Source: Sinorhizobium meliloti 4H41
GTDB taxonomy: Bacteria; Pseudomonadota; Alphaproteobacteria; Rhizobiales; Rhizobiaceae
NCBI RefSeq assembly: GCF_000375585.1
Contig: NZ_AQWP01000005.1
Span: forward strand, 62,001-126,000
Direction: 5' to 3'
DNA: 64,000 bases
Within the stretch, counting starts at the first letter, position 1. Each line of letters starts with the position of its first letter. The position numbers and the translations under genes are program-made. This document shows, piece after piece, positions 1 through 64,000 of this stretch. A model generated the notes under the pieces. That model had not been told where the DNA came from. It saw nothing but the letters and a program-made list of their open reading frames with translations, and did no database searches.

Positions 1-297
1 ATCACCGCTGCGCACCAGGGCTACGTTGAGCGACCAGTCGAACGCATCCGCTGGCAAGAACATCTCGCCCAGCCAGGCCGCGCGGGAGGCTGGATCAGCG
101 TTGTGTCCCAGCATTTCGGTTGGGAGCGGTAGCATCCCGTCGCTGACCACCAGCACGTCAATCTCACCGACTCGCACCGCATAGCGCGACGGGACCAACT
201 CTTCGGGTCCCGTTCTGCCGGGGTGTGAGTTGTTGTCCAAGCTCATGCTGGTCTCCTGCTGAGCAATCGAAGGGGGTATGGTTTCTGTCTGCGGCAT
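1..297 (-). CDS. MBL-fold metallo-hydrolase, N-terminal part (runs off window)
   Basis: Partial minus-strand gene whose 3' part lies left of base 1; 99 residues are visible. The segment reading VPSRYAVRVGEIDVLVVSDG, followed by PLPTEMLGHN and a FDWSLNV stretch, matches the N-terminal strands of the metallo-beta-lactamase-fold hydrolases related to AttM/AhlD-like enzymes. The zinc-binding HxHxDH motif would come later and is not visible, so activity cannot be judged. Start: ATG at 297 has an AGGAG-type ribosome binding site; an in-frame ATG at 246, also behind CAGGAG, would remove 17 residues. It lies upstream of, and points away from, the AhpD-family gene at 562-1011 on the same strand. Confidence 0.7.
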   Translation of the reverse strand, partial: MPQTETIPPSIAQQETSMSLDNNSHPGRTGPEELVPSRYAVRVGEIDVLVVSDGMLPLPTEMLGHNADPASRAAWLGEMFLPADAFDWSLNVALVRSGD

Positions 298-447
298 GAT
301 GCGCTCCTGTTCTGCGTAATTGAAACGTGTCGGTTACAAGCCAGGGCGGATTTTATATTGAGGCGTGTTTGGCGGTCGATCCGGCCAAGGAAGAGGAAAG
401 GCCATACCTGAGGATAGGGCAGCCTATGCTCTCTGTGCGGCCGCAGC

Positions 448-479
448 GGAGATTTTGGCAGAGGGAGATTTTGGCAGAG
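448..479. repeat. Perfect 16-bp tandem duplication
   Basis: The 16-mer GGAGATTTTGGCAGAG occurs twice in immediate succession (448-463 and 464-479) in the 264-bp gap between the MBL-fold gene and the AhpD-family gene. No gene is recognised in the gap (298-561). It looks like a slippage duplication; no function is apparent. Confidence 0.85.
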
Positions 480-561
480 GCTGGCATGAAGGAGCAGACG
501 CTTTGCATCGGACCCTCCAGAGCGGATGAATCCGCCCGGTGCGTTCGCGTCTGCTCGGTGA

Positions 562-1011
562 TCAAGCGGCGCGCTTGTGGTCTGCCGGATGCTGCAGCCG
601 AAATCCGATCGCCAGCCGGTTCCATGCATTGATCATGGCGATGCCGATAGACAGCACCAGGAGTTCGTCTTCCGAAAAGACGCTTTGAGCAATTTCATAA
701 TCCGCATCCGGCGCACGGCTCTCGGCGATATTGGTCAGCGACTCGGCCCAGGTGAGTGCTGCGCGCTCACGGTCGCTGAACAGCTGCGATTGGCGCCAGG
801 CGCTCAGAAGACGCTCTTCCGTCTCGCCCCGTTTCAGGGCGTCCTGACGATGCATGTGCAGGCAATGGGCGCAACCGTTGATCTGCGACACGCGCACCTT
901 GACGATCTCCATTAGTTTGGGGTCGAAGCTTTTGGCAATCCAGGCTTCGACGGCGACGAGGCCATCGACTCCGTCATTCTTCCTGGTCAATATGTTCAAA
1001 CGTCCGGTCAT
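562..1011 (-). CDS. AhpD-family (carboxymuconolactone decarboxylase-like) alkylhydroperoxidase
   Basis: 149 residues, the usual size for a single-domain AhpD/CMD protein. The redox motif Cys47-x-x-Cys50 with His54 (in NGCAHCLHMH) is intact, as expected for a peroxidase that reduces organic hydroperoxides through a cysteine pair. The following helices (SDRERAALTWAESLT and SIGIAMINAWNRLAIG) match the all-helical family fold. It is probably cytoplasmic and oligomeric. Its neighbours are other redox or stress genes, which suggests a small detoxification patch. The physiological substrate and reductant cannot be inferred. ATG 1011 is preceded by GGAGAGCAGA. Confidence 0.88.
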   Translation of the reverse strand: MTGRLNILTRKNDGVDGLVAVEAWIAKSFDPKLMEIVKVRVSQINGCAHCLHMHRQDALKRGETEERLLSAWRQSQLFSDRERAALTWAESLTNIAESRAPDADYEIAQSVFSEDELLVLSIGIAMINAWNRLAIGFRLQHPADHKRAA

Positions 1012-1288
1012 TCTGCTCTCCGTGGATTGATTGCGATCGGGTCGAAGCCACGCGGGTCGCCCGGATCACCAACTATCGACGGCATGGCGGATCATCCATC
1101 TGTCCGGAAGGCGCGCCCGATGCGCATCTGATGGAGCTGAGCCTTTCCGATCGATTAGGCTTCCCGTCGTTTGGGCCACCTCCTCCTATACTTCGGCAGA
1201 GGAAGGTCGCGTCCCATGTAGAATGGTGTGCGATCGCGAACCCACGCATTCTCCCGGCATGCGCAACCGCTGCCTTAGGAGAAAGAAG

Positions 1289-1360
1289 ATGCCCAAAAAT
1301 ATCAATGTGTTGGCGCTCTGACGCAGCCGTCGCGACGGGTCGTTCGACGCGATCGGCTCG
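1289..1360 (+). pseudogene. Relic of an NADPH-dependent FMN reductase N-terminus
   Basis: A good ribosome binding site (AGGAGA) precedes ATG 1289, which starts MPKNINVLAL and then stops at TGA 1319-1321. Immediately downstream the bases still resemble the FMN-reductase phosphate-binding loop: a shifted reading gives a Ser/Gly-Ser-Leu-Arg-x-Gly-Ser-Phe pattern, as in the family's SGSLRxGSFN motif. The rest of the roughly 180-residue protein is absent before the chloroperoxidase gene at 1413. I read it as a frameshifted, 3'-deleted remnant. The identity rests on about 20 residues, so it is tentative. Bases 1012-1288 upstream hold nothing I recognise. Confidence 0.5.
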
Positions 1361-1412
1361 GGCCGGCGGTTCCCATCCTCTTTCGCATTTCAATCATCGT
1401 GAAGGATAAAAT

Positions 1413-2393
1413 ATGCAGGACATTTCAAACCCACCGGCTGTCGGCGTCTCGCGCCGCGACGCGCTGCTCGGCAGCCTTACCGCCGGTATCGCAACGGCCT
1501 TGCCGGCGGTTGCCGCCGCAAACACTCCGAAGCAGCCTCTCACCGCCACCATTAACCACGGAAAGCAAGCCATGAGCACCATCACCACCAAGGACGGCAC
1601 AGAAATCTATTACAAGGACTGGGGCACCGGTCCGGTCGTCACCTTCTCGCACGGCTGGCCGCTGAACTCCGATGCATGGGACGGTCAGATGCTATTCCTC
1701 GTCCAGCAGGGCTTTCGCGTCGTGGCGCACGATCGCCGCGGCCATGGACGCTCAAGCCAGCCGACGTCGGGGAACGACATGAACGGATACGCCGATGATC
1801 TGGCGGCCGTTATCGAGGCGCTGGACCTCAGGGACGCAACGCTGGTCGGTCACTCCACCGGCGGGGGCGAGGTTGCCCGCTATATCGGCCGGCACGGTAC
1901 GAAGCGCGTCGCCAAGGCCGTCCTCATCGCCGCCGTGCCGCCAGTCATGGTGAAATCGGCGGCCAATCCGGAAGGCCTGCCGATCGAGGCGTTCGACGCG
2001 ATCCGTGCTGGTCTCATCAAGGATCGCTCGCAATTCTACCGTGACCTTGCCCCGCAATTCTACGGCGCCAATCGACCCGGCTCGAATGTTTCCAAGGGCA
2101 CGCTCGACCAATTCTGGCTCTGGAGCATGCAGGCGGGTCTCTTGAACGCCTATGAATGCGTCAAGGCGTTCTCGGAGACCGACTTCACCGAAGATTTGAA
2201 GAAGTTCGATGTGCCGACGCTCGTCCTGCACGGCGAGGACGACCAGATCGTGCCGGTCAAGGATTCCGCCGTCAAATCTGCTCGGCTGATCAAGGGTGCC
2301 AAGGACATCTACTATCCCGGCGCGCCGCACGGCATTACCGCCACGCATCAGGACCAGGTCAACGCCGACCTGCTCGCCTTCCTCAAGGCCTGA
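1413..2393 (+). CDS. Alpha/beta hydrolase, non-heme chloroperoxidase-like, with Tat-type signal
   Basis: 326 residues. The body (from residue 54) is a cofactor-free haloperoxidase/esterase-type alpha/beta hydrolase: oxyanion region SHGWPL (79-84), DRRGHGRS (107-114), nucleophile elbow GHSTGG with Ser148, the Asp in [12 protein letters not shown], and the His in GAPHGI near the C-terminus. Before it sits a twin-arginine-like leader (SRRDALLG, residues 13-20, then a hydrophobic Ala/Leu-rich stretch ending AVAAA), suggesting export. ATG 1413 has GAAGGA upstream. Met54 (ATG 1572) also has a GGAAAG site and matches the usual cytoplasmic family start, so two forms are possible. The natural reaction is unknown: hydrolysis/perhydrolysis is typical and halogenation may be incidental. 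Confidence 0.85.
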
Positions 2394-2400
2394 TCCCAGG

Positions 2401-2436
2401 CGGGATGCGGAGCAGCCCGCCGTGCTCCGCATCCCG
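2401..2436 (+). terminator. Strong hairpin after the chloroperoxidase-like gene
   Basis: A perfect 14-bp stem, CGGGATGCGGAGCA (2401-2414) with its complement at 2423-2436 and an 8-base loop, starts 7 bases after the stop codon. There is no real T-run, so it could be a terminator or an mRNA 3' stabiliser. Confidence 0.65.
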
Positions 2437-2463
2437 TCCGCGCTTGGGGCGGCAATTCGCGGC

Positions 2464-2955
2464 ATGCTCATAACCGGCAGCGCCAGCGGAATCGGCCCCA
2501 GCACGGCCGAACTTGTGCGCTCGAGACGTCAACCGCCTCCTCGACTTCGCGCGGCGCTACGGCGAGCAGGTTGTCCCCATTGAACGCGATGTGACGGACA
2601 GGTCGCATCGCAGGGCGCAGTCGCAACCGCGATGGAACGGTCCGGATGCTTCGACGTGCTGTTGAACAAGGCCGGCTATCCGCATCCAGGCCCTGTCGAA
2701 TAGGTCTCTGAAGATGATTTCAAGGCGGAGATCGACACCCTGCAGACGTCAGGACATATCATCAACATCTCCTCCAGCTCGGCGCGCCTCGCCAGGACGA
2801 TCTGCCGGAACTGCTCGTCCCCGGAAGCGACGCGCTGGCGCGATTTTCCCAGAATGATGCGGTCCGATGGACGGCCGCGCGCGCCGCTGGAATGAGGCGG
2901 CAGTTCGTCGGACCTCGACGTGGATGCCACGCCGCTGCTCCGGACTGACAAGAAC
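2464..2955 (+). pseudogene. Disrupted short-chain dehydrogenase/reductase (SDR)
   Basis: Pieces of one SDR appear in order but in different frames. The NAD(P) loop LITGSASGIG begins at 2467. It is followed by RLLDFARRYGEQVVPIERDVTD. A frameshifted stretch reads FDVLLNKAGYPHPGPVE, then an in-frame TAG (2701-2703), then VSEDDFKAEIDT. After that the text jumps to SGHIINISSSSAR, so about 60 residues of the core are deleted. C-terminal-like fragments (ELLVPGSDAL-type) follow to about 2955. The YxxxK catalytic pair is gone, so it cannot encode an active enzyme. Bases 2956-3168 contain no gene I recognise. Confidence 0.8.
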
Positions 2956-3168
2956 CATCCAAGCGGATGTCGGATATCGTTGCGACATGACAGTTTTCTA
3001 CCAAGCCGGCCAAGCGACGGCGCCGCCGCCGATACATGGATTTCCATAAGTTGTGGCTGTCCAGTGGCGCGAATAGTGTACGACGCGGGGTCGCTGGCGC
3101 TGAGGTCGAGACTAGCCATTCGATATGCTGGCGCCGCCCAAGCTTTATTTTCCCTGCAGGAGCCGCCG

Positions 3169-6100
3169 ATGACGGACGTCTGGTCGAACCGCCCCCAATT
3201 CCTGCACCTGGGTCTGTTTTTTCTGGCTTATGTCCTGGGTTGCGGCTTCGCGCAGGCACTTGCAGTCGTACCCGGAACAGGCATTTCCATATGGCCCCCG
3301 AGTGGGCTTTTCGTTGCAACCCTTATCCTTACACCCAAGCAGAGCTGGCCCTGGTGGGTGCTGGTCGGCTGCCTTGGCGAGCTATTCGGCAATGTCCTGT
3401 GGTTCCAGAGCCCGCTGCCGGCCGCCGTCTTGATTTATACCGGCAACGCGCTCGAAGCGATGGTCGGCGCATGGCTCGTAAATCGGGTATTGGGTCGGCC
3501 GGTTCGGCTGGAATCCTTGCGGGAAGTTCTTGTGTTCGTCGTGGTGGGCGCTGGAGCTGCCCCGGTGGTCAGTGCGACGATAGGGAGTGCGACGCTTGCC
3601 TGGTTCGGCATATTCTCGCAAACGTTCTTGGCGGCCTGGCCTCTCTGGTGGATCGGGGACGCCACTGGGGTCCTGCTCGTCGCGCCGCTCGCGCTCGCCG
3701 TGATCCAGAACTGGAACGGCAAGGCCGAGCTAACGGCTGCGCGATGGATAGAGGCATGCGTCGTGGGAGTTATCCTTCTCGGCGTCGCGACCCTTTCGCT
3801 CGGCGGCTACCTGCCCTTCGCCTATATAATCATGCCGCCGCTGCTTTGGGCTGCGGTGCGCTTTGAGTTCAAGGGGGCTGCGGTTACCCTCGCCCTCCTC
3901 GCGCTAATAACCGCGGTCTTCACGATATCCGGCGCCAGCCAGTTCGCCGGAAACGCCGAGAACCAACGCCACAACCAGATCATGCTGCAACTCTTCCTGG
4001 CGATCTCCGCATTTTCGGCCCTGGTCGTGGCCGCCATGTCCCGGCAGCACCAGCTCGCGTTGCTGACATTGCGCCAAAGCATGGAGGCCCTGCGCGACCG
4101 GGAGCGAGAGCTCTCGCAGATCGTGAACTTGGTCCCAGTCCACATCAGACGCCTGACGCCCGAAGGCGAGCCGACCTTCTTCAACAAGCGCCTGGTGGAT
4201 TTTTTCGGTCTGGATCTGCAACAGTTGCACAGGCCAGGCACAAGTCAGCTAGAGGCAAACATTGAGGCTCTTGTCCATCCGGATGATGCGCCCGGTCTAT
4301 TGCAGGCGGTCCGCGATGCTGTCGCCAGAGGCGAGCCATACTCGATGAAATATCGCATGCGCCGCGCGGACGGCGTGTATCGCTGGGTTGATGGCCGAGC
4401 GGAACCCTTGCGAGACGAAGGCGGGACGATCTTGCAATGGTACGCAATCTCAATCGACATAGATGATGAGGTGCGCGCGCAGGAGGCCTTGCGCGACCGG
4501 GAGCGGGAGCTCTCGCAGCTCGTAGACGCCTTGCCAGTCCACATCTGGAGCTGGACGCCTGCTGGCAAGCTGGCCTACGTCAACAAGCGATCTTTGGAGG
4601 ATCTCGGCCTTTCCAAGGCGAATTTCGAAGATTCCGTCCGGGTGGCGCAAAAGCTGGTACATCCCGAAGATGCCCCCGAGGTCCTTCGAGCGTCAGCCAA
4701 CTCCCTTAAGTCTGGCGACGCCTTCATGAGGCGTTATCGCCGGCGTTGGAAAGATGGCAGCTATCGCTGGATAGAGGCACGCGCGCAGCCTCTGCGCGAT
4801 CAAGATGGAACGATCGTTCACTGGTATCAGGTGTCCATCGACATCGACGAACAGGTGCAGGCCGAAGAAGCGCTGAAGAGCAGCAAGCGGCAATTGGAGC
4901 AAATGATCGACGCCATGCCTTTCAATATCCTGAGCTTCGCCGCTTCAGGCAAGATGACCTACACCAGCAAGCGATATCTCGACGACGTTGGTTCGCCGAC
5001 GGCAGACTTCCAAGACTTTGATGCGCTGGCCCGGGACGTGGCTCACCCCGACGACTTTCCAGCGATGTTTCAGAGGGCATCGGATGGCTTTGCGGCCGGT
5101 GAGCCTTTCGTGAACCGATTTCGCGGGCGAAACAAGCAGGGCGTCTATCGCTGGAAAGAGGCGCGGGCGCAACCGTTCCGTGATGCAGATGGCACAATCG
5201 TGCAGTGGTACATTGCTTCGATCGACATTGAGGACGAGATGCGCGCGCAGGCGGCATTGCGCGAGAGAGAACGCTTCCTTTGGCAACTGGTGGAAACACT
5301 GCCGGCGATGATTGATTGTGTCGCACCGAACGGCGAACCTGTCTATCGCAGCCAGCAACTGCGCGAGTTCCTTGGCTATGAGCTGGAGGAACTGGATGGG
5401 AAGGCCAAAACGCGGCTGAACGGCACGCTCGATGCCGCGGTCCATCCCGACGATGTCGCGGGCGTCAAGGAGCATTTTGCCCAGTGCGTGGCGACCGGCG
5501 AACCCTATCTCAGAAAGCACCGCCTACGACGCTTCGACGGCGAATATATCTGGGTCGAAACGCGCGCCGCGCCGATGCGCAAGGACGACGGCACCATCGT
5601 GCAATGGAACGTTATTTGCCTGGATATCGATGGCGAGGTGCGGATGCAGGAAGAGCTGCGCCTGGCGCAGGAGCGACTTGCGCGCGCCAGCCAAGCCGCG
5701 AGCCTCGCGGAGCTGTCGGCCTCCATCGCCCATGAGGTGAATCAGCCCTTGGCGGCGATCGTCGCCAATTCGCATGCGTGCTACCGCTGGCTGTCGGCTG
5801 AGCCCGTCAATGTCGCGCGCGCCAAGATCACGACCGAACGGGTAATCCGCGACGCCAACTCAGCGGCGGAAGTCGTCGGCCGTATCCGTGCGCTGTTCAA
5901 GCAATCCGTGGAGAATAGGACCAGCCTGTCGCTCTCCGGCGTCATCGCCGAGGCGTGTAACCTGGTGGCGGGGGAGGCTTTGCGCCGTCGCATCCGGCTC
6001 GACATCGACGCGGAGGTCATGCTTCCGCCCATCGCAATCGACCGCATTCAGATCCAGCAGGTCCTGGTCAATCTCATGCGCAATGGCATGGAAGCAATGG

Positions 6101-6375
6101 AGGCCGTCGCGGTGGAAAAATTGCTCACCGTGCGCGCCTATCGCGTGGGCAGTGAGGTGCAGACCGAAATTGGCGACCGGGGAAGCGGTATCGAGTTTCC
6201 GGATCAGATCTTCGAACCTTTCTTCACGACGAAAGAGAATGGAATGGGCATGGGTCTCGCCATCTGCCGCTCGATCGTCGAGGCGCATGGCGGGCGTTTA
6301 TGGGCCGAGAAAAACGAACCGCATGGCGCGCGGTTCGTTTTCACCTTACCAATCGCGGGGAAAGCGGCGCCATGA
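3169..6375 (+). CDS. Membrane hybrid-input sensor kinase: MASE1, four PAS, HisKA, HATPase
   Basis: 1068 residues. Residues ~10-300 form a multi-span MASE1 sensor region (GISIWPPSG near the start; about eight hydrophobic helices). Four PAS_3/PAC repeats of ~128 residues follow, beginning near 306, 439, 566 and 695, each ending in a W(Y/N)xxSIDID-type PAC tail. A short coiled coil leads to the HisKA helix with phosphoacceptor His855 in SIAHEVNQPL. The ATPase part has an N-box (NLMRNGMEAM), DRGSGI and GMGMGLAICRS. Start: ATG 3169 has GCAGGAG upstream; the open frame extends 83 codons further left but overlaps relic DNA. The stop overlaps the next regulator's start (ATGA). The signal is unknown; PAS_3 folds may bind small ligands or cofactors. 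The HEVNQPL H-box resembles FixL/DctB-type kinases. Confidence 0.92.
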   Translation: MTDVWSNRPQFLHLGLFFLAYVLGCGFAQALAVVPGTGISIWPPSGLFVATLILTPKQSWPWWVLVGCLGELFGNVLWFQSPLPAAVLIYTGNALEAMVGAWLVNRVLGRPVRLESLREVLVFVVVGAGAAPVVSATIGSATLAWFGIFSQTFLAAWPLWWIGDATGVLLVAPLALAVIQNWNGKAELTAARWIEACVVGVILLGVATLSLGGYLPFAYIIMPPLLWAAVRFEFKGAAVTLALLALITAVFTISGASQFAGNAENQRHNQIMLQLFLAISAFSALVVAAMSRQHQLALLTLRQSMEALRDRERELSQIVNLVPVHIRRLTPEGEPTFFNKRLVDFFGLDLQQLHRPGTSQLEANIEALVHPDDAPGLLQAVRDAVARGEPYSMKYRMRRADGVYRWVDGRAEPLRDEGGTILQWYAISIDIDDEVRAQEALRDRERELSQLVDALPVHIWSWTPAGKLAYVNKRSLEDLGLSKANFEDSVRVAQKLVHPEDAPEVLRASANSLKSGDAFMRRYRRRWKDGSYRWIEARAQPLRDQDGTIVHWYQVSIDIDEQVQAEEALKSSKRQLEQMIDAMPFNILSFAASGKMTYTSKRYLDDVGSPTADFQDFDALARDVAHPDDFPAMFQRASDGFAAGEPFVNRFRGRNKQGVYRWKEARAQPFRDADGTIVQWYIASIDIEDEMRAQAALRERERFLWQLVETLPAMIDCVAPNGEPVYRSQQLREFLGYELEELDGKAKTRLNGTLDAAVHPDDVAGVKEHFAQCVATGEPYLRKHRLRRFDGEYIWVETRAAPMRKDDGTIVQWNVICLDIDGEVRMQEELRLAQERLARASQAASLAELSASIAHEVNQPLAAIVANSHACYRWLSAEPVNVARAKITTERVIRDANSAAEVVGRIRALFKQSVENRTSLSLSGVIAEACNLVAGEALRRRIRLDIDAEVMLPPIAIDRIQIQQVLVNLMRNGMEAMEAVAVEKLLTVRAYRVGSEVQTEIGDRGSGIEFPDQIFEPFFTTKENGMGMGLAICRSIVEAHGGRLWAEKNEPHGARFVFTLPIAGKAAP

Positions 6376-7013
6376 CAGCGGATGACCACGTCGTTTTCAT
6401 CGTCGATGATGACAAGCGCATAACGGAGGCTCTCGGCGAGCTCCTGGAGACCCACGGGATGCGTGCCATCGCCTTCGGTTCGGCGGGCGATTATGTCAGC
6501 GCCGAGAAACCGGATGTGCCTTCTTGCCTGATCCTCGACGTCGAATTGCCCGATATCAACGGACTTGAACTGCAGCGCCAGATCGCCGAGGGCGATCATC
6601 CACCCATCGTCTTCATCACCGGGTATGGCGACATTCCCTCCTCGGTACGGGCGATCAAGCATGGTGCGGTGGATTTCCTCACCAAGCCGTTCAGCGACGC
6701 GGACCTCATGGCTGCGGTGCATACGGCGATTTCCGAGGATCGGAAAAACCGATCGGAACGGGCTGAACTGAGCGTGTTGAGGCAGCGTTATCTCGAACTG
6801 ACGTTGCGCGAACGCGACGTGCTGCCGCTCGTGGTCAGCGGCCTCCTCAACAAGCAGGCGGCATCGGAACTGGGAATCAGCGAAGTGACGCTGCAGGTCC
6901 ATCGAAGGAATGTGATGCAGAAAATGGCCGCGGCATCACTCGCCGACCTGGTGCGCATAGCGGAGCGACTGGGAATACCGATCACCCATTCGCGCCGAAC
7001 GGGAGGAAATTGA
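6372..7013 (+). CDS. FixJ-family response regulator (receiver + LuxR-type HTH)
   Basis: 213 residues. The receiver (~1-125) has the acidic pocket VDDD, phosphoacceptor Asp in CLILDVELPDING, a Thr in FITGYGD and Lys in LTKPF. The C-terminal GerE/LuxR HTH (about 140-205) carries LTLRERDVLPLVVSG, NKQAASELGISEVTLQVHR, the usual DNA-binding helices. It is translationally coupled to the upstream kinase by a 4-base overlap, so it is almost certainly that kinase's cognate regulator. Targets are unknown. Start at 6372 rather than a frame-compatible upstream start inside the kinase. Confidence 0.92.
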   Translation: MTADDHVVFIVDDDKRITEALGELLETHGMRAIAFGSAGDYVSAEKPDVPSCLILDVELPDINGLELQRQIAEGDHPPIVFITGYGDIPSSVRAIKHGAVDFLTKPFSDADLMAAVHTAISEDRKNRSERAELSVLRQRYLELTLRERDVLPLVVSGLLNKQAASELGISEVTLQVHRRNVMQKMAAASLADLVRIAERLGIPITHSRRTGGN

Positions 7014-7015
7014 TC

Positions 7016-7393
7016 ATGGAGAACACCAAGCCAGTCGTCGCGGTTGTCGATGACGACCCGAGGCTGCTCGAGTCGCTGGAAGAACTGCTGGAATCCGCTG
7101 GATATGCAACTTGCTGCCTCCGCTCGGCCGAGCACCTGCTCGCCCGCGGCCTGTCGGACCTGGACCTGCTGATCACCGATATCGGCATGCCCTGCATGAA
7201 CGGCTTTGAACTTCGTGACATCGTCAACAAGGCGCGTCCGGAACTGCCGGTATTCCTGGTCACCGGCCGCCACGAGATCGCCTCTCAGGGCCGCGCGCGG
7301 GGCATCAGCGGCTTTTTCCGCAAGCCTTTCGATGCGCCTGCCCTGCTCATCGCGATAGGGGAAGCTTTGCAGAAATCGAGAAATGGAGGGTGA
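7016..7393 (+). CDS. Single-domain response regulator (receiver only)
   Basis: 125 residues, just a CheY-like receiver: VVDDDPR, phosphoacceptor Asp in LLITDIGMPCMNG, VTGRH and FRKPF. No output domain is present. It starts 2 bases after the previous stop, behind GGAGG; a TTG two codons earlier is an alternative start. Such proteins commonly act as phosphate sinks, intermediate carriers or protein-interaction switches. Here it sits between two FixJ-type regulators and downstream of one kinase, so it probably modulates phosphate flow between them. Confidence 0.9.
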   Translation: MENTKPVVAVVDDDPRLLESLEELLESAGYATCCLRSAEHLLARGLSDLDLLITDIGMPCMNGFELRDIVNKARPELPVFLVTGRHEIASQGRARGISGFFRKPFDAPALLIAIGEALQKSRNGG

Positions 7394-7395
7394 TT

Positions 7396-8091
7396 ATGAG
7401 AATTGACCAGCCGCTCCGGAGATCGGCAGTGCTGTCGCCACAGCACAAGAATGACACAAGTGAGCCCGTCGTCATCATCGTCGATGACGACGCGGCTGTT
7501 CGCGAAGGCTTGTCGGAACTGATCCTCTCGGCGGGCTTCCAGGCCGTAGCCTTCGCCTCGACCCGTGAAGTGCTCGACGCCGACATACTGGACAGCCCTG
7601 GCTGTCTGATCCTTGACGTTCGCATGCCTGGGGCAAGCGGCCTCCACCTGCAGCACCATCTGGCGGAGAGCGGCAATGGGAAGCCGATCATCTTCCTGAC
7701 CGGACACGGCGATATTCCGATGACGGTACAGGCGATGAAGGCAGGTGCCGTCGATTTCCTTACCAAACCCGTGCGCGACCAGACGCTGCTCGATGCGGTG
7801 ATCGCCGGCATTGCGCTCGATGCGTCGCGACGGGCCAACGCCATGGTCGTCAGGCGCAACGTCGAACGCCTGGAGACGCTCACGCATCGCGAGCGCGAGA
7901 TCCTGCGTGAAGTGGCGCGGGGGCGGCTCAACAAGCAGATCGCATTCGACCTCGGGATAAGTGAGGTCACTGTCAAGCTGCACCGCGCCAATGTCATGCG
8001 CAAGATGGAGGCCGGATCGATCGGCGAGTTGATCAGGGCCTGGGAGACGCTGCCCATGGCGATGCGCGAGGCCGGCGGCGCCTGGTTCTGA
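7396..8091 (+). CDS. FixJ-family response regulator (receiver + LuxR-type HTH), second copy
   Basis: 231 residues. A ~25-residue leader precedes the receiver (VIIVDDDAAVREGL; phosphoacceptor Asp in CLILDVRMPGASG; FLTGHGD; FLTKPV). The LuxR-type HTH has LTHREREILREVARG and NKQIAFDLGISEVTVKLHR. It is a paralogue of the regulator at 6372-7013 but clearly diverged. It starts 2 bases after the previous stop behind GGAGGG; GTG 7390 is an alternative start. It is the last gene of the four-gene signalling operon. Targets unknown; possible recognition of the same or overlapping sites is inference. Confidence 0.92.
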   Translation: MRIDQPLRRSAVLSPQHKNDTSEPVVIIVDDDAAVREGLSELILSAGFQAVAFASTREVLDADILDSPGCLILDVRMPGASGLHLQHHLAESGNGKPIIFLTGHGDIPMTVQAMKAGAVDFLTKPVRDQTLLDAVIAGIALDASRRANAMVVRRNVERLETLTHREREILREVARGRLNKQIAFDLGISEVTVKLHRANVMRKMEAGSIGELIRAWETLPMAMREAGGAWF

Positions 8092-8132
8092 CAGGATCGA
8101 TTTTTGCCGGCGTCGCCGATGATAGGTTGTGA

Positions 8133-9029
8133 TCACATCGCTTCGATGGCTCTCGCCTCGCGCGCGATGAAGTCGCAGAACAGTTTGACGCGCAATGGCA
8201 CGGTGCGGCCGAATGCATGCAGTGCATTGAATGGCAGGCTTGGAAGTGCGATCTCTGGCGCGGGCGTGACAAGCGTACCCACTTGCAGTTCCTTTGCCAC
8301 CAAGCACCGCAGCAGATAAGCGGCGCCCAACCCGGCGAGCGCCGCTTGGATGAGTGCGGCGCCCGAATCGCAATCGACGCGGCCGACAGGCACAAAGCTG
8401 CTCCCGTCTGCCAGGCGCACGGGCTGAACCAATCCGCCGAGGACGTATCGGGCAAAGGGCAAGGCTGCAAAACTTTTGGCAGGCAGCGGATTGCCCCAGG
8501 TCTCAAGAAAAGCCGGAGAGGCGACGATCACCATCTGCAGGTCGGCCAGATGACGGACGATCAAATCGCCTTGCGTCGGATTGCCAGCGCGCAACACGAC
8601 GTCAAAATCCTCCCGGATCAGATCGACGAACCGGTCGGTCAGGCCGATATCGAGATGCAAGTTCGGATTGTCGGCCGCAAAGCCTGTAAACAGCCGCGGC
8701 AGCAGCAGGGGCGCCAGCTCGGCTGGCATGCTGACGCGTAGACGGCCGGAGAGTGCGGCATCGGACCCGATCCCCTCGTCGCTCGACTCCAGATCCCGCA
8801 GGAGCGGTGCGACGCGTTCGAAGAAAATCCGGCCGTCCTGTGTCAACGTCAGGGCCCGGGTGGAGCGTAGGAAGAGACGCGCGCCGATCTTCTTTTCAAG
8901 CCGCGCCACGCTCTTCGACACCGCCGATGGCGTCGTGTCGAGATTGCGTGCCGCGGCGCTGAAGGAACCGGCCTCCACCGTTCGCACAAAGGCTATCAAT
9001 CCAGAAGTCTCGTTCAGCAGGTTCGGCAT
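8133..9029 (-). CDS. LysR-family transcriptional regulator
   Basis: 298 residues from ATG 9029, which has a GGAG site; an upstream in-frame ATG at 9065 would add 12 residues. The N-terminal HTH (TSGLIAFVRTVEAGSFSAAA, then TTPSAVSKSVARLEKKIGARLF) is typical of the CrgA-like LysR subgroup, and the periplasmic-binding-like effector domain follows. It is divergent from the SDR gene at 9124. The 94-bp gap between them probably holds the shared operator, making the SDR the likely target. The effector is unknown. Confidence 0.9.
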   Translation of the reverse strand: MPNLLNETSGLIAFVRTVEAGSFSAAARNLDTTPSAVSKSVARLEKKIGARLFLRSTRALTLTQDGRIFFERVAPLLRDLESSDEGIGSDAALSGRLRVSMPAELAPLLLPRLFTGFAADNPNLHLDIGLTDRFVDLIREDFDVVLRAGNPTQGDLIVRHLADLQMVIVASPAFLETWGNPLPAKSFAALPFARYVLGGLVQPVRLADGSSFVPVGRVDCDSGAALIQAALAGLGAAYLLRCLVAKELQVGTLVTPAPEIALPSLPFNALHAFGRTVPLRVKLFCDFIAREARAIEAM

Positions 9030-9123
9030 TCGCAACTCCGCGGCACAAATCATGTGCGTGCCCATGATCTAATGGATGAGCGTGCCGCCGTTTATCTCAA
9101 GCTCAGTTGAAAGGAGATAAACA

Positions 9124-9873
9124 ATGCAACGTCTCGAAGACAAGGTCGCCGTTATCACCGGTGGCAATAGCGGCATCGGCAGGGCGACCGCCAAGCTTTT
9201 CGCCGAGGAAGGCGCGCGGGTCATCATCACCGGCCGGCGGCAGGATGTCGTAGACCAAGCGGTGCGCGATATTGGTCATCATGCCTTGGGGGTCGTGGGT
9301 GATGTCGCTGATCTCGAACATCACCACAGGGTGGCGGACATGATCCAGAACCGTTTCGGCGGCGTCGACATCTATATGGCCAATGCCGGCGTCATTAGTC
9401 TAACCGCATCCGGCGATGTGACGCCGGAAGATTACGATCGGCATTTCGCCATCAACACGCGCGGCGTGTTCTTCGGCGTCCAGACGATCGCGCCTCTAAT
9501 CCGCAATGACGGCAGTATCATCGTCACGAGTTCGCTGGCGGCGACAAAGGTGTTGCCGGACCACGCGGTTTACGCCGGCTCGAAGGCCGCCGTAGCCGCC
9601 TTCGCTAAGAATTGGGCGATCGAATTCAAGGCACGGCGCATCCGCGTCAACATTCTTAGCCCCGGGCCGGTCGAGACCGAAATCCTCGGCAAGCTCGGCG
9701 TATTGGAGGCGGAACGCCCTGCATTCGAGGATCACATGGCGTCACTCATCCCGGCGGGGCGAATGGGAAGGCCGGAGGAGCTGGCGCGCGCAGCGCTCTT
9801 CCTCGCCTCCGACGAGGGCAGCTTCGTAAACGGGATCGAACTTCATGCCGACGGCGGCATGACCTTGGCTTGA
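9124..9873 (+). CDS. Short-chain dehydrogenase/reductase (SDR), classical type
   Basis: 249 residues, normal length for a classical SDR. Cofactor loop TGGNSGIGRA (residues ~13-22), NAG motif in YMANAGV, catalytic Ser in SIIVTSSLAATK, and the YAGSK Tyr/Lys pair are all intact; the tail NGIELHADGGMTLA matches the family. The cofactor segment TGRRQDV after the second strand suggests NADP preference. The ribosome binding site AAAGGAG is strong. It is divergent from the LysR gene at 8133-9029 and probably controlled by it. Substrate unknown. Unlike the SDR relic at 2464, this copy is complete. Confidence 0.92.
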   Translation: MQRLEDKVAVITGGNSGIGRATAKLFAEEGARVIITGRRQDVVDQAVRDIGHHALGVVGDVADLEHHHRVADMIQNRFGGVDIYMANAGVISLTASGDVTPEDYDRHFAINTRGVFFGVQTIAPLIRNDGSIIVTSSLAATKVLPDHAVYAGSKAAVAAFAKNWAIEFKARRIRVNILSPGPVETEILGKLGVLEAERPAFEDHMASLIPAGRMGRPEELARAALFLASDEGSFVNGIELHADGGMTLA

Positions 9874-9878
9874 GTCGC

Positions 9879-9962
9879 AAGTCGGCGCTCGTGCGCCAGT
9901 TCATCCGCGCTGCTGGTGCCAGGCTCTGGTTTTTGCCGCCCTACTCCCCCGATCTCAATCCG
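9879..9962 (+). mobile_element. Fragment of an IS630-family transposase
   Basis: Reading from 9879 gives a 28-residue segment with the highly characteristic WFLPPYSPDLNP motif of IS630-type DDE transposases, preceded by an FIRAAGAR-like stretch. Nothing upstream or downstream continues the transposase, and no inverted-repeat ends were seen. It begins 5 bases after the SDR stop, so the element has been almost entirely deleted. Confidence 0.75.
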
Positions 9963-10053
9963 TGTGTGATGGCTGCTGCGCGTTAAGGTGTCGGTTCGGA
10001 TTTGGTGAACAGGTCGGTTACGGCAAAAGCCAGCGGGTTTTTCAGCAGCCTGC

Positions 10054-10157
10054 TAGAGCAGTTCAACGTTTCATGGAAACACTGAAATGCTCTAGCCATT
10101 TGATCCAACGCACTTTTGGACGGAAAACCGTTACGCACTTTTCCTGGACGTGCTCTA
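10054..10157 (+). repeat. RIME-like intergenic palindromic element, copy 1
   Basis: Two adjacent palindromes: one around GTTTCATGGAAACACTG bounded by AGAGCA and TGCTCT, the other spanning AACGCACTTTTGGACGG to CTGGACGTGCTCTA. The arrangement and length (about 104 bp) fit Rhizobium-specific intergenic mosaic elements. Related copies lie at 20554, 28806, 34457 and 44600. Its right end supplies the TAG stop codon of trhO on the opposite strand. Confidence 0.75.
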
Positions 10158-11102
10158 GCTTCCGAGATGCCGCGCGCCGCGCTTCTTGGCAAGCATGATC
10201 TGCCTCTGCCTCTGGCGGTAACGTTCGCGATCCTCTTCGGTGCGGGTGTCGTGGCAGTGAACGCAGGAGACGCCTTCCTCGTGAAGGTGCGACTGGAGGT
10301 CGGCGGGCGTCAGCGGCTGGCGGCAGGCATGGCAGAGCGTGTGCTCGCCCTCCTGCAGCCCGTGGGTTACGGACACGCGCTCGTCGAAGACGAAGCAGGC
10401 GCCTTCCCAGAGGCTCTCTTCCGGCGGTATTTCCTCGAGATATTTGAGGATGCCTCCCTTGAGGTGATAGACCTCCTCGAAGCCCTGCTCTTTCATGAAG
10501 GCCGTCGCCTTCTCGCAGCGGATACCGCCTGTGCAGTACATGGCGATCTTCGGCTTGTTGTGCAGGCCGCTATTGTTGCGCACCCATTCGGGAAATTCCC
10601 GGAACGTCTTGGTCTTGGGGTCGACGGCTCCCTGGAAGAGGCCGATGGCCGTTTCATAGTCGTTGCGCGTGTCGATGACCAGCGTTTCCGGATCGGAGAT
10701 CAGCGCATTCCAGTCCTTCGGCTCCACATAGGTGCCGACCACCTTTTTGGGGTCGATGTTTTCGACGCCCATGGTGACGATCTCCTTCTTCAGGCGCACC
10801 TTCATGCGCAGGAAGGGCATGGCCGAGGCCCGACTCTCCTTGTGTACCAGGCCGGCGAATTCCGGCTGCGCGCGCAGACAGGCCAGGACCGCCGCAATGC
10901 CTTCCTCGGTGCCGGCGATCGTCCCGTTGATGCCCTCATGCGCAAGAAGCAGCGTTCCCTTCACCCCATTGGCGTCGCAGATCGCCTGCAGCGGCTCGCG
11001 GAAACCGGCGAAGCGCGGAAAGGATACGAAATGGTAGAGGGCGGCCACCAGAAACTGGCCCGGCGTCTCCGGGCGGCGCGATGTCGTGAGCATGTCGGTC
11101 AT
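10155..11102 (-). CDS. trhO: tRNA uridine(34) hydroxylase TrhO (rhodanese-domain, UPF0176)
   Basis: 315 residues, close to E. coli YceA/TrhO. An N-terminal acylphosphatase-like fold (LYHFVSF, then [16 protein letters not shown]) precedes the rhodanese domain. The active loop is [10 protein letters not shown] with catalytic Cys190 and Cys196. A C-terminal Cys pair set (C257, C260, C280, C283) suggests a zinc knuckle. The family uses O2 to make 5-hydroxyuridine at tRNA position 34. The gene stands alone; its stop codon lies in a RIME-like repeat. An ATG three codons downstream of the chosen start is an alternative. Confidence 0.9.
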
Positions 11103-11180
11103 GCGGCACGCAAATACAGCTTTCGGGCGCCAAGTGCAATTGCGGCGAATCGCGCCCGAGCCTGACTTTCGGGAAGCGTT

Positions 11181-12083
11181 CTACCTTCCGGCTTCGAGCC
11201 AGAGCAGTTCGAGGGTTCGGCTCTCCCTCCGCGGCCGGTCGAGAAAGACCGCATCAGCGCGCTTCAAGGCCTCACGCCTCAGCGCGTCCTGCCTGGCCGC
11301 GACATTCGAAAGAAAATGTTCCCTGCTGTTGCCGGCAAGGTCGGGCCGCTCGTCGACGAGCGACATCAATTCGGCGATGTCATTCAGATGGCCGAGCACG
11401 TCGACCAGGTCGCTGGCCTCCGCTCTCTTTGCCCGCATCCCCGATGGCCACGCCTCGCGAAGCAGGGCAAGCTGCATTCGGTAATCCTGCGCGCTTTTGC
11501 GCAAGTCGTGAAACAGCGCCGTATCGGTGCTGGCCGCACAGGCCGCCCTGGCGCGTGCGGCGCGCCGCAACGTCTGCCGCCAGCCCTTCGCGAGGCGGCG
11601 GGCGGATTTCCGCCTGCCGTCATGGAAGGAAACATGAGCGAGCGCGGCGTGCGCCTTTCGGCAATTGACGATGGTTTCTTCGATTTTCCGGTCGAGATTG
11701 CCTCGTTCTTCGGCAATCCGGTCGCGCCGGCTTGCGAGGATCGAGCAGACCTTGTCGAGGGCCAGCTGCTGCTCCTCGCTCGCCGCGTGCTGGCGCAGAT
11801 AGCCGGCATTCTCGACAAGCGCTGCCGCGTCGCGGAATGTCGAGAGATTGCGTGCCATGGCGCGGAAGCGTGCGTTTTCCTGCCTCTGGAAGAGTGGCGC
11901 ATCCGCGACCACGAGGCGATAGAGCGAGCGCAGGCGCTTGAAGCTCTTGCGCGCATCGTGAATCGCTTCATGCACGCCTTCGGGTTGAGCCTCGAGCATC
12001 GCAATCGCGCGTTCGATCTGTTCCCCTCCGACGGCGCGGAAGTCCTCGGTAAAGGGGCGCTTCGGATGGAAGGCAAAGGTCAT
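11181..12083 (-). CDS. CHAD domain protein (polyphosphate-associated helical bundle)
   Basis: 300 residues, nearly all one CHAD domain: conserved basic/His-rich helices (HEAIHDARKSFKRLRSLYRL near residue 38, and LFHDLRKSAQDYRMQLALL near 195) that bind inorganic polyphosphate in characterised members. No signal peptide. Its start overlaps the stop of the CYTH gene upstream by 4 bases (ATGA), so the two are co-translated. Proteins with CYTH and CHAD fused in one chain are common; here they are separate but coupled. A role in polyphosphate binding or turnover is family knowledge plus context, not demonstrated here. Confidence 0.9.
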   Translation of the reverse strand: MTFAFHPKRPFTEDFRAVGGEQIERAIAMLEAQPEGVHEAIHDARKSFKRLRSLYRLVVADAPLFQRQENARFRAMARNLSTFRDAAALVENAGYLRQHAASEEQQLALDKVCSILASRRDRIAEERGNLDRKIEETIVNCRKAHAALAHVSFHDGRRKSARRLAKGWRQTLRRAARARAACAASTDTALFHDLRKSAQDYRMQLALLREAWPSGMRAKRAEASDLVDVLGHLNDIAELMSLVDERPDLAGNSREHFLSNVAARQDALRREALKRADAVFLDRPRRESRTLELLWLEAGR

Positions 12084-12553
12084 GTTTGCGCTTCCAGCAG
12101 TCCTTCGGTGGCAAGCGCCTGATTGGAGTAGCGGCGATCGCCGGTGATCTCGCGCCCCAGCCAGGCCGGCAGGTTGGGCAGGTCCGTTTCCCGCTTCATT
12201 TCGACTTCGGCGACGGTGAGCCCTTCGAGCGCACCCTCATAGACGTCGACCTCCCAGGTGAACCCCTTGTGCGGTATCCGGAAACGCCGTTTCTCGATGA
12301 CGATGCCGATCGCGTGGGTCAATAATTCCCGCGCGTCGTTCATGGGGAGATCGTATTCGTACTCGTTGCGGACGAGGGCCGATTTGCCGATCTTGATGGT
12401 CAGGCGTGCCCGCTTGTTGCCGTGAATGCGCACGCGTACGGAGCGGTCTTCCATGGTGACGATGTAGGCCTGACGTAGCCTGATGCCCTTGTCCGCGTGT
12501 TGCCGCCAGCCGTCGGTGGCGACAAGAAACTTGCGCTCAATCTCCTTTGCCAT
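12080..12553 (-). CDS. CYTH-domain protein (triphosphate tunnel metalloenzyme family)
   Basis: 157 residues. It begins with MAKEIERKFLV, the signature ExExK motif of CYTH/TTM enzymes at residues 4-8, followed by alternating charged strands (RVRIHGNKRARLTIK, FTWEVDVYEG, EVEMKRETD) that line a triphosphate tunnel. Members hydrolyse inorganic triphosphate or thiamine triphosphate, or act as class IV adenylate cyclases; the bacterial short form most often is a tripolyphosphatase. The ATG at 12553 has a GGAGATCC site; the open frame extends 27 codons upstream but without family similarity. It is the first gene of a two-gene operon with CHAD. Confidence 0.9.
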   Translation of the reverse strand: MAKEIERKFLVATDGWRQHADKGIRLRQAYIVTMEDRSVRVRIHGNKRARLTIKIGKSALVRNEYEYDLPMNDARELLTHAIGIVIEKRRFRIPHKGFTWEVDVYEGALEGLTVAEVEMKRETDLPNLPAWLGREITGDRRYSNQALATEGLLEAQT

Positions 12554-12631
12554 GGATCTCCTGCCATTTCGAGATGTCGGCCGGCACAGACTACCGTTTA
12601 ATCGATGTCGCTCAAGTCTTGTCCCTTCGAT

Positions 12632-12667
12632 CACGATGATTTTAGATCGGATCGACCTGAAATCGTG
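12632..12667. repeat. Long imperfect palindrome between CYTH gene and eda
   Basis: Arms CACGAT (12632-12637) and ATCGTG (12662-12667) continue inward as ATTTTAG/CTGAAAT and TCG/CGA around a GAT loop, giving about 16 paired positions. It lies in the gap between divergent genes and may be a repeat-family palindrome or a regulatory hairpin. A smaller perfect inverted repeat, CCCGAC-CT-GTCGGG, follows at 12731-12744. Confidence 0.6.
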
Positions 12668-12810
12668 AACGTGGCCGGTCCCGACAAGTTAGAGCGGAAG
12701 CGGGCGGTATAGCGCGAATAGTTTTCCGCGCCCGACCTGTCGGGCTCGACAACCGCAGACTGGCACGCTATGCGAGGGCATTATTCAATCGTTTTAAAAG
12801 GACGATCGGC

Positions 12811-13449
12811 ATGAGCGCGAAAACGGACAAGCTTCTCTCAATCCTCAAGCTGCAGCCGGTGGTTCCCGTCCTGGTGATCGACGATGCGGCGTCGGCGGTA
12901 CCGCTCGCGCGGGCGCTGGTCGCCGGCGGCCTCAAGGCGATCGAGATCACCTTGCGCACGCCGGCCGCTCTGGAAGCGATCCGTGCGGTCGCGGGTGAGG
13001 TGGAGGGCGCCGTTGCCGGTGCCGGCACCATCCTCAATGCCGCCCAGTTCGAAGAGGCCGTCGCGGCCGGATCGCAGTTCATCGTCAGCCCCGGCACGAC
13101 GCAGGAACTGATCGACGTCGCCAACGATCACGAGGTGCCGCTGCTTCCGGGTGCGGCCACGGCGAGCGAGGTCATGGGGCTGCGCGAGGAAGGCTACGGG
13201 GTGATGAAGTTCTTTCCGGCCGAGCAGGCCGGAGGCGCCGCCTATCTGAAGTCGCTCTCATCGCCGCTCGCAGGCACCCTGTTCTGCCCGACCGGCGGCA
13301 TTTCGCTTGCCAATGCGCGCGACTACCTGACGCTTCCCAACGTCGTTTGCGTCGGCGGCTCCTGGGTGGCGCCGAAGGACCTGGTCGCCAGGGGCGACTG
13401 GGCCGGCATCACCAAGCTTGCGGCCGAGGCCTTCGCGCTCAAGGGCTGA
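12811..13449 (+). CDS. eda: KDPG/KHG aldolase (Entner-Doudoroff)
   Basis: 212 residues, the normal length. It cleaves 2-dehydro-3-deoxy-6-phosphogluconate to pyruvate and glyceraldehyde 3-phosphate. Key residues match the E. coli enzyme: Glu45 in IEITLRT, Arg49, and the Schiff-base Lys133 in GVMKFFPAE; GAGTIL and the phosphate-binding GGI segment are also present. An AAAGGACG ribosome binding site precedes ATG 12811, inside a weak inverted repeat ATCGT-N9-ACGAT (12788-12806) that could be an operator. It stands apart from edd/zwf, as is usual for second copies in rhizobia, so it may serve sugar-acid catabolism. Confidence 0.92.
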   Translation: MSAKTDKLLSILKLQPVVPVLVIDDAASAVPLARALVAGGLKAIEITLRTPAALEAIRAVAGEVEGAVAGAGTILNAAQFEEAVAAGSQFIVSPGTTQELIDVANDHEVPLLPGAATASEVMGLREEGYGVMKFFPAEQAGGAAYLKSLSSPLAGTLFCPTGGISLANARDYLTLPNVVCVGGSWVAPKDLVARGDWAGITKLAAEAFALKG

Positions 13450-13473
13450 TCCCAGCCGGCACCTGATGGAGAG

Positions 13474-13500
13474 GGCCGGCAGTCGTCCGGCCATTTCATT
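13474..13500 (+). terminator. Terminator after eda
   Basis: Stem GGCCGG (13474-13479) and CCGGCC (13487-13492) with a 7-base loop, followed by the T-rich ATTTCATT, 25 bases after the eda stop codon. Confidence 0.6.
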
Positions 13501-13616
13501 CTTCACGCCGGTTTGTCTTTCCGCGGCAACGTTCCTATGTCTCAATCGGCCAACGACGGAGCGGGGTGGGGCGTTCATGCTCGCCACCGCGCATGGACCG
13601 AAAAGGAGCAAGCCTG

Positions 13617-14321
13617 ATGTTCGACGCGAAGAAATTGCTGGATCAGTTCCTGGGATCGCAGGTCCCCGGCGCCGGAGGGTCTGTCCGCGGCCGGGCGGAT
13701 CAGGTGACCAAAGTCGCGAAGGACAATCCGCTTGCCACCGGCGCGATCGCCGCGGTTCTGCTCGGCACGAAATCCGGACGCAAGCTGGCCGGCAATGCCG
13801 CCGTCCTCGGCGGTCTCGCAGCCATCGCCGGCCTTGGCTATCAGGCCTACAAGAACTACCAGTCCGGCAAGGAGCCGGTGGCCGAGCCCGCACCACGCGC
13901 ACCGGCCCAGTTGCCCGCGCCTCCCGCCGACTCCGGCTTCGCCGCGCCGGAAGCGCTGAGCGACGACTTCGCGCTCGTGCTGGTGCGCGCCATGATCGCC
14001 GCTGCGCGCGCGGATGGCCATATCGACGGCGCCGAGCGCAGCCGCATCATGGACAAGCTGTCCGTTTCGGGCCTTTCCGCGGATGCGGCGGCCTTCCTGG
14101 AAGCGGAACTCGTCAATCCGATCGATCTCGACGCCATCATCTCCGCCGGGGAGACGGAGGAGGAGCGGGTGGAGATCTATACGGCATCCCGTCTCGCGAT
14201 CGAGCCGGACGGCCGGGCCGAGCGCGGCTATCTCGACCTGCTTGCCGGACGACTCGGCCTGGCCGATGCGCTCGTCGACCATATCGAGGCGACGGTTTCT
14301 GCGGCAAAGATTCCGGTTTGA
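13617..14321 (+). CDS. DUF533 (YebE-like, TerB-fold) inner-membrane-associated protein
   Basis: 234 residues. The N-terminal half has a Gly/Ala-rich hydrophobic stretch (GAIAAVLLGTKSGRKLAGNA and GLAAIAGLGYQAY, residues ~40-80) and a Pro/Ala linker. The C-terminal ~130 residues form the helical DUF533/TerB-like domain (ALVLVRAMIAAARADGHID, then ERSRIMDKL) with an acidic metal-binding-like AxxDGxID motif. E. coli YebE is the best-known relative; its molecular role is unresolved. Start at ATG 13617 behind AAAGGAG; an upstream in-frame ATG lacks family similarity. Free-standing gene. Confidence 0.85.
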   Translation: MFDAKKLLDQFLGSQVPGAGGSVRGRADQVTKVAKDNPLATGAIAAVLLGTKSGRKLAGNAAVLGGLAAIAGLGYQAYKNYQSGKEPVAEPAPRAPAQLPAPPADSGFAAPEALSDDFALVLVRAMIAAARADGHIDGAERSRIMDKLSVSGLSADAAAFLEAELVNPIDLDAIISAGETEEERVEIYTASRLAIEPDGRAERGYLDLLAGRLGLADALVDHIEATVSAAKIPV

Positions 14322-14439
14322 ACGGATTCAAGGGCGGGCGCCGATCCGTTCCGCTCATGGGTCGCATCACGAGTTTGAATTTGTCACCGCCCCGCGTCTG
14401 TCCTATTGCCAAACACGAATGCAAACGCGGGAGCAGTTG

Positions 14440-15141
14440 ATGCGTGACCTTGCCGACTGGAAGGGATGCCCGGCGCCGAAACCGGTGCTCATCGAGGGAC
14501 GATACGTTATCGTCGAGCCCTATGACCGGGCGAAGCATCTGAATGCTCTCTGGAACGATGCCTTCGGTGGCATGGCCATCAATCCTCTGCTCAAATATTT
14601 TTCCCAGGACGATTTTTCGGGCATAGAGGATTTCGATGCCTGGCTTTCCGCGGTCCAGCAGAAGTCGGCCTGGGTGACCGAAGTCTTTCGCGAACGGGCG
14701 AGCGGCAAGGTCGTCGGCATGGCAAACTACATGCGCGCCGATCCCGCCAACGGCGTCCTCGAGGTCGGCGGCGTCGCGCACGGGGCCGCCATGGCGCGGT
14801 CGCCGCTTTCGACGGAAGCGCACTATCTCATGGCCAGGCACGTGTTCGAGGACCTCGGCTATAGGCGCTACGAATGGAAGTGCCACAGCGAAAATCAGGC
14901 GAGCCGCACCACTGCGGCGCGCCTCGGCTTCACCTTCGAAGGCATTTTCCGTCAGCACATGGTTTCGAAGCGCGCCAATCGCGATACGGCCTGGTTCTCG
15001 ATGATCGATCGCGAATGGCCGCTCATCAAGGCCGCTTTCGAGCACTGGCTTTCGCCCGACAATTTCGATCGCGATGGGCGCCAGAAGCAGCGCCTCGAGG
15101 ATATCCGCGCAACGCTTGGCGCTGGGGAGGAGCGAAGGTGA
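14440..15141 (+). CDS. GNAT-family N-acetyltransferase (RimJ/RimL-like)
   Basis: 233 residues. The acetyl-CoA-binding core is visible as ANGVLEVGGVAHGAAMA, then TEAHYLMARHVFEDLGYRRYEWKC, then N-x-x-S-x-x-x-A-x-R-L-G-F (ENQASRTTAARLGFTFEG), the RimL-type signature. The protein substrate or small-molecule acceptor is unknown. ATG 14440 has GGGAG at good spacing; ATG 14419, seven codons upstream, is an alternative with no clear site. It overlaps the next small gene by 4 bases (GTGA). Confidence 0.87.
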   Translation: MRDLADWKGCPAPKPVLIEGRYVIVEPYDRAKHLNALWNDAFGGMAINPLLKYFSQDDFSGIEDFDAWLSAVQQKSAWVTEVFRERASGKVVGMANYMRADPANGVLEVGGVAHGAAMARSPLSTEAHYLMARHVFEDLGYRRYEWKCHSENQASRTTAARLGFTFEGIFRQHMVSKRANRDTAWFSMIDREWPLIKAAFEHWLSPDNFDRDGRQKQRLEDIRATLGAGEERR

Positions 15142-15350
15142 GCACGCCCGAGAAGGAGAAATCGCCCGCCGTCGCGGCAGCCATCATTCTGCTGGTGGTC
15201 GGGATCGGCTTCTTCGCGTTGCCGTCGATCATGGTGAGGCTCGGCGACATATCCCCATGGCTTGCGGCCGCGGTCGGCTGCCTATTCGTGATAGGCTTCT
15301 TCCTGATATTCTGGCTGCGCGCCCGCCATCAGCGCCGGAAGGGGCTGTAA
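15138..15350 (+). CDS. Small two-helix membrane protein
   Basis: 70 residues from GTG 15138, which overlaps the stop of the GNAT gene and sits behind GGGGAGGAG. Two hydrophobic helices (AAAIILLVVGIGFFALPSIM and WLAAAVGCLFVIGFFLIFWL) are joined by a short polar loop, and the C-terminus is strongly basic (RARHQRRKGL), predicting cytoplasmic N- and C-termini. I do not recognise the family. Tight coupling to the acetyltransferase suggests co-expression; no function assigned. Confidence 0.75.
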   Translation: MSTPEKEKSPAVAAAIILLVVGIGFFALPSIMVRLGDISPWLAAAVGCLFVIGFFLIFWLRARHQRRKGL

Positions 15351-15393
15351 TTTCTCGCGATCGACGCGCGCCCGCATGCGCTGACGGTGCGCC

Positions 15394-16419
15394 TCAGCTC
15401 TGCAGTGCCGCGCCCAGAAGCACCAGCCCGAGCAGCAGGACAAGCAAAGCACCGGCGATCTCGATGCCGTTCGAGATACGCGCCGCGGCCGAATCGCTGG
15501 AGGCATAGCGCACGGCAATGCCCTTGGCCGTGACGGCCATGGTCGCCAGGATCGAAACGGTGATTGCCGTACCGATCGACATGGCGAAGACCGAAAGCAC
15601 GCCGCCGAGATAGAGCCCGTTCAGGAGGGCGAAGGACAGCACGATCAGCGCGCCGGAGCAGGGCCGCAAGCCGACTGCGACAATCGCCGACCAGGCTTCG
15701 CTGAGCGCGAAGCGGTCGCCCTTCAGGAGCGCCGGATCGGGTGCGTGGGCGTGGCCGCAGGTGGCGCAGACCTCGCCAGGCCCGTGCGCGTGGTGGTGAT
15801 CGTGATGATGATGATGCTCGTGCCTGTGGCCATGAACGTCATCGGCATGCATCATGGCAGGGGCAGGGGCCGGACGCAGTATCGATCGCAGCTTGCGGAA
15901 GACCAGCCAACCGCCGAAGGCAGCGATCAGCGCATAGCTCGCGATTTCGAGTGCACGGGTGGCGTTCGTCATGCTGATCGAGGAGCCGCGCAACACGAGA
16001 TAGACGGCGCCGATCAGGAGGATGGCAACGACGCCCTGCAGGATCGAGGAGAGGAAGGAAAGCAGCACGCCTCTCTTCAGTTCCGTCTCATTGGCGATCA
16101 TGTAGGAGGAGATGACTGCCTTGCCGTGGCCCGGACCGGCGGCGTGGAAGACACCGTAGGTGAAGGAAAGGCCGATCAAGGACCAGAGCTGCCATGGGTT
16201 CTCGCGCATGTCCTTGAGCGCGTCGGTCAGCATTCGGTAGAAGCCTTGCTGCTCCATGTTCACCCAGGAAAAGAAACCGCCAAGAAAGCCCGTCGTCCGG
16301 ATGGAGGGCTCGGCCGTGCCGATGCCGAGAGGCGACTGTGCGGCGGCGACGGTTGCGGAAAATACCGTCAACAGGAAGGCGGCCGCGATCAGGCGGCCGG
16401 CGTCGCGGGCATTCAGCAT
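15394..16419 (-). CDS. NicO/RcnA-type nickel/cobalt exporter
   Basis: 341 residues, about six transmembrane helices, with an N-terminal signal-like helix. A His-rich loop around residues 190-230 (stretches of HHHHHDHHHAHG, and CATCGHAH) and the transmembrane motif HAAGPGHGKA identify the NicO/COG2215 metal-transport family, which moves Ni2+ or Co2+ and is usually an efflux system. It overlaps the upstream DUF1007 gene by 7 bases, a pairing (COG3683-COG2215) conserved in many proteobacteria. Metal specificity cannot be read from sequence. Confidence 0.88.
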   Translation of the reverse strand: MLNARDAGRLIAAAFLLTVFSATVAAAQSPLGIGTAEPSIRTTGFLGGFFSWVNMEQQGFYRMLTDALKDMRENPWQLWSLIGLSFTYGVFHAAGPGHGKAVISSYMIANETELKRGVLLSFLSSILQGVVAILLIGAVYLVLRGSSISMTNATRALEIASYALIAAFGGWLVFRKLRSILRPAPAPAMMHADDVHGHRHEHHHHHDHHHAHGPGEVCATCGHAHAPDPALLKGDRFALSEAWSAIVAVGLRPCSGALIVLSFALLNGLYLGGVLSVFAMSIGTAITVSILATMAVTAKGIAVRYASSDSAAARISNGIEIAGALLVLLLGLVLLGAALQS

Positions 16420-17057
16420 GTGATCTCGATCCTGGTTGCAAAAAGCTTCGACGTGTCAGTCCCGGTCGGATCGTTCCAGAAGGCGTCGGTCAGCGTGTCC
16501 TTGTTCTCCGCCAGCACTTCGTCGGGATCGGGCCGCACCACCTGATGCTGGCAGGCCTCGATCTTTTCGCCGACGACGGAGAGGTCCTCGTCGGTCGGGA
16601 AATCCATGGCGGTATACATGGTCGGGTCGTAGACGCCGAAGGAAAGCTTGCCCTTAAGCGGCATGGTCTCGGCAGGCTTGACCGCAAACATCATCAGGAG
16701 CTGGTTATCCTTGTAGTCGACGGTGATGCTGTCGGGTCTGCTGACCTTCACGGATTTGCCGTTGTCGGAAATCGACGTGTAATAGTTGTACTCCGCCAGC
16801 GACTCGAGCACCGTCTGGCCGACTTCCTTCAGTTCATCCGGGTCGAGCGTGGCGTTCGCGTTCTTGTCGAAGTCGAGAACGACGCTTGCCGAAAACAGCT
16901 CGTCGAACCGCCAGACATTCCTCAACTCGCCGATCCCGCCCGTGTCGTCCGAGACGATCTCGAGGCGGGCTTCCGCGAATATATGCGGGTGGGCGAAGGC
17001 GAGCGTGGGCGCGAGGAGCGTCGCAAGGCCGGCCATGACGAGGCTTTGTATTTTCAT
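16413..17057 (-). CDS. DUF1007 periplasmic protein, partner of NicO exporter
   Basis: 214 residues. A clear Sec signal peptide (SLVMAGLATLLAPTLAFA) is followed by HPHIFAEARLEI at the mature N-terminus, whose HPH is characteristic of DUF1007 and may bind metal. The internal DFDKNANATLDPDEL resembles an EF-hand-like acidic loop. It is annotated in many genomes as the periplasmic component of an uncharacterised transport system. Start at ATG 17057 behind AAAGGATT; the longer open frame has no family similarity. First gene of the operon with the exporter at 15394-16419. Confidence 0.87.
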   Translation of the reverse strand: MKIQSLVMAGLATLLAPTLAFAHPHIFAEARLEIVSDDTGGIGELRNVWRFDELFSASVVLDFDKNANATLDPDELKEVGQTVLESLAEYNYYTSISDNGKSVKVSRPDSITVDYKDNQLLMMFAVKPAETMPLKGKLSFGVYDPTMYTAMDFPTDEDLSVVGEKIEACQHQVVRPDPDEVLAENKDTLTDAFWNDPTGTDTSKLFATRIEITC

Positions 17058-17175
17058 GGGAATGGGAATCCTTTCGGCCGGGGCCGCGCGAATCGTCCCC
17101 GAATGTACCGTAAATGAGACGGAATTGGGACTTGCAGCGCGTCGTTCCAACGCGTGAGGAAGGATCGCAGTCGCA

Positions 17176-18069
17176 TCAGCGCGTGCTGCGGAACCAGCTG
17201 TGGAGGAAGTCGACGAAGGTGCGAACCTTGGTCGGGAGGTAACGACGATGCGGATAGATGGCGTAGATGCCGCGATCCTTGGGCAGGAAATCGTCGAAGA
17301 ACGTCACGAGCTCGCCGGAAGCGATCTTCGGCCGGGCGATGAAATCGGGAAGGACCGCCACTCCGATGCCGCTCACCGCGGCGCGCGCCGCGGCAAGTGG
17401 ACTGTTGACCTCGATCTGCCCGCTGACCGGCACGGTGAATGGCGAACCGTCCTTTTCGACGAAACGCCAGCTCGAATAGGACCGGCCGTTGGTGTCGAGG
17501 ATGCACGGCAGCTTGGACAGTTCGCTCGGATGCCCGAGGGCGCCGGCCTTGGCCATGAAATCCGGCGAGGCGCAGACCAGCACCTGGAAGTCGTCGAGCT
17601 TGCGGGCGATCAGCGTCGAGTCCTCGAGCCGGGTGATTCGGATGGCGACGTCGAATCCTTCCTCGACGAGGTCGATGAACCGGTCGTCCGAGACGATGTC
17701 GAGCGACAGTTCGGGATGCTCCTTGCCGAAGTCGATCAGGGACTGGCCGATATCCGCATCGACGAAAGTCCTCGGCACGGTGATTCGCAATCGGCCCTTG
17801 AGGTCGGAATTGTTGGCACGCACGAGATCGGCGAGGTTGTCGATCTCCTTCAGGATTTCCGATGCGCTGCGATAATAGGTGTGGCCGGCCTCGGTCAGCG
17901 AGAACTGGCGCGTCGTGCGGTTCAACAGCAGCGCGCCGAGCTCGTCCTCGAGTTCGCGCACATATTTCGACAGCAGCGCCTTGGATTTGCCGATGCGCCG
18001 GGCCGCGGCCGAAAAGCCTTCCGCGTCCACGACATCGATGAAGGCGCGGATGCGGGTCAAGGTATCCAT
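17176..18069 (-). CDS. LysR-family transcriptional regulator
   Basis: 297 residues from ATG 18069 (GGAGAAAG upstream). HTH: RIRAFIDVVDAEGFSAAARR, then GKSKALLSKYVRELEDELGALL; effector domain from ~residue 90. It belongs to the CrgA/DsdC-like LysR subgroup. No divergent partner is immediately adjacent: the next gene upstream is odc at 18662, in the opposite direction, with a long leader between. It could control itself, odc, or a distant target; nothing in the sequence decides this. Confidence 0.9.
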   Translation of the reverse strand: MDTLTRIRAFIDVVDAEGFSAAARRIGKSKALLSKYVRELEDELGALLLNRTTRQFSLTEAGHTYYRSASEILKEIDNLADLVRANNSDLKGRLRITVPRTFVDADIGQSLIDFGKEHPELSLDIVSDDRFIDLVEEGFDVAIRITRLEDSTLIARKLDDFQVLVCASPDFMAKAGALGHPSELSKLPCILDTNGRSYSSWRFVEKDGSPFTVPVSGQIEVNSPLAAARAAVSGIGVAVLPDFIARPKIASGELVTFFDDFLPKDRGIYAIYPHRRYLPTKVRTFVDFLHSWFRSTR

Positions 18070-18213
18070 GGTTCGTCTTTCTCCGGCGTGCAGGCGAAAA
18101 CGCGCTTGGGTAGACGGGTCTCCGGTTCCCGCCCGCACGCACGGCCTGCTGCGATCGTTCAGCCAAAGTGAACACTGGCGCCGTTGCCCGGTCCAGAAAA
18201 AATTAGCGGCGAG

Positions 18214-18655
18214 ATGGAAAAACCTCTTGATTACGACAATGATTTTTCTTACCTACGCCTTGCCCAAAGTCGCACGTGCCTGTGGGTGTCCGCCGACCCT
18301 CGATTAGGTGAGGTTATCGGTAAGGTACCTGGAACTAACCCCTCCAGTCGCTATTCCGGCCAACCGGGAAATGCGAGGACATCTTGAAGCAACGACGGTG
18401 CGGGCCTTTCTGGTGTCTGCCGGCTTTCCAACAGCCGGGGTTACTGAAGAGGCACACCTTCATTGCCGGAAGTGCGGTTGGGTTATTCCCTCCAATCCAT
18501 GGCAGACAAAGCCGAATCCTAGCCTTTGCGGGCTTCGATTCACATTCGCGCATCGAGCGCATGCATGGTTCCGGGGTCTCCACCGGCTGGTTCCAGTGCA
18601 GGCGTGCGTATGCCCTTTGTCCTCCACAAATGTGGAGTCTAATGGATCGGGGAAT
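18214..18655 (+). promoter_or_regulatory. Candidate speF-type leader RNA of the ornithine decarboxylase gene
   Basis: The 592-bp gap 18070-18661 has no convincing protein gene but is rich in hairpins. The best is CGC-TA-TTCCGG with CCGG(G)AA-AT-GCG (18349-18375), flanked by CCT (18341-18343) pairing with AGG (18376-18378). There is also a GGTTGG/CCAATC stem near 18471-18500, and CTCCAC-AAAT-GTGGAG about 13-20 bases before the odc ribosome binding site. Alphaproteobacterial ornithine decarboxylase genes carry the conserved speF RNA motif in this position, so I place it here by context. Two small ORFs lie inside (22 codons at 18239-18307; 57 codons at 18214-18387). The exact boundaries and Rfam match are not verified. 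Confidence 0.5.
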
Positions 18656-18661
18656 ATGGCC

Positions 18662-19795
18662 ATGACCACCGCACGTATCATCGACTTCCTCAACACCCGA
18701 CGACCCGAAGGTCCTTGCCTCGTTGTCGACCTCGACGTCGTGCGCGATAATTTCAAGGCCTTCCGTCATGCGCTGCCCGACAGCGCGATCTACTATGCCG
18801 TGAAGGCAAATCCGGCGCCGGAAGTCCTGCGCCTTCTCGCCGGCCTCGGCTCCAACTTCGATTGCGCGTCGGTCGCAGAAATCGAAATGGCGCTCGATGC
18901 AGGCGCGACGCCGAACCGCATCTCCTATGGCAACACGATCAAGAAGGAGCGGGACGTTGCGCGCGCCCATGCGCTGGGCATCAACCTCTTTGCGGTGGAC
19001 AGCCACGAAGAGGTCGAGAAGATCGCGCGCGCCGCTCCCGGTGCCCGTGTCTTCTGCCGCGTGCTCACCGATGGCGAAGGCGCCGAATGGCCGCTGTCGC
19101 GCAAGTTCGGCTGCGTGCCGCAGATGGCGGTCGACGTGCTCGTCTATGCGCACCAGCTCGGGCTCGTTTCCTACGGCGTCTCGTTCCATGTCGGCTCGCA
19201 GATGACGAAGCTCGACGCATGGGATGCGGCTCTTGCCGATGCCAAGCGTGTCTTCGTCCAGCTTGCCAAGCAGGGCATCGAGCTCAAGATGGTCAACATG
19301 GGCGGCGGCTTCCCGACGAAGTACCTCAGGGACGTTCCGTCGGCCGAAGCCTATGGCCAGGCGATCTTCGGCGCGCTGAAGAAGCATTTCGGCAACAACA
19401 TTCCGGAGACGATCATCGAGCCGGGCCGCGGCATGGTGGGAAATGCCGGCGTGATCAAGGCGGAAGTCGTTCTCGTGTCGAAGAAGTCGGACAACGACAG
19501 CCACCGTTGGGTCTTCCTCGACATCGGCAAGTTCGGCGGTCTCGCCGAGACGATGGACGAGGCGATCCGCTATCCGATCCGTACGGCCCGCGATGCCGAT
19601 GCGATGGAACCCTGCGTGCTCGCCGGCCCGACCTGCGACTCGGCCGACGTGCTCTACGAGAAGAACATGTATCCGCTGCCGATCTCGCTGACGATCGGCG
19701 ACGAGGTTCTGATCGAAGGCACGGGCGCCTACACGACGACCTACTCGGCCGTCGCCTTCAACGGCTTCGAGCCTCTGAAGGCCTATGTCATCTGA
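18662..19795 (+). CDS. odc2: Ornithine/lysine decarboxylase, eukaryotic-type (group IV)
   Basis: 377 residues. Fold III PLP decarboxylase making putrescine from ornithine (or cadaverine from lysine). PLP Lys48 is in YYAVKANPAPEV; the HVGSQ segment, the Gly-rich NMGGGFPTKY phosphate loop, EPGRGMVG and the catalytic Cys325-Asp326 in GPTCDSADVL are intact. It closely resembles the short odc2 class of Sinorhizobium, which lacks the regulatory extensions of eukaryotic ODC. ATG 18662 was chosen on spacing from GGGGA; ATG 18656 would add two residues. A long structured leader suggests polyamine feedback. It sits directly upstream of a GNAT gene, with a terminator between them. Confidence 0.93.
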   Translation: MTTARIIDFLNTRRPEGPCLVVDLDVVRDNFKAFRHALPDSAIYYAVKANPAPEVLRLLAGLGSNFDCASVAEIEMALDAGATPNRISYGNTIKKERDVARAHALGINLFAVDSHEEVEKIARAAPGARVFCRVLTDGEGAEWPLSRKFGCVPQMAVDVLVYAHQLGLVSYGVSFHVGSQMTKLDAWDAALADAKRVFVQLAKQGIELKMVNMGGGFPTKYLRDVPSAEAYGQAIFGALKKHFGNNIPETIIEPGRGMVGNAGVIKAEVVLVSKKSDNDSHRWVFLDIGKFGGLAETMDEAIRYPIRTARDADAMEPCVLAGPTCDSADVLYEKNMYPLPISLTIGDEVLIEGTGAYTTTYSAVAFNGFEPLKAYVI

Positions 19796-19803
19796 TCCTG
19801 CTC

Positions 19804-19828
19804 GCTCCCGCTCAAGCGGGAGCGGCTT
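19804..19828 (+). terminator. Terminator after odc
   Basis: Perfect 8-bp stem GCTCCCGC (19804-19811), TCAA tetraloop, GCGGGAGC (19816-19823), followed by GGCTTTC, 8 bases after the stop codon. Confidence 0.8.
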
Positions 19829-19880
19829 TCACAATTCATGTCCGGTCCGCCTGAAGCGGTTTTGATGACGGGAGGCCCAG

Positions 19881-20471
19881 ATGGCCGCTGTTGTTGATTC
19901 CCTGCGCGCGTTCTTCGCGCCAACCACCTTTATAATCGACTCGGAAAACCCGGGCGATGTCGTTGCGCGCGAGAACCTGCTCGACCGTGCCATGGGCGCG
20001 GGTCGCCGCAGGAAATCGTCGGAAAAGCTGCGCCGCGGCCGCGTGCCTGCCGAGGGCCTTGCCCTTGTCGCGCGGGATGCGGACGGTCACGTCATCGGCA
20101 CCGTGCGCCTCTGGAACGTCGAGGCCGGCGTCAACCGCGAGGGCCAGGCGGTGCCGGCGCTGCTGCTCGGCCCGCTTGCGGTCGATCCGGCGCATGAGGG
20201 CAAAGGTATTGGCGGCATGCTGATGCGCGCGGCGATCCAGGAAGCCAAGAACCGCGGCCATGGCGCTGTCCTGCTCGTCGGCGACGCCGCCTATTACGAA
20301 CGTTTCGGCTTCTTCGCGCAGCGCGCGCAGCATCTCGTGATGCCCGGTCCTTTCGAACGCAACCGCTTTCTGGCGCTCGAGCTCAAGGAAGGCTGGCTCG
20401 ACGGTGCTGCCGGGATGCTGGTTCCCAGCGGCCGGAAACTCGCTTTTCCGCCGCTTCGCCGCGCGGCCTGA
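19881..20471 (+). CDS. GNAT-family N-acetyltransferase (YhbS-like)
   Basis: 196 residues. The acetyl-CoA motif A is LGPLAVDPAHEGKGIGGMLMRAAIQEAKNRG (V-x-x-x-x-x-x-G-K-G-I-G), followed by VLLVGDAAYYERFGF, typical of YhbS-type acetyltransferases. Substrate unknown. It follows odc, a conserved neighbourhood in Sinorhizobium, but a good terminator between them argues for its own promoter. Polyamine acetylation is an attractive guess from the neighbour only. Confidence 0.87.
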   Translation: MAAVVDSLRAFFAPTTFIIDSENPGDVVARENLLDRAMGAGRRRKSSEKLRRGRVPAEGLALVARDADGHVIGTVRLWNVEAGVNREGQAVPALLLGPLAVDPAHEGKGIGGMLMRAAIQEAKNRGHGAVLLVGDAAYYERFGFFAQRAQHLVMPGPFERNRFLALELKEGWLDGAAGMLVPSGRKLAFPPLRRAA

Positions 20472-20510
20472 ATTTCTTCCGCCCCTCACCCTGCGGAGGT
20501 GGATTATCAG

Positions 20511-20545
20511 CAGCGCTCCTGCCGCCCTTCGCGGCGGGAGCGCTG
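20511..20545. terminator. Large GC-rich hairpin downstream of the GNAT gene
   Basis: CAGCGCTCC (20511-20519), a T, GCCGC, loop CCTTC, GCGGC, a G, and GGAGCGCTG (20537-20545): 14 paired bases with one mismatch. It lies between convergent genes and could terminate either. Confidence 0.65.
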
Positions 20546-20553
20546 TGGCGCTT

Positions 20554-20659
20554 TAGAGCACTTCCAGGAGAAGTGTGTAACGGTTTTCCCTCGCGGAAGT
20601 GCGTTGGATCAAACGGTTGAAGCATTTCAGTGTTTCTATGACATGTTGAAATGCTCTAA
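20554..20659 (-). repeat. RIME-like element, copy 2
   Basis: Same two-palindrome structure as the element at 10054 but in inverse orientation: TTAGAGCACTTCCAGGAG, then AAGTGTGTAACGGTTTTCC and GTGCGTTGGATC, ending with the hairpin GCATTTCAGTGTTTC...GAAATGCTCTA. It lies between a convergent GNAT and LysE pair; 20660-20710 holds nothing else. Confidence 0.75.
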
Positions 20660-20710
20660 AGCACGGCCATTCCCTTCGAATGACCATGCCACACGCTGTG
20701 CCGAAGCCTT

Positions 20711-21346
20711 CTAATTCGCAGCGCGGCGATAGAGCGCCAGAGATCCGGCGAGCGCCAGCAGTGCGCCGCCGCAGATGCGGTCGAGCCAGATCGCGCCGGA
20801 GCGCCTCATGAAGCGTATCGCCTGCGACCCGAGCAGGGCATAACCGAACATCACCATGAAATCGATCGACGCGAAGACGATGGCCAGCATGGCGTATTGC
20901 GGCGCCTGTGGCAGGACGGGATCGATGAATTGCGGCAGAAAGGCCGAAAAGAACAGATAGCCCTTGGGATTGGTGACGGCGACGAGGAGGCTCTTGGTGA
21001 AGATGGAGCGCGTCGCCCCGGCATCCATGGCCTGCGACGCTTGCGACGGTAGTTCCAGCGTCCCGCGCGATCGCATCAGCATGACGCCGAGATAGGCGAG
21101 ATAGGCGGCGCCCAGCCATTTGATCACGGAGAACCAGAATTCCGACGCTGCGAGCAGTGCGCCGAGCCCGAGTGCGACCGCGCCGATCAGCACGAAATCC
21201 GAGAGCATCGCGCCGATCATTCCTGCCGTTGCCCGTTTCACGCCATAACGCGAACCATTGGTGAGGGCGAGAAGCACGGTCGGTCCAGGCGTTGCAATGC
21301 CGATGAAGGCGACAAGCGCGAATGCGAGAATTGTGACTTCGCTCAT
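20711..21346 (-). CDS. LysE/RhtB-family amino acid exporter
   Basis: 211 residues, six hydrophobic helices. The N-terminal ALVAFIGIATPGPTVLLAL and the following GSRYGVKRATAGMIGA match the LysE/RhtB signature (GPN/GPT motif after the first helix). Members export amino acids such as homoserine, threonine, lysine or arginine from the cytoplasm. Specificity cannot be assigned. No dedicated regulator is adjacent. Confidence 0.88.
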   Translation of the reverse strand: MSEVTILAFALVAFIGIATPGPTVLLALTNGSRYGVKRATAGMIGAMLSDFVLIGAVALGLGALLAASEFWFSVIKWLGAAYLAYLGVMLMRSRGTLELPSQASQAMDAGATRSIFTKSLLVAVTNPKGYLFFSAFLPQFIDPVLPQAPQYAMLAIVFASIDFMVMFGYALLGSQAIRFMRRSGAIWLDRICGGALLALAGSLALYRRAAN

Positions 21347-21623
21347 GACGTGCTCCCTGGATCACTTTCCTCATCCCCTCTTGGCGACGCCATGTCGTCC
21401 CATGGCGGTCGCTTGCGTGCAAGTGGCATCGCCGGCGGCCCCGCGCGTTTGACAGCCTGCGTCGTTTCCCCTATTTCAGGCGCCGGGCGAGGGCCCCTGC
21501 CGTCCGCGAGCGTCAAGCTTCGGTGAAGTCTCTCTTTTCGACACGGTCACGCCGCGCGGCATGCTACCGATGGCAATGCGGACACCCGTCCCGGAAATGC
21601 ATGCCGTAACAGGAGACCCTGTC

Positions 21624-22070
21624 ATGACGCATGAATTACGAAGCCTTCCCTCGCTCGATGCGCTGAAGGACCAGGCCAGACGCCTGAGATCCCGGCTTGT
21701 GTCGGAGGGTGACGAAGTCACCCACTCCAAGTCGCTCGAGCTGATCGCCGCCCAGTATGGCTATCGCGATTGGAACACGCTGCACGCGGCCGTCGGCAAC
21801 CGACCTGCTTTCAATCCATGGATGCTCGGGGCGCGGGTCAAAGGCCGTTATCTCGGCCAGCCTTTCGAAGCGGAAGTCCTCTCGGCCCAGGCGATCGGCG
21901 CGAAGCCGGGACGTTATCGCCTGACGTTCAAGTTCGACGAGCCTATCGACGTCGTCACGTTCGAGAGCTTCTCCGCCTTCCGCCAGCGGGTCACCGCCAC
22001 CATCGATGAGAGCGGGCGGACGGTCGAGACGACATCGGACGGGCGGCCGCATCTGGAACTGGAATGGTGA
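21624..22070 (+). CDS. Glyoxalase-superfamily-related small protein
   Basis: 148 residues from ATG 21624 (GGAGA upstream; the frame is open 21 codons further left). It begins LRSLPSLDALKDQARRLRSRL and then LELIAAQYGYRDWNTLHAA, an N-terminal helical segment that rhizobial genomes label as glyoxalase-superfamily-related. The C-terminal half is beta-rich (GRYRLTFKFDEPIDVVTFESF). No metal-binding His/Glu set of true glyoxalase I is evident. Function unknown. Confidence 0.7.
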   Translation: MTHELRSLPSLDALKDQARRLRSRLVSEGDEVTHSKSLELIAAQYGYRDWNTLHAAVGNRPAFNPWMLGARVKGRYLGQPFEAEVLSAQAIGAKPGRYRLTFKFDEPIDVVTFESFSAFRQRVTATIDESGRTVETTSDGRPHLELEW

Positions 22071-22141
22071 GAACCAGCGGAGCTGGCCCTCATCCGCCTG
22101 CCCCCGTCTTTCGCCGCAGCGGGGGCATGCATCCGCCCCTG

Positions 22142-23131
22142 CTAGCCGGCGATATCCACCACACCGCAATCGCCCGCCGCCGATCCAAAAGCGAGTTGGC
22201 GGCCGCTCTTGTTCCAGGCCATGGCGGTGATCGCGCCATTGCCCGGGCGACGCAACAGGACTTCCTTGCTGTCCGCGAAGCGGGCGGCAAGGATCATGCC
22301 GTCCTCATAGCCGATGGCGACGATATCGTCCGCCGGGTGGCAGGCGACCGTCGTCACCATGATGTTGGCGCGGGTGCCGAGCTCGAGCGGCGCCTTGCCC
22401 ATCGGCCCGTCCTTGCCCTGAAATGGCCAGACGATCGCCGCCGGCGCCCCGGACGATGCGAGCCACTTGCCCTTCGCTGACCAGGAAAGCGACTTCACCT
22501 TCGCCGGATAGCCGGTCATGCGCATGTGGCGCGCTTCGGCGCCGGGCTTCGCGTCGAGCTTCCAGCCATGCAGCGCATTTTCCTGCATTGCCGTGACGAC
22601 GAAGCGTCCGTCGGGAGAGAAGGTGACGGCGGTGTGGGCGCCCTTCCATTCGAGATCGACCGGCTGGCCTGCCATGGCCACCCAGTGCAGCGAGACGCCG
22701 TTGTAGCGCGCGGAGGCGATCCTCAGGCCCTTGGGTGCGAAGGCGATGCCTTCGACGGTCCGCTGCTCGGGAAAGTCCCTGGTGGTACCGTCGGAAAGGC
22801 GGACATGCGTCGTCTTGCCGTAGGCGTAAGCGACCGCACCCTGCGGTCCGGCCGCAACTTGCGAGATCCATTTGCGACCCGTGTCGGCAACGAGGCTCGC
22901 CGTGCCGTCTGCCGAAATGCGCATTACCTTGCCGTCTTCGCCGCCGGTCAGCAGCGTGTCGTTCGCCTCGTCGACAACGAGGGACAGCAGCCCGTCATGT
23001 GCTTCGGTCGTCTTGTGGCCGTGATCGAGCCGGTGGATCGTGCCGGCGGCCCCGGCGAAGAAGGGAACATCCTTGAGGAAAGCCACGCCGACGACGTGAC
23101 CTTCGAGATCGAGCGGAGCGACGGTCGGCAT
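22142..23131 (-). CDS. WD40-repeat protein linked to a zinc-type GTPase
   Basis: 329 residues forming about seven WD40-type blades without a signal peptide; recognisable strands include TLLTGGEDGKVMRIS, TAVTFSPDGRFVVTA, SWSAKGKWLASSGAP and AMAWNKSGRQLAFGS. It starts 43 bases downstream of the COG0523 GTPase gene on the same strand, so it is probably in the same transcript. It probably acts as a protein-interaction scaffold; partner unknown. The pairing with the metal GTPase is the main functional clue. Confidence 0.85.
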   Translation of the reverse strand: MPTVAPLDLEGHVVGVAFLKDVPFFAGAAGTIHRLDHGHKTTEAHDGLLSLVVDEANDTLLTGGEDGKVMRISADGTASLVADTGRKWISQVAAGPQGAVAYAYGKTTHVRLSDGTTRDFPEQRTVEGIAFAPKGLRIASARYNGVSLHWVAMAGQPVDLEWKGAHTAVTFSPDGRFVVTAMQENALHGWKLDAKPGAEARHMRMTGYPAKVKSLSWSAKGKWLASSGAPAAIVWPFQGKDGPMGKAPLELGTRANIMVTTVACHPADDIVAIGYEDGMILAARFADSKEVLLRRPGNGAITAMAWNKSGRQLAFGSAAGDCGVVDIAG

Positions 23132-23174
23132 CAGTTTGACGGACTTTCTTTTCTCATCATGGACTTATCCGGGA

Positions 23175-24278
23175 TCATGCCGGGACTTCGCACGCCTTGA
23201 AGGTGCGCTCGATCTTCTCGCGGTCGAGATCGCGGCCGATGAAGACGAGCCTGCTTTCGCGCTTCTCGCCGTCTTTCCACGGGCGCTGGTGATCGCCTTC
23301 GATGATCATGTGAACGCCCTGGACGACATAGCGCTCGGCGTCGCCGGCAAAGGCGATGATGCCCTTGAGGCGCAGGATGTTCGGACCGTCGGTCTGGGTG
23401 ATCTTCTGGATCCAGGGGAAGAAGCGATCCGGATTCATTTCGCCCCCGCGCAGCGAAATCGACTGCACCGTCACGTCATGGATCGGCGAGGGGCCGTCGT
23501 GATGGTGATGGTGGTGGTCATGATCATGCTCATGGTCATGATCATGATCATGATGGTGGTGATCATGATGGTGGTGATCGTGGTCGCAATCGGGACCGCA
23601 GACGTGGTCGTGATCGTCCTGATCGAGGAAGTGGGGATCGTTTTCGAGCGCCCTGTCGAGATTGAAGGCACCCTGGTCGAGCACCTTTCCGAGGTCGATC
23701 TCGGAGCGCTGCGTGCGATAGATGCGGGCGGACGGATTGATGACGCGCACGGTCGCCTCGACGCGCTCGAGTTCCTCCGGCGTCACGAGGTCGGTCTTGT
23801 TGAGGAGCACCACGTCGGCGAAGGCGATCTGGTCCTCGGCCTCGCGGCTGTCCTTCAGACGCAGCGGCAGGTGCTTGGCGTCGACGAGCGCCACGACCGC
23901 GTCCAGTTCCGTCTTGGCGCGAACGTCGTCATCCATGAAGAAGGTCTGCGCGACCGGCACCGGGTCGGCAAGGCCGGTGGTCTCGACGATGATCGCGTCG
24001 AAGCGTCCGGGACGGCGCATCAGTCCTTCGACGACCCGGATCAGGTCGCCTCGAACGGTGCAGCAGACGCAGCCGTTGTTCATCTCGTAGATTTCCTCGT
24101 CGGACTCGACGATCAGGTCGTTATCGATGCCGATCTCGCCGAATTCGTTGACGATGACCGCATATTTTCGGCCATGATTCTCGCTGAGGATGCGGTTCAG
24201 AAGCGTCGTCTTGCCGGAGCCGAGATAGCCCGTGAGCACGGTGACGGGGATCGGCTTCTGCGCGGATGTTTCGGTCAT
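23175..24278 (-). CDS. COG0523 (CobW/ZagA-type) metal-chaperone GTPase with His-rich loop
   Basis: 367 residues. P-loop GTPase: Walker A GYLGSGKTT (17-25), the family's metal-binding CxCC motif at Cys70, Cys72, Cys73 (NGCVCCTVRGD), and NKTD for guanine recognition. Residues ~217-262 form a remarkable His/Asp run with a CGPDC insert, then the CobW C-terminal domain. Members deliver zinc (or cobalt) to client proteins, often under zinc limitation. ATG 24278 was chosen because the CobW fold starts there; the longer open frame overlaps creatininase in another frame. A near-palindrome, TCTCATATAAGAGA, lies upstream (24327-24340), but it does not resemble a known Zur box. Confidence 0.9.
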   Translation of the reverse strand: MTETSAQKPIPVTVLTGYLGSGKTTLLNRILSENHGRKYAVIVNEFGEIGIDNDLIVESDEEIYEMNNGCVCCTVRGDLIRVVEGLMRRPGRFDAIIVETTGLADPVPVAQTFFMDDDVRAKTELDAVVALVDAKHLPLRLKDSREAEDQIAFADVVLLNKTDLVTPEELERVEATVRVINPSARIYRTQRSEIDLGKVLDQGAFNLDRALENDPHFLDQDDHDHVCGPDCDHDHHHHDHHHHDHDHDHEHDHDHHHHHHDGPSPIHDVTVQSISLRGGEMNPDRFFPWIQKITQTDGPNILRLKGIIAFAGDAERYVVQGVHMIIEGDHQRPWKDGEKRESRLVFIGRDLDREKIERTFKACEVPA

Positions 24279-24394
24279 GGGAACCTCGAGGGTTGGCGAT
24301 GCGCCGCGGGCATCGATGGTTGGGTTCTCATATAAGAGATGAGGTGGCGATGCGCAAATACAGACCTGTGTCGCGATCGACGCGGGAGAAAAAA

Positions 24395-25186
24395 TCAGTC
24401 GAGCTCGCCGGCATCGAAGGCGTTCACATCCTCGAGCAGTTCGATGATGCCTTTCGCAGCATGCGCAAGCAGCGCTTCGCCGCGCTCGGCGGTGGCGGCG
24501 GCGGCATTGCCGGCGACGCCGTCCGGGCTCAGATCCGACATCTTCCAGCCGAAGGCGTGCGGGCCGTAGGCGCGCAAATGCTTGAAGGAACGCGCGAACT
24601 CGCTCTGCCGCGAGGGGAAGTCGCGGGTCTTCGCCATGTCCACCTTGTCCGGATGGAGCGCCAGCATGACCGAGGTCTCGATATCGCCGCCATGGATGTC
24701 GACGGCCTTGTCCTCGGCGCCGATCCAGCCATCCGGCTGTCCGAAGCGTGTCCAGCTCGTCGCCACGGCAAGCATCCGGAAGCGTATCCGCGCCTCCGTC
24801 GCTACGATGGTCATCAGGGGCGAATTGCCGCCATGCGCGTTCAGCATCACGAATTTGCGGATGCCGAGTCCGGCGAGGTCCTCGGCGATGCCGAGCCAAC
24901 GTTCGACCGCCTCGTCATAGGCGAGCGTTCGGGTGCCGAGCACGTCCATGTGTTCGATCGAATAGCCGACCGGTTCGACAGGCAGGAAGGTCACGGGCAG
25001 GGCTTGGGGGAGTGCGGCGATAACGCGCTCGACGATGCCCGCCGCAATCAGCCGGTCTGTTTCGAAAGGGAGATGCGGCCCGTGCTGTTCATGTGCGCCG
25101 AGCGGGAGCACCGCGATCCAGTCCCGCCGCTCGACAGGTTCGAGTGCGGTGGAATTGTCGGTCCATCGTGGCTTCGGCAGCGACAT
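24395..25186 (-). CDS. Creatininase-family amidohydrolase
   Basis: 263 residues. Creatininase fold with metal-ligand motifs: Glu33 and His35 in AHEQHGPHLPFETD with Asp44, then NAHGGN and HGGDIETS carrying further His/Asp/Glu ligands. Family members hydrolyse creatinine, formamidopyrimidines or cyclic amides, and MftE-like proteins cleave peptides; the substrate here is unknown. It is divergent from the MarR gene at 25300, with a 113-bp gap holding an inverted repeat, so MarR may control it. A link to sarcosine metabolism (sox genes 11 kb away) is only suggestive. Confidence 0.88.
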   Translation of the reverse strand: MSLPKPRWTDNSTALEPVERRDWIAVLPLGAHEQHGPHLPFETDRLIAAGIVERVIAALPQALPVTFLPVEPVGYSIEHMDVLGTRTLAYDEAVERWLGIAEDLAGLGIRKFVMLNAHGGNSPLMTIVATEARIRFRMLAVATSWTRFGQPDGWIGAEDKAVDIHGGDIETSVMLALHPDKVDMAKTRDFPSRQSEFARSFKHLRAYGPHAFGWKMSDLSPDGVAGNAAAATAERGEALLAHAAKGIIELLEDVNAFDAGELD

Positions 25187-25227
25187 TTCTACTCGGACCT
25201 CGGCGTGGTTTGTCGTAAAATCGTTAT

Positions 25228-25253
25228 TTGAGTCATACAGTTCGTAAACTCAA
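25228..25253. promoter_or_regulatory. Inverted repeat in the creatininase/MarR divergent gap
   Basis: TTGAGT (25228-25233) and ACTCAA (25248-25253), 14 bases apart, lie between the divergent starts at 25186 and 25300. A MarR dimer could bind such a site; weak evidence from position and symmetry only. Confidence 0.4.
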
Positions 25254-25299
25254 GCCTTATTGCTATAAGTGTTGTGTAGGGGATTCGGCGGGAGGTCCA

Positions 25300-25803
25300 A
25301 TGGGCAAGAAGAGCAAAGCCGAAAGGAAGGGCAAGAACGGCAAGAAGAAGGACGAGATCGTCGCCGAGGCGAACGATCACGATCTGGCTTCGGTTCTCGT
25401 CCAGGCGGCCCGCTCGATGCGCACCGTGCTCTCTCGCAACCTCGTCGCGAGCGGCCTTTATGCCGGGCAGGACGGCGTCATGCTAGCCCTTGCCGAAACC
25501 GACGGGCTCACGGCCGGGGCGCTGGCGGGCAAGCTCGGGGTCAAGGCACCGACGATGACGCGCACGATCGGCCGCATGGAAGCGCAAGGCTTCCTCGAAC
25601 GCCGGCCGGACAGGGACGATGCCCGGCTGACCAAGGTCTATCTGACAGAGCTCGGCCGTGATCGCCTGCAGATCATCGCGGAAGCGGGCCAGCATTCCGA
25701 GAAGCTCGCAACACGCGGTTTGACCGACAAGCAGGTGCGCACTCTCATGAAGCTCCTGCGCGCGGTCGACAGCAATCTGCAGGCCGCCAGAGCTGCGGAT
25801 TGA
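25300..25803 (+). CDS. MarR-family transcriptional regulator
   Basis: 167 residues. A Lys-rich N-terminus (KSKAERKGKNGKKKDE) precedes the winged helix: LAETDGLTAGALAGKLGVKAPTMTRTIGRMEAQGFLERRPDRDDAR is the recognition helix plus wing. ATG 25300 sits behind GGGAGG; an earlier in-frame ATG at 25228 lies inside the inverted repeat. The basic N-terminal tail is unusual and may add non-specific DNA contact. Likely controls the divergent creatininase gene and itself. Confidence 0.9.
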   Translation: MGKKSKAERKGKNGKKKDEIVAEANDHDLASVLVQAARSMRTVLSRNLVASGLYAGQDGVMLALAETDGLTAGALAGKLGVKAPTMTRTIGRMEAQGFLERRPDRDDARLTKVYLTELGRDRLQIIAEAGQHSEKLATRGLTDKQVRTLMKLLRAVDSNLQAARAAD

Positions 25804-25858
25804 GCCGCGGTGTGAGAACAGGGCGGCTTGAACTTCCCGATTGCAGCGATATTTCAAA

Positions 25859-25880
25859 CAGTTTAAAGGAATTTAAACTG
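25859..25880. promoter_or_regulatory. Perfect LacI-type operator upstream of the LacI gene
   Basis: CAGTTTAAA (25859-25867), GGAA spacer, TTTAAACTG (25872-25880): a perfect 9-bp inverted repeat 28 bases before the LacI start. Size and symmetry suit a LacI-family dimer, indicating autoregulation. Confidence 0.65.
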
Positions 25881-25908
25881 GCTGACGGCAGCGACTGCAA
25901 CGGGGGAT

Positions 25909-26934
25909 ATGGTGGCGCAAAAGGTCAAGCTTTCGACAATCGCGGAAACACTCGGCCTTTCGACGGCGACGGTATCCCTGGCATTGCGCGACAGCCCGCT
26001 GGTGGCGGCGGTCACCCGCGACAAGATCAAGGAGCAGGCGCGCGCACTCGGCTATATCTACAACCGCCGTGCCGCAAGTCTCAGGACGTCGCGCTCGGGC
26101 ATCATCGGTGTCGTCGTGCACGACATCATGAACCCGTTCTACGGTGAGATCCTCAAGGCGATCGAGGCTGAGCTCGATCGCGACAAGCAGACCTTCATTC
26201 TGTCCAACCACTACGATTCCGTCGAAAAGCAGCGGGATTTCATCGAGACGCTGCTGCAGCTCGGCGGCGACGGCGTCATCATGTCGCCGGCCATCGGCAC
26301 GCCGCCGCAGGACATTCAGCTTGCCGAGGACAACGGCATGCCGGCGATCCTGATCGCCCGCTCGATCGAGGGGCTCGACGTCCCGATCTTCCGCGGTGAC
26401 GACGCCTATGGCATTTCGCTTGCGACCAATCACCTCATCGGGCTCGGCCATCGCTGCGTCGCGATGGTCGGGGGAACCGACCAGACCTCCACCGGCCGCG
26501 ACCGCTATCAGGGCTACGTCAACGCGCTTCGCAAGGCGAATATCGAGGTCGATCCGGACTTGCGCATCCCGGGGCCGCGCTCCAAGCAGGGCGGTTTCGA
26601 GGCCGCCGTGCATCTCCTCTCACTGCCGCAGAAGCCGACCGCGGTCGTCTGCTGGAACGATCTGGTCGCCATCGGGATGATGAACGGCATTGCCCGCGCC
26701 GGCCTCGTGCCGGGCGTCGACATCTCGGTCACCGGCTACGACGACCTCGAGGAAGCGTCGATCGCGACGCCCGCGCTGACGACCGTCTGGAACGGCCAGG
26801 CGGAGGTGGGCCGCAGCGCTGCGCGCGCGCTCCTCGACAAGCTTTCCGGCAGCCATGAACCGGACGGCATCCATCTGATCAAGCCGGAAATGCGCATCCG
26901 CCAGTCGACCGGCCCGCTGCGGGTAACGGCTTGA
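25909..26934 (+). CDS. LacI-family transcriptional regulator
   Basis: 341 residues. The N-terminal HTH reads KLSTIAETLGLSTATVSLALRDSPLVAAVTRDKIKEQARALGYIYNRRAASLRT (residues ~4-57), including the hinge helix. The sugar-binding-like domain follows, with GDDAYGISLATNHLIGLGH and CWNDLVAIGMMNG typical of the family. It is followed 73 bases later by a 2-hydroxyacid dehydrogenase on the same strand, the likely co-transcribed or controlled gene. A perfect palindrome upstream suggests autoregulation. The ligand (probably a sugar or sugar acid) is unknown. Confidence 0.93.
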   Translation: MVAQKVKLSTIAETLGLSTATVSLALRDSPLVAAVTRDKIKEQARALGYIYNRRAASLRTSRSGIIGVVVHDIMNPFYGEILKAIEAELDRDKQTFILSNHYDSVEKQRDFIETLLQLGGDGVIMSPAIGTPPQDIQLAEDNGMPAILIARSIEGLDVPIFRGDDAYGISLATNHLIGLGHRCVAMVGGTDQTSTGRDRYQGYVNALRKANIEVDPDLRIPGPRSKQGGFEAAVHLLSLPQKPTAVVCWNDLVAIGMMNGIARAGLVPGVDISVTGYDDLEEASIATPALTTVWNGQAEVGRSAARALLDKLSGSHEPDGIHLIKPEMRIRQSTGPLRVTA

Positions 26935-27007
26935 TCGATTCCTCCGAGTCTGAACAGGATGCGTGAGTGTTCGTCCGCATTCCCGCTATGTCCGGAAAGG
27001 AAACCCG

Positions 27008-27970
27008 ATGAGTCGTCCCAGAATTCTCGTGCCCGGCAAGATAAACCCGAGGGTCCTCGAACGATTGCCGGAAATGTTCGAGACCGTGTGCATCGAGCGC
27101 GCCGATGCGGCTCTGGTGACAGCCGACATGCACGACGTTTCCGGTATCGCCGTTTCGGGCAAGCTGCCGGTGCCGCTGATGGATGCATTCCCCAGCCTCG
27201 AGATCGTTGCGAATTTCGGCGTCGGCTACGACGGCGTCGATGTCTCGCGCGCAGCAGCCCGAGGGATTGTCGTCACCAATACGCCTGATGTCCTGACGGA
27301 GGAAGTCGCCGACACGGCCATCGGCCTCCTCCTCAACACGCTGCGCCTCCTGCCGCAGGCCGAGCAATGGCTGCGCCAGGGCCGCTGGGCGCGCGAGGGC
27401 GCCTTCCCGCTGTCGCCGCTTTCGCTCCGCGGCCGTACGGTCGGGCTGTTCGGCCTCGGCCGGATCGGCCTCGCGATCGCACGGCGGCTCGAAGCCTTCG
27501 GCGTCTCGATCGCCTACCACACGCGAACGCCGCGCGAAGGGCTCGCTTTCACCTATCATCCGACCCTTTCGGGTATGGCCGAGGCCGTCGACACGCTCAT
27601 CGTCATCGTACCCGGGACGGCGAGCACGCTGAGGGCTGTCGATGCGGATGTCCTTTCGGCGCTCGGCCCGAAGGGCGTACTGATCAATGTCGGCCGCGGA
27701 TCGACCGTGGACGAGGCGGCGCTCATCGCCGCGCTTCGGAACGGCACCATTGCCGGAGCCGGCCTCGACGTCTTCGAAAACGAGCCGCATGTTCCCGAAG
27801 CGCTGCTTTCGTTTCCGAATGTCTCTCTGCTGCCGCATGTGGCGTCGGCGTCGGTCGTCACGCGCAACGCGATGTCCGATCTCGTGGTCGACAATCTGAA
27901 GGCATGGTTCTCGACCGGCGAAGCTTTGACGCCGGTGGTCGAGACGCCGTTCCGGCGCAGAGTGGTCTAA
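27008..27970 (+). CDS. D-isomer-specific 2-hydroxyacid dehydrogenase (glyoxylate/hydroxypyruvate reductase-like)
   Basis: 320 residues from ATG 27008 (GGAAAGG upstream). The NAD(P)-binding motif GLFGLGRIGLAIARRLEAFG, catalytic Arg in NVGRGSTVDE, Glu in FENEPHVP, and His in LLPHVASAS are intact. The closest theme is glyoxylate/hydroxypyruvate/2-ketogluconate reductase. Because it follows a LacI regulator, it may reduce a sugar-derived keto acid. It ends flush against the convergent glutamine amidotransferase gene. Confidence 0.9.
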   Translation: MSRPRILVPGKINPRVLERLPEMFETVCIERADAALVTADMHDVSGIAVSGKLPVPLMDAFPSLEIVANFGVGYDGVDVSRAAARGIVVTNTPDVLTEEVADTAIGLLLNTLRLLPQAEQWLRQGRWAREGAFPLSPLSLRGRTVGLFGLGRIGLAIARRLEAFGVSIAYHTRTPREGLAFTYHPTLSGMAEAVDTLIVIVPGTASTLRAVDADVLSALGPKGVLINVGRGSTVDEAALIAALRNGTIAGAGLDVFENEPHVPEALLSFPNVSLLPHVASASVVTRNAMSDLVVDNLKAWFSTGEALTPVVETPFRRRVV

Positions 27971-28726
27971 CTAACCGGCCTTGCTCTCACGATAGGCGCG
28001 CGCGGCATCTCCGAAGGCCTTGAACAGGGCGGCTGACGGGGCGTCGGTCCGCACCCAGTATTCGGGATGCCACTGCACGCCGACGGCAAAGGCCTTGGCG
28101 CCGACGACCGAGACCGCCTCGATGGTCCCGTCGTCGGCCACGGCTTCGACTGCGAGGCGCGGAGCGGCGGCGCCGATCGCCTGGCGGTGCAGCGAATTGA
28201 CCCTTACCCGGCCCGTGCCGAGGACCGGGGCAAGGCAGCTTCCTTCCTTCACGACCACATCCTGGCGAATGCCATAGGCGACATCGAGATCCGGAACCTC
28301 CGGCTTGCGATGGTCCCAGATGCCGGGCTGCTCCTGGATCTCGCTCGCAAGCGTGCCGCCAAGCGCGACATTGAGCTCCTGTATGCCGCGGCAGATCGCG
28401 AACAGCGGGACGCCGCGATCGATTGCGCGGCGGATCAGCGGCAGGCTGGTCGCATCGCGGCCCGGGTCGAAAGGCCCGTCCGCTTCGGTCGCCTCCCTGC
28501 CATAGAGCGAAGGGTGGACGTTGGAGCGAGCGCCGCTGGCGAGCACCCCGTCGACGCGGTCGAGAATCTCGTCCACATCGTTCCCGGCCTGCAGAGCGGG
28601 AACGAGAAACACCATCAGCCCGGCGCCCTCGACCGCCGCGCGGACATATTGGTGGGCGGCAACATGCCAGACATTGCCGTCGAATTCGCGGAAATCGCAG
28701 GGGATGGCAACGACAGGTTTCGACAT
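27971..28726 (-). CDS. Gamma-glutamyl-gamma-aminobutyrate hydrolase-like class I glutamine amidotransferase
   Basis: 251 residues. Nucleophile Cys112 in FAICRGIQELN; catalytic His-x-Glu in GVQWHPEYW; the PuuD/peptidase C26 signature VDGVLASGARSNVHPSLYG is present. The E. coli relative PuuD hydrolyses gamma-glutamyl-GABA in putrescine breakdown. Start at ATG 28726 (GGAGTC upstream); an upstream ATG at 28759 is possible. No other Puu gene is adjacent, so the substrate is unproven. Its stop codon abuts the stop of the convergent dehydrogenase with no intervening base. Confidence 0.85.
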   Translation of the reverse strand: MSKPVVAIPCDFREFDGNVWHVAAHQYVRAAVEGAGLMVFLVPALQAGNDVDEILDRVDGVLASGARSNVHPSLYGREATEADGPFDPGRDATSLPLIRRAIDRGVPLFAICRGIQELNVALGGTLASEIQEQPGIWDHRKPEVPDLDVAYGIRQDVVVKEGSCLAPVLGTGRVRVNSLHRQAIGAAAPRLAVEAVADDGTIEAVSVVGAKAFAVGVQWHPEYWVRTDAPSAALFKAFGDAARAYRESKAG

Positions 28727-28805
28727 CGTCAGACTCCGGTTATTATCCGCAAAAGCCATGCCGCCAGAACCTTTAAAAAGTCAACGGGAGAAGCGCGGTA
28801 CTCCC

Positions 28806-28891
28806 TCGTCTCCGGCGGAACGGCTTGGGCAATGGACAGACGAGCCTGCGCACTTCCGACGGACCGCCATGCACTTTTCCCGAAAGTGCTC
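28806..28891 (+). repeat. Degenerate RIME-like element, copy 5
   Basis: In the 328-bp gap 28727-29054. The right half GCGCACTTCCGACGGACC and GCACTTTTCCCGAAAGTGCTC (28849-28891) clearly matches the other copies; the left palindrome is replaced by a CTCGTCT/AGACGAG stem (28806-28812 and 28839-28845). The rest of the gap has no gene I recognise and presumably contains the promoter for the oxidase subunit gene. Confidence 0.65.
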
Positions 28892-29054
28892 ATTCGATTA
28901 TGCCGCAGGCTTGCGGGGCGGTTTTCGTTGCGAATGGCCGGCGCATTGTGTATGCGGAGCTAAAGGAACCGATTGCGCCTCGCGGGCAAGCGGTGATGGG
29001 TGGATAAGACAGGGCCGCCATCGGCGGCGCCGCAGAATTTTGGAGAATTGGACG

Positions 29055-29279
29055 ATGGCAGAGCATCATTCGGGACCGGTCGAAACGGGCGCTCCGATGG
29101 ACTATTCCGAGCATGAGAAGACATATGATTTCTTCATCAGCGCCACGAAATACGGCACTCTGTTTTGCGTCGCGCTGCTGATTGCGATGGCTGCTGCTTT
29201 CTTTACGACGATGGGCTTCTTCAGCTCGCTTGTTCTTTTCATTCTCATCAACGTCGCCGGTTACTTCTTTCTTCGCTGA
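29055..29279 (+). CDS. aa3-type cytochrome c oxidase subunit IV (small membrane subunit)
   Basis: 74 residues. A hydrophilic N-terminus with MDYSEHEKTYDFFISATKYG, the conserved signature of the bacterial COX4_pro_2 family, followed by two membrane helices (TLFCVALLIAMAAAFFTTMG and FSSLVLFILINVAGYFFL). In Paracoccus and rhizobia this small subunit copurifies with the aa3 oxidase but is encoded apart from ctaCDE, as here. It has its own strong terminator, so is monocistronic, just upstream of the pnt operon. Confidence 0.9.
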   Translation: MAEHHSGPVETGAPMDYSEHEKTYDFFISATKYGTLFCVALLIAMAAAFFTTMGFFSSLVLFILINVAGYFFLR

Positions 29280-29304
29280 TCGGCGTCGCTGATCCGTCCC
29301 GCCG

Positions 29305-29331
29305 AAGATGGGGAGGGGTCCCCATCTTTGT
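29305..29331 (+). terminator. Terminator after oxidase subunit IV gene
   Basis: A perfect 10-bp stem, AAGATGGGGA (29305-29314) and TCCCCATCTT (29319-29328), with a GGGG loop and trailing TTG, 26 bases after the stop codon. The remainder of the 320-bp gap to pntAA (29332-29599) has no gene that I recognise and probably contains the pnt promoter. Confidence 0.85.
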
Positions 29332-29599
29332 CGCGGGCCCATCGCGTTTTTCCCGCACCACGTGGGAGTATCGTCTCGGCGGCGGATGTTTCCGCCCCCG
29401 CAGGAGGAGTTTCTGTCGCTACGACGACGCCCCGGAGGGTGCACTAAGGTCGCTGTAGCGCATCGAGGTGCCGCATGGTTCTCTTCCGAAATCGGCTCGA
29501 TTCGGGGACCGTGTGAGTGAAGAGGCGGCGTGCAATGCTGTCGTCTGGAGGACAACGTCCGCAACCCGGCCTGCCGGGGCGGACCTGGGAGGGGGATTT

Positions 29600-30748
29600 G
29601 TGAGCGAGATCGTCTTTATCGCCAAGGAATCGGATCCGAACGAGGGACGCGTTGCCGGCTCCGTCGAGAGCGTGAAAAAACTGAAGGCGCTTGGCTTCGA
29701 CGTGGTTGTCGAAGCGGGTGCGGGCCTCAGTTCACGCATACCCGATCAGGAATACGAGAAGGCCGGTGCGCGGATCGGTACGGCCGCGGATGCGAAAACC
29801 GCCGACGTGGTCCTCAAGGTCCGTCGGCCGACCGCGCAGGAGATTTCCGGCTACCGGTCGGGCGCTGTCGTCATCGCCATCATGGATCCCTACGGTAACG
29901 AGGAAGCGATATCGGCCATGGCCGGCGCGGGCCTCACGACCTTCGCCATGGAGCTGATGCCGCGTATCACCCGCGCCCAATCCATGGACGTGCTTTCCAG
30001 CCAGGCAAACCTTGCCGGTTATCAGGCGGTGATCGACGCCGCCTACGAATATGACCGCGCGCTGCCGATGATGATGACCGCGGCCGGCACCGTGCCGGCC
30101 GCCAAGGTCTTCGTCATGGGCGCAGGCGTTGCCGGCCTGCAGGCGATCGCTACCGCCCGCCGCCTGGGCGCGGTCGTCTCGGCGACGGACGTTCGCCCCG
30201 CCGCCAAGGAGCAGGTTGCCTCCCTCGGGGCCAAGTTCATCGCCGTCGAGGATGAGGAGTTCAAGGCGGCCGAGACCGCCGGCGGCTATGCCAAGGAAAT
30301 GTCTGAGGAGTATCGGGCCAAGCAGGCGGCGCTCGTCGCCGAGCACATTGCCAAGCAGGACATCGTCATCACCACGGCGCTGATCCCCGGCCGCCCGGCG
30401 CCGCGGCTCGTTAGCCGCGAAATGCTCGATTCCATGAAGCCCGGATCGGTCGTCGTCGACCTTGCAGTCGAGCGCGGCGGCAACGTCGAGGGCGCCGAAG
30501 CCGGCAAGGTGACGGAGGTCGGGGGCATCAGGATCGTCGGCCATCTGAACGTGGCGGGCCGCATCGCCGCTTCCGCCTCGTTGCTCTATGCCAAGAACCT
30601 AGTCACCTTCCTGGAGACGATGGTCTCGAAGGAGACGAAGGCGCTGGCATTGAACATGGAGGACGAGCTCGTCAAGGCCACGGCGCTGACCCATGGAGGG
30701 GCAGTCGTGCACCCGGCCTTCGGCGGCGCCATGAGGGGGGAGAAGTAA
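29600..30748 (+). CDS. pntAA: Proton-translocating NAD(P) transhydrogenase subunit alpha, part 1 (NAD(H)-binding)
   Basis: 382 residues from GTG 29600, behind GGGAGGGGGA; this matches the family N-terminus ([20 protein letters not shown]). Domain I: Rossmann motif [34 protein letters not shown], and the mobile-loop region [14 protein letters not shown]. With pntAB and pntB it transfers hydride between NADH and NADP+ driven by the proton gradient, supplying NADPH. The split three-gene layout is the usual alphaproteobacterial form. First gene of the operon; the next starts 2 bases after its stop. Confidence 0.95.
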
Positions 30749-30749
30749 G

Positions 30750-31160
30750 ATGGCGAACGAACTTCTGGACAAGGCACTGACCGATCTGGAACGGGCGGTC
30801 GAGGCGGTGAAGACCGCCGCCGAATACGTGCCCGATGCGGCCGGAGCGGTGGCGCATGGCGCGACCGGCGGCGCGATCGATCCCTTCGTCTTCCGCCTCG
30901 CGATCTTCGTGCTGGCGATCTTCGTAGGCTATTACGTCGTCTGGTCGGTGACGCCGGCGCTGCATACGCCCCTGATGGCGGTGACCAATGCGATCTCGTC
31001 GGTAATCGTCGTCGGCGCCTTGCTCGCGGTCGGGATTTCCGCATCGGGGTTTGCCACCGGCTTCGGCTTCGTCGCACTGGTGCTTGCTTCGGTGAACATC
31101 TTCGGCGGCTTCCTGGTCACCCAGCGCATGCTCGCCATGTACAAGAAAAAAGAAAAGTGA
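30750..31160 (+). CDS. pntAB: NAD(P) transhydrogenase subunit alpha, part 2 (membrane)
   Basis: 136 residues. A ~35-residue hydrophilic leader and then about four transmembrane helices, including [22 protein letters not shown], the conserved proton-channel signature of domain II, and the C-terminal [18 protein letters not shown]. It forms the membrane core with PntB. It starts 2 bases after pntAA and is followed 10 bases later by pntB. Confidence 0.95.
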
Positions 31161-31169
31161 GGCGGGCCG

Positions 31170-32570
31170 ATGAACGCTAATTTCGCTGCCTTCCTCTATC
31201 TCGTCTCGGGCGTGCTCTTCATCATGGCGCTACGCGGCCTGTCGCATCCGACCACCAGCCGCAAGGGCAATACCTACGGCATGGTCGGCATGGGCATCGC
31301 GATCGTCACGACGCTGTTCCTGGCACAGCCGTCGATCGGCGGGTTTCTCCTGATCGTCCTAGGTCTGGCCGCCGGCGGCGGTGCCGGCGCCTATATCGCA
31401 AAGCGCATCCCGATGACGGCGATGCCGCAGCTCGTGGCCGGCTTTCACTCGCTCGTCGGTCTCGCTGCCGTTCTGGTGGCGGCCGCCGCACTCTATGCCC
31501 CGTCCTCCTTCGGTATCGGTGAGGTCGGCTCGATCCACGCCCAGGCGCTGGTCGAAATGGCGCTCGGCGTGGCGATCGGCGCCGTCACGTTCACGGGCTC
31601 GATCATCGCCTTCCTGAAGCTCGACGGCCGCATGTCCGGCAAGCCTATCCTTCTGCCCTACCGCCACGCGATCAATCTCGCGATTGCCGCACTCGTCGTC
31701 TTCTTCATCGTCGGGTTGGCGCTCAGCGAAAGCCATTTCGATTTCTGGGCGATCGTCGCCCTGTCGCTGGCGCTCGGCGTCCTGATCATCGTTCCGATCG
31801 GCGGCGCGGACATGCCGGTCGTCGTGTCGATGCTGAACTCCTATTCCGGCTGGGCCGCGGCCGGCATCGGCTTTACCCTCGGCAACCTGGCGCTCATCAT
31901 AACCGGGGCGCTCGTCGGCTCGTCGGGCGCGATCCTCTCCTACATCATGTGCAAGGGCATGAACCGGTCCTTCATCTCGGTGATCCTGGGCGGCTTCGGC
32001 GGCGAGACGGCGGCTGCCGGGGGCGACGACGGGGTCCAGAGGACGGTGAAACAGGGCTCGGCCGACGACGCCGCCTTCCTGATGCAGAACGCCTCGAAGG
32101 TGATCATCGTGCCGGGCTACGGCATGGCAGTCGCCCAGGCACAGCACGCGCTCCGGGAGCTTGCCGACAAGCTCAAGGAGAACGGCGTCGAGGTGAAATA
32201 CGCGATCCACCCGGTCGCCGGCCGCATGCCGGGCCATATGAACGTGCTGCTCGCCGAAGCGAATGTCCCCTATGACGAGGTGTTCGAACTGGAGGACATC
32301 AATTCGGAGTTTGCCCAGGCCGACGTCGCCTATGTCATCGGCGCCAACGACGTCACCAATCCGGCGGCCCGCGACGACAAGTCCTCGCCGATCTACGGCA
32401 TGCCGATCCTGGACGTCGACAAGGCCAAGACCTGCCTCTTCGTCAAACGTTCGCTCGGCTCCGGCTATGCCGGCATCGACAACACGCTGTTCTACAAGGA
32501 CGGCACGATGATGCTGCTCGGCGACGCCAAGAAGATGACCGAGGAGATCGTCAAGGCGATCAATCACTGA
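31170..32570 (+). CDS. pntB: NAD(P) transhydrogenase subunit beta
   Basis: 466 residues. About nine transmembrane helices (domain II) through ~260, with PQLVAGFHSLVGLAAV and the conserved IGGADMPVVVSMLNSYSGWAA. Then the NADP(H)-binding domain III (from ~290): VIIVPGYGMAVAQAQ, HPVAGRMPGHMNVLLAEA and GANDVTNPAA, all family hallmarks. Last gene of the pnt operon, only 15 bases from the stop of the convergent cyclase gene. Confidence 0.96.
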   Translation: MNANFAAFLYLVSGVLFIMALRGLSHPTTSRKGNTYGMVGMGIAIVTTLFLAQPSIGGFLLIVLGLAAGGGAGAYIAKRIPMTAMPQLVAGFHSLVGLAAVLVAAAALYAPSSFGIGEVGSIHAQALVEMALGVAIGAVTFTGSIIAFLKLDGRMSGKPILLPYRHAINLAIAALVVFFIVGLALSESHFDFWAIVALSLALGVLIIVPIGGADMPVVVSMLNSYSGWAAAGIGFTLGNLALIITGALVGSSGAILSYIMCKGMNRSFISVILGGFGGETAAAGGDDGVQRTVKQGSADDAAFLMQNASKVIIVPGYGMAVAQAQHALRELADKLKENGVEVKYAIHPVAGRMPGHMNVLLAEANVPYDEVFELEDINSEFAQADVAYVIGANDVTNPAARDDKSSPIYGMPILDVDKAKTCLFVKRSLGSGYAGIDNTLFYKDGTMMLLGDAKKMTEEIVKAINH

Positions 32571-32585
32571 GGGTATCGGCTCCAT

Positions 32586-33806
32586 TTAACTGGAGGCGAT
32601 CTCCGGATCCCAGGTGAAGAGCTCCTTCGCCCTGGCGATGCCGCGCAATGCGAAGCGCCCGAGCGAAACGGCATTTGTCCGATGCTCGGGCGGACAGGCG
32701 GCGATGAATTCCGAAGACATGATCACGTGCCGCTCGACGGAGCGGCACATGGCGGAGATACGGCTCACCTCGTTGACGGCCGGTCCGACGACGGTGAAAT
32801 CCAGTCGGTTCTGGCTGCCGATATTGCCGTAAAAGACCTCGCCGATGTGCAGGCCCAGATAGACGTCGGTAGTCGGCTTCCCCTCGTCGAGCCGCCTTGC
32901 GTTCAATTCCGCCAGCATGACCCGCAGCTGACGCTCCGCCGCGATGGCGGCGCCGCAGGCCTCGGCCGGTTTGCGGCCGTTGAAGATGGCAAGCACTCCG
33001 TCGCCGATAAGCTTCAATACGCTGCCGCCATGATCGTGGACGGCGGTGATCACCATGCCGGAATAGTCGTTCAGAAAGGGGATGACATCCTCCGGCGCGA
33101 CGCTGTCGGCTATGCGCGTGTAGTTCCTCAGATCGGAGAACCACATGACTGCTTCGATCCGCTCGGCCGAGCCCCGTTCGATGCTGCCCTCGACGACGCG
33201 GCGGCCGGCGTCGGGGCCGAGATAGACATCCGCAAGCGTCCCGATGATGCGCATGCACGAGGCTGCCTTCACCGCGAGCGCGAGGGTGGGCAGCAACACT
33301 CTCAGTGCTGCGATGTCCTCTTCACGGAAGCCGGCCTGCTTCTTTGTGGTCCAATAGGAGTACAGGCAATCCATCTGCCCTATGCGGCCGCGGTCGGTGA
33401 AGTGATGAATCATGCTGATGCAGTCGGTGTGGCCCTCTGCCCTGAGCGTGTCGAGCATGGTGAAGGGAATATGCTTCTCTCCGGCAAGGCGGGTGCGGCG
33501 CTCGGTTTCATTGTTCTTGAGCATATGGAAGAAGACGGAACGCTGCCAGTTGGTCTGGGCCTCGCCGCCGCTGGTCGACCCGTATTGCACGACCTCGGGA
33601 ACCTCGCCGCTTTCGCTGTTCCACTGGAAGGCGCGCCCCTCGAACTCCGGGTGCAGCGTATCGATGATGCCGAGCGCACGATCTATGGGCAGGCCAGCGG
33701 CGTGGCACCGTTCACAGAAGCCGGCAAGAAGGTCCTGCTCCTTCAGGCCTCGAATTCCCTCGTCCGACATCCACACAACGATGTCGCGGATCAGCTGTTC
33801 CTTCAT
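32586..33806 (-). CDS. Class III adenylate/guanylate cyclase
   Basis: 406 residues. The N-terminal ~210 residues form an unnamed, largely helical region without transmembrane segments that carries FxW/Y-rich features (MLKNNETERRTRLAG; YSYWTTKKQAGF). The C-terminal catalytic domain has the metal-binding FSDLRNYTRIAD, KLIGDGVLAIF, and the transition-state Asn/Arg in VVGPAVNEVSRI, so the enzyme looks active. It resembles the numerous rhizobial soluble cyclases. Start ATG 33806 is the family-like start; the preceding 27 codons look non-coding. Substrate (ATP versus GTP) not certain from sequence. Confidence 0.88.
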   Translation of the reverse strand: MKEQLIRDIVVWMSDEGIRGLKEQDLLAGFCERCHAAGLPIDRALGIIDTLHPEFEGRAFQWNSESGEVPEVVQYGSTSGGEAQTNWQRSVFFHMLKNNETERRTRLAGEKHIPFTMLDTLRAEGHTDCISMIHHFTDRGRIGQMDCLYSYWTTKKQAGFREEDIAALRVLLPTLALAVKAASCMRIIGTLADVYLGPDAGRRVVEGSIERGSAERIEAVMWFSDLRNYTRIADSVAPEDVIPFLNDYSGMVITAVHDHGGSVLKLIGDGVLAIFNGRKPAEACGAAIAAERQLRVMLAELNARRLDEGKPTTDVYLGLHIGEVFYGNIGSQNRLDFTVVGPAVNEVSRISAMCRSVERHVIMSSEFIAACPPEHRTNAVSLGRFALRGIARAKELFTWDPEIASS

Positions 33807-33964
33807 CCTGCATCCCGTCGTGCCGGCGTTACCGCGTCCGGCAACGATCATCACCATCACAGTGCAGCGACTTGCGGCGCCGCGCAAGGTGGGCCGTGCG
33901 GATCACGCAATGTGGCTCGGACAGCGGGATGGGAGAGGAGTCGGCCTCACCGCTCGCCCCGCGA

Positions 33965-34438
33965 TCAACCGGCCGGCGCCAGGACCAGATGATCCACGCC
34001 AAGGGCGACATTCAGGCCCTCTTGCACCTGGACATTGACCGGTTGCAGCATGAAAGCCTTGTTCGTGCCGCCGGCAATGACCTTCGCTCCGCCACCGACT
34101 GCGAAGCTCGCATCGGCGCCGACGCCGACATATTCGCCAGCCAGTGCATATTCGTTCAGCGGAGTGCCGGTTTTCGCCAGCACGTCCCAGATCATGACGG
34201 TTTTGCCGGTTGAGCCGATGTCCAGGCCGATCTTGGTGATCTTGCCCGCGTAGACTCCTCCAGGCGAGCCATCCGCCGGCGAGAAGGTGCACATCAGGTC
34301 CTTGGTCGAGGTGACGATCAGCCCGGTGCCGCCTTCCGAACCGCATGTGAGACGCCCGAGCGTGACGTAATTCTGGGCGCTGGCAGCTCCGGTGAGCGCC
34401 GCAAAGGCGATTGCCGTAGTGAGGGTCTGTCGAATCAT
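33965..34438 (-). CDS. DUF992 secreted protein
   Basis: 157 residues from ATG 34438. Signal peptide (TLTTAIAFAALTGAASA) then the DUF992 domain: YVTLGRLTCGSEGGTGLIVTS, CTFSPADGSPGGVYAGKITKIGLDIG, and a C-terminal Gly-rich strand segment. Two cysteines are spaced as in the family and may form a disulfide. DUF992 proteins are periplasmic, common in Rhizobiales, and of unknown role. No operon partner. Confidence 0.87.
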   Translation of the reverse strand: MIRQTLTTAIAFAALTGAASAQNYVTLGRLTCGSEGGTGLIVTSTKDLMCTFSPADGSPGGVYAGKITKIGLDIGSTGKTVMIWDVLAKTGTPLNEYALAGEYVGVGADASFAVGGGAKVIAGGTNKAFMLQPVNVQVQEGLNVALGVDHLVLAPAG

Positions 34439-34456
34439 GGCTCGGATCTCCGTGCT

Positions 34457-34623
34457 GGACCGTTTCACTGTTCATCCAACAGCGAAACGCTCTAAACCCG
34501 CTGAAACCAGGCGCTTCCGGACGGAAAACCGCTACGCACTTTTCCTGGAAGTGCTCTAACCCTTTGGTCCAACGCACTTCCGGACGGAAAACCGTTACAC
34601 ACTTTTCCTGGAAGTGCTTCTAG
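34457..34623 (+). repeat. RIME-like element, copy 3 with duplicated right half
   Basis: A full element (34457-34559): hairpin CGTTTCACTGTT with AACAGCGAAACG, then CGCTTCCGGACGGAAAACCG to GAAGTGCTCTAA. It is followed directly by a second right half (34561-34623) with ACGCACTTCCGGACGGAA, CCGTTACACACTTTTCC and GAAGTGCTTCTA. This is a one-and-a-half copy structure in the gap between DUF992 and TPR genes. Confidence 0.8.
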
Positions 34624-34738
34624 GCCATGGTCAAACGGATTGAATTCAGGATGGTTCCGCGACCCTGTTCGGCTTTGATGAAACGACGACGCCAGCGACA
34701 GGCGCGGGCGTCTGATGTCTAACGGAGAATGGGCGACG

Positions 34739-35611
34739 TCAGGACATCGCCTTGGCGCGGGCAAGGCCGGCACGCGCCGGCTCGTATTTGGGATCGAGCG
34801 ACAAGGCATGCGAATAGGACTTCGCTGCCTTGGCCTTGTCACCGCGTCGCTCGTAGATCAGCGCCTGGTTTGCCCAGGACTCCGCCAGCTTGCCATTCAG
34901 GTTGATGGCCGTGTTGAAGTCGGAGAAGGCATTGTCGTCGTCGCCCTGCGCCACATAGGAGATGCCGCGGCCGTTATAGGGTTCGGGTGAGCTCGGCGAG
35001 AGCGAGATTGCCTTGGAGAAATCTTCGATAGCCTGCGCGTGCTGGTTGCGCGCCTGATAGATCAGGCCACGATTGTGGTAGGCGCGGGGGTCCGCCGTAT
35101 CGAGTTCGATCGCCTTGTTGAAGTCGTTGAAAGCGGCGTCGAGCTGGTTCGCCTGACGGTAGAGATTGCCGCGGCCGATATAGGCGACATCGTAATTCGG
35201 ATTGATCTGCAGCGCCGCATTGTAATCGGCAAGAGCGGCCTGCTGGTTGCCCAGGTTGCGCTGAACCAGCGCCCTGTTGGCATAGGCCTGATAGAAGCGT
35301 GGGTTGAGCTGGATCGCCTGGTCGAAATCGGCGACCGCGCGGCGGAATTCGCCGGCGCGCCCGTAGGCCGAGCCGCGCACATTGTAGCCCTCGGGGTCGC
35401 TCGGATTGGACGCGATGACGCTCGAGAGCGAGGCGATGTTTTCTTCCGAGCCCTGTGCCCGTTCGACGCGGAACATCGATTCGGGCTTGTCGGTCTGGCA
35501 TCCTGCGATCAGCAGGGCCGAGCCGAGCACGAGAAAGGCGGCAAGCTTCGGCTTGCGCTGGTGGCGGCGGTTCGCCTCCTCGGTGATGAGGCCGGAGACG
35601 TCCGCAGTCAT
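34739..35611 (-). CDS. TPR-repeat lipoprotein
   Basis: 290 residues. A cytoplasmic basic segment, membrane helix and lipobox (LGSALLIAGC) give a type II signal with lipidated Cys; a 20-plus residue pre-signal N-terminus is long for a lipoprotein. Then six or more TPR units with the pattern A-x-x-D-(F/Y)-x-x-A-I-x-(L/I)-(N/D)-P, e.g. RRAVADFDQAIQLNPRFYQAY and AKAAKSYSHALSLDPKYEPA. It probably acts as an envelope scaffold protein. Start is ATG 35611, though an upstream in-frame ATG at 35662 exists. Function unknown. Confidence 0.87.
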   Translation of the reverse strand: MTADVSGLITEEANRRHQRKPKLAAFLVLGSALLIAGCQTDKPESMFRVERAQGSEENIASLSSVIASNPSDPEGYNVRGSAYGRAGEFRRAVADFDQAIQLNPRFYQAYANRALVQRNLGNQQAALADYNAALQINPNYDVAYIGRGNLYRQANQLDAAFNDFNKAIELDTADPRAYHNRGLIYQARNQHAQAIEDFSKAISLSPSSPEPYNGRGISYVAQGDDDNAFSDFNTAINLNGKLAESWANQALIYERRGDKAKAAKSYSHALSLDPKYEPARAGLARAKAMS

Positions 35612-35813
35612 GGCAGCAAGTGTCAAAGTCGATCCCTCAATGCGACAAGGCCCGAAAGCCATCGGCTTTCCGTTTACAGAGCACGCAAGTGCGGCGGCTG
35701 ACCGTCGCCAGCTGTCACGCTAGACTGTCGACGGACTGGGTGTCCATACCAAAATGGCGGCGGCGATCCCTCGCCTCCGCCACTTGCATTGGAAAGCGTC
35801 GAAAAAAAGACGA

Positions 35814-36026
35814 TCAGCGGGCCACGAGGCCTTCGCGCTGCGCCCGCTTGCGGGCCAGCTTGCGAACGCGGCGGACGGCTTCTGCCTTTTCGCGCGCACG
35901 CTTCTGGGACGGCTTTTCGTAGAAGTCACGCATCTTCATTTCGCGGAAAATGCCTTCGCGCTGCATCTTTTTCTTAAGAGCGCGGAGCGCCTGATCGACA
36001 TTGTTATCGCGGACAAGTACCTGCAC
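35814..36026 (-). CDS. rpsU: 30S ribosomal protein S21
   Basis: 70 residues starting at GTG 36026, read as [20 protein letters not shown], with the family's basic C-terminus ([20 protein letters not shown]). S21 binds the 30S platform near the 16S 3' end and assists initiation. An AAAGGAA site lies 10 bases upstream. The open frame extends left by 91 codons, but nothing there is S21-like. Rhizobia often carry two rpsU copies. A 306-bp intergenic stretch (36027-36332) separates it from soxB and holds no recognised gene. Confidence 0.93.
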
Positions 36027-36332
36027 GTGAATCCCGTTCCTTTGCTTCGAGTTGGCAAGCCTCACCATCAGGTTTGGGGAGGCAATAAATTTGCGTTCGC
36101 TGGGCGAGAACCCTACGATTGAAAGAGCGGATAACAGATCGCGTGCCGAAAGTCCAGCGGCGAGAGAAACCGCGCGGGGAAAAAGCGCCAATACCTCTGC
36201 GGCGGCGGGCCGTCGATGTCGCAAGACCGCGCAAGTCCGCCTGATCGCGTCGCAAAAGAAACGTTGCGTGGTCCTCGGATTTGCGATTTCTAACGCCAAC
36301 GAACGTTACCGGGTTCATGGAGTAGCAGGCTG

Positions 36333-37586
36333 ATGCGCAAATATTCTGTTTTTGCCGTGGCGCGCGAGGCGCTGCGCGGCCACAAAGGGTGGGGCCCGCA
36401 CTGGGCTTCGCCGGAGCCGCGCAAGCAATATGACGCAATCATCATCGGCGGCGGCGGCCACGGCCTCGGCGCCGCCTATTATCTCGCCAAAGAGCACGGC
36501 ATCACCAACGTCGCCGTGCTGGAGAAGGGCTGGATCGGCGGCGGTAACACCGGCCGCAACACGACGATCATCCGGTCCAACTATCTCTATGAAGAGAGTA
36601 TGGACATCTACGAGCATTCGCTGAAGCTCTGGGAAAACCTGTCGCAGGACCTGAACTACAACGTCATGTATTCGCCGCGCGGCGTGATGATGCTGTCGCA
36701 CAACATCCATGACCAGCAGTCCTTCAAGCGTCACATCAATGCCAACCGGCTCTACGGCATCGACAACGAGTGGCTGACGCCGGAGCAGGCCAAGGCCTAC
36801 TGCCCGCCGCTCGACATAGCGAAGACTGCCCGCTACCCGATCAACGGCGCGGCACTGCAGCGCCGCGGCGGCACTGCGCGCCACGATGCGGTCGCCTGGG
36901 GCTATGCGCGCGCGGCCTCGGATCGCGGCGTCCACATCATCCAGAATTGCGAAGTGACCGGCATCCGCCGCGACGAAACCGGCCGCGTGACCGGCGTCGA
37001 TACCAACCGCGGCTTCATCGGCGCGAAGAAGGTCGGCATCTCCGCTGCGGGCCACTCGTCGGTCCTGATGCAGATGGCGGATGTGCGCGTGCCGCTGCAG
37101 AGCCAGCCGCTGCAGGCGCTCGTCTCCGAGCCCTTGAAGCCGATCTTCCCCTGCGTTGTCATGTCGAACTCCGTGCATGCCTATATCTCGCAGTCGGACA
37201 AGGGCGAGTTCGTCATCGGCGCCGGCACCGACCAGTACAATTCCTACTCGCAGACCGGCGGCCTGCAGATCATCACGCATACGCTGGATGCGATCTGCGA
37301 GCTTTTCCCGATGTTCCGCCGCGTCAAGATGATGCGGCAATGGGGCGGCATCGTCGACGTCACCCAGGATCGTTCGCCGATCCAGGGCGTGACGCCGGTG
37401 CCCGGGCTCTACCTCAATGCCGGCTGGGGGACGGGCGGCTTCAAGGCGACGCCGGGTTCGGCCAATCTCTTTGCCCATCTCATCGCGCGCGGCGAGCCGC
37501 ACCGGCTTGCCGCGGGGCTCACGCTCGAGCGCTTCCGCACCGGGCGGCTCATCGACGAGGCGGCCGCGGCCGCCGTTGCGCACTAA
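36333..37586 (+). CDS. soxB: Sarcosine oxidase subunit beta (FAD/FMN-binding)
   Basis: 417 residues. The DAO fold dinucleotide motif IIIGGGGHGLGAAYYLAKEHG begins at residue ~34; GWIGGGNTGRNTTIIRSNY is the flavin region of the heterotetrameric family, and the terminal GLYLNAGWGTGGFKATPGSA matches. The complex oxidises sarcosine to glycine, forming 5,10-methylene-tetrahydrofolate and H2O2. First gene of soxBDAG. Confidence 0.95.
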   Translation: MRKYSVFAVAREALRGHKGWGPHWASPEPRKQYDAIIIGGGGHGLGAAYYLAKEHGITNVAVLEKGWIGGGNTGRNTTIIRSNYLYEESMDIYEHSLKLWENLSQDLNYNVMYSPRGVMMLSHNIHDQQSFKRHINANRLYGIDNEWLTPEQAKAYCPPLDIAKTARYPINGAALQRRGGTARHDAVAWGYARAASDRGVHIIQNCEVTGIRRDETGRVTGVDTNRGFIGAKKVGISAAGHSSVLMQMADVRVPLQSQPLQALVSEPLKPIFPCVVMSNSVHAYISQSDKGEFVIGAGTDQYNSYSQTGGLQIITHTLDAICELFPMFRRVKMMRQWGGIVDVTQDRSPIQGVTPVPGLYLNAGWGTGGFKATPGSANLFAHLIARGEPHRLAAGLTLERFRTGRLIDEAAAAAVAH

Positions 37587-37657
37587 AACATGATCCGACG
37601 GAGCGAAGCCAAGATCGATAGGATTACGCTTCAGAGAAAAGAACGTAGAGCGGCCTT

Positions 37658-37677
37658 GCGCCTTCCAAGGAAGGCGC
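37658..37677 (+). promoter_or_regulatory. Intercistronic hairpin between soxB and soxD
   Basis: GCGCCTTC (37658-37665), CAAG tetraloop, GAAGGCGC (37670-37677): a perfect 8-bp stem in the 116-bp soxB-soxD gap, without a T-run. It is likely an mRNA processing or stabilising element rather than a terminator, since the sox genes should be co-transcribed. Confidence 0.55.
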
Positions 37678-37702
37678 GGCGCTCTGATCGAGGACATTCC
37701 AG

Positions 37703-38044
37703 ATGCTTCTGATTTACTGCCCCTATTGCGAGGAAGAGCGCTCGGAGCTCGAATTCCGCAATGCCGGCGATGCCCACATCGTCAGACCGGCCAACATCGC
37801 CGAGATCAGCGACGAGGAGTTCGAGGAGTACTTCTTCCTCCGTCAGAATCCGAAAGGGCTGATCTATGAAAGGTGGCGGCATATCCACGGCTGCGGTCGC
37901 TTCTTCAATGCGGCTCGCGATACGGTGAGCGACCGCTTCCACGTGACCTACAAGGCCGGTGAGCCGAAGCCCGATCTCAACGCTGAGCCGAAGACGAGCG
38001 AAACGGTCGAGACCTACGAGGCGCTGGAAGGAGTGGCAGAATGA
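37703..38044 (+). CDS. soxD: Sarcosine oxidase subunit delta (zinc-binding)
   Basis: 113 residues. YCPYCEEERSELEF has the Cys6-x-x-Cys9 zinc ligands, and the HIHGCGRFFNAARDTVS segment has the further Cys/His ligands of SoxD. Small structural subunit of the heterotetramer. GAGGACATTCCAG precedes ATG 37703. It overlaps soxA by 4 bases (ATGA), ensuring coupled expression. Confidence 0.95.
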   Translation: MLLIYCPYCEEERSELEFRNAGDAHIVRPANIAEISDEEFEEYFFLRQNPKGLIYERWRHIHGCGRFFNAARDTVSDRFHVTYKAGEPKPDLNAEPKTSETVETYEALEGVAE

Positions 38045-41034
38045 CCGGGGTCAATCGAATTTCGGGCGCCGGGCGCCTGACGCCGGCGCGCACCGCCCGC
38101 TTCACCTTCGACGGCCGGACGCTGACGGCGCTCGAGGGCGACACCATCGCCTCCGCGCTCATCGCCAACGACATCCATCTCGTCGGCCGCTCGTTCAAAT
38201 ATCACCGCCCGCGCGGCATCCTTTCGGCAGGCGCCGAAGAACCGAATGCGCTGCTCGACGTTTCGCGCGATGCCGCGCGCCGGCAGCCGAACGTGCGCGC
38301 CACCGTGCAGGAAGTCTTCGACGGCATGAAGGTGTCGTCGCAGAACCGTTGGCCGTCGCTCGCCTTCGACGTCGGCGGCTTCAACGATCTGTTGTCGCCC
38401 TTCTTCGCGGCGGGCTTCTACTACAAGACCTTCATGTGGCCGAAGGCCGCCTGGCACAAGATCTACGAGCCCTTCATCCGCCGTGCCGCCGGTCTTGGCG
38501 TGGCGCCCACGGAGACCGATCCGGACCATTACGCAAGCCGCTACGTCCATTGCGACGTGCTGGTGGTCGGCGCCGGCGCTGCCGGACTTGCGGCCGCACT
38601 CGCGGCCGCGAATGCCGGTGCGAAGGTGATCCTGTGTGACGAACAGCCTGAAGTCGGCGGAGCGCTGCATTACGACAGCGGCACCGTGATCGACGGCCAG
38701 CCCGGCTATGACTGGGCACTGGCGACGGGCAAGGCGCTTGCGGCGATGGACAATGTCACGCTGCTGACCCGCACGACGGCCTTCGGTTACTACAACCACA
38801 ATTTCGTCGGCCTCGTCGAACGCGTGACCGACCACCTCCCGGCCCCCGACAAGGGGCTTCCGCGCGAGCGTCTATGGCAGGTGCGCGCGAAGAAGGTGAT
38901 CCTCGCCAATGGGGCGATCGAGCGCCACATGGTCTTCGCCAACAACGACCGCCCTGGAATCATGCTGGCCTCGGCCGGCCGCACCTATCTCAACCATTTC
39001 GGCGTCGCAGTCGGCAAGAAGGTGGGCATCTACACGGCCCATGATTCCGCCTATGAGGCGGCCTTCGACCTGAGGAAGGCCGGCGTCGACGTCCCCGTGA
39101 TCGTCGACTGCCGCGACAGGCCGGGCGACATGGTACTCGCCGAAGCCCGCAGCCTCGGCATCGAGGTATTGAGCGGCCACTCGGTCGTCAATACCGCCGG
39201 CAAGCTCAGGATTGCATCCATGAGTGTGGCTCGCAACGGCGGCGGAGCATCGCGCAAGATCGCGGTCGACGCCCTGCTCGTCTCGGCCGGTTGGACCCCC
39301 TCGGTGCATCTCTTCTCCCAGTCGCGGGGCAAGGTGACGTTCGATGCGGCGACGGAGCGGTTCCTGCCGGGAACCTATGCACAGGAATGCCTCTCCGTCG
39401 GCGCCTGCAATGGCACGGACGACCTGCAGGCGACGATCGACGAGGCACTCGCCGCCGGTGAACTGGCGGCCCGTGCCGCGGGTGCGGAAGGCGGCGGTCA
39501 GGTCGCGCTCTACGGCCGCAACGCTTTCGAATGGACAGGCGGCATGATCGGCGCGGCGGAAGGCGCGGGGCGAGACACGACGGTCAAGGCCTTCATCGAC
39601 TTCCAGCACGACGTCTGCGCCAAGGATATCCGGCTCGCGGTGCGTGAAGGGATGCATTCGATCGAGCACATCAAGCGCTTCACCACCAATGGCATGGCGT
39701 CCGACCAGGGCAAGCTTTCCAACATGCACGGCCTGGCGATCGCGGCGGAAGCGCTCGGCAAGGAAATCCCGCAGGTGGGGCTCACGACCTTCCGCCAGCC
39801 CTATACGCCGGTGACCTTCGGAGCGATCGTCAGCCATTCGCGCGGAAACCTCTTCGATCCGGCCCGCAAGACGCCGATCCATGCCTGGGAGGAGGCGCAG
39901 GGCGCCGAATTCGAGGATGTGGGCAACTGGAAGCGTGCCTGGTTCTATCCGAAAGCGGGCGAAAACATGCACGAGGCGGTCGCGCGCGAGTGCAAGACGG
40001 TTCGCGAGGTGGCCGGCGTCTTCGACGCATCGACCCTCGGCAAGATCGAAGTGGTCGGCCCCGATGCCGCCAAGTTCCTGAACCTCATGTACACCAACGC
40101 CTGGGACAACCTGAAGCCCGGCCGCTGCCGCTACGGGATCATGCTGCGCGACGACGGCTTCGTCTATGACGACGGTGTCGTCGGCCGGCTTGCCGACGAT
40201 CGCTTCCATGTGACGACGACGACCGGCGGCGCGCCGCGCGTCCTCCACCACATGGAGGACTATCTCCAGACGGAGTTCCCGCATCTGAAGGTGTGGCTGA
40301 CGTCGACGACCGAGCAATGGGCCGTCATCGCGGTCCAGGGTCCGAAGGCGCGCGAGATCATCGCGCCGCTCGTCGAGGGCATCGACCTTTCGAACGAAGC
40401 CTTCCCCCATATGAGCGTTGCCGAAGGCAGCATATGCGGTGTGCCGACCAGGCTCTTCCGCATGTCGTTCACCGGCGAACTGGGGTTCGAGGTCAACGTA
40501 CCGGCCGACTACGGCCAATCCGTGTGGGAGGCGATCTGGGCTCGGGCGGAGCCGATGGGCGCCTGCGCCTACGGCACCGAGACCATGCACGTGCTGCGCG
40601 CCGAAAAAGGCTACATCATCGTCGGCCAGGACACGGACGGAACCCTCACGCCGGACGATGCCGGCCTTTCCTGGGCGGTATCGAAGAAGAAACAGGACTT
40701 CGTCGGCATTCGCGGCATGAAGCGGCCCGACCTCGTCAAGGAAGGCCGCAAGCAGCTCGTCGGCCTCCTCACGAAGGACCCGCAGGTGGTGCTGGAGGAA
40801 GGGGCGCAGATCGTTGCCGATCCGAACGAAGCCAAGCCGATGACCATGCTCGGTCATGTGACCTCGTCCTACTGGTCGCCGAACTGCGGCCGCTCGATCG
40901 CGCTCGCGGTCGTCGCCGGCGGCCGCGCACGCCTCGGGCAGACGCTCTACGTGCCGATGGCCGACCGGACGATCGCCGTCGAGGTGAGCGACATGGTGTT
41001 CTTTGACAAGGAAGGAGGTCGCCTCCATGGCTGA
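38041..41034 (+). CDS. soxA: Sarcosine oxidase subunit alpha
   Basis: 997 residues. N-terminal ferredoxin-like fold (TFDGRTLTALEGDTIASAL; HRPRGILSAGAEEPNAL), then the FAD/NAD-type domain with VVGAGAAGLAAALAAANAGAK, a middle domain, and a C-terminal GCV_T/aminomethyltransferase-like region (from ~600) with VVGPDAAKFLNLMYTNAWDNL, which handles the tetrahydrofolate-bound one-carbon unit. The lack of Cys in the N-terminal domain is normal for SoxA. Catalytic partner of SoxB; stop overlaps the soxG start region by 8 bases. Confidence 0.95.
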   Translation: MTGVNRISGAGRLTPARTARFTFDGRTLTALEGDTIASALIANDIHLVGRSFKYHRPRGILSAGAEEPNALLDVSRDAARRQPNVRATVQEVFDGMKVSSQNRWPSLAFDVGGFNDLLSPFFAAGFYYKTFMWPKAAWHKIYEPFIRRAAGLGVAPTETDPDHYASRYVHCDVLVVGAGAAGLAAALAAANAGAKVILCDEQPEVGGALHYDSGTVIDGQPGYDWALATGKALAAMDNVTLLTRTTAFGYYNHNFVGLVERVTDHLPAPDKGLPRERLWQVRAKKVILANGAIERHMVFANNDRPGIMLASAGRTYLNHFGVAVGKKVGIYTAHDSAYEAAFDLRKAGVDVPVIVDCRDRPGDMVLAEARSLGIEVLSGHSVVNTAGKLRIASMSVARNGGGASRKIAVDALLVSAGWTPSVHLFSQSRGKVTFDAATERFLPGTYAQECLSVGACNGTDDLQATIDEALAAGELAARAAGAEGGGQVALYGRNAFEWTGGMIGAAEGAGRDTTVKAFIDFQHDVCAKDIRLAVREGMHSIEHIKRFTTNGMASDQGKLSNMHGLAIAAEALGKEIPQVGLTTFRQPYTPVTFGAIVSHSRGNLFDPARKTPIHAWEEAQGAEFEDVGNWKRAWFYPKAGENMHEAVARECKTVREVAGVFDASTLGKIEVVGPDAAKFLNLMYTNAWDNLKPGRCRYGIMLRDDGFVYDDGVVGRLADDRFHVTTTTGGAPRVLHHMEDYLQTEFPHLKVWLTSTTEQWAVIAVQGPKAREIIAPLVEGIDLSNEAFPHMSVAEGSICGVPTRLFRMSFTGELGFEVNVPADYGQSVWEAIWARAEPMGACAYGTETMHVLRAEKGYIIVGQDTDGTLTPDDAGLSWAVSKKKQDFVGIRGMKRPDLVKEGRKQLVGLLTKDPQVVLEEGAQIVADPNEAKPMTMLGHVTSSYWSPNCGRSIALAVVAGGRARLGQTLYVPMADRTIAVEVSDMVFFDKEGGRLHG
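41014..41026 (+). promoter_or_regulatory. soxG ribosome binding site inside a self-complementary hairpin
   Basis: GGAGG (41014-41018), TCG loop, CCTCC (41022-41026) immediately before ATG 41027. The Shine-Dalgarno sequence pairs perfectly with the bases next to the start codon. Because the hairpin lies within soxA, translating ribosomes would open it, which points to translational coupling. Confidence 0.6.
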
Positions 41035-41581
41035 CCACGCAATCGCTACACGCAAAGCTCCGCTTGCCGGCCGCCGTGGCGGCTCGCCGGCGGCGATCCT
41101 TACCCCTGCGGAACCCGCTTCGCGGATATCGCTGCGCGCCGGCGCCGACGCGGTTCCCGCACTCTCGGCAGCTCTCGGCGTGACCATTCCCGTGCGGCCG
41201 AAGACGTCCGCCTCGACCGGCCGGCGTCATGTCCTTTGGCTCGGTCCCGATGAGTGGCTGGTGATCGACGAGGACGGCGCCGACCTGATGGCGGCGGCCG
41301 CATCGAGCGGGACCGTGCATTCGGCCGTCGACGTTTCGCACCGGAACACTGCCGTCATCGTCAGCGGGGCGGGCGCGGAAGCGGCGATCAACAGCGGCTG
41401 CCCGCAGGACCTGTCGCTGGCGATTTTTCCCGTCGGTGCCTGCTCGCGCACGATCTTCGGCAAGGCGGAAATCGTTCTTTTCCGAACCGCCGAGGATACG
41501 TTCCGCGTCGAGTGCTGGCGGTCGTTCTCGTCCTTCGTGTTTGGGCTGCTGGCCGAAGGCGCGGAAGACGCGGGGCACTGA
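41027..41581 (+). CDS. soxG: Sarcosine oxidase subunit gamma
   Basis: 184 residues. Resembles SoxG: RISLRAGADAVPALSAALG, LWLGPDEWLVIDEDG, SAVDVSHRNTAVIVSGAGAEAAI, and FGKAEIVLFRTAEDTFRVECWRSF, the family's GcvT-related fold. It overlaps the end of soxA. No tetrahydrofolate or glycine-cleavage gene follows, so one-carbon units must be handled by distant genes. Confidence 0.95.
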   Translation: MADHAIATRKAPLAGRRGGSPAAILTPAEPASRISLRAGADAVPALSAALGVTIPVRPKTSASTGRRHVLWLGPDEWLVIDEDGADLMAAAASSGTVHSAVDVSHRNTAVIVSGAGAEAAINSGCPQDLSLAIFPVGACSRTIFGKAEIVLFRTAEDTFRVECWRSFSSFVFGLLAEGAEDAGH

Positions 41582-41595
41582 GGAGGCAATTTCCG

Positions 41596-41755
41596 GCCCC
41601 TCATCCGGCCTGCCGGCCACCCTATCCTCGCCGGGGGAAGGTGACTCGCGGCAAGCTCCAGTCCCCTTCGCCGCCCTGGAAAGAGGGCGAGGCAGTGCCC
41701 GCATGTTCCTTCTCCCCGTAAACGGGGAGAAGGTTGCGGCAGCCGGATGAGGGGC
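41596..41755. repeat. Rhizobial intergenic repeat with 14-bp terminal inverted repeats
   Basis: GCCCCTCATCCGGC (41596-41609) pairs perfectly with GCCGGATGAGGGGC (41742-41755). Inside is a 12-bp hairpin, CCTTCTCCCCGT/ACGGGGAGAAGG (41708-41733). This GAGGGGCATCCGGC-type element is a common Rhizobiales intergenic palindrome family, distinct from RIME; it also acts as a likely sox operon terminator. Confidence 0.75.
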
Positions 41756-41826
41756 ATTTCCTCCTCAGGAGCGATCGCGCTAAGTTCTGCCGGTCGAACT
41801 GGGATTCGGGAACGGGAGGAGCGAGC

Positions 41827-42951
41827 TTGAAGACGCGTGCGGCGGTGCTGAGGAAGTCACCGGTCGGAAGGCCTTATGCCCATACGAGGCCGCTCTCGAT
41901 CGAAACGATCGATCTCGATCCGCCGGGACCGGACGAGTTGCTGGTGAGGATCGGCGCCGCCGGACTCTGCCACTCCGACCTCTCGGTCATCAACGGCGAC
42001 AGGCCGCGGCCGGTGCCGATGGCGCTCGGCCACGAGGCCGCCGGCACCGTGGAAGCGGTCGGAAGCGGCGTAGGTGACATCGTCCCGGGAGACCGGATGG
42101 TGATGAGCTTCATGCCGAGCTGCGGCCATTGCCTCCCCTGCGCGGAAGGCCGGCCGGCGCTATGCGTTCCCGGAGCGGAAGCAAACGGCAAGGGCACGCT
42201 GCTTTCGGGGGAACGCCGGCTGCATTGCGGTGAAGTCCCTGTGAACCATCACCTCGGCGTCTCCGGATTTGCCGATTATGCGGTGGTTTCGCGCCATTCC
42301 GCGGTCAAGATCGAGACGGACCTGCCGATGGTAGAGGCGGCGCTGTTCGGCTGTGCCGTGCTGACCGGCGTCGGAGCGGTCGTCAATACGTGCCGGGTTC
42401 GGCCGGGCGAATCCGTTGCCGTCATCGGGCTGGGCGGGGTGGGATTGGCAGCCCTTCTGGGTGCCGTTGCCGCCGGCGCCCAGCGCGTCGTCGCGATCGA
42501 TCTCGCCGAGGACAAGCTGAAGCTTGCCCGCGCGCTGGGCGCGACGGACACGTTCCTTGCAGCCGATCCGGATGTGGCCGAGACTGTCCGACAGGCGACC
42601 CGCGGCGGCGTCGACCATGCGGTCGAGGCCGCCGGCTCCGTAAAAGCCTTCGAGCTCGCCTATCGCATTACGCGGCGAGGCGGGCTGACGGTTTCCGCAG
42701 GGCTCGCCCATCCTTCAAGCCAGATAGCCATCCCCGCGGTGAGCCTGGTTGCGGAAGAGCGTAGTGTGCGCGGCAGTTACATGGGAAGCTGCGTGCCCTC
42801 CCGCGATATCCCGCGTTTCATTGCGCTCTACGAACGCGGCAGGCTGCCGGTCGACCGGCTGCTGTCGAGCACCGGACCGCTGGAGGAGATCAACGAAGCA
42901 TTCGATCTTCTCGACCAGGGCCGCGTGATACGCCACGTGATCACGTTCTGA
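41827..42951 (+). CDS. Zinc-dependent alcohol dehydrogenase (class III/benzyl-type MDR)
   Basis: 374 residues from TTG 41827, behind GGGAGGAGCG. It follows MDR layout: catalytic Cys/His in GAAGLCHSDLSVI and GHEAAG, the structural-zinc Cys cluster PSCGHCLPCAEGRPALC, and Rossmann motif VIGLGGVGLAALLGAVAAG. Catalytic zinc and NAD(P)+ should bind. The Cys in LFGCAVLTGVGAVVNT fits the aryl/alcohol subfamily. Substrate unknown. It has its own promoter downstream of a repeat, so it is not in the sox operon. Confidence 0.9.
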   Translation: MKTRAAVLRKSPVGRPYAHTRPLSIETIDLDPPGPDELLVRIGAAGLCHSDLSVINGDRPRPVPMALGHEAAGTVEAVGSGVGDIVPGDRMVMSFMPSCGHCLPCAEGRPALCVPGAEANGKGTLLSGERRLHCGEVPVNHHLGVSGFADYAVVSRHSAVKIETDLPMVEAALFGCAVLTGVGAVVNTCRVRPGESVAVIGLGGVGLAALLGAVAAGAQRVVAIDLAEDKLKLARALGATDTFLAADPDVAETVRQATRGGVDHAVEAAGSVKAFELAYRITRRGGLTVSAGLAHPSSQIAIPAVSLVAEERSVRGSYMGSCVPSRDIPRFIALYERGRLPVDRLLSSTGPLEEINEAFDLLDQGRVIRHVITF

Positions 42952-42967
42952 TACGGCCGCCACACGG

Positions 42968-44041
42968 TCAGCCGTCCGCCGGCCATCCCTGCCAGGCGAT
43001 CCAGCGTCCGTGGAAGTCGGCGCGGCCGACGAGATGCCTTTCGCCCTTCGGCCAAATCTGCAATGACAATGCGGCACCCGGCGCCTGTCCGTCGGCTTCC
43101 ATCTGCAAACGGGCAAGCGGGGCCTCGGATGTCGCGGTCGCCCCGGCGGCAGCGATCAGGGCCTCGCCCTCTTCCCGCGCAGCTTCCGGCAGATACTGCC
43201 AGGCGATCGAATGATAGACGACGTGGACAGCGCCCGGATGGACGTGCGCCAGCCGTGTTTTCAGCCAGTCGATCGCGTCCGCCTGCTCGACAAGGCTTCT
43301 TTGGGAGGCGGCAAGCTCCAGCGCCTGCCGCGTGCGGTCGATCCGGTCTTGCTGATCGGCCCAGACGTAGGAGAGGAGCCGTAGCCGATCCTCGCTATCG
43401 GCCGGATCGAGGGGGTTGATGTCGCAGCCGGCGCGTTCGATCACTTCGACGGGTCGCAGAGGCGGCGCTGCTCCCGACCACTCGGGGGCTATGCTCACGG
43501 GGCTGGCTGCATCGCCCCAATGGCTGTTCGCGAGATCGTAGCGGTAGCGGTCCCAATGGAGATTCAAGCCGGCGCTGGCGCCGATCTCGGAAAGGATCAA
43601 CGGCTTCCCGAAAAGCTGTGCCACGGTGAGGAAACCGGGAAGCAGGGCGCCCGAGCGGCGCACCTCGTTCGTCTGCGGCGCGGAGGTGAGACGATCGAGG
43701 ATGAAGGGGGCTTCCCGCTCCATAGCCTGAGCGATCGCCTGCCAGAGAGCGTCGTCGTCCGTCCGGTTCGGCGGATAGCACGCGCCGAGGGCCGCGCTGC
43801 GGCCGGATAGAACCAGCGCGTGCAGAGCACCGGCAAGGCGGAGCGCGACGGAATCGCCCTTCGAAGTCGGGTCGCCCGACCAGCCGAGGACACGCTCGCC
43901 CACCGGCGAGTCCGCATCGATCCGGTCGGCGACGAGACGGCAGAGTCGGGCCGTAAATGGCGATCCCAGCTCGTCACAGGACTTCGCCTGGCCGCGGAAG
44001 GCATGGCGAACGTGGGTCCCGTCCGGTCTCCCCTCAGACAT
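42968..44041 (-). CDS. DUF2332 family protein
   Basis: 357 residues. Hallmarks of DUF2332: CRLVADRIDADSPVGERVLGW, NEVRRSGALLPGFLTVA, SEIGASAGLNLHWDRYRYDL, and HVVYHSIAWQYLPEAARE. The SEIGASAGLNL segment suggests a SAM-like or GxG-containing Rossmann fold, but no enzymatic activity is established. The start overlaps the end of the MaoC gene by 8 bases, so both are expressed together. Confidence 0.9.
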   Translation of the reverse strand: MSEGRPDGTHVRHAFRGQAKSCDELGSPFTARLCRLVADRIDADSPVGERVLGWSGDPTSKGDSVALRLAGALHALVLSGRSAALGACYPPNRTDDDALWQAIAQAMEREAPFILDRLTSAPQTNEVRRSGALLPGFLTVAQLFGKPLILSEIGASAGLNLHWDRYRYDLANSHWGDAASPVSIAPEWSGAAPPLRPVEVIERAGCDINPLDPADSEDRLRLLSYVWADQQDRIDRTRQALELAASQRSLVEQADAIDWLKTRLAHVHPGAVHVVYHSIAWQYLPEAAREEGEALIAAAGATATSEAPLARLQMEADGQAPGAALSLQIWPKGERHLVGRADFHGRWIAWQGWPADG

Positions 44042-44522
44042 CGTCCGGCCGATCCTTCGGGTCGAACTGGATGATCGTCTGCCAGGTGGCGGTCAGGGCA
44101 GGCTTTCTTTCGCCTTCGATCTCGACCGTGACGTCATAGGTGATCATCAGCATGCCGGCCCCGCGGAAGCGTGCGTCTGCCATGGTGAAGCGGCCGCGCA
44201 CGCGCGCGCCGCTCTTGACCGGCGCCACGAAGCGCACCTTCTCGAAGCCGTAATTGATGCCCATCGTCTGCTCGCGGATCTTGGGCAGGCAATTGTAGTT
44301 CATCGCCGAAAGCAGCGACAGCGAGAGGAAACCATGCGCAATGGTGCCGCCGAAAGGCGTCTCCGCCGCGGCGCGCACCGGGTCGGTATGGATGAACTGG
44401 AAGTCACTCGTCGCCTCGGCAAAACGGTCGATCGTCTGCTGCGTCACGGTGATCCAGTCGGAGACGCCGAGCTCCTTGCCGATCAGATCCTTGATATCCG
44501 AAAGTGAAATATCCTGCGGCAT
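44034..44522 (-). CDS. MaoC-like (R)-specific enoyl-CoA hydratase (NodN/PhaJ type)
   Basis: 162 residues from ATG 44522 (CAGGAAAA upstream). A hot-dog fold with the hydratase signature: catalytic Asp40 and His45 in SDFQFIHTDP, followed by FGGTIAHGFLSLSLLS. Members hydrate enoyl-CoA in beta-oxidation or PHA supply; the rhizobial NodN resembles it too. Which of these applies is unclear. Overlaps DUF2332 downstream. Confidence 0.9.
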   Translation of the reverse strand: MPQDISLSDIKDLIGKELGVSDWITVTQQTIDRFAEATSDFQFIHTDPVRAAAETPFGGTIAHGFLSLSLLSAMNYNCLPKIREQTMGINYGFEKVRFVAPVKSGARVRGRFTMADARFRGAGMLMITYDVTVEIEGERKPALTATWQTIIQFDPKDRPDDV

Positions 44523-44599
44523 ATGATTTTCCTGAAAATGGGGCCTCCCCGCTGATCTATAGGCCGGCTCGGCAAGGTCTAGCAAGTGGTCCTAAGTCT

Positions 44600-44701
44600 T
44601 GAGATGGTTCACTGTTTTCTTGAAACAGCGAAACCATCCAACTCTCTGGAGCCGGGCACTTCCGGACAGAAACCGTCAGACCCTTTTCTTCGGAGCGCTC
44701 T
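44600..44701 (+). repeat. RIME-like element, copy 4 (divergent), overlapping glgX 3' end
   Basis: Left hairpin GATGGTTCACTGTTT with AAACAGCGAAACCATC (44603-44638); right half GGGCACTTCCGGACAG to TTCGGAGCGCTC. The final ~26 bases encode the last residues and stop codon of glgX on the opposite strand. Confidence 0.65.
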
Positions 44702-46664
44702 CGAAAACCTCGGCGAGAACGGTGACCGAACGGGCCGGCGCGAAGGATGGTGCGCTGAGGTCCGAGAGTGCGTCGCGCCATTCGCCCTCAAGGCTCGAAG
44801 GCAGGCGGAATGGGTGCGGCGAGTGGCTGCGGTTGATGACCACCGCAAGTCGGGTCGCGCGCCCCTGACGGCGGTCGTCGGTCGCGAGCATCACGACGAG
44901 ATTGTCGGTTGCGGGATGCTCCCAATCCTCCACCGCAAGCGGCTCCCCGTCGAGGCGCAGCCAGGCGACGTCGCCGCTGCCGGTGAAGAACCCGGTCTCG
45001 CCGAAGACCGAGAAGCGCCGGCGCATGGCGGAAAGCCTGGCGGTATGCTCGACGAGCTTGCCGTCGAGCTTGCTCCAGTCGAGCCAGGTCACGGCATTGT
45101 CCTGCGCATAGGCGTTGTTGTTGCCACCCTGGCTGCGCCCGCCTTCATCCCCGGCCGTCAGCATGATTGCGCCGCGCGAGGTGAAGAGCGTGGCGAGGAG
45201 CGCCATGACATCGCGTTGCCGGAAGGCGGCGATCTCCGGATCGTCGATCGGACCCTCGGCGCCGTTGTTCCACGAGAAGTTCTCGTCGTGGCCGTCCCGA
45301 TTGCCTTCGCCGTTCGCCTCATTGTGCTTGCGGGCGTAGGAAACGAGATCCATCAGCGTGAAGCCGTCATGGGCGGCGATGAAGTTGACGCTGCGCGTGG
45401 CCGTCTCGCCCCAGCGGGAAAAGCTGTCCGAGGAGCCGGCGAGCGCGGTTGCAAGGACGCCGATCGCGTGCCGGTCGCCGCGCCAGTAGCGGCGGATGTC
45501 GTCGCGGGCACGGTCGTTCCATTCGAGGAAGGAATGGGGGAAATTGCCGAGTTGGTAGCCGCCGGGGCCGGTGTCCCAGGGCTCGGCGATGAGCACGCGG
45601 TCGCAAAGGACGGGGTCGGCGCAGATGGCGGAGAAGAGCGCGGCATCGCGGCGGAAGCCGCCCATGTCGCGGCCGAGGATCGATGCGAGGTCGAAGCGGA
45701 AGCCGTCGACGCCGGCGGCAAGGACGAAATGGCGCAGGCTGTCGAGGATCAGACGCTGGACGACCGGATGGTCGCAGGCGATCGTGTTGCCGCAGCCGGT
45801 GTCGTTGATGAGCTCGCCCGGGCGCCCCGTCGCGTGGCGATAATAGGTCAGGTTGTCGAGCCCGCGCATCGAAAGCGTGGCACCGAAGCGATCGCTCTCT
45901 CCGGAGTGGTTGAAGACGAGATCGAGGACGACGCCGATACCGGCCTCGTGCAGGACCTCCACGGTCATGCGCAACTCCTCGATGCCGCCCGGCACCAGGC
46001 CTGGATCGAGCGCCATCGGCGCGATCGGATTGTAGCCCCAGCCATTGTGGAGACCGAGCGGAGGCAGGTGCCGCTCATCGATCCAGGCCGTGATCGGCAT
46101 GAGTTCGACCGCGGAAACGCCGAGCCTCGTAAGGTGATCGATGACGACGGGTTCGGCGAGAGCAGCCACCGTGCCGCGCTTCCTTTCCGGCACGTCCGGA
46201 TGAAGGATGGTGAACGGCTTGACTGCAATCTCGTAGATCAGTCCCCCGGCCTGAAATAGCGGCGGCTTCGGCTCCAGCGGTCTTGCCTCGGTGACGATGG
46301 CCTTCGGCACGAGGTGCGCCGTCTCTTCGCCGAAGACCGTCAGCCGCTGGTCGTGACGAAAGGGCCGGTCGAGCCTCACCGCATAGGGGTCGACCAGAAG
46401 TTTCGACGGATCGAACCAAAGCCCATGGTCCGGCGAGTAGACCCCGTCGGCGCGAAAGCCGTAGCGGGTGCCGGCAGCTATGTCGGGCAGCGCGATGCTG
46501 TGGACATCGCCCTCGCGCAGCATAGGCAGGCGGCTGAGTTCGGTGTCGCCCGCTTCGTCGAACAGGCAGAGATCGATGCGGGCGGCATTGTGCGACCAGA
46601 CCGCAAAGCGCCTCCCGTCGGGTGTGCGCGTCACGCCGAGAGGTGAAATTCCGGTCGTCGGCAT
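44676..46664 (-). CDS. glgX: Glycogen debranching enzyme (isoamylase-type)
   Basis: 662 residues. A CBM48-type N-terminus (GVTRTPDGRRFAVWSHNAARID) and GH13 catalytic barrel. Motifs include GLGVSAVELMPI, region I VVLDLVFNHSGE, region II GFRFDLASILG with the nucleophile Asp, Glu in LIAEPWDTGPGGYQLG, and FIAAHDGFTLMDLVSY. GlgX cleaves alpha-1,6 branches of phosphorylase-limit glycogen. Last gene of the glg operon, separated from pgm by 126 bases and a small palindrome. The C-terminal residues and stop fall in a RIME-like repeat, so the tail may have been altered. Confidence 0.95.
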   Translation of the reverse strand: MPTTGISPLGVTRTPDGRRFAVWSHNAARIDLCLFDEAGDTELSRLPMLREGDVHSIALPDIAAGTRYGFRADGVYSPDHGLWFDPSKLLVDPYAVRLDRPFRHDQRLTVFGEETAHLVPKAIVTEARPLEPKPPLFQAGGLIYEIAVKPFTILHPDVPERKRGTVAALAEPVVIDHLTRLGVSAVELMPITAWIDERHLPPLGLHNGWGYNPIAPMALDPGLVPGGIEELRMTVEVLHEAGIGVVLDLVFNHSGESDRFGATLSMRGLDNLTYYRHATGRPGELINDTGCGNTIACDHPVVQRLILDSLRHFVLAAGVDGFRFDLASILGRDMGGFRRDAALFSAICADPVLCDRVLIAEPWDTGPGGYQLGNFPHSFLEWNDRARDDIRRYWRGDRHAIGVLATALAGSSDSFSRWGETATRSVNFIAAHDGFTLMDLVSYARKHNEANGEGNRDGHDENFSWNNGAEGPIDDPEIAAFRQRDVMALLATLFTSRGAIMLTAGDEGGRSQGGNNNAYAQDNAVTWLDWSKLDGKLVEHTARLSAMRRRFSVFGETGFFTGSGDVAWLRLDGEPLAVEDWEHPATDNLVVMLATDDRRQGRATRLAVVINRSHSPHPFRLPSSLEGEWRDALSDLSAPSFAPARSVTVLAEVFESAPKKRV

Positions 46665-46711
46665 GGGGGCCTCTTTAGAAGTCTAGTATCGCATGGGTTT
46701 GCCACGAGTCG

Positions 46712-46733
46712 ATCTCCCCCTTGCGGGGGAGAT
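46712..46733. repeat. Small palindrome between pgm and glgX
   Basis: ATCTCCCCC (46712-46720), TTGC loop, GGGGGAGAT (46725-46733): a 9-bp perfect hairpin of a type widespread in Rhizobiales intergenic DNA. It sits in the 126-bp gap between pgm and glgX and could attenuate or stabilise the operon mRNA. Confidence 0.65.
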
Positions 46734-46790
46734 GCTCGGCAAAGCAGAGGGGGGTAAAGGGCGCAGGAAGTGGCGCTTGGTACAGCACCC

Positions 46791-49866
<3,076 letters not shown>

Positions 49867-49872
49867 ACGCGG

Positions 49873-51135
49873 CTACATTCCCAGCTTGTCGATCATCGTT
49901 TGCGTGATCAGGCAAACGCCGCTCTCCGTGCGGCGGAAGCGTTTAGCATCGAGCTCCGGATCGTCACCGACGACCAGGCCCTCCGGAATGACGACGCGGC
50001 TGTCGATGACGACATTGCGCAGAATCGAATGCCGACCGATCGTCACGTCAGGGAGAACTACGGCATTTTCGAGTCTGGAGTATGAATTCACCCGGACGCC
50101 GGTGAACAACAGGCTCCTGTTGAGAGCGGCACCCGAGATGATGCAATCGCCCGATACGAGCGACGACGTGGCCGAGCCGCGGCGGTTCTCGTCGTCATGG
50201 ACGAATTTGGCCGGCGGCTTGATTTCAGAGAAGGTCCAGATTGGCCAGGTGCTGTCGTAGATGTCGAGCTCGGGCGTGATATGGGTGAGATCGATATTGG
50301 CCTGCCAATAGGCGTCGATGGTGCCGACGTCGCGCCAATAGGCCTCGCGCTCGAAGTCGGACCGGACGCAGGAATGGGTGAAGCGGTGGGCCACCGCTTT
50401 GCCGTGTTCGACGATGTAGGGAATGATGTCCTTGCCGAAGTCGCGGCTCGATTTGGGATCGGCGGCATCCCGACGCAGCATGTCCATCAGGAATTTCGTG
50501 TGGAACACGTAGATGCCCATGGACGCGAGTGCCATGTCCGGATTGCCGGGGATCCCCGGCGGATCGGCCGGCTTCTCGACGAAGGCGATGATGCGGTCCG
50601 CATTGTCCACATGCATGACGCCGAAGCCCGTCGCCTCCATGCGCGGCACTTCCAGGCAGCCGACGGTCACGTCGGCGCCCGAATCGACGTGCTGCTGCAG
50701 CATCAGTTCGTAGTCCATCTTGTAGACGTGGTCGCCGGCGAGAATCACCATGTATTCGACGCCGTGGTCCTCGATGATGTCGATGTTCTGATAGACCGCG
50801 TCGGCGGTGCCTTCGTACCACTGCGTTTCGGAGACACGCTGGCTCGCCGGCAGGATATCGAAGCTCTCGTTACGCTCCGGCCGGAAGAAGTTCCAGCCGC
50901 GCTGGAGGTGCCGGATCAACGAGTGGGCCTTGTACTGCGTGGCGACGCCGATGCGCCGGATGCCGGAATTCAGCGCATTTGAAAGCGCGAAATCGATGAT
51001 CCGCGCCTTTCCGCCGAAATAGACGGCAGGTTTCGCACGCCGGTCGGTGAGTTCCTTGAGCCGGCTGCCGCGGCCGCCGGCGAGAACATAGGCCATGGCA
51101 TCACGGGCCAGGGGTTGCGTACGTTTTTCCACCAT
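49873..51135 (-). CDS. glgC: Glucose-1-phosphate adenylyltransferase
   Basis: 420 residues. The first committed step: ATP + glucose-1-P to ADP-glucose. Signature [32 protein letters not shown], catalytic Asp in [11 protein letters not shown], Lys in FVEKPADP, and a C-terminal left-handed beta-helix ([19 protein letters not shown]). Allosteric residues at the N-terminus (Lys/Arg near 39) are present as in E. coli-type enzymes. ATG 51135 has a GGGGAGGATAA site that can be sequestered by a hairpin. Starts a tight glgC-glgA-pgm run. Confidence 0.96.
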
Positions 51136-51141
51136 TTATCC

Positions 51142-51163
51142 TCCCCAAAATCATTTCGGGGGA
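51142..51163 (-). promoter_or_regulatory. Hairpin masking the glgC ribosome binding site
   Basis: On the minus strand, TCCCC (51163-51159) pairs with GGGGA (51146-51142) through a loop containing AAA/TTT, and GGGGA is the 5' part of the GGGGAGG Shine-Dalgarno sequence. It is in the 113-bp glgB-glgC gap. Structure inferred by eye. Confidence 0.5.
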
Positions 51164-51248
51164 CTGCTTGGCGCCTCTTCGACGCCTCGCGCCCAAACGA
51201 TTTCCTCCTGTTCCGCCCGTCGAGCCAGTCCCCGTCGGGCGGGACGCT

Positions 51249-53459
51249 CTAATCCTGCTCCAGCATCAGCGTCGCCAGAGGCGGCAGCGTGATGGTGGCG
51301 ATTGTCTCTCCGTTCGCTCTCTTCTCTGCCTGGACGGCGCCGCCGTTGCCCTTGCCACTTCCTCCATAGATTTCCGCGTCGGTGTTGAGCACTTCCTTCC
51401 AGCGCCCCGCCACGGGAAGCGGTATGTCGTAATGCTCCCGGTAAACCGGAGTGAAGTTGGTGACGACGGCGACCAGCTTCTCTCCGGGCGCCTTCCTGAG
51501 CCAGGCGAAGACGGAATTTTCGCGGTCGTCGGCAATCAGCCATTCGAAGCCGTCGCCCTCGCAGTCGCGCGCATGCAGCGCCGGCTTCGAGCGATAGGTG
51601 CCGTTCAGGTCGCGCACCAGACGGCGCATCCCCTCATGCAGATTGTATTCGAGCAGATTCCAGTCGAGGCCGCGGTCCTCGGACCACTCGCGCCATTGGG
51701 CGAATTCCTGTCCCATGAAAAGGAGCTTCTTACCGGGATAACCCCACATGAAGCCGTAATAGGCCCGGAGATTTGCGAATTTCTGCCAGTCGTCGCCGGC
51801 CATCTTGGCGATCAGCGACCCCTTGCCGTGGACGACCTCGTCATGGGACAGCGGCAGCACGAAATTCTCGCTGAAGGCGTAGAGCAGCCCGAAGGTCATG
51901 TCGTTGTGGTGGAACTTCCGGTGCACGGGCTCGCGCGAGAGATATTGCAGCGTGTCGTGCATGAAACCCATGTTCCACTTGAAGCCGAAGCCGAGCCCGC
52001 CCGCATGCACCGGGTGCGAGACCTTCGGCCAGGACGTCGATTCTTCGGCGATGGTCAGTACGCCCTGGTGAATGCCGTAGATGCGGGTGTTCAACGTCTG
52101 CAGGAAACGCACGGCCTCGAGATTTTCGTTGCCGCCATATTCGTTCGGCACCCATTCGTCATGCTTGCGCGAATAGTCGAGATAGAGCATCGAGGCGACC
52201 GCATCGACGCGCAGGCCGTCGACATGGAACTTTTCCGCCCAGTAAAGAGCGTTGTTGACCAGAAAGGCGACGACCTCCTGACGGCCGAAATTGTAGATTG
52301 CCGTGTTCCAGTCGGGATGGAAACCCTGGCGCGGATCCGCATGCTCGTAAAGCGCGGTGCCGTCGAACCAGCGAAGCCCGTGTTCGTCGGTCGGAAAATG
52401 CGCCGGCACCCAGTCGAGGATGACACCGATCCCCACCTTATGGCAGCCGTTGACGAAACGGGCAAAGCCCTCCGGCTCGCCGAAGCGTGCGGTCGGCGCA
52501 TAGAGACCCGTGGTCTGATAGCCCCAGGACGGATCATAGGGATATTCCGAAATGGGCAGGAACTCGATGTGCGTGAAGCCCATATCGACGCAATAGGGGA
52601 TCAGCCTTTCCGCCAGTTCGTCCCAGGTGAGCATGTCGCCATTGTCGCGGCGCTGCCATGAGGCGGCATGGACCTCGTAGATCGAGATCGGCTGGCGGCG
52701 CGGATCGATCTCGGCCCAGTGACGACGATGCGCCTCGTCCTCCCAGTCCTGGGCGATCTCGCCTGCGGTCATCGAAGCCGTGTCGGGCCTGAGCTCCGAG
52801 CGTCGGGCAAAGGGGTCGGCCTTCAACGGCAGCAGCGTGCCATTGCTGTCGACGATTTCGTATTTATAGGGCGTCCCCACGGGCACGCCGGGAATGAAGA
52901 TCTCCCAGATGCCCGTGTCGGCGCGCAGGCGCATGACGTGCCGTCGTCCGTCCCAGTCGTTGAAACTGCCGACCACCGACACGCGGCGGGCGTTCGGCGC
53001 CCAGACGGCGAAGTGAAAGCCCTCGGCGCCGTCGTGGCTGATCGGGTGCGCGCCCATCTTGTCGAAGAGGCGAAGATGCGAGCCCTCGCGGATATAGTAG
53101 TCGTCCATCGGCCCGAGCACGGGGCCGAAGCTGTAGGGATCGATGACGGTCCACTCGCCGCCGTCGTTGCGGGCGCGGTAGCGGATGGGCTGCTCCTTGC
53201 GCAGCGCCACCGGACCCTCGAAGAAACCGGCCTCGTCGCGCCGCTCGAGCGTGCCGAGTTCCTTGCCGCTGAGCGTTTCCGCGACCACCGTGTCCGCGCC
53301 CGGCACGAAGCACCGGGCGATATAGGTCTTGCCGGCGGCATGAACGCCAAGGACGGCGAAGGGGTTGCTGTGGGTACCGGAAAGTATTGCCGCGATTTCC
53401 GGCGCTGGCAGCATGCCTGACGGGGCGGGGGCTGGGTCCTTGCCGGGCGGAACCGTCAT
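51249..53459 (-). CDS. glgB: 1,4-alpha-glucan branching enzyme
   Basis: 736 residues, normal GlgB length with an N-terminal extension. CBM48 region (FHFAVWAPNARRVSVVGSFNDWDG), GH13 catalytic regions: GVILDWVPAHFPTDEHGL, GLRVDAVASMLYLDYS (nucleophile Asp), EESTSWPKVSHP (acid Glu), LPLSHDEVVHGK. Makes alpha-1,6 branches. It starts inside the end of glgP (4-base overlap) and is separated from glgC by 113 bases. Confidence 0.96.
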   Translation of the reverse strand: MTVPPGKDPAPAPSGMLPAPEIAAILSGTHSNPFAVLGVHAAGKTYIARCFVPGADTVVAETLSGKELGTLERRDEAGFFEGPVALRKEQPIRYRARNDGGEWTVIDPYSFGPVLGPMDDYYIREGSHLRLFDKMGAHPISHDGAEGFHFAVWAPNARRVSVVGSFNDWDGRRHVMRLRADTGIWEIFIPGVPVGTPYKYEIVDSNGTLLPLKADPFARRSELRPDTASMTAGEIAQDWEDEAHRRHWAEIDPRRQPISIYEVHAASWQRRDNGDMLTWDELAERLIPYCVDMGFTHIEFLPISEYPYDPSWGYQTTGLYAPTARFGEPEGFARFVNGCHKVGIGVILDWVPAHFPTDEHGLRWFDGTALYEHADPRQGFHPDWNTAIYNFGRQEVVAFLVNNALYWAEKFHVDGLRVDAVASMLYLDYSRKHDEWVPNEYGGNENLEAVRFLQTLNTRIYGIHQGVLTIAEESTSWPKVSHPVHAGGLGFGFKWNMGFMHDTLQYLSREPVHRKFHHNDMTFGLLYAFSENFVLPLSHDEVVHGKGSLIAKMAGDDWQKFANLRAYYGFMWGYPGKKLLFMGQEFAQWREWSEDRGLDWNLLEYNLHEGMRRLVRDLNGTYRSKPALHARDCEGDGFEWLIADDRENSVFAWLRKAPGEKLVAVVTNFTPVYREHYDIPLPVAGRWKEVLNTDAEIYGGSGKGNGGAVQAEKRANGETIATITLPPLATLMLEQD

Positions 53460-55933
53460 CCGGCTCTCCAGATCTCTCCGGCATATTGCCGGATCGTGCG
53501 ATCGGACGAGAACCAGCCCATGCGGGCGGTGTTGCGGACCGCCTTCGAATACCAGGCGGACGGGGTGGTCCAGAGCTGGTCGATCTCGCGCTGGGCCTTG
53601 GCATAGGCCTCGAAATCGGCTGCAACCATGAACCAGTCGTGGTTGTAGAGCCCGTCCACGAGGCCGGAGAAGCGATTGCGGTCGTCGGGCGAGAAGACGC
53701 CGGAAGCGATCGCATCGAGCGCCTGCGAGAGTTCGCGCGAATTTTCGATGACGGCGCGCGGATTGTGTCCTTCCGCTCGCGCCTTGCCCACCTCCTCGGC
53801 GGTCATGCCGAAGATCTTGATGTTTTCCTCACCGATCCAGTCGCGCATTTCGACATTGGCGCCATCGAGCGTGCCGATGGTCAGCGCTCCGTTGAGCGCG
53901 AACTTCATGTTGCCGGTGCCCGAGGCTTCCATGCCCGCCGTCGAGATCTGCTCGGAGAGATCGGCCGCCGGCACCATCACTTCCGCAAGCGACACATTGT
54001 AGTTGGGGACGAAGACGACCTTCAAGAGCCCGCGGACGGCCGGATCGTTGTTGATGACGCGGGCGATGTCATTGGCAAGTTTGATGATCAGCTTGGCGTT
54101 ATGATAGCTCGGTGCCGCCTTGCCGGCGAAGAGCTTGACGCGCGGCACCCAGTCGAGCTCCGGATGGGAGCGGATCTGGTCGTAAAGCGCCACCGCTTCG
54201 ATGAGGTTCAGCAGCTGCCGCTTGTATTCGTGGATTCGCTTGATCTGGATGTCGAACATCGCCGAGGGATCGATCCGGATGCCGAGATTCGCCTGGACCA
54301 GCTTTGCCAGCCGCACCTTGTTGGCGCGCTTGACGGCTGCGAAGTGCTCCTGGAAATCCGCCTTGTCGGCAAAGGCGTCGAGGGCCTGAAGCGCCTCGGT
54401 ATTGTCCATGAACTCGTCGCCGATCGCCTCCCGGATCAGGCCGAAAAGACCCGGATTGCACTGCATCAGCCACCGGCGCGGCGTGATGCCGTTGGTCTTG
54501 TTGTTGATGCGGTCCGGATAGAGCCCGTGAAGGTCGGCGAAGACCGTTTCCTTCATCAGTTCGGTGTGGAGAGCCGATACGCCGTTGATCGAGTGCGAGC
54601 CGACGAAGGCGAGATTGCCCATGCGCACCCGCCGGTCGCCCGTTTCGTCGATCAGCGAGATGTTGCGGATCGCCTCGTCCGTCGCGTGCCTCTCCCGGCG
54701 TGCCTCGATCAGGATCTTGGCGTTGATGGCGTAGACGATCTGCATGTGGCGCGGCAGCAACCGCTCGAAGAGCGGAACGGGCCAGCTCTCGAGCGCCTCG
54801 GGCAGCAGCGTGTGGTTCGTATAGGAGAAGGTCCGCCGAGAGATGTCCCAGGCCTGTTCGAAATCGAGCCCGTGGACATCGGTCAAGAGACGCACCAGCT
54901 CGGCGACGGAGACCGCCGGATGCGTATCGTTGAGCTGGATGGCGACGGCGTCCGGCAGCGACGTGAAGTCCGGATATTGCTGCAGATGACGGCGCAGGAT
55001 GTCCTGGAGCGAGGCGGAGGAGAAGAAATATTCCTGCCGGAGCCTGAGTTCCTGGCCGGCCGGAGTGGCGTCGGCCGGATAGAGCACGCGCGTCAGGCTT
55101 TCCGCCTTGTTGCTTTCGCGCAGCGCCCCGATATGGTCGCCGGCATTGAAGGCGTCGAGCAGGATGGGGTCGATCGGCTGCGCGGCCCAGAGGCGAAGCG
55201 TGTTGACGCGCGTTGCCCGCCATCCCACGGCCGGCGTGTCGAAGGCGGTGGCGATAACGCGCTCGGCCGGCTTCCACACGTAGCGCTGCACTTCCTCGTC
55301 GATGTTGACCGTTTCGACGCTGCCGCCGAAGCCGATCTCGTAGGAGCTTTCGCGGCGCTCGAATTCCCAGGGGTTGCCGTGAGCGAGCCAGGTCTCCGGC
55401 AGTTCGACCTGCCAGCCGTCGGCCATCTGCTGACGGAAAAGGCCGTGCATGTAGCGTATGCCATAGCCGTATGCAGGCACGTCGACGGTCGCCATGGATT
55501 CCATGAAGCAGGCGGCGAGGCGGCCGAGACCGCCATTGCCGAGCGCCGCATCCGGCTCCAGAGCCGCAACCACGTCGATGTCGACGCCGAGCGAGGCGAG
55601 CGCATCGCGCATCTCGTCCATGAGGCCGAGATTCGTCATCGCGTCGCGCATCATACGGCCGATGAGGAATTCGAGCGACATGTAGTAGACGCGCTTGGCG
55701 CCGGTCGAATAGGTCTTGCGGGTGGAGTCCATCCATTTGTCGGTGATGCGGTCACGCGCCACGAGGATGGCGGCCGTCAGCCAGTCGTGCGGCTTGGCGA
55801 CTTTCGGGTCCTTGCCGATGCGGTATTTCAGACGCTCGAGGATCTCGACTGCAAGCTGGCTGGGTTCCGAGGATCTGAGGGCGGGTTGCGGCAGTTCGGT
55901 GGTTGAGAGCCGAGTCATCATGAGAACTGTCAT
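53456..55933 (-). CDS. glgP: Glycogen phosphorylase
   Basis: 825 residues. PLP-dependent GT35: the cofactor Lys is in EASGTGNMKFALNGALTIGTLDGANVE; substrate motifs RMMRDAMTNLGLM and AALEPDAALGNGGLGRLAACFMESMAT are at the N-terminus. Releases glucose-1-P from glycogen. First gene of the glg operon and the promoter-proximal one. ATG 55933 is weakly supported by its own site; ATG 55921 and 55918, four and five codons in, are alternatives. Confidence 0.95.
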   Translation of the reverse strand: MTVLMMTRLSTTELPQPALRSSEPSQLAVEILERLKYRIGKDPKVAKPHDWLTAAILVARDRITDKWMDSTRKTYSTGAKRVYYMSLEFLIGRMMRDAMTNLGLMDEMRDALASLGVDIDVVAALEPDAALGNGGLGRLAACFMESMATVDVPAYGYGIRYMHGLFRQQMADGWQVELPETWLAHGNPWEFERRESSYEIGFGGSVETVNIDEEVQRYVWKPAERVIATAFDTPAVGWRATRVNTLRLWAAQPIDPILLDAFNAGDHIGALRESNKAESLTRVLYPADATPAGQELRLRQEYFFSSASLQDILRRHLQQYPDFTSLPDAVAIQLNDTHPAVSVAELVRLLTDVHGLDFEQAWDISRRTFSYTNHTLLPEALESWPVPLFERLLPRHMQIVYAINAKILIEARRERHATDEAIRNISLIDETGDRRVRMGNLAFVGSHSINGVSALHTELMKETVFADLHGLYPDRINNKTNGITPRRWLMQCNPGLFGLIREAIGDEFMDNTEALQALDAFADKADFQEHFAAVKRANKVRLAKLVQANLGIRIDPSAMFDIQIKRIHEYKRQLLNLIEAVALYDQIRSHPELDWVPRVKLFAGKAAPSYHNAKLIIKLANDIARVINNDPAVRGLLKVVFVPNYNVSLAEVMVPAADLSEQISTAGMEASGTGNMKFALNGALTIGTLDGANVEMRDWIGEENIKIFGMTAEEVGKARAEGHNPRAVIENSRELSQALDAIASGVFSPDDRNRFSGLVDGLYNHDWFMVAADFEAYAKAQREIDQLWTTPSAWYSKAVRNTARMGWFSSDRTIRQYAGEIWRAG

Positions 55934-55960
55934 ACCCTTATTGCATTTCGGAAAGCCCCA

Positions 55961-55974
55961 GGTCGGAACCGACC
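55961..55974. promoter_or_regulatory. Inverted repeat upstream of glgP
   Basis: GGTCGG-AA-CCGACC lies 28-41 bases upstream of the glgP start. A possible sigma-70-like promoter on the minus strand (TTGCAA, 16 bases, CATAAA) lies further upstream, so the repeat would be in the leader or act as an operator. Confidence 0.4.
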
Positions 55975-56088
55975 AGGTTCAAGGGCAATTTATGCATCGA
56001 TCCGAAGCGCTTGCAACAGGTGTTTTTAAAAGGATTAAAACAGCAGATGCTTGTCAGCCCCCGCTTCCGGCAGCAGTTGAACATCAAG

Positions 56089-56111
56089 GCCGCCCGGCAG
56101 GACCGGGCGGC
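56089..56111 (-). terminator. Terminator of the TadG-like gene
   Basis: GCCGCCCGG (56089-56097) and CCGGGCGGC (56103-56111) form a perfect 9-bp stem with a 5-base loop just downstream of the stop at 56132 on the minus strand. No T-run. Confidence 0.6.
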
Positions 56112-56131
56112 ACTTCAGCCGGACTCCCGGG

Positions 56132-57391
56132 TCATTTCGTCAGGCGGGAAGCCAGTGCAGAGGCGCGTTCGCCGATCGCCTTGAAGGCGGCGACCAGATC
56201 GGACGCTTCGTCCGCTTCGAAATAATGCGAGGAGGACGAGGCGCAGTATTTCAGCAACTTCTGGCCGCGGTCCGGCGCCATGAAAGCTACGCTGTAGATC
56301 TGAACCTTGCTCGCCTTGGCCGTGTCGCACCATTGTTTCGTGACGGTATCGTCATTGGCGTAGTTGTTTTCGCCGTCGGTCATGAAGACGATGTACTTCG
56401 TCGGCACCTGTCCGTTCCTGGCGCCGTGCGCGCTGTCTTCGGTCAGGGCTGTCACCTTCTGGTAGGCGGTCTTGAAGGCGCTGCCGGAGGCAGTTCCGCC
56501 CGTTGCCACGAGGGCGTTGACATAGTCGGCTGCACCCTTCGTGCCCCAGGAGAGACCGCTCGCCGTGTCCTGAGCGGAGTTGTAGGAAACCGCGCCGGTA
56601 CGGACATAGATCGATTCCGGGTCCGCCGTCACAAGCTGGCGAAGGAGGTCGGCGACGGCTGCCTTCAAGGCGTCGACCTTGGTGACGTAACAGGGGCTGG
56701 TCGCCTTCAGGTCAGGATACTTGCTCCAGTTCGCTTCCGTGTAGTTTTGGCATTTCGCCTTTGCCGTGTTGACCGTGTTGGTCTTCCACGCCATCGAACC
56801 GGAGCGGTCGAGCACCAGATACATGGACAGGGCGTTCTTGCTCTCCGTTGCGCTCTGGGCGGTCGACTGCGTTTCGATCTCGACCGACTCCTGTCCGAGC
56901 AAGCGTGTCATCGCATTGAGCTGGAGGCGGTGTTTGTTGGCGACCGTGACCTGGAACGACATCCCCTTCGCGCCGTTCGCCGTCGCGGCGATATTGATCT
57001 CCGTCGTGTTGATGTCGTCCCATTGTGGTGCTGCGGCCGCCGGTCCCTCGCTCTCCGAAGCCTGGCGGGTGCCAACCTGCCGTTCCTTGCCCGGCATGTC
57101 CGTCGCGGAGGCCACTGCCGTCTGGGTCTTCAGGAACTTGCGTGCGATCGCCTTCGCTTCTTCGATGTCCGGTCTCGCATCGGATACGAGCGCGGAAGCC
57201 GCCGCGAGCGCTGCCGCGTCGGTTGCGTCCTGAAGCTGGTTCTTTGTCATCAGCATGTTGGCGACATCGACGGACACTCCGCCGACGGCCAGGAGCAGCG
57301 GCGCGAGCAGCGCCGTCATCATTCCGAAATTGCCGCCCCGATCGCGCAGCATCGCCAAGAAGGACCGGCTTATGATTGAACGTCTTCGCAT
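56132..57391 (-). CDS. TadE/TadG-like pilus protein with von Willebrand A domain
   Basis: 419 residues from ATG 57391 (GGGGTG upstream; ATG 57415 is an alternative). The N-terminal region has RDRGGNFGMMTALLAPLLLAVGGVSVDVANML, the TadG_N Flp-pilus signature (a short basic stretch, then one transmembrane helix). The rest is a vWA-like domain with DRSGSMA (MIDAS DxSxS) and FMTDGENN. Members help Flp/Tad pili or are secreted adhesion factors. No other tad gene is adjacent, so it is an orphan. Confidence 0.88.
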   Translation of the reverse strand: MRRRSIISRSFLAMLRDRGGNFGMMTALLAPLLLAVGGVSVDVANMLMTKNQLQDATDAAALAAASALVSDARPDIEEAKAIARKFLKTQTAVASATDMPGKERQVGTRQASESEGPAAAAPQWDDINTTEINIAATANGAKGMSFQVTVANKHRLQLNAMTRLLGQESVEIETQSTAQSATESKNALSMYLVLDRSGSMAWKTNTVNTAKAKCQNYTEANWSKYPDLKATSPCYVTKVDALKAAVADLLRQLVTADPESIYVRTGAVSYNSAQDTASGLSWGTKGAADYVNALVATGGTASGSAFKTAYQKVTALTEDSAHGARNGQVPTKYIVFMTDGENNYANDDTVTKQWCDTAKASKVQIYSVAFMAPDRGQKLLKYCASSSSHYFEADEASDLVAAFKAIGERASALASRLTK

Positions 57392-57568
57392 CTGTGAACA
57401 CCCCAGCAAATACATTGCAAGCCCAGGGCGACAATTAGCGGCGATACCTTGCTCTCAAGTTCAGGAAATCAGTTGAATTTTAGCGAAGTTCCTGAAAAAC
57501 CCATGGCTTCTAATGGAAATTTCGCCCGGTGCGGCCGTGCCGAAGCAGGACATATGTGCCGTTTCGGG

Positions 57569-58456
57569 TCAGCCGACGGGTACGACGTCGACGGCCTGCT
57601 CCGTCGTGTGACGGCCGTAGCCCTTCAGCACCCCGATCACGGGGGCGACATCGCCGTAGTCGCGGCCATGGCCGACGACGATGTGGTCGATGCCCGCCGG
57701 AATATTGTTGGTAGGATCAAGCTCCATCCAGCCGCCCGTGGTGCCGCACCAGAAGCGGACCCAGGCATGCATTGCGTCGGCTCCTTCCAGCCGGTCCTGG
57801 CCCGGCGGCGGCAGGGTTCTCAGGAACCCGCTGACATAGCCGGCGGGGATCCCGAGGCTGCGCAGCGCCACGATCATCACATGGGCGAAGTCCTGGCAGA
57901 CGCCGCGCTTCAGCTCGAAGGCCTCGCCGGGGGTGGTGTTCACGGTGGTCGCTTCGGGGTCATAGGCGAAGTCGCGGTGGATGCGATCGCAGACGGCGGC
58001 TCCGATCTGCTCGACCGTCATAGCGTTGCCGGCGATCGCGCGGGCATAGGCGGCGATCTCCGGCACGGCGGGAAGGAGGGGGCTCGGACCCAGGAAATGA
58101 TGCGGGGATTCGGCGTCGACCGACCAGCAGGCGGCAAGCTCGGACGCAAGACCGCCGAGCGGAGGCGAGAGGTCGGCCGTGAGCGCCGGCGCCTCGGCCT
58201 GGACACGCGCCTGCATCCGCATGACGAGATGGTCATGCACGGAGCGGAACAGGATCGACGTCGTGTGATTGGCGAAGAAATCCTTGCCTTCCCGGCGTTC
58301 GAAGGGCACCGGCTGGCAAGTCACGGATCCGGCGACAAGACGTTGCCGCCCGGGAATGGATACCGGCAAAACACGTAAGAGATGTCTTCCGCCGCTTACC
58401 GGAGCTTCGTAACCGTAGGTGATCTTCAGGCTGATGTCGTAGAGCACGGCAGCCAT
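57569..58456 (-). CDS. Transglutaminase-like (cysteine peptidase fold) protein
   Basis: 295 residues. N-terminal beta-rich 'bacterial transglutaminase-like N' region (LKITYGYEAPVSGGRHLLRVLP), then a catalytic domain with Cys in KRGVCQDFAHVMI, His in DAMHAWVRFW and Asp in ELDPTNN, the papain-like transglutaminase triad. Immediately downstream of (5 bases) and co-oriented with the ATP-grasp/alpha-E gene; these proteins typically occur together and are thought to process or ligate peptides. Biological role unknown. Confidence 0.9.
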   Translation of the reverse strand: MAAVLYDISLKITYGYEAPVSGGRHLLRVLPVSIPGRQRLVAGSVTCQPVPFERREGKDFFANHTTSILFRSVHDHLVMRMQARVQAEAPALTADLSPPLGGLASELAACWSVDAESPHHFLGPSPLLPAVPEIAAYARAIAGNAMTVEQIGAAVCDRIHRDFAYDPEATTVNTTPGEAFELKRGVCQDFAHVMIVALRSLGIPAGYVSGFLRTLPPPGQDRLEGADAMHAWVRFWCGTTGGWMELDPTNNIPAGIDHIVVGHGRDYGDVAPVIGVLKGYGRHTTEQAVDVVPVG

Positions 58457-58461
58457 CTCCT

Positions 58462-60870
58462 TCAGCCGAGATAGGTCTGCGCCAGCAGTTCGGACAGCCG
58501 TTCGAGATCCTGCATCAGGCGCCTGTAGACGGCCATATCCATCTGCTCCGGCGTCATGATCGCAAGCCCGGAATGAAGCCGCATCGTCTCGCGATAGAAC
58601 GGTGACATCTGCCCGTTGACGAAGGCATTCGGCAGGAGCTCGACCTCTTTCTTGATCTCGTTGAGCTGATAAAGCACCGAGCGCGGATTGAGCGGATCGA
58701 GCGCCAGAAGGTCGGTGACCGTCGGTGCCGCCGTGTTGACGTTGTAGCGCCGGCGGTGCGTCATGACGCTGTCGCCGATCTCCAGCAGCATGTCATAGGC
58801 GCCGTCGGGAGCCTCTGGGCCGGACATGTGGCCGAGCAGTCCCGTCATATGCAGTCCGCGTTCGAGATAGCGTCCGATCGACAGGAACCGCCATCCCGTG
58901 AAGCGATACATGTTTTCGTGCACCAGGCCCGCGAAGCCGGCGAGTTTTCGCAGAAGGACCGTCATCGCGTGCGTGGCGTCGTCGTCCGCCTGAACGGTCG
59001 CGTGGAACTTCCGCGCCGTTCTGGAGAGGTCGTTGAGCGCGAGCCACCCGTCCGGCGAGAAGCGGTCGCGGATGTTCCCGGCGCTGAAAAGGGCGCTGTC
59101 GATACTGGAAAGCAGGCTGTCCGGTACCGGCTCTCCGGTGTTGATTCCAAGTACGGCGAGGTAGTCGCTCACGTCCTTCAGGAGCGGCATGTTCGCATCG
59201 GCGGATTCGGCGAAACGCCCGTGCCAGGCGCGCAGAACCCGAAGGGCGCCTTCCGCCCTTTCTATATAGCGGCCGAGCCAGAAGAGGTTGTCCGCAGCCC
59301 GGCTGGGCAGGCTGCCGGGCAGGTTTCGGGTGAAGCTCTCCTCCGCCGGAAGCAAGGTCGTGCGGTCGACGGGCTTGCCGCTCACGATCCAGACGTCGGC
59401 GGCAGTGCCGCCGGCCTGCATCGCTATTGCCGCCACGTCATCGCCGGAGCCGATGCGAGCGAAGCCGCCCGGCATGATCTGCCAGCCGTCGCGCGTGCGC
59501 GCGGCAAACACCCGGAGGCTCATCGGTCGAGGTGTGAGCCGGCCAAGCACCCAGGCCGGCGTCGTCGACAGCGTAACGGCCTCCTGGCCCACCAGCTTGC
59601 CGCCGTCCGCGGCGAGCCATTCGCCGACGGAGGTCCCGGCGCTTTCGCGAAAGGAGGCGCCGAGTACCGACTGGCCTTCGTCGTCGAAGAAGGGCCGCGT
59701 CGAATAGGCCGGGCCAATGACCATGCGCTCGATATTGCCGGCGACATGCCGCCGTTCGGCTTCCTGTCCGCACCACCAGGTGGCGATCGACGGCAGCTTC
59801 TGCTCCTCGCCGAGCAGATGACGGCAGATCGCCGGCATGAAAGCCAGGAAGGCACGCGTTTCCAGGATACCGGATCCGAGTGCATTGACGATCGAGACGG
59901 AGCCGGCCCTCAGCGCCTCGACGATACCCGGGGTGCCGATATGGGAGGATTGGTTGAGCTCCAGCGGATCGGCAAACGATGCGTCGAGGCGGCGCCAGAG
60001 CACACCGACGGGTTTCAGGCCTGCCACCGTGCGCACCATGACCCGTCCTCCGACAACCGTCAGATCCTCGCCCTCGAGCAGCATGAAACCGAGATAGCGG
60101 GCAATGTAGGCATGCTCGAAATAGGTCTCGTTGGCGAAGCCCGGCGAGAGCACGGCAATGCGGTCGTCCGCATGCTGCTTGTGCCCCTGCAGCGTGTCGC
60201 GGAAGGCCCCGAAGAATCCAGCCAGGCGATGGACATGGCTTTCTGCATAGAGGTCGGAAAAGGCGCGCGTCGTCGCCACCCGGTTCTCGAGCGCAAAGCC
60301 GGCGCCGGAGGGTGCCTCGGTCCGGTCGGAAAGCACCCACCAGTTTCCGTCGGGGCCGCGTCCGATCTCGAAGGAGCAGAAGTGCAGAAAATGTCCGTTC
60401 GCCGGTTCGAGACCGACCATCGGGCGCAGGAACTCCGGATTGGAAGCGATGAGCGCGGGAGGCAGCAGGCCGGCCCTGACCAGCCGGTTCTCGCCATAGA
60501 CGTCGGCAAGCACCCGCTCGAGCAGTTCGGCACGCTGGACGAGGCCGGCGGAAACGGTGGCCCATTCCGCCTCGTCGATTAATACGGGAATGTGCGAAAG
60601 CGGCCAGCCGCGTTCGGAATTCTCCTTGCCGTAGGCGCGATAGAAGACTCCGGCATCGCGCAGGTACCGGTCCGCGCGGGCGAAGCGGTTGGCAAGATCC
60701 GTCTCGTCCATGCGGCCGAGCGTCGCGAGCAGTCGCTGCCATACCGGCCGGACGTTGCCGCCCGCGTCGAGCATTTCGTCGGCGACGCCGGGCAAGGCGC
60801 GATAGCCAAAGGCCGGGCCGCCCTCGATTCGGCTCATCTGTTCCGGCCCTGCCGCCTGCCTCTTCGTCAT
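58462..60870 (-). CDS. Circularly permuted ATP-grasp protein fused to an alpha-E domain
   Basis: 802 residues from ATG 60870 (CTGGAG upstream); ATG 60945 and 60837 are alternatives. The N-terminal ~480 residues are the circularly permuted ATP-grasp type 2 domain (DVYGENRLVRAGLLPPALI; LSPGFANETYFEHAYIARYLG; NALGSGILETRAFLAFMP). The C-terminal ~310 residues are the alpha-E domain (DNLFWLGRYIERAEGALRVLRAW). In other bacteria the two domains are separate genes; fusion is common in Rhizobiales. The family is proposed to ligate amino acids or peptides. In an operon with the transglutaminase. Confidence 0.9.
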   Translation of the reverse strand: MTKRQAAGPEQMSRIEGGPAFGYRALPGVADEMLDAGGNVRPVWQRLLATLGRMDETDLANRFARADRYLRDAGVFYRAYGKENSERGWPLSHIPVLIDEAEWATVSAGLVQRAELLERVLADVYGENRLVRAGLLPPALIASNPEFLRPMVGLEPANGHFLHFCSFEIGRGPDGNWWVLSDRTEAPSGAGFALENRVATTRAFSDLYAESHVHRLAGFFGAFRDTLQGHKQHADDRIAVLSPGFANETYFEHAYIARYLGFMLLEGEDLTVVGGRVMVRTVAGLKPVGVLWRRLDASFADPLELNQSSHIGTPGIVEALRAGSVSIVNALGSGILETRAFLAFMPAICRHLLGEEQKLPSIATWWCGQEAERRHVAGNIERMVIGPAYSTRPFFDDEGQSVLGASFRESAGTSVGEWLAADGGKLVGQEAVTLSTTPAWVLGRLTPRPMSLRVFAARTRDGWQIMPGGFARIGSGDDVAAIAMQAGGTAADVWIVSGKPVDRTTLLPAEESFTRNLPGSLPSRAADNLFWLGRYIERAEGALRVLRAWHGRFAESADANMPLLKDVSDYLAVLGINTGEPVPDSLLSSIDSALFSAGNIRDRFSPDGWLALNDLSRTARKFHATVQADDDATHAMTVLLRKLAGFAGLVHENMYRFTGWRFLSIGRYLERGLHMTGLLGHMSGPEAPDGAYDMLLEIGDSVMTHRRRYNVNTAAPTVTDLLALDPLNPRSVLYQLNEIKKEVELLPNAFVNGQMSPFYRETMRLHSGLAIMTPEQMDMAVYRRLMQDLERLSELLAQTYLG

Positions 60871-61041
60871 TCCAACTCCAGCCGGACGCCCCGCTCGCGC
60901 AACATCATCGGCTGAACCGCCGATTCCGATTCGACCATGTATCACAAATATGGAATGTTTCGCTGGCGAAGCTTTCGGCAGATGGCCGGCAGGCCCGTTT
61001 GGAGCTGCCGGCTTCGCCGCTTGCGTGCATGTCCCGTTTCT

Positions 61042-62076
61042 TCAGACGACCGGCGGGTTGATCCGCGCGAAGCCCTCCTGCCGGTAATAGGGGAAGTAAG
61101 GGTAGGGGGCGGTCGTCACACTCGCCGCGTCGAGCCGGGCAACCGCCTCGGCGGTGAGCGACCAGCCGACGGCGCCGAGGTTCTGTCTGAGCTGCTCTTC
61201 ATTGCGCGCGCCGATAATGACACTCGAAACGGTCGGGCGCTGGAGAAGCCAATTGATGGCGATTTGCGGAACGGTCTTGCCGGTTTCCTGCGCGATGGCA
61301 TGGAGAACCTCAACGACGTCGTAGAGCTTTTCCTCGTCGACCGGCGGCCCGAAGGAGGCGGTGTCGTGCAGGCGGCTGCCCTCGGGCCAGGGCTCGCCGC
61401 GGCGGATCTTGCCGGTGAGCCGCCCCCAGCCGAGCGGGCTCCAGACGAGTGCGCCGACGCCCTGATCGAGACCGAGCGGCATCAGTTCCCATTCGTAATC
61501 GCGGCCGACCAGCGAATAATAGACCTGGTTGGCGACGTAGCGCGGATATCCGTGGCGGTCGGCGGCGGCGAGGGATTTCATCAGCTGCCAGCCGGAAAAA
61601 TTGGAAACGCCGACATAGCGCAGCTTGCCCGAGCGCACGAGCGTGTCGAGGGTCGACAGCACCTCTTCGACGGGCGTTCCGGCATCGAAGGCGTGCAGTT
61701 GCAGCAGGTCGATATAGTCGGTTCCGAGCCGTTTCAGCGCCTTTTCCACACCGCTGATCAGGCGCGAGCGCGACGAGCCTGCGGCGTTCGGTCCTTCGCC
61801 GACAGGAAGCGACAGCTTCGTCGACAGAATGACGTCGTCGCGCCGGCCCTTGATCGCGGCGCCAAGAACCTCTTCCGAAGCGCCGTCGGAATAGACGTCT
61901 GCCGTGTCGAAAAGATTGACGCCCGCCTCCAGGCAAATGTCGACGAGGCGGCGCGCCTCGGACGCATCCGTACTGCCCCAGGCGCCGAAGAGCGGCCCTT
62001 TGCCGCCGAAGGTGCCCGCTCCGAAGCTGAGGACCGGTACTTTCAGTCCCGAGGAACCAAGCCGTCGATATTCCAT
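61042..62076 (-). CDS. Aldo/keto reductase (potassium-channel beta/YghZ-like)
   Basis: 344 residues. Catalytic tetrad Asp57 (NLFDTADVYSDG), Tyr62, Lys87 (STKLSL) and His128 (LLQLHAFD), all intact; NADPH-binding tail SVIIGARNEEQLRQNLGA. Active on aldehydes; substrate unknown. Divergent from the LysR gene at 62182 with a 105-bp gap, a typical LysR-target arrangement. Start ATG 62076 behind GTGGAG; ATG 62100 is an alternative. Confidence 0.92.
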   Translation of the reverse strand: MEYRRLGSSGLKVPVLSFGAGTFGGKGPLFGAWGSTDASEARRLVDICLEAGVNLFDTADVYSDGASEEVLGAAIKGRRDDVILSTKLSLPVGEGPNAAGSSRSRLISGVEKALKRLGTDYIDLLQLHAFDAGTPVEEVLSTLDTLVRSGKLRYVGVSNFSGWQLMKSLAAADRHGYPRYVANQVYYSLVGRDYEWELMPLGLDQGVGALVWSPLGWGRLTGKIRRGEPWPEGSRLHDTASFGPPVDEEKLYDVVEVLHAIAQETGKTVPQIAINWLLQRPTVSSVIIGARNEEQLRQNLGAVGWSLTAEAVARLDAASVTTAPYPYFPYYRQEGFARINPPVV

Positions 62077-62181
62077 AGCTGCAACTCCACTCTTGCTCAT
62101 GAATCAGTCACATGAAGATGGAGCTGTAATCGCTTTGGATATAGACTGTCGCCGGGAATATTATCTGTGAGCTGAATTCAT

Positions 62182-63138
62182 ATGTCGAGACCCTCGGTCA
62201 ATCGCTCGGGCGAAATGGAAATCTTTGCGAAGGCGGTGGAGCTTGGCGGATTTTCGGCTGCTGCCCGCCATTACCGGATGACGCCTTCGGCCGTCAGCAA
62301 GCTCGTGCTGCGCCTCGAGGAGCGGCTTGGCGTGAGGCTGGTGAACCGCTCGACGCGAAAGCTGCAGCTGACGCCGGAGGGACATGCATTCTACGAGCGC
62401 ACGGTGCGCATCCTCGCCGATATCGACGAGGCGGAGCGATCTGCATCGGCCGGCGAGAGCCCTGTCGGCCGGGTCCGGCTGAACGTCAACGCCTCGTTCG
62501 GCACCCACGTCCTGATGCCGCTGGTGCCCGAGTTCCGGGCGCATTTTCCTGCCGTCAGCCTCGACATCGTCATGACCGACGCCGTCGTGGACCTGATGGA
62601 GGCGCGCGCGGACGTGGCTGTCCGCGCGGGGCCGCTGAAGAGCTCGACGCTGATTGCGCGCAAGCTCGGGGCGACGCGGATGGTGATCGTGGCGGCACCG
62701 TCCTACATAGAACGGTACGGAATGCCCTCGTCGCTCGAGGAGCTCAAGGAGCATGAGCGGCTCGGCTTCTGCTACGCGCGCGCCGTCGACGGCTGGCCGT
62801 TGAGGAGAGGCGGGGAAACGGTGGTGCTGCCGGCCTCGGGGGCGGTACAGGTGAGCGATGGCGAGGGGTTGCGCCAATTGGCGCTTGCCGGGGCCGGGCT
62901 GGCACGGCTTGCGGAGTTCACCGTAAGGGAAGACGTCAGCGCCCGGCGGCTTCTGCCGGTTCTGGAAGACCTTAATCCGGGCGATCTCGAGGAGGTTCAC
63001 GCGGTCTATCTCGGCCAGGGCGGCGCTCTGCCCGCGCGCGTCCGCGCCGTCCTCGATTTCCTCGCCCGCCATGCCCGCGTCACGCCGGGGCAGGACGCGG
63101 GCAGGCGCCGGACTTCGCCGGTAACGGCACCGGCATGA
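62182..63138 (+). CDS. LysR-family transcriptional regulator
   Basis: 318 residues. HTH: SGEMEIFAKAVELGGFSAAAR, then RMTPSAVSKLVLRLEERLGVRL; effector domain thereafter. A Pro/Arg-rich C-terminal tail is present. CrgA-like subgroup. Divergent from the aldo/keto reductase and probably its regulator. Start weakly supported (GTGAGC 11 bases upstream). Confidence 0.9.
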   Translation: MSRPSVNRSGEMEIFAKAVELGGFSAAARHYRMTPSAVSKLVLRLEERLGVRLVNRSTRKLQLTPEGHAFYERTVRILADIDEAERSASAGESPVGRVRLNVNASFGTHVLMPLVPEFRAHFPAVSLDIVMTDAVVDLMEARADVAVRAGPLKSSTLIARKLGATRMVIVAAPSYIERYGMPSSLEELKEHERLGFCYARAVDGWPLRRGGETVVLPASGAVQVSDGEGLRQLALAGAGLARLAEFTVREDVSARRLLPVLEDLNPGDLEEVHAVYLGQGGALPARVRAVLDFLARHARVTPGQDAGRRRTSPVTAPA

Positions 63139-63207
63139 GATGATCGCCGGAGCAGGACAGCGGCGAAGATGTTTGGCGCCTTCCCGCATTTCGAGAGGCG
63201 CCAACCT

Positions 63208-63969
63208 TCAGCGTTTCGGCGCGACCAGCGCGAAGAGCGCCCCTTGAGGGTCGGTGAACTGCGCGATCCACGCTCCGCCGGGCACTTCCATCGGACCCAT
63301 CAACAGCTTCGCGCCGCCGGATTGCGCCCGGTCGATTGCCGCGTCGATCGCCTCGACATTGAAGTAGTAGAGCCAGAAGGGATTGGGAACCTCTCTCGGT
63401 CTGGTCATCATCCCGCCGATCGGTTGACCATTATGGGCGAAGATCTGGTAGACGCCCATCTCGCCCATATCCATCGCCTGGTCCTTGGTCCAGCCGAACA
63501 GCTTGGCATAGAAGCTGAAGGCCGTATCGAGGTCGCCGGCCATCAGTTCGTGCCAGCCGACGTTGCCGGCAGCCATTTGCTCCATGGCCGGTGGCGGATC
63601 GCCGTCGCCCCTGAAGAGGGCGAAGGCGGCGCCGTGCGGGTCGGTCACGATCGCGAAGCGGCCGATATTCGGAATGTCCTCCGGCGCTCGATGGACCGTT
63701 CCGCCTTCGGCGGCGAGTTTGGCGGCGGTCTTGTCGACATCGTCGACCGCGATATAGCCGAGCCATGCCGGCGGTATCTGCATGTCGAGCGCACCTTCCG
63801 GCATCGTCATGAGACCCGCTACCCGGTGGTCTCCGGCGGAAAAGAGCGTGTAGTTCATGCCGGGCACTCCCGCGTCGCGCGCGCTCCAGCCAACGATGTC
63901 CCTGTAGAAGGCTTCCGCCGCCTTCACGTCCGTCGTCATCAGTTCGTACCAGACGAATTTCCCATGCAT
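63208..63969 (-). CDS. VOC-family protein with two glyoxalase-like domains
   Basis: 253 residues with two tandem betaalphabetabetabeta modules: residues ~5-118 (FVWYELMTTDVKAAEAFYRDIVGW, then GYIAVDDVDKTAAKLAAEGG) and ~135-250 (VGWHELMAGDLDTAFSFYAKLFGW, then VEAIDAAIDRAQSGGAKL). The tail DPQGALFALVAPKR matches a bleomycin-resistance/dioxygenase-like VOC subgroup of unknown function. Metal ligand set is incomplete. The last 31 bases of the window after it contain no gene. Confidence 0.88.
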   Translation of the reverse strand: MHGKFVWYELMTTDVKAAEAFYRDIVGWSARDAGVPGMNYTLFSAGDHRVAGLMTMPEGALDMQIPPAWLGYIAVDDVDKTAAKLAAEGGTVHRAPEDIPNIGRFAIVTDPHGAAFALFRGDGDPPPAMEQMAAGNVGWHELMAGDLDTAFSFYAKLFGWTKDQAMDMGEMGVYQIFAHNGQPIGGMMTRPREVPNPFWLYYFNVEAIDAAIDRAQSGGAKLLMGPMEVPGGAWIAQFTDPQGALFALVAPKR

Positions 63970-64000
63970 TGTCGGTCCTCCGGTTGTTCTGGATGTGTCG

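Follow-up and report, generated by a model that had tools for sequence, protein, structure and literature searches.

A conserved cassette of one MASE1-PAS kinase, two FixJ-type regulators and a lone receiver, with a putative operator-promoter, in Sinorhizobium meliloti

Two open questions in two-component signalling are how a single kinase divides its phosphate between multiple receivers and which function a lone receiver has beside transcriptional regulators. Both are raised by a locus of Sinorhizobium meliloti 4H41, located in the 64,000-nucleotide stretch of DNA analysed here (hereafter, the window), in which a single membrane sensor kinase is encoded in a row with two FixJ-type regulators and a receiver that lacks an output domain. 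The cassette is laid out as follows:

3169..6375, plus strand: HK, histidine kinase of 1068 aa, with MASE1 (aa 14-293), four tandem PAS modules, a HisKA-type DHp domain (His855) and HATPase_c
4090..5655, plus strand: the PAS array of HK, four modules of 128-133 aa each, with 32-48% mutual identity
6372..7013, plus strand: RR1, FixJ-type regulator of 213 aa, with a receiver (D12-D14, D56, T83, K105) and a GerE HTH
7016..7393, plus strand: REC, lone receiver of 125 aa, with D12, D13, D55, T83 and K103 intact
7396..8091, plus strand: RR2, FixJ-type regulator of 231 aa, with a receiver (D30, D74, T102, K124) and a GerE HTH

The coordinates bear out the four-gene layout of the original prediction, in which a MASE1-4xPAS kinase (His855) runs into two FixJ-type regulators and a lone receiver: the HK and RR1 genes overlap by 4 bases (ATGA), and REC and RR2 each start 2 bases past the preceding stop codon. 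The HK frame stays open upstream to a GTG at 2920; we place the start at the ATG at 3169 because it is preceded by a ribosome site (GGAG) and because MASE1 begins at aa 14 of the resulting protein. Pfam recognizes MASE1, four PAS_3 stretches and HATPase_c in HK, with HisKA, where His855 sits in AHEVNQPL, below threshold (21.2 vs the cut-off of 26.9), Response_reg and GerE in both RR1 and RR2, and Response_reg only in REC. A domain search of the four cassette proteins detected no HPt domain, no second His domain and no kinase-fused receiver, so that the term phosphorelay, used in the title of the original prediction, is not supported, and the cassette is better described as a branched, one-to-three two-component system.

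The cassette recurs as a unit in many Alphaproteobacteria. Conservation of the gene order in relatives was one of the points on which the original prediction was to stand or fall, and in a set anchored on REC matches, the order HK-RR1-REC-RR2, with gaps shorter than 300 bp, is kept in 62 of the 80 loci retained by the scan, which argues against a chance array. An RR1-anchored check yielded 18 matches in 17 of 297 genomes; two of these are cut by a contig end, and in all 16 that remain REC comes next, once as a fusion. RR1::REC fusions are present in two near-identical records. RR1, REC and RR2 each form a single lineage over 17 loci from eight named families (supports 95/97, 100/98 and 89/92, respectively). 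The receiver residues are almost invariant: D12, D13, D14, D55 and K103 of REC are found in 85 of 85 rows, with T or S at position 83 in all of them; D30, D74, T102 and K124 of RR2 in 70 of 70; and, in RR1, D12, D13 and D56 in 70 of 70 and T83 and K105 in 69 of 70. The number of strong PAS modules varies among relatives. What stands of the branched relay as originally proposed is, then, one kinase encoded with three intact, co-inherited receivers as a conserved unit, the arrangement of a branched two-component system; the strict phosphorelay is the part that is not supported.

Conservation of the unit does not by itself assign all three receivers to the kinase. HK might serve only one regulator, the others being phosphorylated by kinases elsewhere and merely co-travelling, and the genome encodes dozens of other receiver domains (52 matches in all) as well as a second HK-FixJ-REC set, on contig C10. 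We nevertheless consider this improbable, given that the kinase-contact residues are alike among RR1, REC and RR2 and unlike those of 19 other receivers of the same genome (they end in E-L in all three cassette receivers and in none of the 19), that the receivers are co-inherited across many families, and that RR1::REC fusions exist.

The original prediction stated that no operator was known. We now find a candidate operator-promoter upstream of the kinase, which probably enables self-control of the cassette and is the new element of this analysis. The conserved element, CATGGATTTCCATRAGKTGCGG-N17-TANNNT, occupies positions 3035-3079 of the window:

3035..3056, plus strand: conserved putative operator CATGGATTTCCATAAGTTGTGG, consisting of the palindrome core CATGGA-TT-TCCAT plus a -35-like TTGTGG (3051-3056)
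3074..3079, plus strand: -10-like TAGTGT, exactly 17 nt past the -35-like hexamer

With transcription estimated to start near 3086, the palindrome CATGGA-TT-TCCATG is centred near -44. It is found in 53 of 66 kinase upstream regions (25 of 35 after dereplication) vs 1 of 458 control upstream regions, and the operator sequence, the middle included, is nearly invariant across loci. Of the 37 sites left after dereplication, 36 are followed by TANNNT at a spacing of 16-18 nt, which is exactly 17 nt in 31 of them, so that the inverted repeat abutting the -35 and the spacing of the -10 conform to a LuxR/FixJ-type promoter of the kind activated from beside the -35. The predicted identity of both operator and promoter is supported by this conservation. 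Additional copies of the operator-promoter precede a detached RR1 (in locus L237, and similarly in L238) and a second, divergent kinase (L239, L021). The genome contains 8 copies of the bare palindrome core, ATGGANNTCCAT, close to the number that length alone predicts; across 20 related genomes, a 21-base form has 64 matches with up to 3 mismatches vs 4 for the reversed pattern. The pattern ATGG-n4-CCAT appears also in the regions upstream of 5 of 12 GST and 1 of 50 SDR genes, where the surrounding sequence is different. For the weaker operator matches, an open-frame test does not discriminate because the known sites likewise lie under open frames.

Could the element be something other than an operator of the cassette, namely, an RNA leader, a segment of an extended kinase frame or a site bound by some unrelated regulator? 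An inverted repeat could fold as RNA, and the kinase frame is open across the element in the window, as are long frames in several other loci. However, a search of window positions 2500-8300 against Rfam gave no match up to an E value of 0.1, and the operator lies between 81 and 157 nt ahead of the kinase start, with no frame shared among the loci, so that kinase coding sequence does not explain the element. The near-invariance of the sequence through its middle, the -10 hexamer at 17 nt and the extra copies in front of RR1 or a second kinase also speak for an operator-promoter, and we consider these alternatives very improbable. A leader peptide (ATG start, M-D-F-H) was rejected as well: substitutions affect the first and second positions of codons, and one nucleotide is deleted in L085, so that conservation appears to act at the DNA level. 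A sigma-54 promoter was discarded by eye, the GG-GC spacing being unsuitable, and a literature text match to one of four forms of the palindrome, in a paper on human ion channels, is unrelated.

Which of the two regulators binds the palindrome can be approached through natural losses. All three receivers are present in 67 loci, of which 64 have RR1 intact and a kinase start that can be scored; among these 64, the palindrome is exact in 63 and has one mismatch in the remaining one. It is broken in all four RR1-deficient loci that still show a site, namely L013 and L234, which keep RR2 and lack RR1, and L036 and L098, where RR1 is wrecked; such loci are few, and some of them are related, so that they may reflect just two events, and in L013, L036 and L098 the absence of RR1 was judged at the locus only. 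In at least seven distinct loci where RR1 is missing and RR2 sits elsewhere, there is no site. L040 has an exact palindrome, in a strain where a further cassette, L092, includes RR1; in L238 the palindrome precedes RR1, with none found before the kinase; L033 combines a frameshifted RR2 with an exact palindrome, RR2 being present in L078 on the same contig. Because the palindrome is intact with RR1 and broken without it, RR1 is the likely binder. That RR2 binds the kinase-promoter operator instead, and that both regulators share overlapping targets, appears somewhat unlikely. The HTH helices of RR1 and RR2 are related (EVTLQIHRRNVMQ and EVTVKLHRxNVMR/H), both regulators are present at nearly all site-bearing loci, and one genome (G100, locus L235) has RR1 without RR2 and no site under 7 mismatches; yet RR2 alone has not kept the palindrome intact in L013 and L234, nor beside the wrecked RR1 of L036 and L098, and the loci with RR2 elsewhere and RR1 missing have no site at all.

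If RR1 acts at the promoter of the cassette, RR2 might act outward, and the neighbouring genes come into view as possible targets:

562..1011, minus strand: AhpD/carboxymuconolactone decarboxylase (CMD) family protein; neighbour family weakly enriched
1413..2393, plus strand: alpha/beta hydrolase; neighbour family enriched over control
about 2458..2879, plus strand: relic of an SDR gene, spread over two frames by a frame change, with an internal loss
8133..9065, minus strand: LysR-type regulator, divergent from the SDR at 9124; beside several cassette relatives, not enriched over control
9124..9873, plus strand: SDR oxidoreductase, glucose-1-dehydrogenase-like; frequent neighbour, not clearly enriched (p 0.07)

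All five agree with the earlier description of the flanks as redox SDR/peroxidase-type genes including relics, and the SDR relic is related, in two pieces at 49% and 73%, to the SDR that L029 carries at the corresponding position. A comparison of dyads in upstream regions revealed no operator at the linked enzyme genes, and the dyads CAGT-n17-CCGA and TCTGGGACT were rejected as neighbour-enzyme operators because, by eye, most of them fall where upstream coding sequences end. Given that no operator was found there, naming the linked SDR, hydrolase, cupin and MBL genes as targets of RR2 is a guess based on their proximity.

We give roughly even chances to a branched, self-regulating cassette in which RR1 autoregulates, RR2 drives outside targets and REC competes for phosphate. 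The MASE1-PAS kinase, with the PAS array as its presumed sensory part, drifting in copy number among relatives, would autophosphorylate at His855, as its domain suggests, and hand phosphate to RR1, REC and RR2, all made from one transcript. RR1-phosphate would dimerise, bind the palindrome near -44 of its own promoter and most likely activate it; RR2-phosphate would be the outward regulator, probably of the neighbouring SDR, hydrolase, cupin and MBL genes; and REC, without an output, would compete for phosphate and thus shape signal threshold and decay. More tentatively, we suggest a split-job design, with RR1 an autoregulator acting chiefly at its own promoter, RR2 directed outward, a compulsory intact REC setting the threshold and an elastic PAS array sensing; the unit would spread through Alphaproteobacteria, often on plasmids, along with detoxification-type genes.

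The role of REC in this scheme has a competitor. FixT, as described in PMC7078487, consists of one receiver and blocks the autophosphorylation of FixL, and REC might similarly bind the kinase to stop autophosphorylation instead of taking phosphate; it is also the most constant partner of the kinase, even without RR1, although the loci were found via REC, which favours that. We regard this as unlikely. The catalytic residues of REC are intact in all 85 rows, whereas the FixT-like protein of the same genome (L010:5890-6249, named from its position between fixJ and fixK) by eye lacks both an acid pocket and a T at the conserved position, and REC has no significant match to it, so that REC was not assigned to FixT. 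Nor do Cys 33, 34 and 60 of REC, by eye and unaligned, match the Caulobacter FixT cysteines at 53, 56, 59 and 64 given in the same paper.

The cassette as a whole resembles FixL-FixJ-FixT in having a PAS kinase with an AHExNQPL box, a FixJ-type regulator and a small receiver-like protein nearby, and RR1, REC and RR2 all have the FixJ model as their top NCBIfam match, with the FixL model second best for HK. However, the FixL/FixJ equivalog scores are far below the curated cut-offs (286.8 vs 850 bits; 180.5 and 196.3 vs 255 bits), and a fixL-fixJ-fixT-like-fixK-ccoN row lies on contig C16, away from the cassette, which has no fixK/ccoNOQP neighbourhood; the 1.1 kb surrounding the C16 fixJ match an annotated fixLJ record at 99.9%. 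Membership in FixLJ was therefore rejected. MASE1 and four PAS modules replace the FixL sensor, there are two regulators, and REC is catalytically intact.

No description of the cassette was found in the open-access literature searched, consistent with its original designation as a candidate for an undescribed system. Guessed tags for a pSymB orthologue, SMb20867-20872, led to one paper that calls SMb20869 a two-component regulator and is not tied to this locus. The small size of the cassette, its presence in many species, where single parts have been lost or fused in nature, and the precision with which its operator is predicted make branching, autoregulation and the function of REC directly testable, and the PAS ladder is a natural series for the effect of sensor copy number.

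Among other known systems, NodV/NodW and NwsA/NwsB of Bradyrhizobium likewise combine a sensor kinase with a FixJ-type regulator in a rhizobium; we know of no lone receiver in either. The phosphate-sink receivers of chemotaxis are lone intact receivers that take phosphate from a shared kinase, but they go with CheA rather than with a transcriptional cassette of the FixJ type. Within the same genome, the C10 operon (L009) also has a kinase, a FixJ-type regulator and a lone receiver in a row; it differs in its kinase, which lacks MASE1, its single regulator and its contact residues. StyS/StyR and TodS/TodT sense aromatic compounds and have one regulator and no known lone receiver, whereas the cassette has two regulators plus REC; no aromatic catabolic operon was noticed beside the cassette. 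The best solved relative of RR2 is 1yio, listed as 'response regulatory protein', which we take to be StyR. According to PMC2442086, the site from which StyR-P activates lies at about -40 relative to the transcription start, close to the position near -44 estimated for the palindrome here.

The candidate operator-promoter and the four genes of the cassette (window 3169–8091) are arranged as follows; RR1 and RR2 are FixJ-type regulators (receiver and GerE HTH) and REC is a lone receiver.

3035–3056: candidate operator (palindrome abutting a -35-like hexamer), upstream of HK
3074–3079: -10-like element, downstream of the 3035–3056 block
3169–6375: HK, histidine kinase with MASE1, four PAS modules and HATPase_c; HisKA match below the cut-off
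6372–7013: RR1, 4-base overlap with HK
7016–7393: REC, 2-base gap after RR1
7396–8091: RR2, 2-base gap after REC

The gene positions, including the 4-base overlap and both 2-base gaps, agree with the original prediction, and domain matches bear out a kinase with four PAS modules and residue 855 as the phosphoryl histidine. The 6.79 Mb genome containing the window has a single MASE1 match, the cassette kinase. The closest plasmid-record DNA to the cassette region, at about 90%, is from Rhizobium gallicum and R. etli 8C-3 (own-genome records possibly excluded). Between an alpha/beta hydrolase gene and the kinase lies an SDR relic (2458–2879), at a place where locus L029 has an open SDR frame.

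A scan with a REC alignment, covering one genome per species, gave at least 592 stretches, 368 of them confirmed; we used the best 80 of the at least 368 confirmed loci, a sample biased towards close relatives of REC. The four-gene order, which it had been proposed to seek in other genomes, is kept with gaps below 300 bp in 62 of these best 80, including L032 and L092 with truncated kinase frames, and 11 of the 80 have the chain HK-REC. The remaining 7 comprise L070, where another kinase and regulator precede a complete chain, L057 and L088, with the kinase at a greater distance, L033, with RR2 damaged by a frameshift, L040, where no more than a remnant of RR1 is left, and the partial loci L106 and L107. 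Decay is seen at L033 and L040 and also at L036 (internal losses in RR1) and L098 (RR1 remnant). In an RR1-anchored check of the 297 genomes of the family, 18 matches at E ≤1e-75 fell in 17 genomes; two meet contig ends, and REC is next in all 16 others, once as a fusion. RR2 was found at E ≤1e-70 in 20 of the 297, 17 of which also have REC at E ≤1e-38. The locus chains and these anchored counts suggest that the cassette has REC and the kinase as its core and that RR1 is the part lost most often. REC relatives at E 1e-5 occur in 278 plasmid records, with at least 60% identity in 197. The cassette is real and conserved, its distribution is patchy and it is often plasmid-borne.

A receiver-domain tree was built from 17 loci, labelled as Rhizobiaceae, Phyllobacteriaceae, Devosiaceae, Aurantimonadaceae, Nitrobacteraceae, Methylobacteriaceae, Alloboseaceae, Rhodospirillaceae and unplaced bins, and 19 other receivers of the same genome (17 from 20 fetched stretches and two from contig C10). 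RR1, REC and RR2 are each set apart by one branch (95/97, 100/98 and 89/92, respectively) in this tree, which has few columns and, as the program warned, long branches among the outsiders. At five helix 1 positions, which we take to be kinase contacts, the cassette receivers read RIAEL (RR1), RLSEL (REC) and AVGEL (RR2); an acidic residue followed by Leu at the last two positions occurs in none of the 19 outsiders. Across loci, these two positions are [ED]L in 70/70 RR1, [EDN]L in 85/85 REC and [ED]L in 67 of the 68 RR2 scored (2 of 70 unscored). Catalytic residues are intact in all 85 REC and, at the four positions checked, in all 70 RR2; T83 and K105 are present in 69/70 RR1. The original prediction, one kinase distributing phosphate among three receivers, holds as far as the conserved four-gene unit (62 of the best 80 of at least 368 loci) is concerned; that the cassette is a branched two-component system, and the roles of RR1, REC and RR2 in it, we infer.

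The two records with an in-frame RR1-REC fusion, E. adhaerens plasmid p-2 and genome G216, are near-identical there and hence a single case. At L021 (7290–8378) and L239 (8000–9088), the fusion (receiver-HTH-receiver) adjoins a second, divergent MASE1 kinase with its own candidate operator.

The operator-promoter is newly recognised here, as a candidate site derived from comparing upstream regions for spaced words. ATGG-n4-CCAT precedes the kinase in 53 of the 66 upstream regions with an aligned MASE1-type N-terminus (25/35 after dereplication), compared with 1 of 458 own-genome control regions. The matches counted for the divergent NAD(P)H-binding gene (15/20) are the kinase site itself, viewed from the other side; the word appears in a different context in 5/12 GST and 1/50 SDR upstream regions. 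The full conserved block is CATGGATTTCCATRAGKTGCGG, extended by eye in several copies by an outer repeat, CGCAA...TTGCG. Of the 37 dereplicated sites, 36 have TANNNT 16–18 nt downstream, 31 of them at a spacing of exactly 17 nt; in the window, the estimated start lies near 3086 and the palindrome centre near -44. In the own genome, the 22-base form has one match with up to three mismatches, the 21-base form four, and the 12-base palindrome core eight, near chance for its length. Over 20 related genomes, the reversed pattern yields 4 matches and the 21-base form 64. Outside the cassettes, about 48 weaker matches with three mismatches, a number well over the 4 of that control, may be further targets or chance. 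At L237, apparently the same place as L037, a gap separates kinase and RR1, and RR1 has its own operator copy and -10; at L238 a copy precedes RR1 and the kinase seems to have none; in the divergent pairs of L239 and L021 each kinase has one. We found no description of such an operator in the open-access literature.

RR1 is the likely binder of this candidate operator, judging by their co-occurrence. The exact palindrome is present in 63 of the 67 loci carrying RR1, REC and RR2, the misses being L032 and L092 (truncated kinase frame), L039 (one mismatch) and L036; among the 64 loci whose RR1 is intact and whose kinase start can be scored, 63 are exact and one is off by one. Without an intact RR1, L013, L234, L036 and L098 have a broken palindrome and retain the -35 and -10, and 11 of the 12 HK-REC loci have no site within 5 mismatches, L098 being the twelfth. 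L040 keeps the palindrome; L092, of the same strain, carries RR1. Against RR1 as the binder stand genome G100, with RR1 but without the site, and the small number of independent RR1 losses.

The PAS modules of HK (4090–5655) are 128–133 aa each, with 32–48% mutual identity. Among the 120 kinase homologues listed, strong PAS modules number 3 to 8, minimum counts given that divergent modules are missed, and median lengths are 1068, 1211, 1455 and 1592 for 4, 5, 6 and 7 modules; the L040 kinase has 2. Counts in 65 four-gene loci run from 0 to 8, mainly 4 and 5; broken kinase frames are among those with the lowest counts. The range of 2 or 3 to 8 modules among the relatives, with lengths rising in steps of about 130 aa, is a natural ladder.

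Neighbouring genes were compared between 37 dereplicated loci (from 76 long enough) and 20 own-genome stretches of 20 kb, a single-genome control which, with query families drawn from cassette neighbourhoods, makes the figures lean upward. Each absent from the control, one SDR family (23/37), cupin and pooled alpha/beta hydrolases (22/37 each), MBL hydrolase (17/37), CBS (12/37) and MscS, HlyD and MFS (10/37 each) are enriched; the window's own SDR family (20/37 vs 6/20, p 0.07) and LysR (9/37 vs 3/20) show no clear enrichment. Nitroreductase (21/76) and FMN reductase (20/76) fall to 2/37 and 1/37 on dereplication. In the 13 loci without RR1, SDR is nearby in 10 and cupin in 9. The enrichment would fit a detoxification or redox output.

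We found no description of the HK-RR1-REC-RR2 arrangement in the open-access literature. The best solved relative of RR2 is 1yio, which we take to be StyR. Phosphorylated StyR is reported to activate from about -40 (PMC2442086). Cassette proteins score far under the FixL/FixJ model cut-offs, and the genome has its own fixL-fixJ-fixT-like-fixK-ccoN on contig C16 (fixL-fixJ-fixT-like-fixK at L010:3655–6989). Around that fixJ, 1.1 kb matches Sinorhizobium fredii GR64 plasmid pSfreGR64b at 99.9% identity, whereas the cassette DNA reaches about 90% to R. gallicum and R. etli 8C-3; a recent exchange of the symbiotic region is therefore possible. FixT is reported to inhibit FixL autophosphorylation, and phosphorylation of S. 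meliloti FixT to have gone undetected (PMC7078487); unlike FixT, REC has an intact active site. A second HK-FixJ-lone receiver operon of this genome (L009:6729–9709, contig C10) differs from the cassette in its kinase sensor and contact residues.
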